From assembly GCA_021297895.1 (NCBI GenBank), contig JAJTHN010000052.1, positions 1 to 64,000 of the forward strand: a stretch of 64,000 bases of DNA, given 5' to 3'. This stretch comes from Phycisphaeraceae bacterium. GTDB taxonomy: Bacteria; Planctomycetota; Phycisphaerae; Phycisphaerales; UBA1924. Positions within the stretch are counted from its first letter, which is position 1. Each line of letters begins with the position of its first letter. Both the position numbers and the translations under genes were made by a program. Below are positions 1 to 64,000 of the stretch, one piece after another. Under the pieces are notes generated by a model. That model was given only the letters and a program-made list of their open reading frames with translations, ran no database searches and was not told where the DNA came from.

Positions 1-16
1 CCTCGGGGACTCGGCA

Positions 17-42
17 CCTCCCCCGTTGGGAAACGGGGGAGG
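17..42 (-). repeat. REP-like hairpin element, copy A
   Basis: Inverted repeat with 11-bp arms (CCTCCCCCGTT at 17-27 and AACGGGGGAGG at 32-42) and a 4-nt loop. Read on the minus strand it starts GCTCCTCCCCCG and is followed by GTGCCGAGTCCCCGAGG, matching the layout of the two copies near 23.6-23.8 kb. The left flank runs to the window edge, so the full extent is unknown. Confidence 0.8.
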
Positions 43-60
43 AGCTTTCGGATTTGGTGC

Positions 61-149
61 TTTGCCCCTTTGCCCTTTGCCCGTTCGGCACTCTGCCACT
101 GTGCCACTCTGCCACTGTTCCACTGCGCCACTCTGCCACTGCGTCACTC
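61..149. repeat. Short direct repeats (TTTGCCC, then 8-bp ACTCTGCC/ACTGTGCC)
   Basis: Positions 61-82 hold three tandem TTTGCCC(C) units. Positions 90-149 hold seven 8-bp units of the form ACTCTGCC, ACTGTGCC, ACTGTTCC or ACTGCGCC plus a partial unit. The reverse complement (GGCAGAGT, GGCACAGT) recurs at 23656-23695 and 60553-60600. The array sits just upstream of asnS, and an open frame running through it is not taken as coding. Confidence 0.85.
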
Positions 150-193
150 GTACACCCCCGCCCCCCCCTCGTCGCCGTTCTACACTCGGCCCC

Positions 194-1663
<1,470 letters not shown>

Positions 1664-1665
1664 GC

Positions 1666-2166
1666 GTGACGCTCGCCCCGGGGAGCGTGGCCGTGACCGC
1701 GGAGGAGTCGGGCCGCGCGTGCCCGCTGTGCCAATCGGTGGCCCGCGCGCTCGCGGGCGAGCATCCCCTGTTCATCGCCGAGCTCGATGCGGCGGTGCTG
1801 CTGCTGCACGAGCATCAGCCGCTGGCCGGCTGGAGCGTGCTGCTGCTCAAGGATCACGCCGAGCACGCGGACCTGCTGGCCGATGAGGTGCTCGCCCGCG
1901 TGCACCGCGACATGATCCGCGCTGCGCGGGCGGTGCGGGCCGCGACCGGATGCGCGCGGGTGAACTACGCCTGCCTGGGGAACGTCGAGCCGCACGTGCA
2001 CTGGCACATCATCCCGCGTTTTGCGCCGCCGATCGACCCCGAGCCGCGGGCAACGGTCTGGACTCGACCGGCCGAGTGGCTCAACCGCGGCGTGATGCCC
2101 GAGCAGGCGGCCGGGACGATCGCGAAGGTGCGCTCGGCGCTGGGCATGGGCTTGCGCGGGGCGTGA
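1666..2166 (+). CDS. HIT family (histidine triad) protein
   Basis: Small nucleotide-binding hydrolase of the HIT superfamily, probably acting on nucleoside phosphoramidates, dinucleoside polyphosphates or similar adducts; the exact substrate cannot be read from sequence. The triad HVHWHII is at His110, His112 and His114. An N-terminal CPLC (Cys19, Cys22) resembles the metal-binding Cys pair of many bacterial HIT proteins. The 166 residues exceed the usual 110-150 through a C-terminal tail. Translation would start at GTG 1666, directly behind the asnS stop, so coupling with asnS is likely. Confidence 0.88.
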   Translation: MTLAPGSVAVTAEESGRACPLCQSVARALAGEHPLFIAELDAAVLLLHEHQPLAGWSVLLLKDHAEHADLLADEVLARVHRDMIRAARAVRAATGCARVNYACLGNVEPHVHWHIIPRFAPPIDPEPRATVWTRPAEWLNRGVMPEQAAGTIAKVRSALGMGLRGA

Positions 2167-2169
2167 GCA

Positions 2170-3576
2170 TCACTTGATGCGCGGGTCGCTGATGCGTCCG
2201 GCAAAGAGCACCGCGCCCGTCGGCTCGTGCACGATGTACAGCAGGTACGGCCGGTCGAAGCGCATCTCGATCGGCTTGCGGGGCTGCACCGGGGCGCTGG
2301 TCACCTCGACGACCAACGCCGTCGCCGCGGCGGCCTCGGTCTTGGTTTCATCCATCTTGATCGCCGCGGCGTGGATCACATCGGCGATGAAGGTCGGCCC
2401 GGCCGGCGTGATGCCCGTGAAGTCCGCATCCGGCCGCATCGCCGGCGACATGCCCAGTGCCTCAAGCGTTTCGGCAATGCTGGAGCGCGTCTGCAAGTCC
2501 AGCTTGGGCAGCCAGAGCTGCACATCGGCCTGCCAGAGCGATGCGTTGACCTTGGCCAGGTCGAAGGTCTTGGTCACCTTCTCGAGCTTGCCCTCATCGG
2601 GCAGGACCAGGACCGCGCTGGCGGGCCCGGTGTAGCGGAGCTTGACGGCGCGGCCGCCGGGGAACTGCGCGTACTGAAAGTCATCGTGGCGGAACATCGT
2701 CGGCACCTCCACGCGCGTGCCATCGGCGAGCGTGAAGGGCTGCGGGCGCGTGACCTCCTTGTTGAACGGCGTGTCCCAGGTGCCCAGGAAGTACACCGCG
2801 TTGGTGAGGATCAGGCCCTGATCGGGGATGGCGTCGGAAGTCACGAGCGTCGGGATCATGCCGCGGGTGTTCGTGTTCACCCAGGCGTTGATCGTGTCCG
2901 CGGCCTCGGCCTTGTTCGTAAAGTCGATCGCCGCCGAGTCCGCGGCGAAGCGGTCGCGTAACGTGGCCGCGTACTCGCCGCGGATGGTCAGGCCCTTGCT
3001 CGGCCACATGCGGTTGGCCTGCGTGAAGATGAAGCCGGCATCCGCCCCGGTGGCGCTGGCCAGGACCGTCGAACGCATCGCATCCAGTTGCGACTCCAGC
3101 GACCCGACACCGTCGGGGTACGAGAGCGTCTCCCGCAGCGCGGCGAGCGCCTCCCGCCGCGACCCGGCGCGGGCCATGTCCAGCGCCGTCGCGATCGACC
3201 ACGGCGAGAAGAAGATGTTCTGCTTCGCATCGGCCTTCTCGCTCATGGCCGCGAGCGCACGCCGCGTGAAGGCGTGCTGCGCGGCAAGCGCCTGGTCCAT
3301 CACCTGCGGCGGCTTGGGCACGGGCTTTGCCGGCGGCGAAATGCGCCGATCCATCGCCAACCCGAACCCCCGCCCGAGCGCCGCCGACCCCGCGGCCGCG
3401 GCCAGCACGCCCGCGAACGCCGCCAGGGCGATCAGCCGCGCCGCGGTTCGGCGGCGGTTGGGGTGCTGTGGGGTGAGGCGGGTGCGGGGGGGTGGGGGTT
3501 GTGGTGGGTGCCAGGTGGCCGAGGGGGCATGGAGCGGGAATCGGTGCCGAAAGTGGGGGTGTCCATGCCCGTGCAT
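2170..3576 (-). CDS. Serpin (serine protease inhibitor), membrane-anchored or secreted
   Basis: Serpin-fold protein that should trap a serine or cysteine protease by the suicide mechanism. The serpin core covers about residues 95-468: KQNIFFSPWSIATAL near the start, LTNAVYFLGTWDTPF in the shutter region, and the signature FDRPYLLYIVHEPTGAVLF at the end. The reactive-centre loop has an inhibitory-type hinge (TEAAAATA) followed by LVVEVTSAPVQPRKP. Alignment by eye to alpha-1-antitrypsin puts P1 in TSAPVQ, with a loop about two residues longer. A hydrophobic Ala-rich segment (about residues 48-70) is a signal anchor or signal peptide. The start is uncertain: the frame begins only 50 bases from divergent proA and its first 45 residues are Pro/His/Arg-rich, so the true start may be further in. 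Confidence 0.88.
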   Translation of the reverse strand: MHGHGHPHFRHRFPLHAPSATWHPPQPPPPRTRLTPQHPNRRRTAARLIALAAFAGVLAAAAGSAALGRGFGLAMDRRISPPAKPVPKPPQVMDQALAAQHAFTRRALAAMSEKADAKQNIFFSPWSIATALDMARAGSRREALAALRETLSYPDGVGSLESQLDAMRSTVLASATGADAGFIFTQANRMWPSKGLTIRGEYAATLRDRFAADSAAIDFTNKAEAADTINAWVNTNTRGMIPTLVTSDAIPDQGLILTNAVYFLGTWDTPFNKEVTRPQPFTLADGTRVEVPTMFRHDDFQYAQFPGGRAVKLRYTGPASAVLVLPDEGKLEKVTKTFDLAKVNASLWQADVQLWLPKLDLQTRSSIAETLEALGMSPAMRPDADFTGITPAGPTFIADVIHAAAIKMDETKTEAAAATALVVEVTSAPVQPRKPIEMRFDRPYLLYIVHEPTGAVLFAGRISDPRIK

Positions 3577-3626
3577 GCCGCTGGCGGCCCCGCGGGTTCA
3601 CCAAAATCGCTTTCTACCATCCGCTC

Positions 3627-4874
3627 ATGAGCACGATCGTCGAACGCTGCGCCGCCGCCCGTATCGCCTCGCGGCAGATCGCCACCCTGAGCACCGAGGT
3701 CAAGAACGCCGTGCTCCGCGACCTGGCCGCCGATCTGCTCCGCAGCGCCCCCGCGGTGCTCGCGGCCAACGCGGCGGATATGGCCGCCGCCCGCAGCGCG
3801 GGCCTGGCCGAAGCCAAGCTCGCGCGGCTCGCCCTCACGGACCGGTCGATCGCGCAATCGGCCGAGGGCCTCTCGCAGGTCGCGGCGCTGCCCGACCCGG
3901 TCGGCCAGGTCGTCCGCGAGAGCGTCGCGGCCTCCGGGCTGCGCGTGCGGCGGGTGCGCACGCCGCTGGGCGTGATCTGCATGATCTACGAGGCCCGGCC
4001 CGGCGTGACCATCGACGCGTTCGCCCTGTGCTTCAAGGCCGGCAACGCCTGCATCCTCAAAGGCGGCAAGGAGGCCGAACGCTCCAACGCCGCGCTGGCC
4101 GAAATCGTCGGCCGCACGCTCCGCGCGCACGGCATCGGCGAGCACGCGCTGGTCAGCCTCTCGGTCCTGGCGCGCGAGGATCTGTCCACGCTGCTGCAGC
4201 AGGATTCATCCATCGACCTGGTCATCCCCCGCGGCGGGGCGGACCTGATCCGCTTTGTCGCACAGAACAGCCGCATCCCCACGATCCAGCACTACCACGG
4301 CGTCAACCACATCTTCGTCGATGCGCAGGCGGACCTCGATCTGGCGGCGAAGGTCTGCGTGTCGGCCAAGGTCAGCGCGCCCGCGACGTGCAACGCCGTC
4401 GAGTGCATCCTGGTCGACTCCGCGGTCGCGCACCGGTTCGTCCCCGATCTCGTGCGCGCGTACGCGGATGCGGGCGTTGAGATCCGCGGCGACGAGGAGG
4501 TCGTGCTGCTCTCGGGCTCGCTGGCACGCCGCGCATCGCCGGCCGACTTCGGCACCGAGTTCCTCGAGAAGATCGTGGCGATGCGCATCGTCTCGGGGCT
4601 GGATGAGGCCATCGCCCACATCCACCGCCACGGCTCGCTCCACACCGAGGCCATCATCACGCGCGATCAGCCGACCGCGCGGGCCTTCTGCTCGCGTGTC
4701 GCGGCCTCGTGCGTCCTGGTCAACGCCAGCACGCGAATGAACGACGGCTTCGCGCTGGGCCTGGGCGCGGAGATCGGCATCTCGACGAGCAGGATCCACG
4801 CCTTCGGCCCCATGGGCCTCGAGGAACTGACCGTCACGCGGTTCATCTGCGAGGGCGACGGTCAGATCCGCTGA
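3627..4874 (+). CDS. proA: Gamma-glutamyl phosphate reductase
   Basis: NADPH-dependent reduction of gamma-glutamyl phosphate to glutamate semialdehyde, the second step of proline synthesis. The 415 residues match the family (E. coli 417). The aldehyde dehydrogenase fold is clear, with VRTPLGVICMIYEARPGVT in the cofactor domain, KGGKEAERSN, and the catalytic cysteine in ATCNAVE. The C-terminal LTVTRFICEGDGQIR is typical of ProA. The ATG at 3627 gives the family N-terminus; the frame is open upstream but overlaps the divergent serpin. proB is not next to it. Confidence 0.96.
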   Translation: MSTIVERCAAARIASRQIATLSTEVKNAVLRDLAADLLRSAPAVLAANAADMAAARSAGLAEAKLARLALTDRSIAQSAEGLSQVAALPDPVGQVVRESVAASGLRVRRVRTPLGVICMIYEARPGVTIDAFALCFKAGNACILKGGKEAERSNAALAEIVGRTLRAHGIGEHALVSLSVLAREDLSTLLQQDSSIDLVIPRGGADLIRFVAQNSRIPTIQHYHGVNHIFVDAQADLDLAAKVCVSAKVSAPATCNAVECILVDSAVAHRFVPDLVRAYADAGVEIRGDEEVVLLSGSLARRASPADFGTEFLEKIVAMRIVSGLDEAIAHIHRHGSLHTEAIITRDQPTARAFCSRVAASCVLVNASTRMNDGFALGLGAEIGISTSRIHAFGPMGLEELTVTRFICEGDGQIR

Positions 4875-4895
4875 CGGCGCGGCGGCGGGTCTCGC

Positions 4896-5393
4896 TCAGG
4901 CCTGCGGCCCCTTCTCGCTCACGCGCCGCTCGGGCGTGGAGTCGACCATCTGCCGCATGTACGCGTGGAACTCGTCGTGCATGATCTTCATGCTCTGGGA
5001 GTTGAACATCCTGCGGAAGCTCGGCTCGCTGGCGATCGCCCGCATCCGCGAGTCCCACGAGCGGAAGTACGACTCGGGCACCTGCTCGGCCTGATAGCCG
5101 AACCAGACGACCTCGAAGACCGAGAGCTGCATGAGATTGAAGAAGTACTGCCGCACCTCCTCGTCGTTGCGCGCCGTCTCGACATCATGGCGGTAGACCT
5201 GCGCCAGCGACGGGTCGTTGACGCGCATCTCGCGAAGGTGCATCTGCAGCTCGACGAGCTTGCCGAAGTTCGCAAAGTGCTGCGCGCGACGGTAGTTGCG
5301 GAACTGGATGGCGGTGTAGATCAGGCCGCCGGCGATACCGAGCGAGCCGAGGGCCTGGAAAACAACCTGAACGAGCTGGAGTGTCGGGTTCAT
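4896..5393 (-). CDS. Small single-pass membrane protein, function unknown
   Basis: A 165-residue protein starting MNPTLQLVQ with one membrane segment at about residues 8-28 (FQALGSLGIAGGLIYTAIQF), then a charged, mostly helical cytoplasmic part (FANFGKLVELQMHLREMRV, VRQYFFNLMQLSVFEVVWF, HDEFHAYMRQMVDSTPER). The layout resembles small DUF4760/DUF6082-like membrane proteins, though I cannot assign a family. Its ATG overlaps the recQ stop (ATGA at 5390-5393), so it is translationally coupled to recQ. Any link to DNA repair rests only on that coupling. Confidence 0.8.
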   Translation of the reverse strand: MNPTLQLVQVVFQALGSLGIAGGLIYTAIQFRNYRRAQHFANFGKLVELQMHLREMRVNDPSLAQVYRHDVETARNDEEVRQYFFNLMQLSVFEVVWFGYQAEQVPESYFRSWDSRMRAIASEPSFRRMFNSQSMKIMHDEFHAYMRQMVDSTPERRVSEKGPQA

Positions 5394-7729
5394 GGTGGCG
5401 GCGTGATGCTGCTTGGGTTCGCGGCGCGGTGGGCCAGAACAATTCGGATGATGTCGAACGGCACCTCGCCGTTGAGGGCATCGAAAATCGGGCGCAGGCG
5501 CGAGCCGCCCACGCGGTCGTGCGCCTCGCATACGCGCTCGTACTCGCGCGCGGGCACCCACGGCGCGATGCTCGCGGGGCGATCGGTGCGCACAAAGTCC
5601 TCGAGATAGCCGAGCGCCGTGCCCTGGCGCACGCCGAACTGGGCGCAGACATCCTCGATCGTCGACCCGCGCCGGAAGAACGGGAACGCCGCCGATGAGT
5701 TGGCCGAGAGCCGGGGCGAAGTTCCGCCGGCGTCGGCCGCGGGCACTTTCCGCGAGCCCGCGCGGGCATCGAGCGCCAGGCCCAGCCGCCCGGCGTGCTC
5801 GGCCACGGCCCGCAGGACGTCCGGCCCGAGCGTCTGCGTCTTGACCACGCCGAAGCCCTTGACCGACGCGAGCATCTCGACGCTCGACGGGCGCACGCGC
5901 ACGAGCTCATCGAGCGTGACATCGTTGAAGATCGTAAACGGCGGCACGCTTTCGCGGGCCGCGAGTTCCTGGCGGTACAGCCGGATCGCCTCGCGCAGCT
6001 GCTCCTCGACGGTCGTCAGCGGCGGAAGATCGGCCATCGCCGTTTCGCGCTTGCGCTCGCTGTCGGCACCGATGAACCGCGCGCGCCGGAAGAGCACATC
6101 GCCGGTGCCGCGCATCAGGTCGATCCCGCGGGCGGTGAGCCGCACGCTCGGATACTCGCCGATCGTGCGCTCGAGCATGCCCGCATCCACGAGCTGGTAC
6201 ACGAACGAGCCGACATCGGGCTGCGTCAGGTGCGAGAGCAGGCCCCAGGTGCTCAGGCGTTCGTGCCCGTGCAGGAGCACGTTCTTCCCGCGTCCGCCCG
6301 TGAGCACCTGCGCGATGTGCGACACGCCGAAACTCTTGCCGGGGCTGGCGTGCTCGCAGCGAGCCACGCACGCGAGGATCTTGCGCGCGATGTCCGTCGA
6401 GCCGGGAACCTCATCGGTCTCACCGAGGCAGATGTCGCACGCCCCGCACCCCGGCGCTTCGTAGGCCTGGCCGAAGTACTCGCTGATGGCGCGGTGCCGG
6501 CACCGCGCGGCGACCGCGAGCGTGCGCATCTGCTCGAGCAGTTCCTTCTGCGCCTCGAGCACCTGCGGGTCCGGAGCGCCCTCATCGCGCGGCGAGGACA
6601 TGAGCTCGGCCCAGCGCACCGGGTCGCTGCCGCTGTAGAGCATGAGGCACTCGCTGGGAAGGCCGTCTCGCCCCGCTCGCCCCGTTTCCTGCTGATAACT
6701 CTCGATGCTCTTGGGCATGCACGCGTGCACAACGGCCCGCACGTCGGGCCGGTCGATGCCCATGCCGAAAGCGACGGTCGCGACCACCACATCCACGCGC
6801 TCATCGCGGAAGTCGGCGCTGATCCGCGTGCGGTCCTCCGGGCTCATGCCCGCGTGATACGCGCTGGCGTTGAAGCCCATCGCGCGCAGGCTCTGCGCCA
6901 GCCGCTCGGTCTCCTTGCGGCTCAGGCAGTACACGATCGCCGCCTGCGTCGCGCCGGGCGTGCGTGCGCCGCTGCGGACGTGCCGCGAGAGGCACTGGGC
7001 CACCTGCGTCGTCGTGTCCGTCCGCGGCTGAACGCGATAGGTCAGGTTGGGCCTGTCGAACGTGCCCACGAGCACGACCGGGTCGCGAAGGCCCAGTTGC
7101 TCGATGATGTCCTGCCGCACGCGGGGCGTCGCGGTGGCGGTGTACGCCCCGATCGGCACGCCCGGCAGGAGCGATCGCAGCTCGCGCAGCCGCCTGTACT
7201 CGGGCCGGAAGTCGTGGCCCCACTGGCTGATGCAGTGCGCCTCATCGATCGCGATGCCCGTGATGTTCGCCCGTCGGAGGAACGAGACGAAGCGATCCTG
7301 CAGCAGCCGCTCGGGGGCGACGTACAGCAGCCGCAACTGGCCCGATGCGAGCAGCTCGCGCGTCTGGGCCGCCTCGTCGGGCGTCGTGTGTCCGTGAACC
7401 GCGCCCGCCGCCACGCCCGCCACGCGCAGCCCCGCCACCTGATCACGCATCAGCGCGATCAGCGGCGAGACCACGATCGTCAGCGAGTCGCCCACCAGCG
7501 GCGGAACCTGGAAGCACAGCGACTTGCCCCCGCCCGTCGGCATCACCGTCAGCACATCGCGCCCGGACAGCGTCGCCTCGATCGACTCGCCCTGCATCGC
7601 GCGCAGCGTGTCAAAGCCCCAGTGCCGGCGCAGAACATCCGCAACGCGCGCCGACGGCGCACGCACCTCTACAGGCGTCGAGCGCATCAGCGCCGACGCC
7701 ACCGAAACTCCCGGCGATTCCCGCATCAC
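5390..7729 (-). CDS. recQ: ATP-dependent DNA helicase RecQ
   Basis: Superfamily 2 3'-5' DNA helicase for recombination and fork repair. It has 779 residues, longer than E. coli RecQ (about 610). Walker A PTGGGKS is at residues 64-70 and the DEAH box at 162-165 in DEAHCISQW. Helicase motifs V and VI are VVATVAFGMGIDRPDV and SYQQETGRAGRDG. The zinc-binding region has CRHRAI followed by GCGACDIC, then a winged-helix RQC domain and an HRDC domain (PPFTIFNDVTLDELV). After HRDC comes a helix-turn-helix-like tail (STIEDVCAQFGVRQGTALGY), as in some longer bacterial RecQ proteins. The start could be the first or the second Met. Confidence 0.95.
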   Translation of the reverse strand: MMRESPGVSVASALMRSTPVEVRAPSARVADVLRRHWGFDTLRAMQGESIEATLSGRDVLTVMPTGGGKSLCFQVPPLVGDSLTIVVSPLIALMRDQVAGLRVAGVAAGAVHGHTTPDEAAQTRELLASGQLRLLYVAPERLLQDRFVSFLRRANITGIAIDEAHCISQWGHDFRPEYRRLRELRSLLPGVPIGAYTATATPRVRQDIIEQLGLRDPVVLVGTFDRPNLTYRVQPRTDTTTQVAQCLSRHVRSGARTPGATQAAIVYCLSRKETERLAQSLRAMGFNASAYHAGMSPEDRTRISADFRDERVDVVVATVAFGMGIDRPDVRAVVHACMPKSIESYQQETGRAGRDGLPSECLMLYSGSDPVRWAELMSSPRDEGAPDPQVLEAQKELLEQMRTLAVAARCRHRAISEYFGQAYEAPGCGACDICLGETDEVPGSTDIARKILACVARCEHASPGKSFGVSHIAQVLTGGRGKNVLLHGHERLSTWGLLSHLTQPDVGSFVYQLVDAGMLERTIGEYPSVRLTARGIDLMRGTGDVLFRRARFIGADSERKRETAMADLPPLTTVEEQLREAIRLYRQELAARESVPPFTIFNDVTLDELVRVRPSSVEMLASVKGFGVVKTQTLGPDVLRAVAEHAGRLGLALDARAGSRKVPAADAGGTSPRLSANSSAAFPFFRRGSTIEDVCAQFGVRQGTALGYLEDFVRTDRPASIAPWVPAREYERVCEAHDRVGGSRLRPIFDALNGEVPFDIIRIVLAHRAANPSSITPPP

Positions 7730-7738
7730 GCTCGCAGT

Positions 7739-10228
7739 TTAGTCGGCGAACTCCGCATCGTCCGGAGGCTCATCATCTCGGCGAGCGCCGCCCGCGACGC
7801 CCGCCTGGGATGCGCCGTCGATCACCCGCCCGGGCTCGGCCGCCGTCAGCCGCCAGCAGCGATGAATCCGCCGGTTGCGATACTCCGGCGGCACCGTCTG
7901 CTTGCTGATCTCTCGCATCATCCACCCGGCCCGTGCGATCCCCGCCTCGTCGGGTTTGAAGCGTCGGAAGTTGTTGCTGAAGAACACCACCGCATCCGCT
8001 GAACACAGCGGCCGCAGCAGTTCCAGCATCTCCACGTGCCGACGGTCGACCATCCAGTCCTCTTCGGTCATGCTGCTGTTGCTGAACGTCGGCGGGTCCA
8101 CCACCACCAGGTCGTACGACCCGCCTTCGATCACCGGGTGCGACCGAAGGAACTCCATCACATCGCCCCTGATGAACTCGTGCGCCCGCGCAGCAAGCCC
8201 GTTCAGGTGCATGTTCCGCCTTGCCCACTCCAGGTAGGTGTTGGAGAGATCCACGCTCACGCTCGATGCGCACGCTCCCGCCGCGGCGTGAACCGTGAAG
8301 CTGCCCGTGTAGCAGAACAGGTTCAGCACGCGCCGCCCCCGGGCCATCGATCGCACCATCTGCCGCGTGATGCGGTGATCCAGGAACAGACCCGTATCGA
8401 CATAGTCCGTCAGGTTCACCTCGAACAGCAACGCCGGGTCGCCCTCGCGCACCGTCATCGTGCGGCGTTCATCGCTGATGCGCTCGTGCTGGCTCAGCCC
8501 GCGCTGGCGGTGCTTGGGCTTGAGGATCACGCGCTCGATCGGCACCTCGCCCGCCCGCGCGATCGCGCCGCGCATCAGGTCGTACCAATCCGCCTGCTGC
8601 GCCGCCGTGCGGTCGTGCGGACGCTCGTACTCCACCGCGTGGAACGCGTCGGCGTACCGGTCGACGATCAGCGGCACATCCGGCACATCGCGCTCGTACA
8701 CGCGATAGCAGTGAATCCCGCGGCTCGGATACTTGCGCAGGTGCCGAAGGTTCTTGCTCAGGCAGCGCTCAAAGTCCGCCGCATCCTTGCGGTCTCGCTC
8801 GCGCACGCCGCCGAATGCCGCCATCGGCGCGGCAAACGCCGTGTCGAAGGCGCCCCGCGCTGCCGGCTCGCGTGTCACCGGCGTGGCCGTTCCCGTCGCC
8901 GCGCCCTGACCGCTCTCACCGGTCGACACATCATCAACGCTCAGGTCGGCCACGCTCGCGATCGCCGATGACTCCGCCGCATCAGGAGCGGACCCGCTCT
9001 GCGCCGGTGCCTGGCTCGCCCCGTCCCGCGGCGGCCTCGGCCCCAGGAACGTGAAGTAGCAGCACTCCAGCGACGCGTTGTACAACTTCCGCCGCCGCAC
9101 CGCTTCCTGCCCGAACAGCCGCTCAAGGTCCGTTCGCCCCGTGAAGATGTGAAAACTCCACGTCGGCAGCGCCCGCAGCACCAGCGGCAAACGCTGATAC
9201 AACTCCTCAACCTCCGCCTCCTGCCCCAGCCGGACGCCATACGGCGGATTCGTGATCACAATGCCGTACTCGCCCGCCTCGATCAGATTCGTCGGCGGCT
9301 CTTCCAGCGCATCGACCTGCGCAAAGCGGATGTCCTGCTCCACCCCCGCCGCCCGCGCGTTTCGCCGAGCAAGGTCCAGCGCCTCAGGGTTGATGTCCGA
9401 TGCGCGAATCGCCGGCACGATCGGCGTGCGCACCACCGCCGCCCTCGCCGCCTGCCGAAGACGCTCGAACACCGCCGGAGAGATCCGCCGCCGGTCCGAC
9501 CCCGCCGGAGCATCCGGATCGGCCCAGAGTTCGCAGTCAAACGATCGCCGCATCCCCGGTGCGACATTCCGCCCCAGTAGCGCCGCCTCGATCGCGATCG
9601 TGCCCGATCCGCAGAACGGGTCCGCCAGCGGCCGCCCCACGCGCCACACGCTGAGCATGACCAGCGCCGCGGCGAGCGTCTCCTTGATCGCCGCGTCGCC
9701 GTACGTGCCGCGCCGGTACCCGCGCTTGTGCAGGCCCGGCCCGGACGTGTCGATCGTCAGCGTCGCCTGATCCTTGAGGATGGAGATCTCGATCCCGACT
9801 CGGGGCCCGGACTCATCGAGCATCGCCCCCGGCGCAAGCCGCCAGGCGCTCCGCAGCCGCTCGACGATCGCCCGCTTGGTCGCACGCTGAATCGCCGGCA
9901 CGCTGCTCAGAGCGCTCTTGACGCTCCGGCCATCAACCGGAAACGCGCACCCGCGGCCGATGTGACGCTCCCACGGAATCGCGCGCACGCCCTCGAACAG
10001 CGCATCGAACCCCGGGTCGCCCGCGCCGGTCGGGAACGTCGCCAGCAGGATCAGCACGCGATCAGCGCAGCGAAGGTGGATGTTCGTGCGCACGATCGCC
10101 TCAAGGTCGCCGCGGAACGCGACACGCCCGACGCCGACGCCCTTGGCCTGATAGCCCAGATCCGCCAGTTCGCGCGTCACCACGCTCTCAAGCCCGAACG
10201 CGCACGTTGCCAGAAAGTCGAAAGTCAC
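7739..10228 (-). CDS. rlmL: Bifunctional 23S rRNA methyltransferase RlmKL (m2G2445 / m7G2069)
   Basis: Fusion enzyme that makes m2G2445 and m7G2069 in 23S rRNA (E. coli numbering). The N-terminal part has a ferredoxin-like/THUMP region (about 1-160) and an N2-guanine methyltransferase domain with ADPFCGSGTIAIEAALLG and the catalytic NPPYG. The C-terminal part is an RlmK/RlmI-type SAM methyltransferase with VLNLFCYTGSFTVHAAAGA and VVVDPPTFSNS. At 829 residues it is about 125 longer than E. coli RlmKL, mainly from an Ala/Ser/Thr-rich, probably disordered linker between the halves (roughly residues 400-465). It lies nine bases upstream of the recQ start region on the same strand. Confidence 0.94.
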   Translation of the reverse strand: MTFDFLATCAFGLESVVTRELADLGYQAKGVGVGRVAFRGDLEAIVRTNIHLRCADRVLILLATFPTGAGDPGFDALFEGVRAIPWERHIGRGCAFPVDGRSVKSALSSVPAIQRATKRAIVERLRSAWRLAPGAMLDESGPRVGIEISILKDQATLTIDTSGPGLHKRGYRRGTYGDAAIKETLAAALVMLSVWRVGRPLADPFCGSGTIAIEAALLGRNVAPGMRRSFDCELWADPDAPAGSDRRRISPAVFERLRQAARAAVVRTPIVPAIRASDINPEALDLARRNARAAGVEQDIRFAQVDALEEPPTNLIEAGEYGIVITNPPYGVRLGQEAEVEELYQRLPLVLRALPTWSFHIFTGRTDLERLFGQEAVRRRKLYNASLECCYFTFLGPRPPRDGASQAPAQSGSAPDAAESSAIASVADLSVDDVSTGESGQGAATGTATPVTREPAARGAFDTAFAAPMAAFGGVRERDRKDAADFERCLSKNLRHLRKYPSRGIHCYRVYERDVPDVPLIVDRYADAFHAVEYERPHDRTAAQQADWYDLMRGAIARAGEVPIERVILKPKHRQRGLSQHERISDERRTMTVREGDPALLFEVNLTDYVDTGLFLDHRITRQMVRSMARGRRVLNLFCYTGSFTVHAAAGACASSVSVDLSNTYLEWARRNMHLNGLAARAHEFIRGDVMEFLRSHPVIEGGSYDLVVVDPPTFSNSSMTEEDWMVDRRHVEMLELLRPLCSADAVVFFSNNFRRFKPDEAGIARAGWMMREISKQTVPPEYRNRRIHRCWRLTAAEPGRVIDGASQAGVAGGARRDDEPPDDAEFAD

Positions 10229-10304
10229 CGGCCATCATTGGCCGCCCGCGCCGGGCACCGGCCGGGAAACCGGCGCGAGCGACCGCTCGGCGGTACCCTG
10301 CGGT

Positions 10305-11117
10305 ATGCATCCGCTCTTCAAGTCTCTGCCGCAGGCCGCGGTCATCGCGATGATCCACGTCCCCGCGCTGCCCGGCACGCCGACATCGCGCCGGAGCGTC
10401 CGCCAGATCGCCGATCAGGCCGCCGGCGAAGCCCGGCTGCTCGCCGCGGCGGGCGTCGATGCGCTCATGATCGAGAACATGCACGATGCGCCGTACGTCA
10501 ACGCGCCGCACGGCCCGGAGATCACCGCCGCCATGACCCGTGCCGCCCTGGCGGTTCGTGCCGCGGCCCCGAAACTGCCGCTGGGCGTTCAGGTGCTTTC
10601 GCTCGGCACGCGCGAGGCGCTTGCGATCGCGCTGGCCAGCGATGCGAACTTCATCCGCGCCGAGAACTTCGTGTTCTCGCATGTCGCCGATGAAGGCCTC
10701 ATGCCCGAGGCTCAGGCAGGCCCGCTGCTTCGCTACCGCCGCCAGATCGGCGCCGACCACATCGCGATCCTCGCGGACATACAGAAAAAACACGCGTCGC
10801 ACGCGCTGACCGCCGACCTTCCGATCAGCGAGCTCGCCCACGCCGCGGAGTTCTTTCGCGCCGATGGGCTCATCGTCACCGGCCTTGCCACCGGCCGCCC
10901 CGCGAGCCTGAGCGACCTTCGCTCCGTCGCCGGGGCCACCCCGCTGCCCGTGCTCGTCGGCTCTGGCGTCGCGCCCGCAAGCGTCGCCGAGCTCGCAGGC
11001 ATCGCCAGAGCCTTCATCGTCGGGTCCGCCATCAAGCGCGGCGGACACTGGGCCCGCGACCCCGACCCCGCCCGCGTCCGTGAACTCACCCGCGCTGTCG
11101 CCCGCGCCCGCCGATAA
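10305..11117 (+). CDS. BtpA/SgcQ family protein
   Basis: TIM-barrel-like protein of the BtpA family (270 residues, the usual length). It begins VIAMIHVPALPGTP and has DALMIENMHDAPYV, GVQVLSLGTREALAIA, FIRAENFVFSHVADEG, DGLIVTGLATGRPA and PVLVGSGVAPASVAEL, all family landmarks. BtpA was named for a role in photosystem I stability in cyanobacteria. Non-photosynthetic bacteria carry relatives of unknown function, and SgcQ is a putative nucleosidase in a sugar operon. Function here is therefore open. It is divergent from rlmKL with about 75 bases between. Confidence 0.88.
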   Translation: MHPLFKSLPQAAVIAMIHVPALPGTPTSRRSVRQIADQAAGEARLLAAAGVDALMIENMHDAPYVNAPHGPEITAAMTRAALAVRAAAPKLPLGVQVLSLGTREALAIALASDANFIRAENFVFSHVADEGLMPEAQAGPLLRYRRQIGADHIAILADIQKKHASHALTADLPISELAHAAEFFRADGLIVTGLATGRPASLSDLRSVAGATPLPVLVGSGVAPASVAELAGIARAFIVGSAIKRGGHWARDPDPARVRELTRAVARARR

Positions 11118-11194
11118 ACCCCTCCGGTCATACCCCCATCTCGAGAGATCATCGCTGCGACCCACTCTGTCGCGCCCGTTGCCCTCGGTGCTCC

Positions 11195-11380
11195 ATGTAC
11201 AATCAGTGTCCCGTCACGGTTCTCGAGCGTTGCCCGGCCTGCGGCGATCAGCCGTTGAGGCTGGTTTTTGTTCACGGCCACTCGCAGTGCGCTCGCTGCG
11301 GCCTGAATGTCGAGCCCTGCTGCCAGCCGCAGGACCCCGCCGACAACACCGCGTCGCCAACGCAAATTGCGAAACAATGA
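11195..11380 (+). CDS. Small zinc-ribbon protein
   Basis: A 61-residue protein with CPACG at the N-terminal third and CARCGLNVEPCC about 20 residues later, forming a four-cysteine zinc ribbon with two additional Cys. The tail is short and polar. Proteins of this kind are often nucleic-acid-binding or assembly factors, but nothing identifies the partner. The patterned cysteines and low-complexity-free core make it a better candidate than the overlapping larger frame (11080-11433). It follows the BtpA-like gene by 77 bases on the same strand and could share its transcript. Confidence 0.6.
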   Translation: MYNQCPVTVLERCPACGDQPLRLVFVHGHSQCARCGLNVEPCCQPQDPADNTASPTQIAKQ

Positions 11381-11492
11381 TTCATGCGACCGTCCTCGCG
11401 CACCGGCCTGGTCTCGGGGTCCCGCTCTCCTGACGGGCAAACCCGCACGAAATTGTCCGCATATTAGTGGTCCTGATGCACGCTCGCACGCG

Positions 11493-11511
11493 AAGGGGAT
11501 TCTCCCTTTTT
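11493..11511 (+). terminator. Weak intrinsic terminator candidate
   Basis: A 5-bp stem AAGGG/CCCTT with a 6-nt loop is followed by a short T run (CCCTTTTT). It lies in the AT-richer gap between the zinc-ribbon gene and the CBM48-like gene. The stem is short, so strength is doubtful. Confidence 0.4.
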
Positions 11512-11626
11512 GCATCGGGATTTTGACAATATCGAACCAACTCATCCGTGACCCGGTAGCATGTATACGGCGGTATGCACTGGGCACGATCCGCGTTCGG
11601 TCCACCATGCGATAGAGGAGTCGGCG

Positions 11627-12019
11627 ATGATCACCGTTGATCCGTCCGGTTTGGTTCGCTTCCGCATCTATCTGCCGCACGCCCAGCGCGTCGAGGTTGT
11701 CGGGTCGTTCACGGACTGGTCGCGTCAGCCCGTGCTCATGAAGCGTGTTCCGCCGGGATGGTGGGAGATCGAGTTCCCGCTGCCCGTCGGCAACCATCAG
11801 TTCTGCTACATGGTCGATGAGTCCATTTTCGTTGCCGACTACGGTGCCCACGGCGTGTCCATGGACCGCTCGGGCCGATGGCTCAGCGCCGTGAAGGTCA
11901 CGACCAGCACCGAGCCGCCCATCGAGGTCAAGACCCTCGGCCGCACCCGCCCCGAGCGCGGCGGCGACTTGGCGGGCGAGACGCGCACATCCGTTCCCGG
12001 CCGGGCCATGGCCGGCTGA
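11627..12019 (+). CDS. CBM48 / glycogen-binding-domain protein (isoamylase N-terminal-like)
   Basis: A 130-residue soluble protein consisting almost entirely of one early-set beta-sandwich of the AMPK/CBM48 type: VRFRIYLPHAQRVEVVGSF, then TDWSRQPVLMKRVPPGWWEI and LPVGNHQFCYMVD. The TDW and W-E-I pattern and the YMVD strand are hallmarks of glycogen-binding domains. No catalytic domain is present. It probably binds alpha-glucan or acts as a protein-protein module; planctomycetes have several such free-standing domains. The ATG at 11627 follows a GAGGAG-like ribosome binding site (ATAGAGGAGTCGGCG). The C-terminal tail is polar and disordered. Confidence 0.82.
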   Translation: MITVDPSGLVRFRIYLPHAQRVEVVGSFTDWSRQPVLMKRVPPGWWEIEFPLPVGNHQFCYMVDESIFVADYGAHGVSMDRSGRWLSAVKVTTSTEPPIEVKTLGRTRPERGGDLAGETRTSVPGRAMAG

Positions 12020-12059
12020 CGCGAACACAACCGATTCATGCTCTTGAGGTTTCACCCGC

Positions 12060-12096
12060 AGGCCCGGCGCGCAGCAGCGTGCCGGGCCTGTTTCGT
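12060..12096 (+). terminator. Intrinsic terminator after the CBM48-like gene
   Basis: Nine-bp arms AGGCCCGGC (12060-12068) and GCCGGGCCT (12081-12089), then GTTTCGTTC. It lies 40 bases behind the stop of the plus-strand gene and before convergent apt. Confidence 0.75.
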
Positions 12097-12131
12097 TCGC
12101 CGCCGCTGCGGCTTTGCCCGCGGGAGCGCGT

Positions 12132-12659
12132 TCAATAGCGCAGCACGGTGTGGATCGGCCCGAACCCGTCGAGCTTCCGTCGACCGTTGAGGAAGCCCAG
12201 CTCGATGAGCATGGTGATCCCGACGATCTGACCCTTCAGGCCCGCGACGAGCTTGCAGCAGGCCTCCATCGTGCCGCCGGTTGCCAGCAGGTCATCGACG
12301 AGCACAACGCGCTGCCCGGGGGAGATCGAATCGACGTGGATCTCCACGTGGTCCGAGCCGTACTCAAGGTCATAAGCCAGTTTCACCGTCTTGGCGGGAA
12401 GCTTGCCGGGCTTGCGAACGGGGACAAAGCCGCACGCCAATGCCTGCGCAAGCGCGGTGCCGAAGATGAACCCGCGTGACTCGGCGCCGACGACCAGGTC
12501 GACCGACTTGCCGCGGAACGGGTTGGCCATGAGTTCCACCGCCAGGGCCAGGCCGGACGGATCGCGCAGCAGGGGCGTGAAGTCCTTGAAGGTGATGCCG
12601 GGCTTGGGGAAGTCGGGCACATCGCGGATGAGCGACTTGAGACTCTCGGCCTGATCCAT
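12132..12659 (-). CDS. apt: Adenine phosphoribosyltransferase
   Basis: Purine salvage enzyme: adenine plus PRPP gives AMP and pyrophosphate. It has 175 residues (E. coli 183). The PRPP-binding loop is VVLVDDLLATGGTME, and GAESRGFIFG and VPVRKPGKLPAKT are typical Apt motifs. The N-terminus LIRDVPDFPKPGITFKDFTP is diagnostic. The ATG at 12659 gives this N-terminus; the frame is open further upstream (to 12824) with unrelated Arg/Ala-rich sequence, which is not included. Confidence 0.96.
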   Translation of the reverse strand: MDQAESLKSLIRDVPDFPKPGITFKDFTPLLRDPSGLALAVELMANPFRGKSVDLVVGAESRGFIFGTALAQALACGFVPVRKPGKLPAKTVKLAYDLEYGSDHVEIHVDSISPGQRVVLVDDLLATGGTMEACCKLVAGLKGQIVGITMLIELGFLNGRRKLDGFGPIHTVLRY

Positions 12660-12901
12660 GATCGTTCCTTCGTGAATGGTCGCGACCGTCCGGAACGCCG
12701 CCGCCGAGCACCGGTGCACACCGACTCCGCACGCTCCCGACCGACCCGGAGCGTATCGCCACGCCCGGCCCCGCGTCGGGCCCTCGCTCCGCGGGCGATG
12801 CTGGGCGAGCCCCCTCGCCAACATGGGGGCAACCGCAGTACGGCCGGGAGAACATCCTCATCGCACCGAGGGTCGCACGCAGCACACCGCGCATGATTCG
12901 A

Positions 12902-12919
12902 CATCGATGATCATCGATG
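12902..12919. promoter_or_regulatory. 18-bp perfect palindrome, possible operator
   Basis: CATCGATGATCATCGATG equals its own reverse complement. It sits about 245 bases upstream of the apt start and about 475 upstream of the 13392 gene, in an AT-richer patch. A dimeric regulator site is plausible, but no cognate regulator is identified. Confidence 0.5.
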
Positions 12920-13262
12920 GGTAAACACCCCGGCGACGACGAGCCCGGGGTCTGCCCCTGAATCTCGGCCTGTCAAGGGGGATCCGCGCGAGGCGAGAGA
13001 GAACGGGGCATTTGCCCCACAGCAACATCCTCTCCACATGTGATTATTGATCATGTACGCGAACGCCACGGACGGCGTGACATCGACGCTCCTCGATTCG
13101 ATCGGGCGTCACGCGTGCGACGTTTTCTCCTCAGGCTCGTCGGGGGTCACCGCGCTTCGACGAGTCTTCTCTCGACCGTTCGTGCCGACCACACACACGG
13201 ACGACTCGCAGGGCATGGATGCCCCTCGTGACACGCCCGGTCGGCTCGCGCGTTTGCAGAAC

Positions 13263-13300
13263 AGCCGGATCGTTCGGGAGCGGACGATCCGGCTTTCTTC
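13263..13300 (+). terminator. Terminator or leader attenuator before the sigma-factor block
   Basis: Perfect 11-bp arms AGCCGGATCGT (13263-13273) and ACGATCCGGCT (13284-13294), a 10-nt loop, and a TTCTTC tail. It lies about 100 bases upstream of the ATG at 13392. With no gene upstream to terminate, it could be an attenuator in the 5' leader, or it could end an unseen short RNA. Confidence 0.6.
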
Positions 13301-13391
13301 CCTCCGCGACGCGGACGCTCGGTCCGATCGGGCCGAGCGCTCCATCAGGGCGCAGTCGGAGCACGCCGCCGGAGTGCGGCACGGAGCAGCC

Positions 13392-13994
13392 ATGAACCGC
13401 TGGTGGAACCAGCCGAACGTCCCGCGATGCCTCCAGCACTCGCGTACCCGCGAGCAGATGTCCGTGCGCGCAGACCATGCCGCGCGCCCCGGCGATCGTT
13501 GCGACGAACTCGACCTCACGACACAGATCCGCGTCTGGTCCGCTCGCGATTCATCGCGTCGCCCCGAGCATTACGCCAGCGACCTGTTCGCTCGTGCCCG
13601 AACGCTCGAGCCCGCGATCGCTCTGCTCCACCCGGCCAATTCCGCCGATCCGATGCTCCGCACACGCGCCGCTCGCATGCTGCAGGTCCTGCTCGATCAC
13701 GCGCACGCCCTGGGGCTGGAACTTGGCGAGATCATCATGCTCTACGACGACGCGTGGGCCCTTGCGAGCCGCGCCGTGGCGTCGCTTTCCGGCGATGCCC
13801 CGCACCTGCCGGGGTGTCCCGCGTCGGCAAGCCCTGCGCAGTCGATGAAGATCCCGTCGGCATGTGCAGTCGCCGACCGAGGCCCCGCCGATACCACAAC
13901 TTCCCCCGCGCCGTCGGCTGCCCGCGCCGCCGCGCCACTTCGACCCACCGTCGGCCCCGAAGGGACCGATGCCGAACCCGGGAGCGAGCCATGA
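13392..13994 (+). CDS. Unknown protein translationally coupled to an ECF sigma factor
   Basis: A 200-residue frame whose TGA overlaps the ATG of the sigma-factor gene (ATGA at 13991-13994). The middle is helical (SADPMLRTRAARMLQVLLD, then LGLELGEIIMLYDDAWALAS). The N-terminal 70 and C-terminal 60 residues are Arg/Pro/Ala-rich and look disordered. I do not recognise it. Starting at 13392 places the gene behind the 13263 hairpin; the frame is open to 13047. It could be an accessory or regulator of the sigma factor, but it lacks the transmembrane or zinc motifs of ordinary anti-sigma factors. Whether it is a real gene rests mainly on the stop/start overlap. Confidence 0.45.
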   Translation: MNRWWNQPNVPRCLQHSRTREQMSVRADHAARPGDRCDELDLTTQIRVWSARDSSRRPEHYASDLFARARTLEPAIALLHPANSADPMLRTRAARMLQVLLDHAHALGLELGEIIMLYDDAWALASRAVASLSGDAPHLPGCPASASPAQSMKIPSACAVADRGPADTTTSPAPSAARAAAPLRPTVGPEGTDAEPGSEP

Positions 13995-14512
13995 GTACGC
14001 AGGATCGTCACACCGTCGGCGCCATTTTCAACGAGCACCGCGAGTCGCTCGTGCGGTACGCGCGGACGCTCGTTGATCACGCGACCGCCGACGATGTCGT
14101 CAGCGAGGCCTTTCTCAGGCTGCTCCGTTACGAGACCGCGCGCAACCGCGAACTGACGCGACAATACCTCTTCCGAGTCGTCCGCAATATCGTCAATCGC
14201 GAGCACCGCAGGCTCGGCACAGCGCCGCAGCGCAACACCGCCGAAGCCGACGAACCGCTCTCTTCTCTCGGAACGCGCTCCGCTGCTGAAGCCCTCGAGC
14301 CGCTCGACGATGCGGAGTCCCCGCAGTCTCGCGCGCTCATGGCGTCGCTGGCGCGTGTGCGTGACGATGACTTTCACACCCTCGTGCTGACCAGCGTCCG
14401 AGGCCTGAGCTCTCAGCAGGCCGGTTCCGCCCTCGAACTCAAGCCCCAGGTCGTCTGCCGCCGACGCAGCAGTGTTCTCAAGCACCTGCGTTCACTTCTC
14501 GCCTCGGCCTGA
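13991..14512 (+). CDS. ECF-type RNA polymerase sigma factor
   Basis: A 173-residue sigma-70 family protein with regions 2 and 4 only. Region 2: FNEHRESLVRYARTL, then DVVSEAFLRLLR and LFRVVRNIVNREHRR. Region 4: FHTLVLTSVRGLSSQQAGS followed by a helix ending QVVCRRRSSVLKHLRSLL. The linker (about residues 80-115) is acidic and Ser/Ala-rich. It should direct RNA polymerase to a small regulon. No anti-sigma gene is obvious nearby; the overlapping upstream gene and the kinase-like gene downstream are the only candidate partners. Confidence 0.85.
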   Translation: MSTQDRHTVGAIFNEHRESLVRYARTLVDHATADDVVSEAFLRLLRYETARNRELTRQYLFRVVRNIVNREHRRLGTAPQRNTAEADEPLSSLGTRSAAEALEPLDDAESPQSRALMASLARVRDDDFHTLVLTSVRGLSSQQAGSALELKPQVVCRRRSSVLKHLRSLLASA

Positions 14513-14747
14513 GCAGAACGCGTCTTTCCCCGGCAGTGCTATCGATTTTCCCGTACATTTCAGGCAAGGATTGCGTGTTGCCGATTCGCAACAACGAAAC
14601 TCGGTCGCAGCCAGCACGCGGAAATCGAGCCTCAGCCGCAGAACACTCCGCTCGCGCTGCCCTCAGCAGGTCAGCGCAATGCCCGCGCGTTCCTGAAGCC
14701 GGGCCATCTCCAGCAGTGATTCCAAGGGGTATCGACGAAGATCGATA

Positions 14748-14775
14748 TTGGCAGGCCCTGAATTTCTGGTAGGAT
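14748..14775 (+). promoter_or_regulatory. Sigma-70-like promoter for the kinase-like gene
   Basis: TTGGCA (14748-14753), a 16-bp spacer, and TAGGAT (14770-14775), in an AT-richer patch 20 bases before the ATG at 14796. Transcription would start around 14782, giving a very short leader. This supports the ATG at 14796 over one at 14748. Confidence 0.5.
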
Positions 14776-14795
14776 TTGTTTCCCCGAGATCACCT

Positions 14796-15560
14796 ATGCG
14801 TGCGTTCCGTCTCGAAAACTCGCAGAGTCTTCCAGAGTTCGTCGCGGCCGAGAGGCCCGCGGCCGTCGCCTCGACCCGGAGACGCAGCCGCAAGCGCGTC
14901 GTTGCGCCGGTGCCGATGATCGTCGCGCCGCGCCTCGTTCACGAACTGCACAACGTGATGATGGAGGTCTCCGCTCGCGCCGCGATCTGCGTCGCGCTGA
15001 GCACGCGACCCGAACTCCGCTCTCACCTTGTCGGCATCGACGCGGCCGTCGAGCGCGGACGGGCGCTGGTCCGGCTCTACGCGGGTCTGGTCGAGTCCGG
15101 CAACCACGCGACGGCAGCACAGTCCGCATCCGGCCCGACCGATCCGCTGGCCATCCTGGGCGATGCGGTCGCGATCATCGGCGCTCTCAGCGGCCGACGC
15201 GTCGCCATCGCCGCGACAGCGCAGGCCCGCAAGGCCCGCGTCCGCTGCTCGGCGGCCCGCCTGCGTTCCCGCGTCGTCGCGATGATGACCCGCGCGATGG
15301 ACCGGCTCAACGCAGGGCGCGAGCTCCACTGGTCCGTGTCGATCGAGACCGGCGTCAGCCGGGGAGTGATTCTCGAACTGCGTGCGCCCGAGAGCGAAGC
15401 GCCTCGCGCCCGCCACGTCGTCATGGGCCGCCTCGTGCTCGCCCCGGCGAGCGTCGGCGGCGTTCCGCCCGCCGCGGCTCCCGCCGCTCACGCCGCCACC
15501 CCCGCGTCCCGTACCCGCGTGAACCTTCGCCCTGCCGTCGCCGGGCGACACGCCTCCTGA
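14796..15560 (+). CDS. Degenerate histidine-kinase-like protein (pseudokinase)
   Basis: A 254-residue soluble protein laid out like the DHp and first half of the ATPase domain of NtrB-type kinases. LVHELHNVMMEVSARAAI (from about residue 48, His49/His52-Asn53) resembles the LxHDFNNLL H-box, and IDAAVERGRALVRLYAGL matches the second DHp helix. CSAARLRSRVVAMMTRAMDRL aligns with the stretch before and over the N-box, but Arg166 sits where the Asn should be, and no DxGxG G1 box follows. It therefore probably cannot bind ATP. A response regulator follows 50 bases downstream, so it may act as a phosphotransfer or scaffold partner. The assignment rests on alignment by eye. Confidence 0.65.
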   Translation: MRAFRLENSQSLPEFVAAERPAAVASTRRRSRKRVVAPVPMIVAPRLVHELHNVMMEVSARAAICVALSTRPELRSHLVGIDAAVERGRALVRLYAGLVESGNHATAAQSASGPTDPLAILGDAVAIIGALSGRRVAIAATAQARKARVRCSAARLRSRVVAMMTRAMDRLNAGRELHWSVSIETGVSRGVILELRAPESEAPRARHVVMGRLVLAPASVGGVPPAAAPAAHAATPASRTRVNLRPAVAGRHAS

Positions 15561-15611
15561 TCCACGCATCGCACGCGCTCAGCCCGACAGAGCCATTCAC
15601 CGGGAAGTCCA

Positions 15612-16286
15612 ATGAACGTGCAACAGGTTCGCGTCATCCTCGCAGACGATCACGTCATGATCCGCGACGCCCTGGCCCGCTTGCTGGGGATGGACTCGCA
15701 GTTCCGCGTTGCCGGCGTTGCCAGCAACGGCGGCGACGCCCTGGCGCTGATCATGGAACAGAAGCCCGACGTCGCGGTGCTCGACATCGACATGCCGGGC
15801 CGCACCTGCTTCGACATCGCCGATGTCCTCCGCAGCGCCGAGAGCCGCACCCGCGTCGTGGTCCTTTCCGGCCACGCCCGGGACTTCCAGATCCAGATGG
15901 CGCTCCAGTCCGGCGTCAGCTCGTACGTCACAAAGGATGAGCCGCTCGAGGCCATCGTCGGCGCGATTCGCATGGTCGCCACCGGCAAGGGCTACTTCTC
16001 CCCCGGTGTCCGCGCACGATTCAGCGGCGACGCCCCGCTCTTCGGCAAGCCCGCCGGAATCAACGGCCCGCAGGTCATGACCGGCCTCTCCGCCCTCTCA
16101 CTGCGCGAGCGCGAGGTTCTCATGCACTTGGCCCGCGGCCGCAGCGTTAAGGAAGTCGCCGCGGACCTCATGCTCAGCCGCAAGACCGTTGACAACCACA
16201 CCCAGCGGCTCATGGCCAAGCTCGACATCCACACGCGCTCGGACCTGGTCCGCTACGCCATCCGCGAAGCGGTCGTCACGCCCTGA
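15612..16286 (+). CDS. NarL/FixJ-type response regulator (REC + LuxR HTH)
   Basis: A 224-residue two-domain regulator. The receiver domain (about 5-125) starts VRVILADDHVMIRDAL with acidic pocket Asp12/Asp13, the phospho-acceptor is Asp58 in VAVLDIDMPG, and the conserved Lys is in SYVTKDEP. The C-terminal LuxR-type helix-turn-helix is LSLREREVLMHLARGRSVKE followed by LMLSRKTVDNHTQRLMAKL. It should bind DNA when phosphorylated. The only kinase-like gene nearby looks inactive, so the phosphate donor may be elsewhere. Confidence 0.93.
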   Translation: MNVQQVRVILADDHVMIRDALARLLGMDSQFRVAGVASNGGDALALIMEQKPDVAVLDIDMPGRTCFDIADVLRSAESRTRVVVLSGHARDFQIQMALQSGVSSYVTKDEPLEAIVGAIRMVATGKGYFSPGVRARFSGDAPLFGKPAGINGPQVMTGLSALSLREREVLMHLARGRSVKEVAADLMLSRKTVDNHTQRLMAKLDIHTRSDLVRYAIREAVVTP

Positions 16287-16334
16287 GCCGACGCTTCAGC
16301 CCGCGTCCATCGCGCAGCCCCGCGTCGCCCCGCG

Positions 16335-17999
16335 TCACTTCGCCTCCGGCTGATCCATCGGCACGACATACACGAAGAACGGCAGCGAACTGGTCCCCAC
16401 GATCATCGCGCGCACGCTCACCGTCCGCTTCCCTCCGGCCGGCACAACCACACGTCCCGGCGCGGCGACATCCGCCGTTGTGCCCTTGGCCGGCACAAGC
16501 AGCGATCGCGTGTTGTCGCCCAGATCGTCCTTCCGCCATCCGCCGGCCCACTGCACGTTCACATCCCGCGTCCGCAGGTCCTCGCGGGTCAGCGGCGACT
16601 CGCCCGAGTGCACCTGCCACGCAAGCCCGACGTCCGCATCCTGCTTGCCGAACCGGATGTCCACGCTCCGCTCGATCGCGCTCGGATTGATCAGCGTGAA
16701 CGTGAGCAGATACTCAACCTGATAGTTGCCCACCGTGTCGGCGTGCACATAACCGGGGTGCAGCAGCATGTCCGCCGTCTGCCGGGCCTGCGGGCACGAC
16801 ACCGTCTGCACCGCCGGCGCGGCCATCAGGAACGCAACGCCGCTCACCGCGCCGACCGCGCGCTTGCGGGCCTCGCTCGCCACCGTAATCGGGTCGCGCT
16901 CCCCGCGATGAAAGTCGGGATCGCGATGCGCCGGCGCGTCGCCGGCGTTCTGCTCCGCCGGGAGCCCCGCCGAGCCGCGCAGATCCGCCGCGTTGAGCAC
17001 GACCTCGTCGCCGCGCCACAGAAAGCTCCGCGACACACCGACGACGCGTCGCACGTGGCATGTCGGCGGCGGAATCTGCAGGTCCATGCCCCCTTCGCCC
17101 GACCACGCCCCGCGCGATGACGCCGCGAGCGCCGCCGAGTCAAAGTCGTCGCGCGCCGTCGCCGCGTCGATCGCGATCACCGAGACTTCCAACTCCGCTC
17201 GTGCGCTCTCGCCGCCGACCGGCTCGACCGCTGCACGCACCATGCCGGTGAAGAAGTCGCTCGGCGAGGAGTCGGCCTCTGCGTCCGTCTCCGTGCCGCT
17301 CGGGCCGGCCTCATCGGGCGTGCTCAGCCGTGGCGACCACGCGATGACACGCGCCGCGCCGGGCTCGATCGTCAGCGATTCGATGACCGATCGCCAATCA
17401 TCGCGGAGCATCCGCGCCGTCAGCCGCGACTCAGGACCATCGGCCGCGGCCATCTTTCCGCGAGACTCGATGATCTGTCTCGGCCGGATCGTCACCGCCG
17501 ATGCCCCCATGTTCCGCACCATCACCACCACGCGCCGCCGCCGCGGCTCGGTCGTTGCCGCGCCCTGCACTTCGGGCGTGGGGTTGCTCATGTGATACAG
17601 AAACACTTCGAACCCGCCGTCGATCGTCGCAAAGCCGTTGCTTCGCTGACGACGCTGAGCCTCGTTCACCGGCGTCCCGTCCTTGGCCCGGAACTCCGGC
17701 AGCGTCGCGCTGGTGCTGTACAGCACGCCGGTTGAGAGGAAAATCTCCGGCAGGTCCGAGTCCACGCGCAGCGGCACATCGCCCACGCCACCGCTGGCGC
17801 TCGCGTTCGCCACGAAGAACTCCAGCCGACCCGGCAGCAGCACGCCCGCGCACCGTGAGCACTTGTCATCGCCCGAGAGTGCCACCAGCGGCGTCGGCGC
17901 GGGCAGCGACCCCGCCATCGCGCTCGACATCAGAGCGTGACCGAATACCAGCGACAAAGCGGCGAACGGACGTTGGAAGCGAGTGCGAGCGATCTTCAT
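16335..17999 (-). CDS. Secreted protein of unknown function
   Basis: A 554-residue protein with an N-terminal signal peptide (FAALSLVFGHALMSSAMA, cleavage near AMAG) and a CSRC pair soon after. The rest looks beta-rich with repeated short strands (VVVMVRNMGASAVTIRP, YLLTFTLINPSAIERSVDIRF, RVVVPAGGKRTVSVRAMIVG), suggesting periplasmic beta-sandwich modules. No enzyme motif is visible. It is the last of four closely spaced minus-strand genes (21042 down to 16335), following the 18006 gene after only six bases, so all four may act in one envelope system. Confidence 0.8.
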   Translation of the reverse strand: MKIARTRFQRPFAALSLVFGHALMSSAMAGSLPAPTPLVALSGDDKCSRCAGVLLPGRLEFFVANASASGGVGDVPLRVDSDLPEIFLSTGVLYSTSATLPEFRAKDGTPVNEAQRRQRSNGFATIDGGFEVFLYHMSNPTPEVQGAATTEPRRRRVVVMVRNMGASAVTIRPRQIIESRGKMAAADGPESRLTARMLRDDWRSVIESLTIEPGAARVIAWSPRLSTPDEAGPSGTETDAEADSSPSDFFTGMVRAAVEPVGGESARAELEVSVIAIDAATARDDFDSAALAASSRGAWSGEGGMDLQIPPPTCHVRRVVGVSRSFLWRGDEVVLNAADLRGSAGLPAEQNAGDAPAHRDPDFHRGERDPITVASEARKRAVGAVSGVAFLMAAPAVQTVSCPQARQTADMLLHPGYVHADTVGNYQVEYLLTFTLINPSAIERSVDIRFGKQDADVGLAWQVHSGESPLTREDLRTRDVNVQWAGGWRKDDLGDNTRSLLVPAKGTTADVAAPGRVVVPAGGKRTVSVRAMIVGTSSLPFFVYVVPMDQPEAK

Positions 18000-18005
18000 G
18001 CACGA

Positions 18006-18521
18006 TCATTGCCCGTCACGCGTGATGCCGGCCAGCGTGCTCCGGGTGGATTCGAGCACCTTCAGCGCATCGGCCACCTTCTTGCGGAACGTCGGGTCAT
18101 CGGCATCGCGGAACGTGTCATCGAAGTTCCGCAGCGCCGTCGCCGCATCGGTCAGAGACTTGAGCACCTCCTGCGCCCGGGTGAATCGTGCTTCGCGAGC
18201 GTGCTTGATCGTCGTCTCCGCCGCGGCTTCGGCGGTCTTGCGCAGCGCTTTGAACTCCGCCGTCCGCTCATTGATTCGCGCCAGCGACTCATCCATCACC
18301 GCCGCGGCGAGGCTGCTGGCCGCGTCCAGTGCAATCTTGTCCAGCGACGATGTCCCCTCCAGCGTCGCGGGAGACTCGCTCGCGAACGCCCGCAGCCTGG
18401 CCCCGAGCTTCAACCGCCCGGCATCGTCGCGGCTCCGCGTGGCAGTCTCCGCCTCGGCGAGCAGTTCATCAAGTTTCGCGGCCCAGTCTTCCAGCGTGAT
18501 GAGTTTGGTGAACTCGCTCAT
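18006..18521 (-). CDS. Coiled-coil protein of unknown function
   Basis: A 171-residue, almost entirely helical and highly charged protein (LEDWAAKLDELLAEAETATR, RINERTAEFKALRKTAEA, FRKKVADALKVLESTRSTL) with no signal peptide. Its ATG overlaps the stop of the upstream lipoprotein gene (ATGA at 18518-18521), so the two are translated together. Probably a cytoplasmic partner or structural coiled coil. Not recognised as any named family. Confidence 0.78.
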   Translation of the reverse strand: MSEFTKLITLEDWAAKLDELLAEAETATRSRDDAGRLKLGARLRAFASESPATLEGTSSLDKIALDAASSLAAAVMDESLARINERTAEFKALRKTAEAAAETTIKHAREARFTRAQEVLKSLTDAATALRNFDDTFRDADDPTFRKKVADALKVLESTRSTLAGITRDGQ

Positions 18522-19567
18522 TGGTCCTCGATCCTCCTGATGATGTCCCGGATGCGGACCGCCGCGTCCGCCAGCGCATCGGTGCTGATGGCCCGGCGAT
18601 CACGCATCGCCCGGACAAGGTCCGCGTGAGCCATCGCCCACGCATCGGTCGCCTGCGCCGTCGCGATCAGCAGCCGACGCGCCGCGCGCACCCGAGCCAG
18701 TTCCGCGTCGATCGGCGCCGCCGCGGCGTCGGCCTCGCGCTGCGCCGCATCGATGATCTGCGCCAGTTGCAGAGCCCGGGCCGTCGCCTCGTCGTTGCCC
18801 TGCGCAAGCCCCGAGACCGTCCGCTCGCGCGCGGCACGCGCCGCGGCGATCGTGTCCATCGCGCTGGTCGTCTCGCGCAGGCGCTCTGTCAGAAAGTGCT
18901 CCTCGGCGCCGTTCAGAAACATCGCCAGATCCGCCGCGTCCGAACCCGGGCCAGACCCCGCGCCAGGCCCAGCTCCGCCCGCCGCCGCGTCAGCGCTGAT
19001 GCTCCGGCCCAGCCTCGCGGCGACCAGTTGCACCACCGGATCGACGCGCTCCAGCGCTTCGCGAAGGTCGCGTGCCGCGCGGGCCTGCTGCAGTTGCGTG
19101 ACCACCAGCGTCGCGATATCCGTCGCGATCCCCACCGCCGCCGACGATCCCATCGGCAGCAGGCCGGACTCGCCTGCCAGCCGCTCGACACTCGCCGCGA
19201 GAGCCTCGGCATCCCGCCGCGCGTTGCCGAAGTTCGCCGTGATCTCCGCCAGCGCATCGGCGTAGCGTGCCATCGCGTTCATCGTCGCGACGCGCTCGCC
19301 CCAGTTCTTCGCGAATGTGCTCGCGGCCTCATCGCCGCGCGCCCCGCGGATGATCGGCACCGTCGCCTCGCCCACGCCGCGGGTCGCCAGCGCCAGTTCG
19401 CCCGATGCTGACGCGAAACCCGACACATCCGGCAGCGGCGCACACCCCGCAAGCAGCACCAGCCATGTGCCGACCGCCAATCCCGCCGAGCGCACCGCAC
19501 GCGACCGCATTCGCAGAGAAGTGAACGAGTGGATCATCGACCGTGCCTCTCGTGCGTGGCGTGTCAT
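18518..19567 (-). CDS. Lipoprotein with long helical domain, function unknown
   Basis: Up to 349 residues. Basic N-terminus, hydrophobic stretch LAVGTWLVLLAGC with a lipobox (LAGC), then a helical Ala-rich body (RYADALAEITANFGNARRDA, IDAELARVRAARRLLIATAQ) with a Gly/Ala linker (AAAGGAGPGAGSGPG). The true start may be the Met at residue 11 or 19 rather than the first. It is coupled by ATGA overlap to the downstream coiled-coil gene. Envelope-located by prediction; role unknown. Confidence 0.78.
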   Translation of the reverse strand: MTRHAREARSMIHSFTSLRMRSRAVRSAGLAVGTWLVLLAGCAPLPDVSGFASASGELALATRGVGEATVPIIRGARGDEAASTFAKNWGERVATMNAMARYADALAEITANFGNARRDAEALAASVERLAGESGLLPMGSSAAVGIATDIATLVVTQLQQARAARDLREALERVDPVVQLVAARLGRSISADAAAGGAGPGAGSGPGSDAADLAMFLNGAEEHFLTERLRETTSAMDTIAAARAARERTVSGLAQGNDEATARALQLAQIIDAAQREADAAAAPIDAELARVRAARRLLIATAQATDAWAMAHADLVRAMRDRRAISTDALADAAVRIRDIIRRIEDQ

Positions 19568-19776
19568 CGCGTGGTCTCCTCATCGGCATCGCGAGCCGAG
19601 CATGCCTCCGGCAAACACGCGCGATGGCGCGCGCAAAGTCGGCATCGCCCGCCTGCATCCTCGCGGCGAGCGGTCGCAGTGTACCGCGCACGCGCCCTCA
19701 CGCTCGGCAGCGCGTCGATCCACGACCCCGCTCCACAAACACGCTCACGCCGCGGAAATCTCGGCCGCCGCCCCGC

Positions 19777-21042
19777 TCACTTGGACCGGGCCACCGGCAC
19801 CAATTGTGAAGATCCGAACTTCTTCACCGCCGCCTGCAGGTCGCTCCGCGTCGGCGTGCTCGCCAGCGACAGCGGCGCGTCGTTGGCCGCGAGCCATCCT
19901 TCCACCAGCGTCGCGAACTGATCGTCGCTGAGCTCCGCGAACTTCGGCACGGGGTTGGCCTCGCGATCCGCCACGCGGAGCCGCACGAGTTTGTCCAGCC
20001 CCTCCTGCGCGCTGCGCGTCAGCAGGTCCGACATCGTCTTGAAGTCCTCCGGGTCCGCGCCGCTGTGCCGCGCCTCGAGGTACGACTTGAGCCGCGGCCG
20101 GAAGTCGCGCATCGCCCGCTCCCGCCGCGTGCGGACGTCCATCTCCTTGACATACATGATCACGACCATCCCCGCCGTCGGGTACACCAGTTCTCCCGCG
20201 CGCTCCGCCAGCCCCTCCATCCGCGTGACCTTGCCCGACGCCACGTCTTTCTCAAGGTCGATCATCGCGTTCTCGAGCGTCCGCATCAGGCTCGCGACGA
20301 TCCGCCACTCGTTGATCGTCTCGGGCAGGTACCGGTCCACGCCCGGAATGTTCAGCGGCAGCACAAGGTACCACTTGCCCTTGTCAAGCTTCATCGTCAC
20401 CGGCACCGGCAGCGGCTTGCCGTCGAGCAGCACCGCGCTGGTCTCGTCATCGATGCTCTCGGCCGTCAGTCGCGCCGCGTTCTTGTCCAGCCAGCCGAAT
20501 GGATCGGCGAAAATGAACTGAAAGTTCTCCTCGAATGCCTCCTGCTGGCGACGGCGGTCTTCCGGGCTGGCCGCCGGTCCGCCCGTCGGCGGCGCCGCGA
20601 CGCCCCGTGATGCCAGGTCGCGCATCGCCTGCTGGTTGGCCTCATCCCCCGCGGCGGCCTCGACGCTCGCTCGGATCTTGGCCACCTCCTCGGGGAACTT
20701 GGCCGCGACGGTCGTCGCGAGTTTCTGCATCGAGTCGAGCAGCTTGCCGAGGCGATTGAGCACCGCCCGCATCTCGCGCGAGTCGGCGTAGATGAGCGTG
20801 GTGATCTTGCCCGGCTCGCCGTTGCGGACCATCAGGGCCGCGGTGCGGAGCAGTTCATCGGGCTTGGCCTGGCTGTACCCCTTGTCGTTGTCGCTGTCCG
20901 AGCAGCCCGGCAGGCTCAGCACCGACACCGCCAGCACCGCCAGCACCACCGTGTGCATCGCCGATCGCTTCCACGCGGCGAAGATCCCGCGAGCAGTATC
21001 CACGGGGCGGCCAACCAGAGCATCAACGGTGCGTGCGTTCAT
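19777..21042 (-). CDS. Lipoprotein of unknown function
   Basis: A 421-residue protein starting MNARTVDALV behind a good ribosome binding site (AAGAAGGAAC-ATG). A hydrophobic segment with lipobox (VLAVSVLSLPGC) predicts lipid anchoring, although an internal Met closer to that segment (20958) would give a more standard signal peptide. The body is mixed alpha/beta with VPVTMKLDKGKWYLVLPLN, similar in style to experimental-function-free planctomycete lipoproteins. It is the first of the four-gene minus-strand group and lies 147 bases behind the glnN stop, across a strong terminator. Confidence 0.78.
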   Translation of the reverse strand: MNARTVDALVGRPVDTARGIFAAWKRSAMHTVVLAVLAVSVLSLPGCSDSDNDKGYSQAKPDELLRTAALMVRNGEPGKITTLIYADSREMRAVLNRLGKLLDSMQKLATTVAAKFPEEVAKIRASVEAAAGDEANQQAMRDLASRGVAAPPTGGPAASPEDRRRQQEAFEENFQFIFADPFGWLDKNAARLTAESIDDETSAVLLDGKPLPVPVTMKLDKGKWYLVLPLNIPGVDRYLPETINEWRIVASLMRTLENAMIDLEKDVASGKVTRMEGLAERAGELVYPTAGMVVIMYVKEMDVRTRRERAMRDFRPRLKSYLEARHSGADPEDFKTMSDLLTRSAQEGLDKLVRLRVADREANPVPKFAELSDDQFATLVEGWLAANDAPLSLASTPTRSDLQAAVKKFGSSQLVPVARSK

Positions 21043-21088
21043 GTTCCTTCTTACCGGGTTCCCCCGTTCCGGGCTGCGGAATGAAAAC

Positions 21089-21110
21089 GCCCCCGCCACG
21101 GGGCGGGGGC
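21089..21110 (-). terminator. Intrinsic terminator of glutamine synthetase gene
   Basis: Perfect GC hairpin (GCCCCCGCC/GGCGGGGGC type arms) followed on the minus strand by GTTTTC. It lies about 80 bases behind the glnN stop. Immediately on its glnN side is a G-rich tract (21114-21146 on the plus strand). Confidence 0.8.
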
Positions 21111-21189
21111 GCTGGGGGGGCTGGGGGGTGCTGGGGGTGGCCGGGGTGCGCTGGCATGCACGTGGATGCCCGACTCCGGACCGGGGCGA

Positions 21190-23388
<2,199 letters not shown>

Positions 23389-23594
23389 GGGGGCTCCAGA
23401 AAAGTGGCCAAAGGGCAAAGCGGCAAAGGGCAGAACGGCACGCGGCGACCGCGGTCAGACGACCCGCGACCACCGGCCGCCCGCACCGCCCGGCGATCGG
23501 CGGGGCAAGCGTACCCGCCCCCCGCGGCAGATGGCAAAGGGTGCCTCTGGATGGTGGGGGGCGCCACAAAGTCGAAAGTCCACAACAAACAGCT

Positions 23595-23640
23595 CCTCCC
23601 CCGCTCAGCGGGGGAGGTGGCGAGTCTTCGAGCCGGAGGG
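23595..23640 (+). repeat. REP-like hairpin element, copy B1
   Basis: Arms CCTCCCCCGCT (23595-23605) and AGCGGGGGAGG (23607-23617), then GTGGCGAGTCTTCGAGCCGGAGGG (second small hairpin CGAGTCTTCGAG). Same architecture as copies at 17-42 and 23731-23785, with the variable arm ends co-varying. Confidence 0.8.
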
Positions 23641-23655
23641 GGCGGCGGGGGTGGT

Positions 23656-23695
23656 GGGACAGTGGCACAGTGGCAGAGTGGCAGAGTGGCGCAGA
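23656..23695. repeat. 8-bp direct repeats (GGCACAGT/GGCAGAGT)
   Basis: Five tandem 8-bp units: GGGACAGT, GGCACAGT, GGCAGAGT, GGCAGAGT, GGCGCAGA. They lie between hairpin copies B1 and B2. The same unit occurs inverted at 90-149 and direct at 60553-60600. Confidence 0.85.
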
Positions 23696-23730
23696 AACAG
23701 AGACAGAAAGCTCCTCCCCCGTTCTCTCAG

Positions 23731-23785
23731 GCACCTCCCCCGGTTCCTACCGGGGGAGGTGCCGCGTCTTCGCGGCGGAGGGGGC
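23731..23785 (+). repeat. REP-like hairpin element, copy B2
   Basis: Perfect 14-bp arms GCACCTCCCCCGGT (23731-23744) and ACCGGGGGAGGTGC (23749-23762) with a TCCT loop, then a small hairpin CGCGTCTTCGCG and GGAGGGGGCG. Preceded by AGCTCCTCCCCCG, as in copy B1. Confidence 0.85.
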
Positions 23786-23983
23786 GTCCCCCGCCCGTTC
23801 AATCCACAAACCTGCCAAACCCCCAACCCCCCGCCGCCCCCTCCGCTTTGAACTTTTCCCCGTTTGAAATTTGAACTTTCGCGGCGTTTCGCCGCGCGTT
23901 CCCCGCAGTTGGACGCCACTTCCCGCCGCGTTCGCGGAACATTGGCATTTTCGGGAGGGGCGTACGGAACAAATTGCAGGCCA

Positions 23984-24172
23984 GCAGAAGACTTCTGCTG
24001 GCCTGCAGAAGAGTTCTGCTGGCTCCCCGAAGACTTCTGCTGGCCTGCAAATGTGTTCTGCTGGCCTCCCGGAGCGTTCTGCTGCCCTGCAAAAGTCTTC
24101 TGCTGGCCTCCCGAAGACTTCTGCGGGCCTGCAAAAGTGTTCTGCTGGCCCGCAGAAGACATCTGCGGCGGT
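23984..24172. repeat. Nine tandem copies of a 21-bp quasi-palindromic repeat
   Basis: Nine contiguous 21-bp units, the first GCAGAAGACTTCTGCTGGCCT. Each unit centres on a near-palindrome (CAGAAG-A-CTTCTG in the first). Odd and even units differ at the left edge (GCA... versus CCCGAAG), hinting at a 42-bp higher-order unit. The array lies 152 bases before the start of the plus-strand secreted protein. On the minus strand it could encode a Gly-Gln-Gln-Lys-Ser-Ser-type heptapeptide, but unit differences change amino acids freely, which argues against coding. Confidence 0.85.
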
Positions 24173-24241
24173 GCCGGAGCCGCCGTCCGGCCCTCGGCAA
24201 CCGTCGCCGCGGTAGGGGCCATGATCATTTTCACCCGCGGG

Positions 24242-24259
24242 TATCCCAATTTTGGGATA
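24242..24259. promoter_or_regulatory. Operator-like inverted repeat
   Basis: TATCCCAA-TT-TTGGGATA, perfect 8-bp arms with a 2-bp spacer, 65 bases upstream of the ATG at 24324 and overlapping TTGACT (24260-24265), which could be a -35 box although no good -10 follows at normal spacing. A dimeric regulator site controlling the secreted-protein genes is plausible. Confidence 0.45.
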
Positions 24260-24323
24260 TTGACTCCGCCACCATCCTCGGCAAACTTCCCGCTTGGCGC
24301 GCATCGCGCTCCGGGAGAAAGCC

Positions 24324-27300
24324 ATGTCGATCGTTCGATTCTGTTCGGCTGTTGTCGGTGGTTCGATCCGGGCCTGTCGGCGGGTGGCCCGCTCTGGGGA
24401 ACGTGGCCAGGCCCTTCATCAGGCCGCTCGTGTGGCGCGGCTGTCCGCCGCGGCGCTGGCGGTCGCTCTGGGCGTTGGCGCAGCACCCGCGGCGGGGCAG
24501 ACGAGCGAGACGTTCTACGAGCCGTACTTTACTTCCTTCGATTCAACCAGCGGGGCCTTCGGCCGGCGATGCGACCTGAACATCGGCGGCCCCCACAACT
24601 GCGTCTTCTGGGGCGGGGCCAGTGGGTTCGCCACGGCCGAGTACGAGTATCGCATCAGTAACTTCGTCGCCAGCTGTGGCGCATCGACATTCAGTGCTGT
24701 CGCACAAATCGGCGGCTGGCAGAGTCAGGGTGACTACGCCATCGTGTACTTCATGTTCCTGGATTCCAACCGAAACCAGACGGGCCTCGTCCAACTCGGC
24801 CCCGTGACCCCCGCCGAGCGCGGAAACCAGACGCGGCTGCTCTGGCGCTCCGCCTCCGGCGTCGTCCCCGCCAACACGGTCTTCGTCCGCCTGAGAATGG
24901 AAATGCACCGCGTCTCCGGCACGAACAACGACGGCTACATCGGCGACACGGAAATCACGATCAACACGCCGAACATCGACACGTTCGATCCGGAAAACGG
25001 TGCGATCCGAATCCGCAACGTCGGCGGCGAGGTTCAACTGACTCTTGGAACGCATCCCGGCTACACCCCGCCGTCGGTGATGTGGACCAGCCCCAGCCGC
25101 GGCGTGCTCCAGGACGGCACATACCCCGACGGCCTGTTCGTCTCCGGTGCGACCACGCAGACGCTCACGCTGGGCAACTTGCAGCGCATCGACAGCGGCA
25201 CCTATCAAGCCCGGACGGAAACCGCGGCCTGCTCCCGAACCACATTTTTCTCCGTGGACGTCGGTTGCGTATCCGGCCCGCTCCAAATGGCCGGAAGCGC
25301 GGTGAGCTCGCCGCCGCCGGTCCAGCGTGGCGGGCTTGTGGAACTGAGTGTGGAAGGCGACAGTGCGGTCGCGGTCGTTGCCGAGGACGAGTTTGGCAGA
25401 GTTCTCAATCTCTCGCTCTTTCGTCGTCGTACCGATGCCTGGGGTCTGCCTTGGTGGGATCTTGAAGCTCAACAGTCGGTCACGGGCAATGTTGGAGGGA
25501 GCTTCGAGGTTGCGGCTAACGGATCGACCATCGCGTATCCGACCAACGGCCCGACTGGCATCGAGACGCAGCTCTACGGGTTGACGCCGCAGGGCACCCT
25601 CGGACCGCTTGGCACGATCCAGTGGCCGCCAGCCGCCCCTGATTCATCGGGATATTACGTCTACGCTCTTGGTGATGGCGTGATCGCTGCAAGTTCTGGG
25701 CCAAATATTGCCTTCGCCAGCCGGGGTCAAAACGGATGGAGCGTTACCGAGACCATGCACGCCACGGACTTCGTTCCTGAAGCCGATTTTGCTAGCGTGA
25801 TATCAATTGTCGGCGACAAAATGCTGCTTGTTACTTATGACTATGCAGTGTTTACTCCACATCCTTTTCGCTGGTTCGGTATCATCCGTCACGCCTCGGG
25901 ACGATGGTCAACCGGAATGCGGTACGAGCTTGATGTCTACGAACCGCAGGTGGTTTCCGGCGGATCGACCGTCGAGGTGATCGACGTATTCGGCGGTAAT
26001 CAACTGTGGTCACTTTCGTCCACGGGGTGGGTCAACGAGGGTCGGGTCCTGGGCTCATCGTGGTCGAACTCGATTGGAGGCTACCCGGTTCGTGCTCCCG
26101 GAAGTCTTCTCTCATGGGAGCGGCAGTCTGGAATCCCGCACCTCCTTCGACGCACGCGGACCCCGGCAGGGTGGAGCCTGATCGGCATCAGTCCATTCGG
26201 CGACCGGAGCTCGTCAGCGCTGTCTTCTTGGGCGTCCATTGATTCCCAGACTGCCGTCTTTGCGGATCGATTGCCCAGTCGATCTGTCGTGTTCACGGCC
26301 TACAACCACACCGACCCCATCGCACGCCAACTGCCCGAGTTCATCCCCGAGTCCCAGACCGGCTACCCGGGCGTGACCTTCATCCGCTTCACCACATCAT
26401 CGCCCGATCCGGCGCGCTACACCTGGCGCTTCCGCGGCCAGCCGATCACGGGGCCATCGCTCCCGCCGCCCAACGAGCACGTCGCCGCGACACCGAGTTC
26501 CAGCAGCACAGGCGTCTTCCTCAGCCTGGCGACCAACGGCACGCCGATCACCGCGGCCGACATCACCCTGGCCGTGCTCGATCCGTGCAGCAACGCAACC
26601 TTCGAGTACCCGTGCGCCAACTCCGAACTCGAGCCCAACGACTTCCTCGATGCGCCATCGATCCCCCTGTCCTCCGGCCAGAGCATCATCGGCACCAGTT
26701 ACGGCGCCACCTCCGACGGCTCGCCGTTCAGCCGCGACTATCTCGGCATCCTTGCGACCCCCGCCACCTCCTCCCCCGCCTCCCCCGCATGGCAATTCAG
26801 CCCCGATACGCCGATCATCACCCGCCACCGCTTCAGCGTCCGCGCCGCCGAGCCGACGCTCGGCAACCCGCCGCGGTTCTCGGTTGATCTCCGCGGCCAC
26901 GGTGCCAGCAACGGCGTCGTCAACACCTCCACCGCGGTCCCCATCCAGGTCGATGTACCCCCCGCTCCCGAGATCGAACGCATCATCACCACCGTGCAGT
27001 GGTACGGCCTGGGTCCCGATCCGGCCCGCATGGATGTCCGCATCGCCGCCAAGCCCGACTCGCCGCAGGGCCAGTACATCGGCACGCTCCAGAGCGAGCG
27101 CGTTCGGCCCGCGAGCCTGCCGTGGCCCTTCAGCGCCGGGCCGATGACCTTCACCACGAACATCGATGCCTCGCTGATCGACACGGCGATGTGGCTCTAC
27201 GACCAGGACCTGCGACCGATCCCGGGCCTGGGGAACGATGACACGCCAACCGGGCCCAACACGGGTTTCTTCGGCGCGACGATCTCCGCCACGCTGCGCC

Positions 27301-27851
27301 CCGGGCGGTACTACCTGGCGCTGAGCCTGTTCCCGCTCAGCACTCCCGAGCCGCTGCCAAGTGGCAGCATCGTCGGCGGCAGCGTCACGGCCACGCCGAA
27401 TGTCGCGGTCTCCGGCAGCAGCCTCGAGCGCACCAATGTCACCCTCCGCGTGCAGAGCTCGGGCCGACAGGTCGAGTTCGCCAACGCACCCGGCGGCAGC
27501 GCCCCGGCGTCGATCGACTTCCCCTGCCGGTTCATCGACCGAAACGAGATCCTGTGGATCGAGGTCAACGTCGGCTGGCCCGTGTCCGACTGTGCCGCGG
27601 CCGACATCGCCGACACCGACGCCGGCACCGTGTTCACCGGCTCCGGCCCGGACAACATCATCGACAACGGCGACTTCACCGCCTTCTTCACCGCGTTCTT
27701 CACCGATCCCGCCGACCCGGCGCACCTGGTCGCCGACATCGCCGACACCGATGCCCAGTACCCGCCCGTCGGCTTCCGCGACGGCGTGGTCGACAACGGC
27801 GACTTCACGGCTTTCTTCGCGTCGTTCTTCTCCGGCGGTTGCGCCAACTGA
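24324..27851 (+). CDS. Giant secreted GC-type dockerin-tailed protein, function unknown
   Basis: An 1175-residue extracellular protein. A long basic N-region precedes the signal sequence (LSAAALAVALGVGAAPAAG, cleavage near AAG-QTS). An immunoglobulin-like module follows at about residues 215-315 (GGEVQLTLGTHPGYTPPSVM, then LGNLQRIDSGTYQARTE). The middle is a beta-rich, possibly propeller-like stretch. The end carries two Asp-rich repeats: ADIADTD...DNIIDNGDFTAFFTAFF and ADIADTD...DGVVDNGDFTAFFASFF, closing in GGCAN. This tail is the Phycisphaerae GC-type dockerin, thought to be a sorting or anchoring tag; each repeat resembles a Ca-binding dockerin loop. Ribosome binding site GGGAGAAAG precedes the ATG. 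The similarly tailed subtilase follows 88 bases later. Confidence 0.85.
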   Translation: MSIVRFCSAVVGGSIRACRRVARSGERGQALHQAARVARLSAAALAVALGVGAAPAAGQTSETFYEPYFTSFDSTSGAFGRRCDLNIGGPHNCVFWGGASGFATAEYEYRISNFVASCGASTFSAVAQIGGWQSQGDYAIVYFMFLDSNRNQTGLVQLGPVTPAERGNQTRLLWRSASGVVPANTVFVRLRMEMHRVSGTNNDGYIGDTEITINTPNIDTFDPENGAIRIRNVGGEVQLTLGTHPGYTPPSVMWTSPSRGVLQDGTYPDGLFVSGATTQTLTLGNLQRIDSGTYQARTETAACSRTTFFSVDVGCVSGPLQMAGSAVSSPPPVQRGGLVELSVEGDSAVAVVAEDEFGRVLNLSLFRRRTDAWGLPWWDLEAQQSVTGNVGGSFEVAANGSTIAYPTNGPTGIETQLYGLTPQGTLGPLGTIQWPPAAPDSSGYYVYALGDGVIAASSGPNIAFASRGQNGWSVTETMHATDFVPEADFASVISIVGDKMLLVTYDYAVFTPHPFRWFGIIRHASGRWSTGMRYELDVYEPQVVSGGSTVEVIDVFGGNQLWSLSSTGWVNEGRVLGSSWSNSIGGYPVRAPGSLLSWERQSGIPHLLRRTRTPAGWSLIGISPFGDRSSSALSSWASIDSQTAVFADRLPSRSVVFTAYNHTDPIARQLPEFIPESQTGYPGVTFIRFTTSSPDPARYTWRFRGQPITGPSLPPPNEHVAATPSSSSTGVFLSLATNGTPITAADITLAVLDPCSNATFEYPCANSELEPNDFLDAPSIPLSSGQSIIGTSYGATSDGSPFSRDYLGILATPATSSPASPAWQFSPDTPIITRHRFSVRAAEPTLGNPPRFSVDLRGHGASNGVVNTSTAVPIQVDVPPAPEIERIITTVQWYGLGPDPARMDVRIAAKPDSPQGQYIGTLQSERVRPASLPWPFSAGPMTFTTNIDASLIDTAMWLYDQDLRPIPGLGNDDTPTGPNTGFFGATISATLRPGRYYLALSLFPLSTPEPLPSGSIVGGSVTATPNVAVSGSSLERTNVTLRVQSSGRQVEFANAPGGSAPASIDFPCRFIDRNEILWIEVNVGWPVSDCAAADIADTDAGTVFTGSGPDNIIDNGDFTAFFTAFFTDPADPAHLVADIADTDAQYPPVGFRDGVVDNGDFTAFFASFFSGGCAN

Positions 27852-27939
27852 GCAACCCGCACGCCCCGCTGTTCAGCATCCACCACACGTCTCGCACCGC
27901 CCGCGAGCACCCGTCAGGCCCGCCACACTTGGAGGTTTC

Positions 27940-30900
27940 ATGCGTTCACGCCCCAGCGCCACTTCGGTCCCGGTTCTCCCCGCGTCGTTGATCTTCGCCA
28001 TCGGCACGCTCAGTGCCCTGAGCGGACGAGAGGGCCTCGCGCTCGCACAGGACCTGCCCGGCGCACAACAGGCGGCCCAGCAGGACCCCCAACTGGACCC
28101 CCAACTGGCCCCCCAACTGGACCCCCAGCAGGCGCTCCAGAGCATCCATCCGCTCCGCGCGGCGGACCTCGGCGGCCGCCCGTACGGCCTCGGCGCGATC
28201 ATCATCCGCATCGCCCCGGGCGGCGGGCTCGCCGCGGCCGAACTCGAGAAGCTCGCTGTCGCCGCGGGCGGCCTGACCGTCGTCCCGCTGTTGCCCGAGG
28301 CCGGCCTCCACGCGATCAAGGTCATCGAGGGTGATGAGCAGGCCGTGCGTCTGCGGCTGATCGAGCAGGCTGGCAGCGCCGCCGCCCGCGCACGCGAAGG
28401 CATGCCCGCCGCACCCGCCGCACCCGCCGCCGCCCCCGCCCCGGCCGCGCAGGCCCTCGACGGCCCCATCCTCAGCGCCGATCTGAACTGGCTGCTTCGC
28501 CCGACGGGCATGCGCCGGCAGGACCAGCCGACGCCGCCGGCGCCGGTATCGCCGAGTTCATCGCCGCCCAGCGGCCCGATCTCCCCGCCCGCGCCGCTGA
28601 ACCCGCAGGGTCAGGTCACGCCATGGGGCGTGCAGGCGGTGGGCGCGCCGACGTACTGGGCCGCACTGGGCGCGAGCGGCCGCGGCGCCGGCGTGCGCGT
28701 CGCCGTGCTCGACACCGGGCTTGATGTCGGCCACCCGGACCTGCCCGCGCCGATCATCGGGCGCAACTACGACCCTGCCCGCTCCGCATCGAACATCTCC
28801 GACCACAGTGGCCACGGCACGCACGTCGCGGGCACCATCCTCGCCCGCGACAACGGCATCGGCGTCGTCGGCGTCGCGCCCCTGGCCAGCCTGCTGGTCT
28901 ATCGCGTGTGCTACGTCATCAGCAACCAGACCGCCTGCCCGCAGTCGGCGATCATCAGCGCGCTCGGCGCCGCGACCAACGACGGGGCCAAGGTCTTCAA
29001 CCTCTCCCTCGGCGGCGCCGGCGGCAGCGCCGATGATCCGATGTGCGAGGCGGTGATGCACGCCACGGGCGACCATCGCGTCGTGGTCGTCTCCGCGGGC
29101 AACGATGCGCTGATCGGCAACCCGGTCAACTACCCCGCCGCGTGTCCGTTCGCCGTCAGCGTCGCCGCGCTGAACGTGAACCTGACCCGCGCCGACTTCT
29201 CGACGTTCAACGACTTTGTTGACATCGCCGCGCCGGGTGTGTCGGTGTTCTCGACCTATCCGCGGGCGCTCTGGTCGCCGGGATATGACGATCTGCAGGG
29301 CACAAGCATGGCCGCGCCGCACGTCGCGGGCGTCGCCGCCCTGCTCATGGGCCACTTCGGCCACCACCCGCGCCCGAACCCCACGCGCTTTGCGATGCTC
29401 AACGGCGCACTGGACCTGGGCCCGACCGGCCGCGATGACTTCTTCGGCAGCGGCCTGGTCCGCAGCGCCGAGTCCGCCGGCTTCCGCGCCCAGCGAAGCG
29501 ACGTGAACATCGAGCGGACGCGGTTCGAGGTGCTGGATGTCAATCGAGACTATCTGAACCTCGCCAGTGGTGACTTCGCCCAAACTACGGTCAACAGCCC
29601 TGTGACCAACAACTGGGGCGATGTTGTTGCGTTCGCGACTGGTTCCCAGCTGCACCGACCTCTTGAGCAACAGCCGTACCGAACTGATGTCTCTGGCGTC
29701 TTCATCATGGAGGCCGGCGAACCGAAGGACTCGCCCGATCACAGGATCGCGCGCAACGGCCCGGTGCTCCTGATGGGCGGCAATGACGACCGATTGGCCG
29801 ATTGGACGAACGACTACGGGCAACCGCTCGCGACCTCGGCCAACGAGGTCATCATCCTCGGCCTTGCCGATGGAACAGACCGCCTGAGCCAGCGCGATGT
29901 TCTGCTCGGAGTTTTCCTTCGACTTGCGCCCTCTGCGGAGGGTGGACGTGATGGCTTTCCGCACGATGCGAATGGCCCGTGGTGGGACAACTACGCCCAC
30001 CGAGGGCTCGTGCGCATTCGCCTCGACACGCGGTTCTACGAACCCGGCCTTGACGGGCGGAGGGAAACGGTCGTCATGACCGGAGATTCCGTTCCGCCGA
30101 GCACGCCGGGGGATCCCGAGCAGCGCCGGCTTCTGCTGCTCGACACCGGGACTGCTCGAATGAACAACCGCGGCCACGTCATCTACGTCGGCGAATTCGG
30201 TGACCCGATGACAAGGCCGTACACGTCCGACATGATCTCCAGCCCACTCTACGGCCGCGGGCTCTTCTACAACAAGGGGCAAGCACGACAGAACACGCTC
30301 CTTGCCGTCGCGCAGCAGACGCCGCCGACACCCGGCGACGGGGCACCGCTCTGGATCGGCGATCGATCAGCCCAGTTCAACGCGCCCGCGTTCAATGACC
30401 GCGGCGACATCGCCCTCAACACACGCGGCCAGTATCCCGATGGCACATCCGCCAACGCCGTGTGGTTCGGCCGCCGGTTGAGCTCCAGTCCGGTGCGGTA
30501 TCAGTGGACGCGTGTGGCAGCGGCCAATACGCCCGTGCCGACAGAGCCCGGTGATGAACTTTGGGGTGAGCACCGAGTATTCGCGTTTTCGAACGACAGT
30601 TCCCAGGCCCAGCTCGACGCCAGCGGCCGCGTGCTATTCGATGCATGGATCAGGATCGGGGAGCAGAACTCCGCAACCTACCGCGCGACCTATACGTGGA
30701 CTCCGGAAGGCGGCCTGCGTCGGCTGTACCGCTCGGGATGGCTCACAGAGTTGTACCCGCCAGCGCCGGGGTTCCCCGCGATCGCGGATGCGAGAATCGC
30801 ACTGGGCGATTGGCCGTCCCTTTCTTGGTCGGGAAGCTGGCTTCAAAACTCTGTCGCCGGCACCGCAGCGATCGCCCCGCTTCTCATTCTGGGCGAAAGG

Positions 30901-32730
30901 CCGCAGGAGATGTCAAGCACCGCCTCCGGCGTCTTCGTCGGCGAAGAGCGTCTGGACCGCTTGGTGACGTGGCTCCCGGCCGGGCAGGTGCCACTCAACC
31001 AAGTACCTTATGGTGCCGCAGCTCGATGGCCCGGCATTCCGCCCCAGTCTTGGGGTTTGCTCGGCGCTCCCTACACGCTCAACGCCCTAGGCCAAGTCTC
31101 TTACCTAGGCTATTTCGACACGCGGCCTGACAACCAGTATCAGATCGACCTCACCGCGTGGTTCACCACCAATGCTCGCGGCCAGCCCGTGAACATCACA
31201 CCACCGGTCGCCCTTTCGACCTCGGGGATTTTCGGTCTCCCTCCGTACGCACACGAGGTAAGTTACTTTCAAAACAACCTTGCCGACATCCGCGGCAACG
31301 GCGAGGACGGTCGTCCACGAATGGTCAACAATCGCGGACAGGTCATCGGCACCGTCACTATGAGCGATGTCGAAACGCCGCCCGTGCCGGGCACATCGGT
31401 CCCCGGGAGCCACTACGTCCTCCGCACCACCGTCGACGGCGACACCCCCGACGGCATCCGCTGCAGCATCATCAGCGTCTCGACCGATGACACGCTCCGC
31501 TTCGAGCCCGAGGCCGAGCCCCCGTTCGGCGGGGCCAACCCCGCCATCAACGCCGTGCTCGAGCCGGGGGAGGAGGTCCGCGTTCGATTCGCCTTCTCCT
31601 CCGTCGGAACCTTCAACTTCACCAACGCCGTCGCCCGCATCGTCCCGGACTCGCCCGGTGTCAAGATCTGGCGACTGGCCGACCCCCGTCCGCCCGCCGT
31701 CCAGCCCGGTCAGGTCGTCATGCCCGTCGGAGATATCCGCGTCATCGCACCGGTGTTCCTGCCCGAGACCTTCTGGCTGAGCCTCCCCGCCGATGCGGTC
31801 TGCGGCGAGCCGGTCCGCCTGCGCGTTCGCATCGAGTGCGATCAGGGTTCGTTCGAGATGCCCGTGGACATTCCCACCGGCCAGCGGTTCCTCCTCGCCC
31901 GCACCACCGAGTCGCGCTCCGGCCCCATGGTCTTCGGCGGGTGGACCTCCAGCGGCGATGATGACCAGAACTTCGTCCCTCGCGTCACGCGCTTCACGCT
32001 GGCCAACTTCACGCCCGATCTGGCCGCGCCGGGCTCGACGGTGCTGGTCGAAGATGTCAATGTCCGCTTCGGCAACACCGCCTTCGATGGCATCTGCTGG
32101 TCCGGCGTCGCCGGCCTCTCCGCCGGTCGGCTCGGCAACCTCCGCATCAACCTTGTTCACCCCGACGGCACCATCGTGCGCCTGCTCGATCGGCCCGGTT
32201 TCAGTGGCAACGAGGTCGGCCGCAGCGCCCGCACCGGCCTCTGCAACATGACCTTCGATGACTCGGCACAGACCGTCTACAACACCTTCGCCGACGTCTG
32301 GTCCCTGACGCCGCTCACGGGATCGTGGAAGCCCGCCGATGCGCTTTCCACGCTCATCGGCCGACCGGTCAACGGTCCCTGGCAACTTGAGATTCAGGAT
32401 GACTCGGGCATGCTCACCGGCAGGCTCCGCGATGTCTCGCTCATCATCCGCACCAGCACCAGCGTCTGCGGCCAGGTCGCCTGCGGTCCGGCCGACATCG
32501 CCAACACCGACGGCCAGGCCGCCTCCGCCGGCGGCGGGCCCGATGGCGCGGTCGACAACGGCGACTTCACCGCCTTCTTCGTCTCGTTCTTCGCCGACCC
32601 CGCCGACCCCGCTCGCCTCGATGCCGATATCGCCACCACCGACGGCGACCCGGGTGCCGATGGCGCCGTGGATAACGGCGACTTCTCCGCGTTCTTCATC
32701 GCATTCTTCGGCGGTGGCTGCGGGCAGTAA
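27940..32730 (+). CDS. Giant secreted subtilisin-like protease with P-domain and GC-type dockerin tail
   Basis: A 1596-residue S8 peptidase. After the signal region there is a Gln/Pro-rich repeat (DPQLDPQLAPQLDPQQ, about 49-64), then a propeptide-like part. The catalytic triad is Asp258 (VAVLDTG), His292 (GHGTHVAGT) and Ser456 (GTSMAAPHVAG), with oxyanion Asn388 (SAGND). About 850 residues of unrecognised beta-rich sequence follow. Near 1360-1510 is a proprotein-convertase P-domain (NLRINLVHPDGTIVRLLDRP, WQLEIQDDSGMLTGRLRDVS). The end has two dockerin-like repeats (DNGDFTAFFVSFF, DNGDFSAFFIAFFGGGCGQ). The ribosome binding site GGAGG lies seven bases before the ATG. It may mature or degrade other surface proteins, possibly its dockerin-tailed neighbour. 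Confidence 0.93.
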   Translation: MRSRPSATSVPVLPASLIFAIGTLSALSGREGLALAQDLPGAQQAAQQDPQLDPQLAPQLDPQQALQSIHPLRAADLGGRPYGLGAIIIRIAPGGGLAAAELEKLAVAAGGLTVVPLLPEAGLHAIKVIEGDEQAVRLRLIEQAGSAAARAREGMPAAPAAPAAAPAPAAQALDGPILSADLNWLLRPTGMRRQDQPTPPAPVSPSSSPPSGPISPPAPLNPQGQVTPWGVQAVGAPTYWAALGASGRGAGVRVAVLDTGLDVGHPDLPAPIIGRNYDPARSASNISDHSGHGTHVAGTILARDNGIGVVGVAPLASLLVYRVCYVISNQTACPQSAIISALGAATNDGAKVFNLSLGGAGGSADDPMCEAVMHATGDHRVVVVSAGNDALIGNPVNYPAACPFAVSVAALNVNLTRADFSTFNDFVDIAAPGVSVFSTYPRALWSPGYDDLQGTSMAAPHVAGVAALLMGHFGHHPRPNPTRFAMLNGALDLGPTGRDDFFGSGLVRSAESAGFRAQRSDVNIERTRFEVLDVNRDYLNLASGDFAQTTVNSPVTNNWGDVVAFATGSQLHRPLEQQPYRTDVSGVFIMEAGEPKDSPDHRIARNGPVLLMGGNDDRLADWTNDYGQPLATSANEVIILGLADGTDRLSQRDVLLGVFLRLAPSAEGGRDGFPHDANGPWWDNYAHRGLVRIRLDTRFYEPGLDGRRETVVMTGDSVPPSTPGDPEQRRLLLLDTGTARMNNRGHVIYVGEFGDPMTRPYTSDMISSPLYGRGLFYNKGQARQNTLLAVAQQTPPTPGDGAPLWIGDRSAQFNAPAFNDRGDIALNTRGQYPDGTSANAVWFGRRLSSSPVRYQWTRVAAANTPVPTEPGDELWGEHRVFAFSNDSSQAQLDASGRVLFDAWIRIGEQNSATYRATYTWTPEGGLRRLYRSGWLTELYPPAPGFPAIADARIALGDWPSLSWSGSWLQNSVAGTAAIAPLLILGERPQEMSSTASGVFVGEERLDRLVTWLPAGQVPLNQVPYGAAARWPGIPPQSWGLLGAPYTLNALGQVSYLGYFDTRPDNQYQIDLTAWFTTNARGQPVNITPPVALSTSGIFGLPPYAHEVSYFQNNLADIRGNGEDGRPRMVNNRGQVIGTVTMSDVETPPVPGTSVPGSHYVLRTTVDGDTPDGIRCSIISVSTDDTLRFEPEAEPPFGGANPAINAVLEPGEEVRVRFAFSSVGTFNFTNAVARIVPDSPGVKIWRLADPRPPAVQPGQVVMPVGDIRVIAPVFLPETFWLSLPADAVCGEPVRLRVRIECDQGSFEMPVDIPTGQRFLLARTTESRSGPMVFGGWTSSGDDDQNFVPRVTRFTLANFTPDLAAPGSTVLVEDVNVRFGNTAFDGICWSGVAGLSAGRLGNLRINLVHPDGTIVRLLDRPGFSGNEVGRSARTGLCNMTFDDSAQTVYNTFADVWSLTPLTGSWKPADALSTLIGRPVNGPWQLEIQDDSGMLTGRLRDVSLIIRTSTSVCGQVACGPADIANTDGQAASAGGGPDGAVDNGDFTAFFVSFFADPADPARLDADIATTDGDPGADGAVDNGDFSAFFIAFFGGGCGQ

Positions 32731-32804
32731 CTCACACCGTCCACCGGTCCAGCACCGACTTTGATGGATCCCTCAACAGTGAGAACCAAATCGTCAAGTG
32801 CCCC

Positions 32805-32833
32805 GGGGCCGCGCGGTGCGCGGCCCCGATTTC
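32805..32833. terminator. Intrinsic terminator between convergent genes
   Basis: Perfect 10-bp stem GGGGCCGCGC/GCGCGGCCCC with a GGT loop, followed by GATTTCACTC on the plus strand. It lies 75 bases behind the subtilase stop and 20 before the convergent 32853 gene end, so it may serve both. Confidence 0.75.
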
Positions 32834-32852
32834 ACTCTTCGCCACCACACCA

Positions 32853-33902
32853 TCAAGGAGCGAGCGTTGGCGAAGCGCCGAAGATCCGTTGGGCAAGGTC
32901 GTCGCTCTCGCGCAAGGCCTGTTCGAAGTCAACCTGAACAGCCTTGAATCTCGCCACCTCGCTCGCCGGTGCTCGCGAACCGAAGCGAACACCTTGGTCT
33001 GTGATCGCCCAATCACCGTCGCAGCGAAGGAGAATCCGGATTCGCTCGGAGCTGAGGTCGAGCAGGCGGCGCTCGTTGGCGCGGAGAAGTCGAAAGTCGG
33101 CGAGCTGCTTGCTCTTGCCGACATCGCGGATCAGCTCACTCGCGAATGCGTCCGGGATGCCGCGAGCCCGGGCTCTGATCTTGAGGTCCTGTTCAACATT
33201 CGCAACCATCTCATCGATCGCCACATTGAGTTGCTTGACCTCGACCGCCATCTGAAGCAGTCTTCGGAGCTGGTCGGGATCATTGGTCGCCTCCGGAACC
33301 CAGATGCCCCCGTCCTTGGCGGCGGAGGCGAGGCCGCTGTATTCCTTGCTCCGCTCGAGAAGTGATCGGAGCCAAAGCGAGAGGATCTCGATCCACGCCT
33401 GCCCAGTTCCGCGGACGGACGTTCCGAGTTGCTCGAAGGACTCGACAACCTGATCGGCCAGGTCTGCGCGAAGCGGTGCGTCCTCACCCCTGAGAACTGA
33501 CTCGTGCTGGGCCTTGATGATCTGCTGCGACGCGACACGGAGCGAACGCATGGCCGATGCTCGCGTAGCAGAATCTCTGGCTGCCGACACGCCGCCGATG
33601 CCCATCAGCGTGACCGCCACCAAGGCCCCGATGAGCGCACCGACTTGGGATCGGAGCCCGATCAGATACCCGACGAAGGTAAAGACCGCGATCCACCCGA
33701 CGAGTCCGAGCAACGCCGCGGTGATTCGACGAATTCCGCCGGGCGCGGTCAGCGCTCCAGTGAAAGTCGCGATAACGATGAGTACCGCGACCAGGACGCA
33801 CACAAAGACGCCGACGGAAACCAATGCCCAGTTCCGACGAGCAAAGGAGCGTTGAGGGGGCGAAATCGCTCGCACATTCGAGGTTGCGGGTTCGGTGAGC
33901 AT
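32853..33902 (-). CDS. Two-helix membrane protein, paralogue of the neighbouring gene
   Basis: A 349-residue protein from MLTEPAT. Two membrane segments (NWALVSVGVFVCVLVAVLIV; then ITAALLGLVGWIAVFTFVGY followed by a possible third, VGALIGALVAVTLMGIGG) precede a long helical cytoplasmic or periplasmic domain. The end ERIRILLRCDGDWAITDQGV, FGSRAPASEVARFKAV matches the end of the adjacent 34009 protein in pattern (DW-x-T-x-x-GV, then xVARF), so the pair are tandem paralogues. Function unknown. An upstream extension to 33983 is possible. Confidence 0.72.
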   Translation of the reverse strand: MLTEPATSNVRAISPPQRSFARRNWALVSVGVFVCVLVAVLIVIATFTGALTAPGGIRRITAALLGLVGWIAVFTFVGYLIGLRSQVGALIGALVAVTLMGIGGVSAARDSATRASAMRSLRVASQQIIKAQHESVLRGEDAPLRADLADQVVESFEQLGTSVRGTGQAWIEILSLWLRSLLERSKEYSGLASAAKDGGIWVPEATNDPDQLRRLLQMAVEVKQLNVAIDEMVANVEQDLKIRARARGIPDAFASELIRDVGKSKQLADFRLLRANERRLLDLSSERIRILLRCDGDWAITDQGVRFGSRAPASEVARFKAVQVDFEQALRESDDLAQRIFGASPTLAP

Positions 33903-34008
33903 CGGGGTGCGTCCTGGAGTAGGTCTTCTGCCGCGAGATCCGGAGGTGAGCCGTCGGTGCAGCGTGTGCCGGTGTGCATTCAACTCGACGAGAAGTTCTT
34001 TCGAGTGG

Positions 34009-35061
34009 TCAAGGAGCCGCCGAGGGGGGCGTCAGCGCCTGTTCAAGAATCGCTCGCTGCTCCGCGGAGGCTGCGTTGATTTCATCGGCCGCGGCGTCAA
34101 AGCGTGTGACATCGGTGATCGGCACATCCTTGGAGAAAGCAACCACTCCATCAGTGGCGGTCCATCGTCCCCAGTTGGCGCGGAGCACATCGATGCGGGC
34201 AATAGACGCCTCGAAGATCCGGACATCGCACTCACGAAGCTTCAGAAGCGTCTCGATCCTCGCGCCTCGAAGAAACGCCGCGACTCTCGGACCCGCGGCA
34301 TCGTCGGTCAGGCCCTTGAGCCTCGCCTGGTGCATCACAGATGCTTCGGCCGCTCGGAGCACAATCCTCATTCGCAGGCATGCCTGGAACGCGTCGTTCA
34401 CCAGATCGCGGAGACGAGTGAGATCTTCCCGAGTCAGCTTCTCGGGGCTGTGCATTCCTGCATCGATCGCCCCGCTGGTTGCCGCGGAGAGCTGGGCGGC
34501 GACCTGAGACATGCTCTCGGTAAACTGCACCGCCGCCTCCAACACGATTCGGTCGTCGCCGCTATGCGACTTCGCCAGCCGAGCCGCAGTCGTCTGCATT
34601 CGTTGAACCAGATCCGCGGGATCTTCCACGACGCGGCCGGCCGTGAGGTTGGCGAGCTGCACTTCGCGGAATTCCGTTCGAAGGGCGTCGAGCGTGCGGC
34701 GGGCCTCATCTTGCTCCGAAAGCCGACGGGCCCCCAAGACGTTCGCCGCCGCGAAAAGGGAAGCGAACAAGAGCACGCCGACGAGCACTCCGGTTTGCGA
34801 CCGTCGGCCGACAAAGTACCCGACAAGGCCGAACACAAAGATAATCGCGGTGACCGCGCCGAGCCGCTCGGTGAGTGCGACGATGCCATCGTCGTGATCG
34901 AAGGCGCCGTTGCGTATCGCCGGCACAATCACCATCACGTACACACCACTGACCGTAGCGCCTCCGATGATGAGCGTGAGTTTCCGTTTCCAGGCGGACG
35001 GCCCGACTGTCGAATTTGTGGCGGTAGTCGATCGTTCAGACCGGAAGAAATTCATCAACAT
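34009..35061 (-). CDS. Two-helix membrane protein, paralogue of the neighbouring gene
   Basis: A 350-residue protein with membrane segments at about 28-48 (LTLIIGGATVSGVYVMVIV) and 65-110 (AVTAIIFVFGLVGYFVGRRS, TGVLVGVLLFASLFAAANV), then a helical domain of about 230 residues. GLVGYFVGRRSQTGVLVGVL corresponds to FVGYLIGLRSQVGALIGALV in the next gene. The C-terminal IDVLRANWGRWTATDGVV and ITDVTRFDAA also align. No known family was recognised. Codon 1 or the Met at residue 3 could start it. GC content of this pair is lower than that of the flanking housekeeping genes. Confidence 0.74.
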   Translation of the reverse strand: MLMNFFRSERSTTATNSTVGPSAWKRKLTLIIGGATVSGVYVMVIVPAIRNGAFDHDDGIVALTERLGAVTAIIFVFGLVGYFVGRRSQTGVLVGVLLFASLFAAANVLGARRLSEQDEARRTLDALRTEFREVQLANLTAGRVVEDPADLVQRMQTTAARLAKSHSGDDRIVLEAAVQFTESMSQVAAQLSAATSGAIDAGMHSPEKLTREDLTRLRDLVNDAFQACLRMRIVLRAAEASVMHQARLKGLTDDAAGPRVAAFLRGARIETLLKLRECDVRIFEASIARIDVLRANWGRWTATDGVVAFSKDVPITDVTRFDAAADEINAASAEQRAILEQALTPPSAAP

Positions 35062-35169
35062 TCTGAGATTGTGACATTGCGAGACCGGTGGTCAAGCCCG
35101 CTCGTGACGACCGGTGGTTCGTTCACCCCTTGGTCACCGGCGTCGCGCCCTGATGAGAGTCATCGATCT

Positions 35170-36246
35170 TCACGCCCCCGGCCTGAGCATGCTCAGGATC
35201 TGCGTCGGGCTCGTGCTGCTGGCCGTTGAGCGGATCTGCGGCTCATACTGGGCGTACAGCGTCTTGGCGCGCTCGACCTGCGTCGCGAACAGCGCCTTGA
35301 GGTTCACCGCCGAGAGCGTCCGGCCGCCGCTGTAGTACTGCTGCGCCACCTGTCCCATCGCGTACGTCGTCGCGAAGGTCATGATCGGTCCCGTGCCCCA
35401 GTTCACCGCCGTCTTGGCCACCGAGCCGGCCATGCCGCCGAGGAACTGCTTGGCGAGCTTGCCCAGGAACTTGCGGGCGTAGTCCTCAACCACCTGCCCC
35501 GCGACACCCACGCCGATGACCGCCAGAAACTCCTTGATCATCGCGGCCGTCATCGGGTAGCCGTTGAGTTTCGCGATCGAGTGCACCAGCTTGGTCTGCA
35601 GCGGAATGATCGCGACGCTCGCGAGCCCCTGCGGCAGAAGCTCGATCGCCGCGGTCAGGATCGCCGACCGAAGGATCATCGCGTCCGCCTCGCGCGTTCG
35701 GGCCAGGGCCTGCTCCTGCTTGGCCGCGTCTGCCGCCGCAAGCGCAGCACCCGCCGCGGCTCCCGCGGCGACCATCGGCGCCACCGGCTCACGCTCAATC
35801 GCCGTGCTCAGCGCCGGGGTCGGCTCGCTCGCCGCATCCAGCGTGATCGCGTCGAGTTCCCCGACCTCGCGCCGCGACTGCACCGCATCACGCCCGAGCG
35901 CTCGGGCAAGTTCATCCAGAAGCCCCTTCTCCGCGGCACACGTCGCGCCGTCGGCCTCGCATACCGCCAGAGCCGTCTCCCACGCCAGCGCCCGCAATTC
36001 CGGCGTGTCCAGCTTCTGCGCCTCCGCCTGCACGCTGGTCTGCTTCATCAGCACACGACGCACCGCCGCGGCGGTGCTCGGCTGCCCCGCCTGCGTCGCC
36101 AGGCCCTCGACTACATCCTTCACCGCCGCACGCTCGCTGTCGCTCTTGGCCCCATCCGCAAACGCGGCCAGAACGGCGATCGCCGTCAGCGCCGCCGCGT
36201 GATCGGGAGTCAGCCCATCGGTTGTTGCATTCGCGCCGTTGCTCAT
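35170..36246 (-). CDS. TerB-like / DUF697-like membrane-associated protein
   Basis: A 358-residue protein. The N-terminal 130 residues are helical and TerB-like (IAVLAAFADGAKSDSERAAV, then ALAVCEADGATCAAEKGLLD), the pattern of acidic-loop TerB domains. An Ala-rich linker follows. The C-terminal half (TKLVHSIAKLNGYPMTAAMI, FLGKLAKQFLGGMAGSVAKT, GPIMTFATTYAMGQVAQQYY) resembles DUF697/YcjF-type domains that sit on membranes. The ribosome binding site GGAGAGCAC precedes the ATG. TerB-DUF697 pairings are known in stress-response settings, but no GTPase or ter gene adjoins it. Confidence 0.7.
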   Translation of the reverse strand: MSNGANATTDGLTPDHAAALTAIAVLAAFADGAKSDSERAAVKDVVEGLATQAGQPSTAAAVRRVLMKQTSVQAEAQKLDTPELRALAWETALAVCEADGATCAAEKGLLDELARALGRDAVQSRREVGELDAITLDAASEPTPALSTAIEREPVAPMVAAGAAAGAALAAADAAKQEQALARTREADAMILRSAILTAAIELLPQGLASVAIIPLQTKLVHSIAKLNGYPMTAAMIKEFLAVIGVGVAGQVVEDYARKFLGKLAKQFLGGMAGSVAKTAVNWGTGPIMTFATTYAMGQVAQQYYSGGRTLSAVNLKALFATQVERAKTLYAQYEPQIRSTASSTSPTQILSMLRPGA

Positions 36247-36454
36247 GTGCTCTCCATCCCCCTCCGCCTTGATGATCGGCCACCGCCCCGCGGCCGGCCG
36301 TCATCGCTTGCTCATCACGCCCCAACGTCCCGCCCGCAAACTCGCGCCCTTGCTTTCGGATCCCCCCGCCCCGGATTTCAATGGGGAAACGTCAGGTTCT
36401 GCCGCATCACCACCTGGCGATCCGCGCTCACGCGCCTCCGTGCCTCCGTGCGGA

Positions 36455-37312
36455 TCACCCCACAACATCCGGCAGGTCATCCAGCCCCGCGGTCAGCACC
36501 CGCGGCCCGCTTTCGGTGACCAGCACATCGTGCTCGTAGTGGGCCGTCATGCTCCGATCCGCGCTCATCACCGGCCACCCGCCACCTTCGCTCACCGTCC
36601 GGCTCGTCCCGATCGCCAGCATCGGCTCGACCGCCACGAGCGTCCCCGGCGTGCACCGCTGCGTCGCCTCGGGCCACTCCGATGGATGCTCCGGCACAAC
36701 GTTGCTCACAAACGGCGGCAGGTGCAACTTTCGCCCGTACCCATGACCACCGAGCCCGCGCACAAGGTGCAGCCCCGCCTCGTGCTCAACGATCCGCTGC
36801 ACCGTCCGCGCGAAGGCGATCCAGGTGTTCTCCGGACGGATCTGCGCCACGCCCTCGCGCAGGCTGCGCTTGCCGACATCCATCAACTTCGCCACCGCCG
36901 CGCTGGGCGGGCCGAATGAGTACGTCCACGCCGCATCACCGATCCACCCGCGGTGCGTCACCCCGATGTCCACCTTCAGCAGATCACCCTCGCGCAGCGG
37001 CCGCAGCAGCGACGCCGCGGTCCCGTGCACCACGCACTCGTTGACGCTCAGGCACGCGTGGCTGGGGAACGGCGGCAGCCGCGAGACGCGATACCCCAGG
37101 AAGCACGACTTGCTCTGCCCCGCAGCAAGCGTCCGCGCGACCTCCGCATCGATCTGCGCCAGCGTCATGCCGATGCGCATCCAGCGGGCCAGATGATGAT
37201 GAGCCTGCACAACCTTCTGCGCAGCGTCATACGCCGAGGCGACATCCGCCGCGCTGAGCCCGGTCCCGCCCGCCGCCACGCCCGACTTGCCCGAGGTGCC
37301 GTTCACGCCTGA
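36455..37312 (-). CDS. map: Methionine aminopeptidase, type I
   Basis: Removes the initiator Met from nascent proteins using a dinuclear metal centre. Pita-bread fold ligands are all visible: Asp in VDIGVTHRG, Asp in WIGDAAWTY, His in GHGYGRKLH, Glu in VAVEPML and Glu in AHYEHDVLV. His in CVVHGTA is the substrate-site residue. GTG 37312 is chosen as start (VNGTSGKSG, 285 residues; E. coli 264); the frame runs further to 37606 with unrelated sequence. The GHGYG motif has Tyr where most have Ile, and HLPPFV replaces HEEPQV, modest departures near the active site. Confidence 0.92.
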   Translation of the reverse strand, partial: SGVNGTSGKSGVAAGGTGLSAADVASAYDAAQKVVQAHHHLARWMRIGMTLAQIDAEVARTLAAGQSKSCFLGYRVSRLPPFPSHACLSVNECVVHGTAASLLRPLREGDLLKVDIGVTHRGWIGDAAWTYSFGPPSAAVAKLMDVGKRSLREGVAQIRPENTWIAFARTVQRIVEHEAGLHLVRGLGGHGYGRKLHLPPFVSNVVPEHPSEWPEATQRCTPGTLVAVEPMLAIGTSRTVSEGGGWPVMSADRSMTAHYEHDVLVTESGPRVLTAGLDDLPDVVG

Positions 37313-37763
37313 GGGTAGACCGCTCCAGCACGCCCCCGGGCATCGCTGACCCCCGGGCTCTCCGGGCTCGCCAGTCGGCACCCAACAAGGTGGTCTGGTC
37401 TCGGGTTTCCTACTCCCATTGAGGCTCCTCAGGGGACCCTTCGATTTCCATTTATCGATAGGTGATTCTCGATCCGGGTCGTGCCCACCGGCGCAGAGGA
37501 CGTAGGTGACCACCCCACACGTCAAGGTGACGCCGCGCCAGTCAAAACACTTGCTCGCCGAGCCCAACTCGGCGAAAACGGCCCGCCGAATACCCCAATT
37601 CATCAATCTTCAAGCCCGGTCCGAACACCGTCCGTAGTCCGCTGACAACATCATGTCAGATGTCCCCAATTTGTCAGTCAAATTCTCCCGACTTCTCCGC
37701 TTCGAACGTGGCATACTTCCTCGGCCCTGGCAACTTTGCGCAGGTCGACTCGGAGCCCAATTC
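37313..37763. other. Intergenic region between map and a divergent hypothetical gene
   Basis: About 450 bases without a gene. It is less GC-rich between 37400 and 37700. At 37642-37659 is CTGACA-N6-TGTCAG, with another TGTCAG at 37672-37677, a pattern of one full and one half operator site. TATCGATA at 37453-37460 is a short palindrome. Promoters for both flanking genes must lie here, but I cannot place them. Confidence 0.5.
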
Positions 37764-38789
37764 ATGATGCCCACCGATGACGGCCACCGTCGTGGCCCGA
37801 CCTCCAATCCGATCACGCCCGAAGGAATCGCGTCGACGCCGCGACATGATCTCGGCGCCGTGCCGATCGTCCCGCTTTCGCACGCGCCGCACGGAGCCGG
37901 CGCCTCCCGAGCGCCCGTCCCACGACCCAGCCGCGCGGCTCGCCCCGGGACCCGTTCCAACGCCTCGGCCGCGGGTTGGCTCTGCCCGGCCGATGAGGTC
38001 GCCGCTTGGGCCCCGGTCGAGTTCGAGGGCTTCGGGTTCATCGCGGCCGAGCGCGGCTGCATCCGCCGTCTGACCGATGCCGTCCGCGATCTGATTCCCG
38101 CTGCCACGAACAACCCGCGAGCGCTCTCGGCTCTGGCCCGCCTGCTCTTCGGCCTCGAGCGATTGCCCTTCGCAACCCCCGGCCTGTCGGTCCGGCTGAC
38201 GATCATCCAGCGTCCGTCCGCGTCGCCGAGCGCCGGCCCGACTCCCGCCCCCGCACCGATCTCCGAAAGCTGCCAGCAGACGCTCCGGATCGAGCTCAGC
38301 TCGCGGCAGTTCATCCTCACACACACTGCGCGGCCCGCGCCGATCCCCGGCCGGTCGCACCGGACCGACGCCGACGGCCTGCCATCGGTTCGGGATCACA
38401 TCATCATGGTCCCGCCGACGCTTCGTCGGAGCCTGCCGCACTCCGTCGATGCGAGCTGGGCGACCACTCCGGCCTCGTGCGCGGCTTCTCGCGATGGGCG
38501 GTGGGACCGCATCGACCGCTTCACCGAGCGACTCCTGCGGGTCTGGAATCACACGCACTGCACCATGGACATCGTCGACGATCACGAAGCCTCTTCCGCT
38601 GCGATCGACTGGGACATCGATCGCGATCAGGCGCAGCACGACCCGTGGATCCGCGCCTTCGGCCATGACAACGCCCTGTGGATGCACGACCGGCCCATCC
38701 GTCTCACCCGGCCCGGCGCCAGGCCATCCTCGCCCGACGGCGAACCGGTGAACGAGGACTTCCCCGAGCCGCCGTGCAGTCCGGACTGA
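37764..38789 (+). CDS. Hypothetical protein
   Basis: A 341-residue soluble-looking protein from MMPTDDGHRR (the frame is open to 37653). The first 80 residues and last 40 are Pro/Arg/Ser-rich and look disordered. The middle has mixed alpha/beta content (EFEGFGFIAAERGCIRRLTD, TLRIELSSRQFILTHTARPA, DRFTERLLRVWNHTHCTMDI). No motif or family is recognised. An antisense frame of 1021 codons overlaps it (37674-40739) and is judged a GC artefact. Codon bias favours the plus strand only weakly, so existence is probable rather than sure. Confidence 0.6.
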   Translation: MMPTDDGHRRGPTSNPITPEGIASTPRHDLGAVPIVPLSHAPHGAGASRAPVPRPSRAARPGTRSNASAAGWLCPADEVAAWAPVEFEGFGFIAAERGCIRRLTDAVRDLIPAATNNPRALSALARLLFGLERLPFATPGLSVRLTIIQRPSASPSAGPTPAPAPISESCQQTLRIELSSRQFILTHTARPAPIPGRSHRTDADGLPSVRDHIIMVPPTLRRSLPHSVDASWATTPASCAASRDGRWDRIDRFTERLLRVWNHTHCTMDIVDDHEASSAAIDWDIDRDQAQHDPWIRAFGHDNALWMHDRPIRLTRPGARPSSPDGEPVNEDFPEPPCSPD

Positions 38790-38840
38790 TGCGCATCGGT
38801 CTATCCTGTCGCTCTCAACCCCCTTCCGGAGCGACACGCG

Positions 38841-40571
38841 ATGATCCCGACGTTCACGCCCGCTAGCGACTACGTGCCCGCGCAGATCGACGCCCTGAAT
38901 TGGGACGCCCTCGCGCCGCTGTTCAAGGGTCTCCTGGAGCGCGAGCTGCACTGCGCCAAGTGCATCGAGCGGCTGATCATCGACCGCAGCGAACTCGACG
39001 CCACCATCGCCGAGGCCTACACCACGCTGTACGTCACCATGACCTGCCATACGGATGATCAGGAGGTCAAGAAGAAGTACTTCGCGTTCGTCGAGAACAT
39101 CGAGCCCCGCTGGAAGGAAGCCAGTTTCGAGCTCGACAAGCGGATCATCGCCAGCCCCTTCATCAAGGATCTGGATCAGAACCGCTACCGCGTTCTGCTG
39201 CGCGACATGAAGACGTCGGTCGAACTCTTCCGCACCGAGAACCTGCCGCTGGAGGCCGAGCACACCAAGATCCAGCAGAAGTATCAGGAACTCAACGGCG
39301 CGATGATGGTCACCTTCCGCGGCCAGGAGCGCACGCTCCAGCAGATGGGCGTGTTCCAGGAGGACACCGACCGCGCCACGCGCGAAGAGGCCTGGCGTCT
39401 CGTCGCCGAGCGCCGGCTCAAGGACCGTGCCGAGGGTGACACGATCTTCGACAAGCTCCTGGACCTGCGCCAGCGCATCGCCCGCAACGCCGGCTGCGCG
39501 GGCTACCGCGACTTCGCCTTCCGCCAGCGTCGCCGATATGACTACACCGTCGAGGACTGCAACCGCTTTGCGCAGGGTGTCGAGCAGCACATCGTCCCCG
39601 TGCTCCGCCGGCTCAACCGCGAACGCGCCAAGGCCCTGGGCCTCCCGGCACTGCGTCCGTGGGATCTTGCCGTGGACATCAAGGGCCGCGCTCCGCTCCG
39701 CCCGTTCGCAACGTGCGACGAAATGGTCGAGCGCACCAGCCGCATCTTCCACCGCATGGACCGTGGCCTGGGCGAGCTGTTCGACTCGATGCGTCACGGC
39801 GGATGTCTGGATCTCGACAGCCGCAAGGGCAAGGCCCCCGGCGGGTATCAGGCCTCGCGCGACCGCATCCGCATGCCGTTCATCTTCATGAACGCCGTCG
39901 GCCTGCAGCGCGACGTCGAGACGATGGTCCACGAAGCCGGCCACGCGTTCCACTCGCTGCTGAGCCGTCAGGAGCAGATCCTCTCCTACCGCTCCGATGC
40001 GCCGATCGAGTTCTGCGAGGTCGCGTCCATGACGATGGAACTCACGGCGCACCCGTTCCTCGATGAGTTCTACTCCAAGCCCGATGCCGACCGCGCCCGC
40101 CGCGTGCATCTCGAGCAACTGGCCACGCTCCTGCCGTGGATCGCCACGATCGACCAGTTCCAGCACTGGCTGTACACGAACGTGGGCCATACCCAGCAGC
40201 AGCGCACCGACGCGTGGCTGGAACTCCGCCGGCGCTTCGGCCCCGAGGTCGACTGGTCCGGCACCAGTGGCACGCTGAACCTCGCAGAGGCCCGCGCCGC
40301 CGAGTGGCAGCGGCAGCTCCATCTCTTCACCTCGCCGTTCTACTACATCGAGTACGGCATCGCCCAGCTCGGCGCGTTGCAGTTGTACTCCATCTACCGC
40401 ACGGACCCCGCCAAGGCGATCACTGGCTACAAGTCCGCCCTCGCCCTCGGCGGCAGCCGCCCGCTGCCGGATCTCTTCCGCGCCGCCGGGCTGGACTTTG
40501 ACTTCTCCCCCGAGCGCATCCGCAAGACGTGGTCCGCCGTCGAGGAAGAACTCGCCTCGCTCCCGGCCTGA
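38841..40571 (+). CDS. M3 family oligoendopeptidase
   Basis: Zinc metallopeptidase of the PepF/thimet type that cuts oligopeptides in the cytoplasm. The 576 residues fit the family. The zinc motif is HEAGHAFHSL (His, Glu, His) with the third ligand Glu in IEFCEVASMTMEL. The C-terminal YYIEYGIAQLGALQLY is a typical substrate-site region. The ATG at 38841 follows GGAGCGACACGCG. The stop is 31 bases from the ABC-transporter ATPase gene, so peptide turnover and export or an efflux system may be co-expressed. Confidence 0.93.
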   Translation: MIPTFTPASDYVPAQIDALNWDALAPLFKGLLERELHCAKCIERLIIDRSELDATIAEAYTTLYVTMTCHTDDQEVKKKYFAFVENIEPRWKEASFELDKRIIASPFIKDLDQNRYRVLLRDMKTSVELFRTENLPLEAEHTKIQQKYQELNGAMMVTFRGQERTLQQMGVFQEDTDRATREEAWRLVAERRLKDRAEGDTIFDKLLDLRQRIARNAGCAGYRDFAFRQRRRYDYTVEDCNRFAQGVEQHIVPVLRRLNRERAKALGLPALRPWDLAVDIKGRAPLRPFATCDEMVERTSRIFHRMDRGLGELFDSMRHGGCLDLDSRKGKAPGGYQASRDRIRMPFIFMNAVGLQRDVETMVHEAGHAFHSLLSRQEQILSYRSDAPIEFCEVASMTMELTAHPFLDEFYSKPDADRARRVHLEQLATLLPWIATIDQFQHWLYTNVGHTQQQRTDAWLELRRRFGPEVDWSGTSGTLNLAEARAAEWQRQLHLFTSPFYYIEYGIAQLGALQLYSIYRTDPAKAITGYKSALALGGSRPLPDLFRAAGLDFDFSPERIRKTWSAVEEELASLPA

Positions 40572-40602
40572 AGCGCCGCCGATCTCCCGCTCCAGCACCG
40601 CG

Positions 40603-41466
40603 ATGCTCGAACTCCGCAATCTCCGCAAACGCTTCGGCTCGTTGACCGCGGTCGACGGGCTGTCGCTCGCGCTGCGCCCCGGTGAGGTCTTCGGACTCCT
40701 CGGCCCAAACGGCGCCGGCAAGAGCACAACGATCTCCATGATGGTCGGCCTGCTCGAGCCCGATGAAGGCTCCGTCGTCCTTCATCACGACAACCGCGAG
40801 CACTCCCCGCAGCACGCGCACGTCCGCGCGATGCTCGGTCTGGCCCCGCAGAGCCTGGCGATCTACGACGAGCTTTCCGCCATCGAGAACCTGCGTTTCT
40901 TCGCGAACCTCTACGGCATCCGCGGCCGCGACGCCATCACACGCGCCCAGAACGCCCTCGCCCTCACCGGCCTGAGCGACCGCGCCCACGACCGCGCCAA
41001 GGTCTTCTCCGGCGGCATGAAGCGCCGCCTCAACCTCGCCTGCGCGCTGCTCCACCGGCCGCGGCTTGTCCTCATGGATGAGCCCACCGCCGGTGTCGAT
41101 CCGCAGTCGCGCAACGCGCTCTTCGACATCGTCCGCACCCTTCAGGCCGACGGCGTCACCGTCGTCTACTGCACGCACTACATGGAAGAGGCCGAGAAAC
41201 TCTGCGACCGCGTCGCCGTTGTCGATCGCGGCCGCCTGCTGGCCATCGGCACCGTCCACGAACTCATCAACGCCCACGGCGGGCCGAGCGAATTGGTCCT
41301 CGAGCACGACTCCGCACCCGGAACCCTCGCCCGATCCCCCGTCACCGATCCCATCCCCGAACTCGCCGCGGCGATCGCCAAGGGCGGTCTGCGCTCCGCC
41401 ACCATCCAGCGACCCACGCTCGAAAACGTTTTCCTCAACCTTACCGGCCGCAGCCTGCGCGACTGA
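40603..41466 (+). CDS. ABC transporter ATP-binding protein (ABC-2 type exporter)
   Basis: A 287-residue ATPase. Walker A GPNGAGKST is at about residues 33-41, the Q-loop in LGLAPQSLAIYDELSA, signature SGGMKRRL, Walker B LVLMDEPTAGVDP, and the switch His in VVYCTHYMEEAE. The sequence is of the multidrug/NatA type. The C-terminal 60 residues form the usual accessory region ending TLENVFLNLTGRSLRD. The permease begins 51 bases later. Confidence 0.95.
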   Translation: MLELRNLRKRFGSLTAVDGLSLALRPGEVFGLLGPNGAGKSTTISMMVGLLEPDEGSVVLHHDNREHSPQHAHVRAMLGLAPQSLAIYDELSAIENLRFFANLYGIRGRDAITRAQNALALTGLSDRAHDRAKVFSGGMKRRLNLACALLHRPRLVLMDEPTAGVDPQSRNALFDIVRTLQADGVTVVYCTHYMEEAEKLCDRVAVVDRGRLLAIGTVHELINAHGGPSELVLEHDSAPGTLARSPVTDPIPELAAAIAKGGLRSATIQRPTLENVFLNLTGRSLRD

Positions 41467-41517
41467 TTCAGCCCGCCCCCGCCCGCCCCCGATCGCATCA
41501 GCCCCGACGCACCAAGC

Positions 41518-42828
41518 ATGATCCTCGCCCTGGCCATCAAGGACCTCCGCCTGCTCAGCCGCGATGTCACCGCGCTGTTCTTCACCTTCGCCTTCCCCGT
41601 CATCTTCGCCGTCTTCTTCGGCATGATGTTCTCCGGCGGCGGCCGCGGCTCGGGCAAACTCGCCCTCGCCATCGTCGATGAAGATCGCTCCGCCCGTTCG
41701 CAGGCTCTGGTCCAGCGACTGACCGACAGCGGCGAGTTCGACCTCTCCCCAGCCGACTCCGCCGACGCCGCCGAACATCTGGTCCTCACGCGCAAGGCCG
41801 CGGCGTTCATCCGCATTCCCGCGGGCTTCGGCAAGGCCGGCGAGTCCTTCCTGCTCAATCCCGGCAACGCCCCGGCGCTGGAGGTCGGCGTCGATCCCTC
41901 GCGACAGGCCGAGAGCGGCATGATCCAGGGCATCCTCACCAAACACGCCTTCGCCGACTTCGGCGAGGCGATGATGAACCCCGCCAAGATGCGTCAGCAA
42001 CTGGCCACGACCATCCCGCTCGCGCGCGTCGCCGCCGCCGCGGGAGCCGGACCAAAGTCCCTGCCGGACTTTCTCACGCAGCTCGACCGCTTCATGGGCG
42101 AAATGGAACGCGAAACCGCGGCGACCACCGCCACCCCGAGCGACCCCGCATCCGCGACGACGACAGCCCCCGCCGCCGGCTTCAATCCCGTGAACATCAC
42201 CACGCGCGACGTCAAGCCGCCGCGCACCGGCCCGACCAACGCCTTCGCGGTGAGCTTCCCGCAGGGCATCATCTGGGGCGTCATGGGCGCGAGCATGGGC
42301 TTCGCCGGCTCGCTGCTCTCTGAACGCAAGGCCGGCACGCTCGCCCGACTGCTCGTCGCCCCGGCCAACCGCCGCCACGTCATCATGGGCAAGGCCCTCG
42401 GCTGCCTGATCGCCTGCCTGCTGGTCATCTTGCTCATGCTCTCGATGGCCGTCGCGTTCTTCGCGGTGCGTCCCGGCGATCCGCTGAAACTCGCCGCGGC
42501 GATCCTGGCCACGAGCGTGGCCTTTGTCGGCTTGATGATGATCGTCTCCTGCATCGCCCGCAGCGATCAGGGCGCATCGGGCCTTGGCTGGGGCATCATG
42601 ATGGTCCTGGCGATGCTCGGCGGCGCAACCGTCCCGCTGTTTGCCATGCCCGCGTGGATGCAGCAGGTCTCCGACATCTCGCCCATCAAGTGGGCCATCC
42701 TCGCCATCGAGGCCGGCCTCTGGCGGCCTCTTTCGTGGACCGAGGTCGCGCCCGCGCTGGTCATCCTGACCACCATCGGAGTCGCCGGCTTTGCCATCGG
42801 CCTGCGCTTCTTCCGCACCGCGCCGTGA
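41518..42828 (+). CDS. ABC-2 type transporter permease
   Basis: A 436-residue membrane protein pairing with the upstream ATPase. An N-terminal helix (ALFFTFAFPVIFAVFFGMMF) is followed by a large extracytoplasmic domain of about 220 residues and five C-terminal helices (GIIWGVMGASMGFAGSL; LGCLIACLLVILLMLSMAVA; LAAAILATSVAFVGLMMIVS; GIMMVLAMLGGATVPLFAMP; LVILTTIGVAGFAIGLRFF). This is the YhhJ/NatB-like exporter layout. Cargo unknown. Confidence 0.93.
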   Translation: MILALAIKDLRLLSRDVTALFFTFAFPVIFAVFFGMMFSGGGRGSGKLALAIVDEDRSARSQALVQRLTDSGEFDLSPADSADAAEHLVLTRKAAAFIRIPAGFGKAGESFLLNPGNAPALEVGVDPSRQAESGMIQGILTKHAFADFGEAMMNPAKMRQQLATTIPLARVAAAAGAGPKSLPDFLTQLDRFMGEMERETAATTATPSDPASATTTAPAAGFNPVNITTRDVKPPRTGPTNAFAVSFPQGIIWGVMGASMGFAGSLLSERKAGTLARLLVAPANRRHVIMGKALGCLIACLLVILLMLSMAVAFFAVRPGDPLKLAAAILATSVAFVGLMMIVSCIARSDQGASGLGWGIMMVLAMLGGATVPLFAMPAWMQQVSDISPIKWAILAIEAGLWRPLSWTEVAPALVILTTIGVAGFAIGLRFFRTAP

Positions 42829-42865
42829 GCCCGACCCGATCGCGCCGTCCGCGCCCGCCGCGCGA

Positions 42866-43468
42866 ATGATCTTCACCATGCCGACCGACGAGCACATCCG
42901 CGTCCGCCGACTCTCCCCGACCGACTCGGTCGTCGAACTCACGGGCCTGCTCCACCGCGCGTACGCCAAGCAGACCGCCATGGGCCTGCACGCGCTGGCC
43001 AGCCATCAGGCCCCGGAAGTCACACGCAAGCGCATCAGCAAGGGCGAGTGCTTCGTCGCCGTCATGCCCGCCGAAGCCGCCCGCGCCGCGGGGCTTGATG
43101 TCCCGGCCGACGCCGCACCCGACAGCGACCGCATCGTCGGCACGATCATGTTCCAGGAGCCCTCATGGGGCGGCGCACCCGAGAGCGGCCCACGCTGGTT
43201 CCACCGCCCGGACGTCGCGAACTTCTCCATGTTCGCCGTCGAGCCCCGTCTTCAGGGCCGCGGCGTCGGCGTCCTTCTGCTCGATCACGTCGAGAAGCGC
43301 GCCCGCGAACTGGGCATGCGCGAACTGGCCCTCTCCACCGCCGAGCCCGACACCAAACTCGTCCAGTTCTACCGCAACCGCGGCTTCCGCGATGTCGAGC
43401 GGCACGACTGGGGCGTGACCAACTACCTCAGTCTCATCATGAGCAAGTCGCTGGTGGGCGACGCGTGA
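42866..43468 (+). CDS. GNAT family N-acetyltransferase
   Basis: A 200-residue acetyltransferase. It opens IRVRRLSPTDSVVELTGLLH. The acetyl-CoA binding motif A is NFSMFAVEPRLQGRGVGVLL (core QGRGVG), and motif B is LVQFYRNRGFRDVERHDWG. Substrate cannot be inferred. The ATG at 42866 is chosen; another at 42878 would remove four residues. It follows the ABC permease by 37 bases and may be the last gene of that unit. Its stop converges on the ligase gene of the PYP group. Confidence 0.88.
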   Translation: MIFTMPTDEHIRVRRLSPTDSVVELTGLLHRAYAKQTAMGLHALASHQAPEVTRKRISKGECFVAVMPAEAARAAGLDVPADAAPDSDRIVGTIMFQEPSWGGAPESGPRWFHRPDVANFSMFAVEPRLQGRGVGVLLLDHVEKRARELGMRELALSTAEPDTKLVQFYRNRGFRDVERHDWGVTNYLSLIMSKSLVGDA

Positions 43469-43572
43469 GGTTCTGTAAGTGAGGGAGGTGCCGATTCATC
43501 GCGTCGGTGGGGGCCAGCGGGCATGAAGGTGCCGGCGGTGCCGATCGCAACGCCCTCTCTGCCGGCCCCGAT

Positions 43573-44808
43573 TCACCAATCCGCGCTCTTGCCCATCGCG
43601 TTGGTCGGCAGCGCGTCCCCGATCGTCCACGCCCGCGGCCGTTCGTGCGATGAGAGCATCGTTGCCGCGTACTCATCGATCGCCGAGCGCAGCGACTCGC
43701 GATCCGTCACCTCGTCGCTCGGCACCACGAACGCCTTGAGCCGGTCTCCCTCCTCCGCCCGCATCAGCCGCACCCGCACCTCGCGCACGCGCTGATGCTG
43801 CCGCAGGATCTCCTCCACGCGTGATGGAAAGACGTTGATCCCCGCGACTTTCACCGCCCGATCCCGCCGCGACAGCACGCGCAGCGCGCGCTCCCCTTCC
43901 CACGAGACGTGGTCCATCAGTTCCGTCGGCGCCTCACGCCGCCCATCGGCCCGAACGCGCACGATCGCATCATCGCCCGCGCGCTCCCAGAACGGGTGCA
44001 GCGTGTACGCATCCCCCGGCGCGAGCCGCACGCCGATACCGCCGGTCTCCGTCGAGCCATAAACCTCCATGATCGAGCACAGCCCCGATGCGAGAAGCCC
44101 CGCGTGCAGAGCCGGCTTGAGCGGCGATGTCGATGACACCCCCGCGCACCCGGGGAACGTGCGCACGCTCGTGAGCAGGTACTCCCACATCGCCGGGATC
44201 GAAACGATCAGGTCCGTCGCCCGCAGTTCGCGCGACAGCGCCCCCGCGCCCATCTGCCGCGCATCGAGCACACCGACCCCCAGCTTCGCCGGCAGCAGCA
44301 CCGTGAAGATGTATCCGAACAAGTGGTTCGCCGGCACGAGCGACACCACGCGCATCCGCCCCGCGAACCGGCGCGCCAGTTCGTCGGCCTCCTGATCCAG
44401 CAGTTCCGCCTCGTGCGTCACGACCTTCGGCGTGCCCGTGCTCCCGCTGGTCAGAAACGACACGCGATCGTCATACACCTCAAGCCCGCGCAGCACGATG
44501 TCCGTCCACGCCCCGATCGTCGCCGCGCCGAGCAGGTGATCCTCGATCCCGGACTCGTGCAGATGGAAGCACTCGTTGACGCGCCCCGCCGCGGCCAGCA
44601 GATCGATCGAGTCCAGATCAAGCCCGGGTGCCGCCGGCGCACCATCCGCACCGGCCGCGTGCCCGCGTCCCAGCAGCATGTTCTCGGTCCACCTCGACGG
44701 GTGGGAGAGACTCAAGGTGCCCTCGCGCACCCTGCTCCGCACCGCAGAATCGATGACATCGCACACCAGGCGGAGCGTGAGCGTTCGATCGTGCCTGGTC
44801 TTGAGCAT
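43573..44808 (-). CDS. pcl: AMP-forming ligase, probable p-coumaroyl ligase for PYP chromophore
   Basis: A 411-residue ANL-superfamily enzyme. The AMP-binding P-loop is LTSGSTGTPK (residues 119-128), the A5 motif EVYGSTETGG, the hinge/A8 region RRDRAVKVAGINVFPSRVEE, and the catalytic A10 Lys407 in LPTNAMGKSAD near the end. Only about 115 residues precede the P-loop, fewer than in normal CoA ligases. They contain LDLDSIDLL (Ser67), like the phosphopantetheine site of acyl carrier proteins, followed by helix-like HLLGAATIGAWTDIVL. Known PYP systems need a p-coumarate-activating ligase, often encoded beside pyp; this gene lies 180 bases downstream of pyp on the same strand. Substrate is inferred from context. 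GGAGG precedes the ATG. Confidence 0.75.
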   Translation of the reverse strand: MLKTRHDRTLTLRLVCDVIDSAVRSRVREGTLSLSHPSRWTENMLLGRGHAAGADGAPAAPGLDLDSIDLLAAAGRVNECFHLHESGIEDHLLGAATIGAWTDIVLRGLEVYDDRVSFLTSGSTGTPKVVTHEAELLDQEADELARRFAGRMRVVSLVPANHLFGYIFTVLLPAKLGVGVLDARQMGAGALSRELRATDLIVSIPAMWEYLLTSVRTFPGCAGVSSTSPLKPALHAGLLASGLCSIMEVYGSTETGGIGVRLAPGDAYTLHPFWERAGDDAIVRVRADGRREAPTELMDHVSWEGERALRVLSRRDRAVKVAGINVFPSRVEEILRQHQRVREVRVRLMRAEEGDRLKAFVVPSDEVTDRESLRSAIDEYAATMLSSHERPRAWTIGDALPTNAMGKSADW

Positions 44809-44863
44809 CGCGCGTGGCCTCCGGACGGGCGCACTGCGCCCTTTCCCTTATCGGCCAAATGAA

Positions 44864-44895
44864 GGCGGACCTTGGGCACGTACCCAAGGTCCGCC
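44864..44895 (-). terminator. Perfect hairpin between pyp and the ligase gene
   Basis: Arms GGCGGACCTTGGG and CCCAAGGTCCGCC, 13 bp perfect, with a CACGTA loop. On the minus strand it is followed by TTCATTT. It starts 93 bases past the pyp stop and ends 55 bases before the ligase ATG. It could terminate pyp mRNA partially, letting a fraction read into the ligase gene, or stabilise the pyp transcript end. Confidence 0.7.
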
Positions 44896-44988
44896 GTTCG
44901 GTCCTCGTTCACCTCGCGTGCGGGTGCCTACAGACGAGGCCTCGTCGGCACGGAGTGCGATCGGACAGTCAAGACTCGCTGATGCGGA

Positions 44989-45369
44989 TCACATGCGCTT
45001 GATGAAGATCCAGACCGTGTTGTCCGTCAGCGACTTCTTCATGAGGATCTTGACGCTGGTGGGCGTCATCTTGTAGTTGAACACGTACTCGAACATCACG
45101 TTGAGATCGTTCTTCTTCACGCCCTCCTGGAAGCGGCCGAAGAACGTCGGGCTGTTGGTGCAGGGCGCGACTTCCTTGAAGAAGTTCTTGCCGAGAACCG
45201 CCTTGGGGTCGCGACCGGTGATCTGCCCCTCCATCGCGTTGTACTTGAGTATCTTGCCCGTCGGGTCGAGCTGCACCGCGCCGAAGGCCAGTTTGTCCAG
45301 ATCCTGATTGGCCAGCGCCGCGTCGAGGTCGTTGGTGCCGAACTTGATCGGCTGCTGAAGTGTCGCCAT
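44989..45369 (-). CDS. pyp: Photoactive yellow protein (PYP), blue-light receptor
   Basis: A 126-residue PAS-fold photoreceptor, almost the same length as Halorhodospira PYP (125). The residues that bind and tune the p-coumaroyl chromophore are all present: Tyr43 (PYP Tyr42), Glu47 (Glu46), Thr51 (Thr50), Arg53 (Arg52) and Cys70 (Cys69, thioester link) in VAPCT. Shared stretches include [32 protein letters not shown] and MTPTSVK. It should photocycle under blue light and signal to an unknown partner. A strong ribosome binding site (AGGAGGATGAC-ATG) suggests high expression. It lies between an unknown small gene upstream and the ligase gene downstream. Confidence 0.96.
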
Positions 45370-45501
45370 GTCATCCTCCTGAGTGCCGCGTGCGCCCGCG
45401 CGGGCCGCCGCGAATGGTCCCTTGTTCGATCGTGCGATGCGTCTGTGCGTTCACACGCGTCGCGTTGCGCATTCGCGCGCGCTCCGCGCCCGCGCCGTGA
45501 T

Positions 45502-45915
45502 TCACTGCTGATTGCCCGAAACGTGCCGGAAGGACTCGTGAAGCCGCGTCAGCGTCGTCGTGGGGATCGCCACCGCGCGACCGCTGGGCTTCTTCCCGTT
45601 GCCGATGCCCAGCGAGTTGAAGAACGTGAACAGCTCCGCCTCCAGCGTCAGATACCGCTGATGCAGCGCGTGATACTCCTCAGCGCCCACCGCCAGCGTC
45701 TGCGGCGTGTAGTCCAGATTCCCGTCGAGCATCTCGCGGGCGCGGTCGGCCAGGCGATGAACGTTGTTCAACGCCTCCAGGGCCTGCTGCTCCGCCGTGA
45801 GAAAGTCGAAGTTCTTCGCCAGGCTCGCGAACCGCTCGTCGTGCTCCCGCTCAAGGTTCACGAACGCGTCGATCGCGTTCCCGCCCGTCGTGCCGCCGTT
45901 GCTCTGCTGCCTCAC
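45502..45915 (-). CDS. Small helical protein of unknown function upstream of pyp
   Basis: A 137-residue protein starting at GTG 45915 (VRQQSNGGTTGG), preceded by AAGGAGAGGCAC; an ATG at 45936 is the alternative. It is mostly helical and acidic (IDAFVNLEREHDERFASLAK, ALEALNNVHRLADRAREMLD, EYHALHQRYLTLEAELFTFF) with short flexible ends and no membrane segment. Not a family I recognise. It ends 132 bases before pyp on the same strand. It may be a PYP partner or simply a neighbour; only the gene order supports the former. Confidence 0.68.
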   Translation of the reverse strand: MRQQSNGGTTGGNAIDAFVNLEREHDERFASLAKNFDFLTAEQQALEALNNVHRLADRAREMLDGNLDYTPQTLAVGAEEYHALHQRYLTLEAELFTFFNSLGIGNGKKPSGRAVAIPTTTLTRLHESFRHVSGNQQ

Positions 45916-46199
45916 GTGCCTCTCCTTGCGATTCATGGTCGTTCGACTCGCTCGCGCCGGCAGACTCAGCCGTCGCGCTGCCGAACTCCGTGCTCCGTGA
46001 GTCCATCGGCACCCGGCCGCGCACACACCCGCAACCATCCGCAGCTCCACCCCCGCAGGGTGTTAATCTGCGCCGTCTGCCACCACCAGACAAACCCGCG
46101 CAATCACGCACGTCCAAGAACACCCGTCCCAACGCCCCGCCGCGCCCCGCATCGCCAGCCCCAGCCCCGGCCACGCATCGCGCGTCTACCCTCCGCTCC

Positions 46200-46928
46200 A
46201 TGTCCTTCGGCCTTGGCAAAGATCGAGACCTGATCCCCGAGCCCATCCTGCTCCCGGCCGAGGCCATCCCCGCGCTGCCGGACAACCTCCTTCAGTCGCC
46301 GCTCGCCGGGGTGATCGACATCCGCGCGTGGTTCCCGAACCCCGCCGCGCCGCTGGAACTGGAAATCGGCTCGGGCAAGGGCACGTTCCTTCTCCAGCAG
46401 GCCTCGCGACAGCCCGAGACGAACTTTCTGGGCATCGAATACGCACGCGAGTTCTGCGTCTACGCCGCCGACCGCATCCGCCGCGCAAACCTGCCCAACG
46501 TCCGCATGCTCTGCCTCGATGCGAGCGAGTTCGTGCACTGGCGCGTCCCCTCCGCCAGCCTGACCGCGCTGCACCTGTACTTTCCGGACCCCTGGCCCAA
46601 GAACCGCCACCACCGCCGACGCATGATCCAGGATCGCTTCTTGGCGGATTGCCAGCGGATCCTCATCCCCCGCGGCGAGCTCCGCGTCGTCACCGACCAC
46701 GCGCCCTACTGGGCCTGGATGCGCGAGCACTTTGATCGCTGGACCGCCCCCGCAGTCCCGGCAGAGTCCCCCTCGGGCCGCCCGTTCATCGAGGTCGAGT
46801 TCAAGTCCCCGCCCTCAGCGCGCGACGGCGAGATGGTCGGCACCAACTTCGAACGCAAGTACCGCCTCAACCCCGGCTCCGGCGGCGGCGGGACGGACTT
46901 CTTCGCGACAACACTGGTCAATGCCTGA
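46200..46928 (+). CDS. trmB: tRNA (guanine-N7-)-methyltransferase
   Basis: SAM-dependent methylation of G46 in the variable loop of tRNAs. It has 242 residues. The SAM-binding motif is LELEIGSGKGTFLLQQA, followed by NFLGIEYAREFC, and the family-specific HLYFPDPWPKNRHHRRRM, then GELRVVTDHAPY. The late GTNFERKYRL motif is typical. ATG 46200 matches the family start; the open frame upstream is Pro/Ala/Arg-rich and non-coding. It lies divergent from the small helical gene of the PYP group. Confidence 0.95.
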   Translation: MSFGLGKDRDLIPEPILLPAEAIPALPDNLLQSPLAGVIDIRAWFPNPAAPLELEIGSGKGTFLLQQASRQPETNFLGIEYAREFCVYAADRIRRANLPNVRMLCLDASEFVHWRVPSASLTALHLYFPDPWPKNRHHRRRMIQDRFLADCQRILIPRGELRVVTDHAPYWAWMREHFDRWTAPAVPAESPSGRPFIEVEFKSPPSARDGEMVGTNFERKYRLNPGSGGGGTDFFATTLVNA

Positions 46929-47029
46929 TCAACGCCCCAGCGGCACGCAGCCGCAGTTGGCTGCTTTCGCCCCACGCGTTGCAAATCCCGGCCCCGGCCC
47001 CGCCCCCGCGGCCCGGCTCTTAATCAAAG

Positions 47030-47103
47030 GGTGGCTAACGGGACTCGAACCCGCGACAACCGGGACCACAACCCGGTGCTCTACCAACTGAGCTATAGCC
47101 ACC
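47030..47103 (-). tRNA. tRNA-His (GTG anticodon)
   Basis: Cloverleaf on the minus strand. Acceptor arms GTGGCTA (47102-47096) and TAGCCAC (47037-47031) pair perfectly. The D-arm is AGCTCAGTTGGTAGAGC, the anticodon stem CCGGG/CCCGG encloses TTGTGGT (anticodon GTG), and the T-arm contains GTTCGAGTC. An encoded G at 47103 (G-1) faces C73 at 47030, the hallmark of bacterial tRNA-His. The CCA end is not encoded. Confidence 0.97.
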
Positions 47104-47258
47104 ATCACGCCCGATCCTCCACGCTGGCCCACAGGCCGCGCGCCGACGAAAAGGCAGGTCAGAACGGTAGCGAGGCAGGTGGGGGGTGGTCAAACGTTCG
47201 CCCCCCATCCGGGCCCACTTCGCTCGCCCCGGGACGCAATTCGACCCGGCTGGGAGTC

Positions 47259-49196
47259 TCAGAACCCCGGCCGACGCCGCGCCGCACCCGGCGGCTCGAT
47301 AACGCGAGCGGCCTCGGCCGCCCCGATCACCGCGGGCACCGCGACGCCGGCCAGCAGTGGCGTGAACCGCGAAATCGCCCCGGCCGAGGCGCCGAGGTTC
47401 ACCAGGATCGACCGGTCGCTGCTCATCTCCGTCACAAAGTCGTTGCCATCCCAGAACCCGACCTGCACAACCGGCCGCACGCCGCGCGCCAGTTCGTTGT
47501 ATGTCGGCAGCACCAGCCCCGGCTCCCGGTCGCCACCGGGCCGACGCGACCGCACGAGGTTCGAGAGCGAAGCGCTCGCGAAGGTCATCAGCGGATACCC
47601 CTCGCGGAGCAGCACCCTCGTATCGGCAAAGTTCACCGACACCATCTTCTCCGCCAGACCCTTGGGCAACTGCGAAGCAAACGCCTCGTTGCCCATGATT
47701 CCCGCATCGCCCTTGCCCGTCGCCTGACGCACCGCCGCCACCGCCGCCTGCGGGTTCAGCGCCGTCAGCAGCCACGACCCGTTGGCACCCTCAAGAATCG
47801 TGTACGTCAACTCCAGCGGCACCGGCACCCCGGGGAACTGCAGCGACGTGTACTCCACGCCCTCAACGCTCCACGCCCGGAACTGCACATACCCCTGCGC
47901 CGTCTGCGGCGAGCCCAGGAACCCATTGGCGAACGTCGCCAACTTGCCCATCGACGCCCGCAACTTCCGGACATCCTTGAGCTTGTTGGCGACAACCAGC
48001 GACGTTAGCCCGCCGCCGCCCGTCGCATCGGCCATGTACATCCCCGTCACGTTGCCGAAGGCCGGCAAGATGTCCGTCAGCGGGTCCACGCCCGTCTGCG
48101 CCGTGAACTCCTTCAGAAACTGCCGCCCCTCCGGCGCGGCGTTCACCGCCTGCTCGATCATCTTGAAGAACGGCGTCGGGTCCATCGCCGTCATCGTCGC
48201 GACCTGCGCATCGCCCGGGATCAGCCGCAAATCATCCGCCGACAGCGGCGTCAACGAGTACCCGCCCGCGCCCGCATACGGCTTGAGCCCGACGATCCGC
48301 GTCTGCGTCACCGTCCGGTCGTTCGCGTGTCCGCTGGTCACCTCATACCGCACCGCCTCCTCGCCGATCTGCCCCGCGTCCTGCGCGTTCCGCAGCGCGT
48401 TGGCCACCGTCGGGTCGCCCGCCGCGATCCCGCCCAGCATCCCGATCAGCGGCGTCAGCGGCGCAAGGTCGGCCCGCGCCACCATGTACGGCTGAATCTC
48501 CCCGAAGCTCGACTTGACCGGTGTCATCGCGGGGAACACCGCGTCCGCCGTGCCGCTCAGCGAGCCGAGCTGAACCTCATACCGCCACTGCGCAACGCTG
48601 TTCCGCGGGCCCCAGCGCACCAGGCCGCCGGGGGTTTCCAGTTCCAGCATGCTCGGTGCGGCCTTGCTCGGCTGCGGATCCTCCGGCATCGGCGCCTGCT
48701 CGAGCAGCGCGTTCACCGCCGCCTGCGCCCGGTCCGCCGAGGGCTTGTCCGCCATGCCGAACGACAGAAGCACACCCACGCCGAACGGGCTCTCGGCCGA
48801 GACCTTCTGATCCGGCATGCGATACTGAACGATGATCCGCGCAGGCCGCGTATAAAGCTCGCGCAGCAGCGTGAAGAGGTCCTTGGCTTCCTCACCATCC
48901 GGCAACTCGTCGGGCAGTTCCGCCAGACGCGACGGCACCATCATCAGCGCCCGCCGCAGCGCGGCGTCCTTGGGATCGATCAGGATCTGGTCCATTCCCG
49001 CCAGTTCGAGCGACACGATCGTCTCGCGTGCCGCCGGTGCCGCGCCCTTGGCCGCGGGCGCCTCGCCCGCCTTGCCCTGCGCCATCGCCGCGTCGCCGCT
49101 CAGCGCGACCGCCCCGCCCGCGACCATCGCCATCATCATCGCCGACCGCAGCAACCCGCGGCCCCGGCTCGTGCTCACGCTCTTCATGACGTTCAT
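47259..49196 (-). CDS. Secreted protein of unknown function (planctomycete DUF3352-like)
   Basis: A 645-residue exported protein. ATG 49196 (MNVMKSVSTS) follows AGGAG at seven bases. The signal peptide is LLRSAMMMAMVAGGAVALSG, with cleavage near AMAQG. The body is mixed alpha/beta without enzyme motifs: IVSLELAGMDQILIDPKDAA, YMVARADLAPLTPLIGMLGG, TDILPAFGNVTGMYMAD, KLKDVRKLRASMGKLATFAN. Sequence style and length recall large exported proteins such as DUF3352, but I cannot confirm. The C-terminus is hydrophobic then Arg-rich (LLAGVAVPAVIGAAEAARVI). Confidence 0.8.
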   Translation of the reverse strand: MNVMKSVSTSRGRGLLRSAMMMAMVAGGAVALSGDAAMAQGKAGEAPAAKGAAPAARETIVSLELAGMDQILIDPKDAALRRALMMVPSRLAELPDELPDGEEAKDLFTLLRELYTRPARIIVQYRMPDQKVSAESPFGVGVLLSFGMADKPSADRAQAAVNALLEQAPMPEDPQPSKAAPSMLELETPGGLVRWGPRNSVAQWRYEVQLGSLSGTADAVFPAMTPVKSSFGEIQPYMVARADLAPLTPLIGMLGGIAAGDPTVANALRNAQDAGQIGEEAVRYEVTSGHANDRTVTQTRIVGLKPYAGAGGYSLTPLSADDLRLIPGDAQVATMTAMDPTPFFKMIEQAVNAAPEGRQFLKEFTAQTGVDPLTDILPAFGNVTGMYMADATGGGGLTSLVVANKLKDVRKLRASMGKLATFANGFLGSPQTAQGYVQFRAWSVEGVEYTSLQFPGVPVPLELTYTILEGANGSWLLTALNPQAAVAAVRQATGKGDAGIMGNEAFASQLPKGLAEKMVSVNFADTRVLLREGYPLMTFASASLSNLVRSRRPGGDREPGLVLPTYNELARGVRPVVQVGFWDGNDFVTEMSSDRSILVNLGASAGAISRFTPLLAGVAVPAVIGAAEAARVIEPPGAARRRPGF

Positions 49197-49442
49197 TCGT
49201 TCGCTCCTGGTTCTGTCGTTTATGCCCCGCCGAAACCCGCCGACCAATTCGCCCGACATCATATCAATCCCGCAACATCATCCCGGCGCGGCCGTCGCGC
49301 CGATCCATCTTTGGGCCAGACCGGCGGACGGTTTCACCCCGAGGTCTCCCGGGGCCTCTCCGCCCCCGCCCGCCCCCGACCCTTCCCCGCACGCCGCACA
49401 ACCCCCGCACGCCGGGCGGCGAATGATGCCCCGCCGCTCGCC

Positions 49443-50507
49443 ATGCCCACACACTCTTCACACAACCCCTCGCGCATCCTCATCATCCGCCCCAGCGCGC
49501 TGGGCGATGTCTGCCGATCGGTCCCCGTCCTGGCCGCGCTCCGCAGCGCATTCCCCGCCGCGAGCATCGACTGGCTCGTGCAGGACACCTTCGCCCCCGC
49601 TATCGCCAGCCATCCCGCCCTCTCCCGCGTCGTCCCCTTCGTCCGATCGCGCGTCGGCAAGGTCCACATGGCCGCCGGTCGCGCCGAACTCCGCGCCCTG
49701 CTCGGCACCCTCCGATCCGCGGCGTACGACGTCGTTCTGGACTGCCAAGGCCTCGCCCGGTCCGGCGTCCTGAGCCGCATCACCGGCGCGCCGCTCCGCA
49801 TAGGCCACGCCGATGCGCGCGAACTGGCCTTCCTCGCCTATTCCCGCCGCGTGCCGCACGCGCCGGGCACCAGCGAGCACACCGTCGATCGCATGCTCGA
49901 ACTTCTCGCGCCCTTGGGCATCGATCCGCCCGCCGATCCCGACATGCGGCTGCACCTTCCCGCGTCGCTCGATCACTGGCCCGCCCGCACGCTGGGCCTG
50001 GTCCCCGGACAGCGCTACGCCCTGCTCGCGCCGACCAGCCGCTGGCCCGGCAAGCGCTGGCCCGCCGATCGCTTCGCGGAGGTAGCCCGCCGCCTGTTGG
50101 ATTCACCGCTGGGCCTCGCGGCCATCGCCTTCGTCGGCACCGCCGATGAGCAGCCGCAGATCGCCCCGATGCTCGAACTGTCCCAGCGCGATCCGCGCGT
50201 GATCAACCTCGCCGGCAAGACGAGCATCGCCCAACTCATGGCCCTCGTGCGCGATGCGAGCCTGGTCATCGCCAACGACTCCGCCGCGGTGCACATGGCC
50301 GTCGGCTTCAGCCGCCCCATGGTCGCCCTCTTCGGCCCGACCGACATCCGCCGCGTCGGCCCGTACCGGCGCGACGCGGACGTGATCCAGCACATCGGCC
50401 CCGCCGACCGCCTCGATCACAAAGACACCGCGCACGGCCGCACGCTCATGGAGCGCATCACCACCGACGAGGTCATGACGCGCGCAACACGTGCCCTGGC
50501 GCGCTGA
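49443..50507 (+). CDS. Glycosyltransferase family 9 (heptosyltransferase-like)
   Basis: A 354-residue GT-B fold transferase like ADP-heptose:LPS heptosyltransferase. It starts RILIIRPSALGDVCRSVPVL, the typical nucleotide-sugar N-terminal Rossmann entry. Mid-protein TSRWPGKRWPADRFAEVARR and the late LVIANDSAAVHMAVGFSRPM, VALFGPTDIRRVGPY are family hallmarks (the sequence D-S-x-x-x-H). Its product should be an envelope glycan, probably lipopolysaccharide core. ATG 49443 gives the family start. Confidence 0.92.
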   Translation: MPTHSSHNPSRILIIRPSALGDVCRSVPVLAALRSAFPAASIDWLVQDTFAPAIASHPALSRVVPFVRSRVGKVHMAAGRAELRALLGTLRSAAYDVVLDCQGLARSGVLSRITGAPLRIGHADARELAFLAYSRRVPHAPGTSEHTVDRMLELLAPLGIDPPADPDMRLHLPASLDHWPARTLGLVPGQRYALLAPTSRWPGKRWPADRFAEVARRLLDSPLGLAAIAFVGTADEQPQIAPMLELSQRDPRVINLAGKTSIAQLMALVRDASLVIANDSAAVHMAVGFSRPMVALFGPTDIRRVGPYRRDADVIQHIGPADRLDHKDTAHGRTLMERITTDEVMTRATRALAR

Positions 50508-50580
50508 CCCGCGACCACGCAAACCCCCACCGCACGCCCGCCAGCACGCCCGCCCCTGCACCCAGCGTTCGCACGCCGCG

Positions 50581-50895
50581 CTAGCTCTTCACCCCGTCCA
50601 CACCCTTGACCGTGTACTTCTCCAGCGCCCGCTCGAGGTCCACGTTGTTGATGTTCGCCAGCGTGCACAGCCACGCGAAGACATCCGCGAACTCCTCATC
50701 GAGATTCGCCCGCTCCGCCGGCGTCGGGTTCTTGCCCGGGGCGTTGTTGGCCATCGCCGTCGAGAGTTCGCCAACCTCCTCGATGAACCACATGAACGTC
50801 GCCGGCGTCCCGCGCACGCTGTCGGTCGCGTAGTACTTGTCGTAAATGAACTTCTGAAACGCCCGGATCGTCAACGCCTGCGGTGTGTTGCTCAT
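50581..50895 (-). CDS. MazG-like nucleotide pyrophosphohydrolase
   Basis: A 104-residue all-alpha NTP-PPase of the MazG-like family. The metal-binding residues are in FMWFIEEVGELSTAM (E-E-x-x-E pattern) and LDEEFADVFAWLCTLANI (E-x-x-D). It would hydrolyse non-canonical nucleoside triphosphates to monophosphate and pyrophosphate. The N-terminal LTIRAFQKFIYDKYYATD is family-like. It is convergent with the glycosyltransferase and divergent from the thioesterase gene (65 bases). Confidence 0.9.
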   Translation of the reverse strand: MSNTPQALTIRAFQKFIYDKYYATDSVRGTPATFMWFIEEVGELSTAMANNAPGKNPTPAERANLDEEFADVFAWLCTLANINNVDLERALEKYTVKGVDGVKS

Positions 50896-50960
50896 GCCCG
50901 AGCATACCCGCCGCGACCCCGCCCGCGGCTCGCCCCCTTCCGCGGTCCATACGCTCGGCC

Positions 50961-51461
50961 ATGAAGCACGCCGACCGCACGCCCATCGCCGACCTGCCCG
51001 CGCCGACGAGCGCCACGAGCCTCAGCACCACCGTCCGCGTGCGCGTCCGTTACTGCGAATGCGACCCGATGAACGTCGCCCACCACGCCGCGTTCATCCC
51101 CTGGCTCGAACTGGCCCGCACCGAGCTGCTCCGCACCAGCGGTGTCTCGTACGCCCACCTCGAAGCCGCGGGCGTGTTCCTCGTGGTCGTCCGCCTGGAC
51201 TGCCGCTACAAGCTCCCCGCCCGCTACGACGACGTGCTGGAGATCCGCGTCCGGGTCAGCCGCGCAACCCGCGTGAAGATCGAGCACGAGTACGACATCT
51301 TCCGCATCAGCGGCGAAGTCAACCCCGCCACCCTCGCCGGCGGCACCGCCACCGATCTGCTCATGTCCGCCACCACCACCCTGGGCTGCGTCGACGCGCA
51401 CGCGAAGATCCGCGAACTGCCCGCGTGGCTCGCGAGCATCGATCCCGCCTCGCATTCATGA
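50961..51461 (+). CDS. Acyl-CoA thioesterase, hotdog fold (YbgC/4HBT-like)
   Basis: A 166-residue hotdog-fold protein. YCECDPMNVAHHAAFIPWLE matches the YbgC-type motif in which Asp acts on the thioester. TELLRTSGVSYAHLEAAGVF and VVRLDCRYKLPARYDDVLEI are further family segments. It probably cleaves short acyl-CoA or acyl-ACP. An insertion before the last strand (SGEVNPATLAGGTATDLL) is not usual. ATG 50961 is chosen. Confidence 0.9.
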   Translation: MKHADRTPIADLPAPTSATSLSTTVRVRVRYCECDPMNVAHHAAFIPWLELARTELLRTSGVSYAHLEAAGVFLVVVRLDCRYKLPARYDDVLEIRVRVSRATRVKIEHEYDIFRISGEVNPATLAGGTATDLLMSATTTLGCVDAHAKIRELPAWLASIDPASHS

Positions 51462-51537
51462 CGCACGCCCGCCCCCGCCGCCCGTGCCGCGGGTCACAGC
51501 CTCATTTCCTTCGCGCAGCACTCACCACCGGACCGCG

Positions 51538-52236
<699 letters not shown>

Positions 52237-52426
52237 GGTCGCCTCCGTTGTCGTCGAGCCCGCGCCTCCGGACCAACGGCGCACACATACCGACCGCCGG
52301 TTGTCGAAGATCTACCCCGATCAGACGCTCCGGCTGCTGGCGAGTTTCAAGATTCTCAACCCGCGGCTGCCCGCCGCCCCCTCCACCACACACACCCACC
52401 AAACCCCAACCCGCCCGCCGCTTTCA

Positions 52427-52960
52427 TCAACGCACCGACTTGGATGCGTGTCGATCGGGCTCCTTGCGCCCGCCGTCGCAGCGATCGCACGTCCCGTGCA
52501 GCGTCACACTCTGCTGGGTGACGCGGAACTTCGTACGTCCCGCCGCGCCGCCGTGGCCCGAGGTCGCCTTGGGCCGGATGATCACCTCGGCGTCCTCGAT
52601 GCACTCGACCGTGCCGCAGGTGTCGCACACCATGTGCGGGTGGTCGTGGCGGTGCTGCGTCTCCGAGCAGTGGGCGTGGTCGGTCAACGAGTACCGGAAC
52701 ACGCGATCCCCCGCGTCGATCCTGTGCGCCACCCCCGCATCGACCAGCGCGCACAGCGTTCGGTAGATCGTCACGCGGTCCGCGGCCTTGCCCAGAGCCT
52801 TTCCGACCATCTGCGCCAGTTCCCCCGCATCAACCGCCGCACGCGAGCCGCGCATCACCTCGATGGCCTTCAGCCGCACCGCCGTCACGCGCAGCCCCGC
52901 CGACTTGAGCAGCGACTCGCCGGTGGCCTGGTGATCATGCGATCCGGACTTGCTCGACAC
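52427..52960 (-). CDS. Fur family transcriptional regulator
   Basis: A 177-residue metal-sensing repressor. The DNA-binding winged helix is LKSAGLRVTAVRLKAIEVMR to DRVTIYRTLCALVDAGVAH. The metal sites are visible as HCSETQHRHDHPHMVCDTCG (H-x-H-x-H and CxxC) and a second CDRC near the end. This resembles the Fur/Zur/PerR class; the metal is not decidable. GTG at 52960 gives a family-like N-terminus; a longer frame reaches 53098. A run of eight G (52981-52988, plus strand) lies just upstream of the start. Confidence 0.9.
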   Translation of the reverse strand: MSSKSGSHDHQATGESLLKSAGLRVTAVRLKAIEVMRGSRAAVDAGELAQMVGKALGKAADRVTIYRTLCALVDAGVAHRIDAGDRVFRYSLTDHAHCSETQHRHDHPHMVCDTCGTVECIEDAEVIIRPKATSGHGGAAGRTKFRVTQQSVTLHGTCDRCDGGRKEPDRHASKSVR

Positions 52961-53117
52961 GACTCGCTCCGCGTGAAGTTGGGGGGGGAATGAAATCGCC
53001 GGAGGGACACGATGCCAAGGTCTCGCAGCGGCCCAGTGCCTTAGCGGCCCAGTGTCGCCGCGGACCAACCGTTCTCCACGCCGCCAAAGGCTCTGCAAAC
53101 CCAGCCCTCAGCACCGC

Positions 53118-53900
53118 TCAGGCCATCGTCATTCCGCCGTCGACAACAATCGTCTGACCGGTCAGGAACCCGCTCTGCTCCCCGCTGACATACGCCACGG
53201 CCTCGGCGATATCTTCCACCGTTCCCAGCCGGCCCACCGCGATCATCCCCGTGACCTTCTCCTTGACATCCGCCGGAAGGTGCTCGGTCATGTCCGTCTG
53301 AATGAACCCCGGCGCAACCACGTTGGCCGTGATCCCCTTGCCACCGAGTTCCCGCGCGATGCTCTTGGTCAGCCCCGAGAGCCCCGCCTTGGCCGCGGCG
53401 TAATTCGCCTGTCCCGCGTTCCCCACCACGCCCGACGTGCTGCCGATGTTCACGATCCGCCCGAAGCGATTCTTCATCATCGCCCGTGCCGCCGCGCGGC
53501 ACGCCACGAACGCGCTCTTGAGATTCGTGTCCAGCACCGCATCCCAGTCCTCATCGCTCATCCGCAGCACCAGCCCGTCCTTGGTGATGCCCGCGTTGTT
53601 GACCAGAATGTCCAGCCGACCCATCTGCGACACGCACGCGTCGATCGCCCCGGCCAGCGCCTTGGCGTCCGACACATCGCACGCGAACACCGCCGCGGTG
53701 CCGCCCATCGCCTCGATCTCTCGCTTGAGTTCCTCCAGCGGGCCGGCGCTCCGCGCACACAGCGCCACCGCCCGGCCCCCGCCGACCACCCCCGGCCTGG
53801 CGAGCCGCAGCGCAATCGCCCGCCCGATGCCACGTGACGCACCGGTCACAAACGCAACACGCTGAATCGCAGGGGTGCCCGTCTGTGTCGAATCTGCCAA
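53118..53900 (-). CDS. fabG: 3-oxoacyl-[acyl-carrier-protein] reductase
   Basis: NADPH-dependent ketoacyl-ACP reductase of fatty acid synthesis. It is a 260-residue SDR: cofactor motif TGASRGIGRA near residue 19, NNAG at the end of beta 4, catalytic Ser in GSTSGV and Tyr/Lys in NYAAAKAG. It ends GQTIVVDGGMTMA as FabG does. A seven-residue expansion (ARPGVVGGGRAV) after the first helix is unusual. It is the last of the group fabD, lipoprotein, fabG on the minus strand, with 145 bases before it. Confidence 0.94.
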   Translation of the reverse strand: MADSTQTGTPAIQRVAFVTGASRGIGRAIALRLARPGVVGGGRAVALCARSAGPLEELKREIEAMGGTAAVFACDVSDAKALAGAIDACVSQMGRLDILVNNAGITKDGLVLRMSDEDWDAVLDTNLKSAFVACRAAARAMMKNRFGRIVNIGSTSGVVGNAGQANYAAAKAGLSGLTKSIARELGGKGITANVVAPGFIQTDMTEHLPADVKEKVTGMIAVGRLGTVEDIAEAVAYVSGEQSGFLTGQTIVVDGGMTMA

Positions 53901-54045
53901 GCGAAGACTCCGAGAGAGAAAAAGGCCGGAACTCAGAACTCAAGGACTCAATACTCTGACCTCAACCGAACTTCGGCAGCGTTTCCTTCCTTCGTCAAGC
54001 CCGCCGCGGCGAATCGCGCAGCGCGCAGCACACGCCACGCGCCGC

Positions 54046-55326
54046 TCACCTGGGCAACGCCCCGCCGGGCGTTGCCGGTGCGGCGCTGCCGCTCGAGCCG
54101 CCCTGAGCCAGCAGCGCCTTGAACTCCTCGACCGTCATCTTCGCCGCCTCGGCCAGCAGCCGGATCACCTCTTCTTCGCCGGTGCCGGCCTTGAGCGTCC
54201 CGGCGAGCACCTTGAACCCGGCGAGCAGTTCCGTCGCTTCCTTCGCGTTGATCTTCTCGCCGTTATCGAGCGCCGTCCGACCCTCGCGCAGCCTCGTGGC
54301 GATCTGCTCCGGGGTGGAGTTGAACTGCGCGGCCAACTGGCCGAGCATGCCCTGCTCGATGGGGCTTCCCGGCTCCGCGGTCATGCCCATCAGCTTCATC
54401 GACGCCGCGACGGTCACCGCGAGCACCACGGGCCGAGCGTCGTTCAAGCTGGGCATCGCCGTCCCGCCACCGCCAGCGCTCCCGCCCGCCGTCCCCGGCC
54501 GCGCCTCATCATCCGTCGTGCTGAACGCCAGCATGCCCAGCGAGTCAAAGTCGCTGACATTCGCGTACGTCGTCCCGACCGTGCGGGCCTGGTTGAAGAC
54601 CCAGCCATCACCCGCGCGTGCTCCCGTCCAGCCCATGACCTGCGCCCCGGCCGGCGTCTGATACGCCAGCAGCAGCACCATCTCCGGCCTGTTCTCGCCG
54701 AAGGTCGACGCCGCCGAGCGAGCCCGCAGCCGCGCCAAATCCGCCGCGAGTTCCTCGCGAAGGCCGTTGACGATGCGGTTGGCATCCTCTTCCTTCTCGC
54801 CGATGCTCCGCAGGCCCTCGAACCGCTCGCGCAGCCGGCGCTCGTTGACCGCCTCGATGTTCGCGATCGCCTGATCGCGCTCCAGGTCGCTCATCGCGCC
54901 GGGGTTGCTCGCGTACACGATCCGCACGCGCTCGATCGCGCCGGTCTCGCTCGCCCACCCGCCGTTGCTCTTGAGTTCCGCCAGAACACGCTGGCTCGGC
55001 CGCGTCAGCAGCGCGCCGAACTTGTCCGCATCGCCCCGCGCCAGCGCATCGGCGAGCATCGCCGCCGAACGCGCAAAGCTCGCATCCGTCACGCCCAGCC
55101 CCTCACGGGCCTCCACGCGCGGGTCGACCTTCAACTCGTTGAAGATCGACGAGAACGAAACCTCCGGCGGAGCGGCCGGGGGCGGCGGGGGCGGGGGCGG
55201 CGGCGCGGGCGGCGGAGCCTTTTCCTTGCAGCCCATCGTCAGCGCACAGGCCACAGCCAGCCCGCACACCATCACGCCCAGCGTCATCCGCCGAGCAACG
55301 CTCGAGTTTCCGCTCTTCATCTTCAT
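54046..55326 (-). CDS. Lipoprotein of unknown function between fabD and fabG
   Basis: A 426-residue exported lipoprotein. The signal sequence VMVCGLAVACALTMGC ends in a lipobox (Cys33), followed by a Pro-rich spacer (PPPAPPPPPPPPPAAPP). The body is helical and Asp/Glu/Arg-rich with ARSAAMLADALARGDADKFG, LERDQAIANIEAVNERRLRE and TTYANVSDFDSLGMLAFST. No enzyme motif. Its ATG overlaps the fabD stop by ATGA (55323-55326), so it is translated together with fabD. A role at the membrane side of lipid metabolism is possible but unproven. Confidence 0.82.
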   Translation of the reverse strand: MKMKSGNSSVARRMTLGVMVCGLAVACALTMGCKEKAPPPAPPPPPPPPPAAPPEVSFSSIFNELKVDPRVEAREGLGVTDASFARSAAMLADALARGDADKFGALLTRPSQRVLAELKSNGGWASETGAIERVRIVYASNPGAMSDLERDQAIANIEAVNERRLRERFEGLRSIGEKEEDANRIVNGLREELAADLARLRARSAASTFGENRPEMVLLLAYQTPAGAQVMGWTGARAGDGWVFNQARTVGTTYANVSDFDSLGMLAFSTTDDEARPGTAGGSAGGGGTAMPSLNDARPVVLAVTVAASMKLMGMTAEPGSPIEQGMLGQLAAQFNSTPEQIATRLREGRTALDNGEKINAKEATELLAGFKVLAGTLKAGTGEEEVIRLLAEAAKMTVEEFKALLAQGGSSGSAAPATPGGALPR

Positions 55327-56336
55327 GCTCCCACCGGGCCGCTGGTCGCCAGCGCCTCCGGTTCATCGTGCGTCACAACCTTCGTCCCCTTGTCGATCCG
55401 TCGATACAGCCCCGCCAGCGTCCGCCCAGGCGCCAGTTCGTGGAACTCCACCCCCGGCTTCCCGCCGTGCATCTTCACCAGCGCCGCGCAGTTCTCGCTC
55501 CAGCGCACCGGGCTGGTCAACTGCGCCTTCAGCAGCGCGCGGATCCCGTCCGCATCCGCCCCGTGCGGCAGGCCCGTCACGTTGCTCATCACCGCGCACC
55601 GCGGCACCCCGATCGCCGTCTTGCTCAGCGCCGCGCCCAGCCGCTCCGCCGCCGGCGCCATCAGCGGAGAGTGGAACGCCCCCGCCACCACCAGCGCCGT
55701 CGCCCGCAGCCCCATCTTCGCCGCGGCGCCCTCGGCCCCCGCCGCCCGATCGCACGCGCTCTTGCTCCCCGAAATCACGATCTGCCCCGGCGCGTTGAAG
55801 TTCGCGCACACCAGCACCTCGCCCGACCCCGGCTTCTCCGCCAGCGTCTGCTCGCACACGGCCTTGGCCTGGGCCTCATCGGCCCCGATCAGCGCGACCA
55901 TCCCGCCGACCGAAGCCTCCGCCGCGTCCTGCATCGCGCGGCCGCGCAGGGCCACCAACTCCAGCCCATCCTCAAACGAGAACGCCCCGGCGATGTGCAG
56001 CGCCGTGTACTCGCCCAGCGACAGCCCCGCCGTCGCCACAACGCTCTCGGCCTTGACCCCCGCCTCCTGCAGCGCCCGCCAGCAGGCCACACCCGTGACG
56101 TAAATCGCCGGCTGGCTCACGTCCGTCCGGTTGAGCACCTCCGCGGGTCCGGCGAAGCAGATCTCCGACAACTTCCCGCTCGGCGAGCCGCTCATCCCGC
56201 CCCAGACCCGCGCGAGCACCTCATCGGCCCGAGCAAACACCGCCCGCGCCGCCGCCGACGCGTCGTGCCACGCCTTGCCCATCCCGACCGCCTGCGCCCC
56301 CTGCCCCGGCAACAACATGACCCGCGTTTGCTCCAT
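55323..56336 (-). CDS. fabD: Malonyl CoA-acyl carrier protein transacylase
   Basis: Transfers malonyl from CoA to ACP for fatty acid elongation. It has 337 residues (E. coli 309). The start VMLLPGQGAQAVGMGKAW holds the Gln-rich oxyanion motif, the nucleophile Ser is in GLSLGEYTAL, and the catalytic His in AGAFHSPLM. The C-terminal tail (DEPEALATSGPVGA) is extra. Stop overlaps the lipoprotein start. Divergent from nrdR with about 180 bases between. Confidence 0.95.
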   Translation of the reverse strand: MEQTRVMLLPGQGAQAVGMGKAWHDASAAARAVFARADEVLARVWGGMSGSPSGKLSEICFAGPAEVLNRTDVSQPAIYVTGVACWRALQEAGVKAESVVATAGLSLGEYTALHIAGAFSFEDGLELVALRGRAMQDAAEASVGGMVALIGADEAQAKAVCEQTLAEKPGSGEVLVCANFNAPGQIVISGSKSACDRAAGAEGAAAKMGLRATALVVAGAFHSPLMAPAAERLGAALSKTAIGVPRCAVMSNVTGLPHGADADGIRALLKAQLTSPVRWSENCAALVKMHGGKPGVEFHELAPGRTLAGLYRRIDKGTKVVTHDEPEALATSGPVGA

Positions 56337-56518
56337 AGCCCAGAGGATACCCGCCCAAGCCGCAGTGGGGGGCCTCGCCGACCACCCAAACTCCGCACAT
56401 CACCCGCTCCCCGGCCGCGCATCCTCGCCACACCGCGTCGGTCCGCGACACTCCGCGTCGGTCCGCCGTCCCCTCTCTCCGCACTCATCGCTCCGCGCTG
56501 TTCGGGTATCCTCCTCCC

Positions 56519-57016
56519 GTGATCTGCCCCTTCTGCCAATCCAACGACGACAAAGTCATCGACAGCCGCGCCAGCGACGGCGGCAAGGTCATCCGTCGCC
56601 GCCGACAGTGCCTCAAGTGCCTCCGGCGATTCACCACCTACGAACGCGTCGAAGAGTTCGCTCGCCTGACCGTCATCAAGCGCGACGGCTCCCACGTCCC
56701 GTTCAACCGCGACTCCGTCGCCCGCGGCATCGCCCTGGCCTGCGGCAAGCGCCCCATCGCCGAAGACGCCAAACGCCGCATCGTCGACGAAATCGAAGAA
56801 GAGTGCATCCGCGAGTACGACCGCGAAGTCCCCACACGCGCCATCGGTCTGATGGTCTGCCTCAAACTCAAGGACCTCGACGAGGTCGCCTACCTCCGCT
56901 TCGCCACCGAGTACTACCGCTACAACGACCTCGCCGAAATCCAGAAAGAACTCGACGCCCTCCGCGCCCGCGTCAAGGACACCAAGGACCAGACGCTGCT
57001 CTTTCCGTCGACCTGA
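56519..57016 (+). CDS. nrdR: Transcriptional repressor NrdR
   Basis: ATP/dATP-sensing repressor of ribonucleotide reductase genes. The zinc ribbon uses Cys3, Cys6, Cys31 and Cys34 (ICPFC and RQCLKCLRRF). The ATP-cone domain covers about residues 47-137 (FARLTVIKRDGSHVPFNRDS). 165 residues, about 15 more than usual through a C-terminal tail. The start is GTG 56519 (no ATG gives the zinc ribbon). Confidence 0.95.
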   Translation: MICPFCQSNDDKVIDSRASDGGKVIRRRRQCLKCLRRFTTYERVEEFARLTVIKRDGSHVPFNRDSVARGIALACGKRPIAEDAKRRIVDEIEEECIREYDREVPTRAIGLMVCLKLKDLDEVAYLRFATEYYRYNDLAEIQKELDALRARVKDTKDQTLLFPST

Positions 57017-57153
57017 CGACTCCGACCGCCCGCTGCGGACTCCGGTCATCAGGCCGCGCGAATCTCGAGCCGGCTCCGGCAGGATCTTTGGCCGGTCGTG
57101 TCGGTTTGCTCTCTGCTCTTTGCATTCAAGTGCGGCGCCACCGCCCCGCCCGC

Positions 57154-57648
57154 CTACTCCCCCTCGCCATCATCCGCCCGCATGCGCTCCGCCAGCCTCC
57201 CCCGCCCCAGCAGCGAGCCCGCCGGCAGCTCGATCACCAGGCACTCGCCCGTGCGGAACGATGCCTGCTCCCGGCTGCTGGACGGCAGAATCACCGCCCC
57301 AACCTGCTCCAGCGTCGGGTTGTGGCCCACGATGATTGCCGAGCGTCCACGCTCGACCAGTTCGCCGATCACCTTCAAGTACCCCGACGCGTTCGAGTGC
57401 GTCGACAACTCGTCCCTGGTTTCCATCGGCACCTTCAGCGTGCGATGAAGGATCTGCGCCGTATTGATCGCGCGCACGATCGGCGAACTCACGATCACCG
57501 ACACTCCTCGCTTGCCCGCGGTCCGCGTTAACTCCCCCGCCAGCCACTCGGCCTGATGAATCCCCCGCGGCTTGAGCGGCCGATCGTCATCGCGCCCCGT
57601 CGGGGCGTCCTTCTCCGCTTTGGCATGCCTCACCAGATACAGCCTCAT
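57154..57648 (-). CDS. SixA-like phosphohistidine phosphatase
   Basis: A 164-residue histidine phosphatase of the SixA type. The catalytic phosphohistidine motif RLYLVRHAKAEKD is at the N-terminus, Arg in SSPIVRAINTAQIL and the second His in IIVGHNPTLEQV. SixA removes phosphate from phosphohistidine proteins of PTS or phosphorelays in E. coli; the target here is unknown. ATG 57648 is chosen; the frame is open to 57756. Confidence 0.88.
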   Translation of the reverse strand: MRLYLVRHAKAEKDAPTGRDDDRPLKPRGIHQAEWLAGELTRTAGKRGVSVIVSSPIVRAINTAQILHRTLKVPMETRDELSTHSNASGYLKVIGELVERGRSAIIVGHNPTLEQVGAVILPSSSREQASFRTGECLVIELPAGSLLGRGRLAERMRADDGEGE

Positions 57649-57755
57649 CGCCGCACCTTCCTCTCTGGGCCTTTCTCGGGGTATCGGCAATCGCCGCCGC
57701 GGACCTGTCAATTGTCCCGCCGATCGCACCTTTCCCGAACGCCAGAGCCAAAGCA

Positions 57756-57785
57756 AAGCCCCCGGGCCAGTCGACCCGGGGGCTT
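57756..57785 (-). terminator. Intrinsic terminator of the PEP-CTERM-like gene
   Basis: Perfect 11-bp arms AAGCCCCCGGG (57756-57766) and CCCGGGGGCTT (57775-57785), 8-nt loop, then TTTGCTTTGG on the minus strand. About 50 bases behind the stop at 57835. Confidence 0.85.
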
Positions 57786-57834
57786 GGATGCTCTCAATGC
57801 TCCTGAATGCCGACGACGCAGCGTGTCGCCCGAC

Positions 57835-58497
57835 TCACCGAGTCCGACGACGACGGCTCATCACCAGCCCGCCCAGCCCAAGCATCGCCGCCGCGCCAGG
57901 TGTCGGAATCACCAGCGTCACACCCGAGGACAGCCGCGGGTCGCTGTAAGGTTGGTAATACTGGCCGTAGAGGTTCCAGTTCCGGATCGAGTGCAGCCCG
58001 GGCGTCGACCCGATCGAATTCGCGCCGCTCGAGCCGTTGATGGCACCGTTCGACGTTGACACATGCAGCCAGTAGATGCCTTGCGGGAGGAAAAGGTCCG
58101 GAATGTCGATCTCAATGACGTTCACGCCCGCATGCTGCGAGATGATTGCTCCCGGCACCGACCCGGTCGAAATCGTCGTCCCAGGATTGCCCGTGCCCAT
58201 CCCCGAACGGATCGACCACTCTCCTCCGTCCTGAGCCGCTCCCCAGCCGAGCGAGAAGACCGTGTCAATCGTCCAGCCGGAGGGCGATGTCACTTCAAAT
58301 GGTTGCCAGTGCTGCAACGCGTTCGGGTTCGACGACCAGCCGTTTCCCCAACCACCCAAATCCGGGTCACCCGAGTACCACGCTGTATTCGCAGGAAGCG
58401 CCGCCGTCACAGTGCTGGTCGCTGCGGCTGCAAGGCCCATCGCGACGATCGTCGCAACATGGTGCAGGCGATTACCCCTGTCAAAACTCAAAATCAC
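57835..58497 (-). CDS. PEP-CTERM-like exported protein
   Basis: A 220-residue exported protein. Signal peptide VATIVAMGLAAAATSTVTAA, then a beta-rich body (AWYSGDPDLGGWGNGWSSNP; FEVTSPSGWTIDTVFSLGWG; VIEIDIPDLFLPQGIYWLHV). The C-terminus is IPTPGAAAMLGLGGLVMSRRRRTR, i.e. a PxP-type sorting signal, hydrophobic helix and Arg cluster, the arrangement of PEP-CTERM substrates. It would be handed to an exosortase. No exosortase is in this window. Function unknown. Confidence 0.82.
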   Translation of the reverse strand: MILSFDRGNRLHHVATIVAMGLAAAATSTVTAALPANTAWYSGDPDLGGWGNGWSSNPNALQHWQPFEVTSPSGWTIDTVFSLGWGAAQDGGEWSIRSGMGTGNPGTTISTGSVPGAIISQHAGVNVIEIDIPDLFLPQGIYWLHVSTSNGAINGSSGANSIGSTPGLHSIRNWNLYGQYYQPYSDPRLSSGVTLVIPTPGAAAMLGLGGLVMSRRRRTR

Positions 58498-58954
58498 AGT
58501 GCTCTCCTTCGTGCTTTAAGGCCCGCGGGTCCGCCGAGTGCTAGTCGGATTCACGGAAGCCCGTTACAAACTGTAAATGTACTCCACAATTCCATCTTGA
58601 GTAGGGAGTTCGTACCAGCTCCGCTCAGCATGGAGAAAAATCACCCGCTCCGCTGAGTCCCATCCTCGCTTTCGATCCCCCCATCATGGCTCGCATTCGA
58701 GTGCCAACTTCAATTCACCAATCCCGATGGCAGAGGATCCCCGTACTCCAATCGAGAGTGCGTGAGCACTCGCCATCGTCCTGCACCAACCGACGCGACG
58801 ACCCGGCCAATCCTTCTCTGCCTAAAACCAGTTCTGCCTCGGCCGCCATTCCCGCATCGCACTCGTACCACGACGGCGCACGCTTGACCGATCCTTCCCC
58901 GATCCACCATGCTCCGCGCTGGCCTTCCGCTTCCTCGTTGTCTCCTCCCTTCCC
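58498..58954. other. Intergenic region between PEP-CTERM gene and DASS transporter
   Basis: About 457 bases, clearly less GC-rich in 58530-58660. It should hold the promoters of both divergent genes; TTGTGG-type hexamers are present on the minus strand, but I cannot fix one. Open frames here have no recognisable content. Confidence 0.5.
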
Positions 58955-60529
58955 ATGGATCAAGCCCACACATCGCCGACGGCCAAACTCGCCGGCCTGA
59001 TCTGCGGCCCCGCTCTCGCCTGCGGGCTTGCTCTGACACTCAGCCACACCACCTCGCTCCCCGACCCCGCGATCGCCGTCGCCGCGGTCGCCATGCTCAT
59101 GGCCGTGTGGTGGATCACCGAGGCCCTGCCCCTGGCCGCCACGAGCCTTCTGCCCATCGCGCTGCTCCCGCTGTTCAACGTCGGCACCATCCGCCAGGTC
59201 TGCGCGCCCTACGGCAACGAGGTCGTCTTCCTCTTCATGGGCGGCTTCATGCTCCAGCAGGCCATGGAACGCTGGAACCTCCACCGCCGCGTTGCCCTCG
59301 CGCTCCTGCTCGTCGTCGGCGACAGCCCCGCGCGGCTCATCGCCGGCATGATGCTCGCCTGCGCATTCCTGAGCATGTGGATCTCCAACGCCGCCACCAG
59401 CGCGATGATGCTCCCCATCGGCCTGTCCATCTGCGCCGTCGTCATCCGCCAGGGCTCGCCATCCCGAGCCGACGCCGATGCCGATCCGTTCCACGCCCTG
59501 CCGCACCGCTCGCCGAAGCGGAACTTCTGCATCTGCATGATGCTCGCGATCGCCTACGCGGCGACCATCGGCGGGCTCGGCACACCCATCGGCACCGCGC
59601 CGAACATGCTCATGCTCGCCCAGGCCCAGCGTCAGTTCGGCATTCGCATCGACTTCATCGACTGGATGCTCATGGCCATGCCGCTGGTCATCGCGCTGCT
59701 GGTCATCACCTTCTTCGTCCTGACCCGCCTGGTCTACCCCGTCGCCGGGGCGATGGACCAGTCCGGCGACCGTCACGCCGCCCGCGCCGCGATCCGCCGA
59801 CAACTCGCCGACCTGGGCCCGCTCTCGCTCCCGGAGGTCATCACGCTCATCGTCTTTGTGCTCATGGCCATCGGATGGGCCTTCCAGTCGCAGATCTGCT
59901 CGGCGCTGGGCATGTTCACCGTCAACGCGAGCGGCGCGAAGGAGAACTGGCTCACCGATGCCGGCGTCGCGATCATCGGCGCGCTGCTGCTGTTCATCAT
60001 CCCCGTCAAACTCTCACGCACCCGACTCGACGCCGTGCTGGACTGGCACCACGCCTCCAAACTCCCCTTCGGCGTCCTTCTGCTCTTCGGCGGGGGCCTC
60101 TCCCTGGCCGATGCCGTCGACCGCACGGGCCTGGCCGCCGCCATCGGCTCATCTCTGCAAAGCCTCAATGTCCCCAGCGTCTTCCTGCTCATCCTCATCA
60201 TCACCACGCTGGCCATCTTCCTGTCCGAACTGGTCAGCAACACCGCGCTTGTCGCCACCTTTGTCGGCATCTTCGCCACCGCCGCGGGAGCGCTGGGCGT
60301 CCACCCGCTGCTGCTCATGCTCCCGCTCACCCTCGGCGCCAGCACCGCCTTCATGCTCCCGGCGGGCACGCCGCCGAACGCGATCGTCTTCTCCTCCGGC
60401 TACCTGACCATCGGCAGCATGGCCCGCCCCGGCCTGATTCTCAACCTCGTCTCGGCGGTCCTGGTCACGCTCACCGCCACCGCGCTGGCCTCATGGGCGC
60501 TGGGCATCAACCTGCTCGTCGCCCCGTGA
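58955..60529 (+). CDS. DASS (SLC13) family sodium-coupled anion transporter
   Basis: A 524-residue symporter with about 11-12 membrane segments. Both SNT signature regions are present: MWISNAATSAMMLPIGLSI and SELVSNTALVATFVGIF. AYAATIGGLGTPIGTAPNML is the conserved substrate-binding loop. The family moves di- and tricarboxylates, sulfate or phosphate; the exact ion is open. ATG 58955 gives the family N-terminus. The 8-bp repeat array begins at its stop codon. Confidence 0.93.
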   Translation: MDQAHTSPTAKLAGLICGPALACGLALTLSHTTSLPDPAIAVAAVAMLMAVWWITEALPLAATSLLPIALLPLFNVGTIRQVCAPYGNEVVFLFMGGFMLQQAMERWNLHRRVALALLLVVGDSPARLIAGMMLACAFLSMWISNAATSAMMLPIGLSICAVVIRQGSPSRADADADPFHALPHRSPKRNFCICMMLAIAYAATIGGLGTPIGTAPNMLMLAQAQRQFGIRIDFIDWMLMAMPLVIALLVITFFVLTRLVYPVAGAMDQSGDRHAARAAIRRQLADLGPLSLPEVITLIVFVLMAIGWAFQSQICSALGMFTVNASGAKENWLTDAGVAIIGALLLFIIPVKLSRTRLDAVLDWHHASKLPFGVLLLFGGGLSLADAVDRTGLAAAIGSSLQSLNVPSVFLLILIITTLAIFLSELVSNTALVATFVGIFATAAGALGVHPLLLMLPLTLGASTAFMLPAGTPPNAIVFSSGYLTIGSMARPGLILNLVSAVLVTLTATALASWALGINLLVAP

Positions 60530-60600
60530 ACGCAGTGACGCAGTGAAGCAGTGGCAGAGTGGCACAGTGGCACAGTGGCACAGTGGCACAGTGGCAGAGA
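60529..60600. repeat. 8-bp direct repeats (GGCACAGT array)
   Basis: Begins at the DASS stop with degenerate GACGCAGT and GAAGCAGT units, then GGCAGAGT (60553-60560), four GGCACAGT (60561-60592) and GGCAGAGA. Same unit as at 90-149 (inverted) and 23656-23695. Confidence 0.9.
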
Positions 60601-60652
60601 CAAGACATCGCCCGGTCCGAACTCCGCGACCACGGCGCTCAGCCTTCCAGCC

Positions 60653-60697
60653 CACGCGACCACTCCCCGCGCGACCACTCCCCACGCGACCACTCCC
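60653..60697. repeat. Three tandem copies of a 15-bp repeat
   Basis: CACGCGACCACTCCC, CGCGCGACCACTCCC, CACGCGACCACTCCC in direct tandem. Lies between the DASS gene and the convergent ftsH end, 50 bases after the 8-bp array. Confidence 0.85.
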
Positions 60698-60760
60698 CGT
60701 GTACTCCGCAGCGGCCCCGACCCGTCACGCCTTCCGTCTCGTCTTCGCGTCCTCGTGCGC

Positions 60761-62974
60761 TCACGCCGGCGTCGGCATCACGCCGCCGGTCGATGCTCCG
60801 CCAGACTCCGTCGCCGGAGGCTGGCTGATCGCCGCGGCGTTCTCGCGCACGCGCCGCGCCTCGGCACTGAGCAGTTCGCTGATCGTGGGGCGACCCAGGC
60901 TCTCGCCGCGCATGATCTTGTGAACCTCCTGCGCATCGAGATTCTCGTACTTCAGCAGCGCCTCGGCGACCGCCACGACCTTCTCCCAGTTCTCCACCAG
61001 GATCCGCTCCGCGTCGTCGTACGCGTCCTTGACGATCCGCTGAACCTCGCGGTCGATCCGGTCCGCCGTCGCCTCGGAGTAGTTCTTGTCCGGAATGAAC
61101 ATGTCGCGCGAGTCGGCCCCGGCGTACCGCACGAAGCCCAGTTCGCTCATGCCCCATTCCTCGACCATCGTGTGCGCGATCCGCGTCACCTGCGCGATGT
61201 CCATGCTCGCGCCGCTGGAGATATCGCCCATCGCCCGCGCCTCGGCGATCCGTCCGCCGCAGCACACGCGCATCGTCGCCTTGAGCCATTTGAGGTTGTA
61301 CCCCATCCGGTCGCGCTCCGGCAGGCTGAACGTCGCCCCGCCCGCGCTGCCGCGTGGGATGATCGTCACCTTGTGCAGCGGGTCCGCGTCCTTGAGCACC
61401 GCCTGCAGCACCGCGTGGCCGGCCTCGTGATACGCCGTGAGTTTGTTCTCATCCGCCTCGCGCACGCGGCTCTTCTTGGCGCGGCCGAACTTGACCTTGT
61501 CCCGCGCTTCCTCAAGATCCTCGTGCTCGATGAAGTCCTTGTTCTGCAGCGTCGCCGCGATCGCGGCCTCGTTCATGATCGCCGCCAGATCCGCGCCGCT
61601 GAACATCGGCGTCGCCCGCGCCAGCCGCTCGAGTTCCACGTTCGGCCCGAGCTTCTTGCCCTTGGCGTGCACACGCAGGATCTCCAGCCGACCCTTGACA
61701 TCCGGCAGAGGCACAACGATCTGCCGATCGAACCGGCCCGGACGCACCAGCGCCGGATCCAGCACGTCGTTGCGGTTCGTCGCCGCGATCACGATCACAC
61801 CATCACTGGCCGCGAACCCGTCCATCTCGACCAGAATCGCGTTGAGCGTCTGCTCGCGCTCATCGTGCCCGCCCGTGGTGAACCCGCCGCCGCGGCGACG
61901 GCCCACCGCGTCGATCTCATCCAGGAAAATGATGCACGGCGCCGAGTCCTTGGCCTGCTTGAACAGGTCGCGCACGCGGCTGGCACCCACGCCCACGAAC
62001 ATCTCGACAAAGTCCGACCCCGAGATCGAGAAGAACGGAACATCCGCCTCGCCCGCGATCGCCTTGGCCAGCAGCGTCTTGCCGCAGCCCGGCTCGCCCA
62101 CGAGCAGCACGCCGCGCGGAATCCGACCGCCCAGCCGCATGAACCGCTTGGGGTTCTTCAGGAACTGGATGATCTCCGCGACCTCGTCCTTGGCCTCGTC
62201 GATGCCCGCGACATCGTCGAACGTCACGCCCGTCTTTTCCTTGATCAGCATCCGGTGCTTGCTCTTGCCGAACGAACCGAGCATGCCCCCCGGCCCGCCC
62301 GTCGCCGACCGCAGCCCTCGCAGCAGGAAGAACCACACGATCAGCAGCACGATGATGATCGGAATCAGCGGCAGGAAAATGCTCAAGAGCGTCTGACCGA
62401 AGCCCGTCGGCACATCGCGGAAGTTGCCCTTGGTCAACTCGTCCACACGCTTGAGAAAGTGCTCGCGCGAGCCCGCGTTGAACTCGAAGACCACCTGCGG
62501 CGACTGATCCTTCGCGTCCGTCTTGATCCGCTCGGCCACCAGTGCGTCCCCGCGGATCTGCACCGATCCCGGCTTGATCTGCGCATTGCGCACCAGCGTC
62601 TCGAACTTGTCGAAGGTCTCCAGACGCTCCCCCGGCGTGCCCGAACCCGACAGCAGCAAGAACGCCAGAAACGCGCCCGACAGCAGCAGCAGAATCGCGA
62701 ACATCCCCGATCGCGGCCGAGGCCCCGGCGTCCCCGGCGCGCCCGGACCACCCGGGCCCGTCGGCGGCTTGGTCCCGCCCTGATCCCCGCCCGGAGACGA
62801 TCGACCCTGGTCGCTGTTCTGCATGCGCAGCCCCAATGGCCCCGCGTGCGGCCCCGACACCGGGCCCGGGCCGATCGCCGCCGCGCCCGGGTGGTCCGCT
62901 CGCCTGGTGCCGAACTGCGTCATGTCGTTGTCACGGTTTTCGTGCATGTGCTTCTCATTGCCGACGATCTTCAT
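60761..62974 (-). CDS. ftsH: ATP-dependent zinc metalloprotease FtsH
   Basis: Membrane-bound AAA+ protease for quality control. Two membrane segments ([40 protein letters not shown]) flank a periplasmic domain. AAA module: Walker A GEPGCGKT, Walker [12 protein letters not shown], second region of homology [20 protein letters not shown]. Zinc site HEAGHA plus the late Asp-containing region. Before the first helix lies a Gly/Pro-rich stretch ([19 protein letters not shown]). The start is uncertain: 62974 (MKIVGNEKH, 737 residues) is given; Met at 62824 (687 residues) is possible, and the frame is open to 63199. Pseudouridine synthase gene lies upstream. Confidence 0.93.
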
Positions 62975-63314
62975 CACGTCCCAAACCCGGGCCGCGGCTG
63001 GCCCGCGAAGCGCCGTTCGACCGCTCTGCTTCGTCGGGATCTTCAAGGAGGGGGCAACGCGACCCGTCCGCTCCATCACCGGCCCGACAATCGTCAGGCC
63101 GCGTTGCGCACTCCCGGTCTCTTCCCATCGAGCCGATCCGCGCACGGCTTCATCACAGAATCCGCACTCGGCCGCGTCGTCTCCGACAACGCTCGGCAAG
63201 GAAATGTTAGGCGAGCCATCGCGCCCACCGGTCTTGTACGTGTTCGGTGATCGTCCAGTTCGGTTGCACCTTCACCGTCCGAAAACACGCAAACCCCGGC
63301 TCGTCCCGCCCGCC
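62975..63314. other. Gap between ftsH and the pseudouridine synthase gene
   Basis: About 340 bases on the upstream side of ftsH. The ftsH frame stays open through most of it, so part may be coding if a start further upstream is used. No repeat or promoter is recognised with confidence. Confidence 0.4.
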
Positions 63315-64000
63315 TCACCCCTCTCGCCCGCCGCCGTCGAGACTCAGACCCAGCGATTTCATCACCGTCCGCAGGTCCTTCGGCATCGCCGCCGACCACT
63401 CGACCGCCAGCCCCGTCCCCGGGTGCGCAAAGCCCAGCCGATGCGCATGCAGCGCAAGCCGCGGCGACGCCTCGCGCAACGCATCCGGCGCGTAGTCCCG
63501 ATCCCCCAGGATCGCGCACCCGATCGACTCCAGATGCACGCGCACCTGATGCAGCCGCCCCGTCAGCGGCCGCGCTTCGATCAGCGCCCCCGCCGGCGAG
63601 GAACTGACCACGCGATACGCCGTCGTCGCCGGCTTGCCTGTCACGCTGATCTTCGCACGCTTGGGAACCACGACCGCCCCGTACTTGTTCGCCCGCGGCT
63701 GCGTCTCGGCGATCGCCTTGTTGATCACCCCCGCCTGCGCCCGCGGCGTCTTTGCGCAGATCGCCAGATAGAACTTCCGCACACTCCGCGATTCGAACGC
63801 CGAGCGCAGCGCGTCGTACGCCCCGGGCGTCAGCGCGACGACCAGCAGGCCGGACGTGTCGCGATCCAGCCGATGCACAAGCCCGTAGTCGCGCGCCTTG
63901 CCCAGTTTGGCCAGCCGCGCGCCGTGCGTCGCAAAGAGCCCGTTGAGCAGCGTGTCGTGCTCGTGCCCCACACCCGGCTGCGTCACCAGCCCGGCGCGCT
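63315..64000 (-). CDS. RluA/RluD-type pseudouridine synthase, 5' end beyond window
   Basis: The 3' part of a large-subunit rRNA pseudouridine synthase. The catalytic motif HRLDRDTSGLLVVAL holds the nucleophilic Asp. ARPLTGRLHQVRVHLESIGC and LGDRDYAPDALREASPRLAL are typical of the family. At the window edge the frame reads AGLVTQPGVGHEHDT, matching the KPAGLVTQPG element that precedes the catalytic motif, so the N-terminus (and any S4 domain) lies beyond 64000. The apparent start at 63986 is an internal GTG. Confidence 0.93.
   Translation of the reverse strand, partial: RAGLVTQPGVGHEHDTLLNGLFATHGARLAKLGKARDYGLVHRLDRDTSGLLVVALTPGAYDALRSAFESRSVRKFYLAICAKTPRAQAGVINKAIAETQPRANKYGAVVVPKRAKISVTGKPATTAYRVVSSSPAGALIEARPLTGRLHQVRVHLESIGCAILGDRDYAPDALREASPRLALHAHRLGFAHPGTGLAVEWSAAMPKDLRTVMKSLGLSLDGGGREG

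Follow-up and report, generated by a model that had tools for sequence, protein, structure and literature searches.

A photoactive yellow protein module in a planctomycete, with a candidate partner protein and a second PYP system

The window analysed in this study, a stretch of 64,000 nucleotides from contig JAJTHN010000052.1 of a Phycisphaeraceae bacterium (assembly GCA_021297895.1), carries a cassette of three co-directional genes in the order PA, pyp and ligase (Table 1). An earlier note on this DNA had proposed a photoactive yellow protein (PYP), an AMP-forming ligase and a small upstream protein at this locus, and all three genes are present at the positions listed, on the minus strand. 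The same genome (G000) encodes a second PYP on contig C34, PYP2, and the two small neighbours of this protein, PB and PC, together with a CheA paralogue are also listed.

Table 1. Features of the PYP1 cassette in the window and of the PYP2 system on contig C34.
Feature	Position	Strand	Description and basis
PA	45502..45936	minus	144 aa from ATG; small predicted-helical protein without recognised family, candidate PYP1 partner
PYP1	44989..45369	minus	126 aa; canonical photoactive yellow protein; TIGR02373, match to solved PYPs, alignment, tree
pCL	43573..44808	minus	411 aa; 4-coumarate:CoA-ligase-like AMP-forming enzyme; TIGR02372, AMP-binding, AMP-binding_C, motifs
Hairpin	44864..44895	minus	14-pair terminator-like hairpin in the pyp/ligase spacer; terminator scan and folding energy
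PYP2	contig C34, L005:8160-8558	minus	second PYP of the window's genome; Val42/Gln46, intact Cys69; adjoins PB and PC
PB	contig C34, L005:8585-8929		small protein next to PYP2
PC	contig C34, L005:9025-9501		helical protein beside PB
CheA paralogue	L005:9983-13630	plus	Hpt, N-box asparagine and G2 box missing; equivalents L033, L034, L138

The spacers of the window cassette measure 132 nt between PA and pyp and 180 nt between pyp and the ligase, and the hairpin within the latter has a folding energy of −35.9 kcal/mol (z −4.88). An equivalent hairpin, followed by U4, is found in the same pyp/ligase spacer of genome G495 (L031). Given the hairpin and the length of the two spacers, a single tight operon is not established; the hairpin may raise the level of PYP above that of its enzyme, or it may mark a transcript end.

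PYP1 scored 173.2 bits (2e-51) on TIGR02373, above the curated equivalog cut-off of 143.05, and matched solved PYPs with a phmmer E-value of 1.2e-47, which bears out its identification as a genuine PYP. In the alignment it is 60% identical to the PYP of Halorhodospira halophila, and the five chromophore-pocket residues that the note had picked out are all confirmed, with Tyr43, Glu47, Thr51, Arg53 and Cys70 corresponding to Tyr42, Glu46, Thr50, Arg52 and Cys69 of the Halorhodospira protein. On these grounds PYP1 is predicted to be a blue-light sensor. In the PYP1 of genome G627 (L030:4979-5365), Asp replaces Glu46 and Val replaces Thr50.

The phylogeny that the note had suggested as a check was run. 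The three planctomycete PYP1 sequences cluster together (96/74), separately from the PYP2 sequences, and are nested within a proteobacterial and spirochaete PYP clade (100/100), a position expected for horizontal acquisition; transfer has also been favoured for PYPs found outside the proposed source phylum (PMC9664959). The closest relatives of PYP1 outside the family belong to the Gammaproteobacteria, with at most 66% identity, as they would if the protein and its cassette were a proteobacterial binning artefact. We consider such an artefact highly improbable, since the cassette is internal to a 65-kb contig in a bin that is 97% complete and 0.2% contaminated, the codon pattern of PYP1 matches that of the neighbouring genes, and PA and PYP1 are found together in two more genomes of the same family.

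The gene next to pyp encodes the AMP-forming ligase that the note had described. Its top family by a wide margin is TIGR02372 (4-coumarate:CoA ligase), on which it scored 309.8 bits, just below the cut-off of 334.7, and it is the sole match to this family in its genome (E <= 1e-15). The protein has AMP-binding and AMP-binding_C domains, with the adenylation motifs TSGSTGTPK at position 120 and YGSTETGG at position 250 and a C-terminal lysine in the MGK motif at position 405. The branches of the ligase tree are long, and it speaks neither for nor against a joint transfer with pyp. The pairing itself is not the new unit that had been proposed. A ligase adjoins pyp in 76 of the 80 PYP1-like loci (named genomes, our own count), and the pair is thus the normal PYP cassette; in G627, neither a ligase near PYP1 nor any TIGR02372 match was found. 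The range assumed in the note, mainly Proteobacteria and Salinibacter, is likewise outdated, as PYPs occur in many phyla, and those of Planctomycetota were reported in 2025 in a set of 984 homologues of which the PVC group made up 1% (PMC12826048). Planctomycete PYPs and pyp-ligase pairs are therefore already known, and it is the PYP1-linked PA that is new.

PA found no match in Pfam, PHROG or the PDB sequences, and NCBIfam returned one insignificant hit. Its AlphaFold model shows four helices with a pLDDT of 51, too poor for a fold search, and comparison with PB and PC revealed no homology. With the proteins whose genes immediately precede PYP1 in G627 and G495, PA shares 39-41% identity and a conserved core. 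The neighbourhood survey proposed for this gene was carried out with a profile of the three copies, and of the 150 family genomes drawn, PA was detected in three, the same three that carry PYP1, always directly upstream and in the same direction; the PA and PB search models were built from the same loci, the independent evidence being the absence elsewhere, and all genomes compared are drafts. PA was absent from the 147 remaining family genomes searched and was not found beside any of the 79 other PYP1-like loci. Since G495 and G627 belong to one genus, the combination of PYP1 and PA represents about two lineages. A gene for a methyl-accepting chemotaxis protein (MCP) with a PilZ domain (L030:8229-10181) is located about 2.2 kb upstream of PA in G627.

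The suggestion that the upstream protein could be a partner of PYP is plausible in view of this linkage in three out of three carriers. Alternatively, PYP1 and the ligase could be a PYP cassette of the ordinary, transferred kind, with PA an unrelated neighbour carried along, in keeping with the standard pairing of pyp and ligase at other loci, with the 132 nt that separate PA from pyp and with its lack of an annotated domain. We regard this as unlikely, because PA has been retained next to PYP1 in two genera, at 39-41% identity, despite differing flanking genes, and because it is missing from the other family genomes searched and from PYP1-like loci outside the family. Neighbourhood and co-occurrence, in about two lineages, support the assignment of PA as a candidate PYP1-specific partner.

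PYP2 scored 102 bits (2.4e-29) on TIGR02373, under the cut-off; this profile covers about 20% of PYPs, and the family is defined by Cys69 (PMC9664959), which is present. The PYP2 sequences form a clade of their own (100/100) with long branches, and show no variation in Cys69 or in the APCTN motif. Val42, Gln46 and Cys69 occur together in G000, G495, G627 and the first copy of G696, whereas Tyr42 is combined with Gln46 in G635 and the second copy of G696, and with Glu46 in G387, G288 and G259. In a survey of 789 homologues, Tyr42 and Glu46 were never both substituted in a Cys69-bearing PYP (PMC9664959), and PYP2 of contig C34 fails the published rule that at least one of the two is kept with Cys69. 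Position 42 is Tyr in 90.8% and Phe in 8.9% of PYPs (PMC12826048), and Val42 would thus belong to the remaining 0.3%.

The replacement of both hydrogen-bond partners of the phenolate, Tyr42 and Glu46, by Val and Gln in four PYP2 proteins could mean that PYP2 has lost chromophore binding and now serves as a PAS subunit, not as a photoreceptor, in a complex with PB, PC and the CheA paralogue. The Y42F/E46Q double mutant of the Salinibacter protein, which left the chromophore protonated (PMC9664959), points in the same direction. This reading seems to us possible but rather less than even in its chances, as Cys69 and the APCTN motif remain invariant and a ligase, a lyase or both are kept at the PYP2 locus itself in G635, G495, G696 and probably G627. 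We favour PYP2 as a second sensor.

Four family genomes share the order PC-PB-PYP2, and G696 shows the arrangement PB-PYP2a-PC-PB'-PYP2b-ligase. The tandem PB-PYP2 pairs of this genome (L137:5188-7395) comprise one Val42/Gln46 and one Tyr42/Gln46 protein. In G627 and G635 the stop of PB and the start of PYP2 overlap by 4 nt, and in G288, a distant planctomycete of a different family, PB and PYP are fused in one open frame. An apparent PB-PYP fusion in G259 was rejected and not counted, because a stop separates the two neighbouring frames. Across 392 genomes of the phylum, PB was found in four, exactly those with a PYP2-type protein, and it is the upstream neighbour of PYP2 in all of them; PC turned up in two genomes of the same draw, G000 and G288. 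Neighbourhood, co-occurrence and the one fusion together suggest that PB contacts PYP2. The model of PC consists of six helices (pLDDT 91). Foldseek returned zero matches for it at E <= 0.001, and the best VIA-align Z scores were 9.6 for a TRiC chain and 8.4-8.9 for HscB and a designed bundle, values that are common for helical bundles.

The CheA paralogue is divergent to PC in G000, G495 and G627, and in G635 it is located some 20 kb away from PYP2. In these four genomes it lacks the Hpt motif, has lost the N-box asparagine, has a degenerate G1 box and has its G2 box deleted; in Pfam neither HATPase_c nor Hpt was matched, and the dimerisation domain (PF02895) and the CheW-like domain (PF01584) are kept. 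Other CheA homologues are present elsewhere in G000 and G495. In G288 a CheA-like gene also lies near PC, and its motifs are intact. The PYP2-linked paralogue could act as a scaffold that ties PYP2 to chemosensory arrays. PYP is similarly tied to chemosensory machinery in Ppr of Rhodocista (Rhodospirillum) centenum, which binds CheW and links PYP to CheW/CheA (PMC2993699), and in PYP-MCP fusions (PMC12826048).

A gene resembling tyrosine ammonia-lyase (TAL) lies 3' of the CheA paralogue on contig C34. Its product contains GASGD, in which ASG forms the MIO cofactor, and LISHLGAG with the selectivity motif HL, where histidase-like relatives read SH; HL is also found in many PYP-linked lyases. 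Its best curated models are HutH-type, all below cut-off, and it passes the cut-off of no curated TAL model. The TAL-like lyase is present in all five PYP-bearing family genomes at 58-66% identity, whereas four PYP-less members, drawn from two of these genera, had lyase homologues of 35-37% or none. Chromophore-supply genes also stand at PYP2 loci: G635 has the row PC-PB-PYP2-ligase-TAL, and in G627 ligase-like and TAL frames are found at a contig end.

G495 and G696, which represent two genera, carry next to PYP2 a HemN-like radical SAM gene along with an HpaB-type monooxygenase (L034:3252-6250 and L137:1851-5203). HpaBC of E. coli converts p-coumarate to caffeate (PMC3379962), which together with this neighbourhood leads to the hypothesis of a caffeoyl chromophore. 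Here TAL would supply p-coumarate, HpaB would convert it to caffeate and the ligase of the PYP2 system would activate the product, the Val42/Gln46 pocket would accept the catechol, and the signal would pass via PB and PC to the CheA paralogue devoid of catalytic motifs. We put this forward tentatively, as a doubtful though possible scheme whose HpaB component is drawn from the G495 and G696 loci only.

The analysis establishes which genes are present, their key residues and families, and how they are linked and co-occur, and from this we infer chromophore binding, a photocycle, partner contacts and output. We consider it likely that PYP1 is a transferred blue-light sensor whose signal is read by a partner, PA being the most probable candidate, and that PYP2 is a second sensor working with PB, PC and the CheA paralogue. 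In this scheme the contig C34 lyase would deaminate tyrosine to p-coumarate, which the ligase of the cassette would activate and which would be attached to Cys70 of the horizontally acquired PYP1. Blue light would isomerise the chromophore and Glu47 would protonate it; the signalling state, partly unfolded, would be sensed by the partner. The other sensor of this genome would consist of PYP2, PB, PC and the CheA paralogue, the last of which probably couples light to the chemosensory machinery.

The PYP1 system resembles the pyp-pCL-TAL operon of H. halophila in the key residues of PYP, in the sequence identity given above, in the adjacent ligase and in the presence of a TAL-like lyase in the genome. 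Unlike that operon, it has its lyase on another contig, a hairpin between pyp and the ligase, and PA as an extra upstream gene. In Rhodobacter capsulatus and Loktanella, PYP is found next to gas-vesicle genes (PMC3646047), and in G635 and G696 gas-vesicle genes likewise adjoin the TAL-like gene that belongs to the PYP2 system, although the PYP clade, the phylum and the small partner genes differ. The gas-vesicle genes concerned (L032:1128-5134 and L162:1217-13648) encode GvpF/L at both loci and also GvpK, GvpG and GvpA-type proteins at L162. No gas-vesicle genes were seen near PYP1 or PYP2 in the window's genome.

PYP is among the best-studied photoreceptors. Few of its signalling partners are known, a gap that has been called important (PMC12826048). 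The PYP module described here is real, and it is set apart from known cassettes by PA and, to a greater degree, by the PYP2 system. PA and PB are small proteins without a recognised family whose occurrence was limited to genomes with PYP, PB also as a natural fusion, and both are amenable to pull-down; together with the PYP2 system they bring the missing partners in PYP signalling within reach of a test. With Val42 and Gln46 combined, PYP2 contradicts the published finding that these substitutions do not co-occur in a Cys69-bearing PYP and, if PYP2 is photoactive, the rules of chromophore-pocket tuning, and perhaps the identity of the chromophore itself, would need revision.
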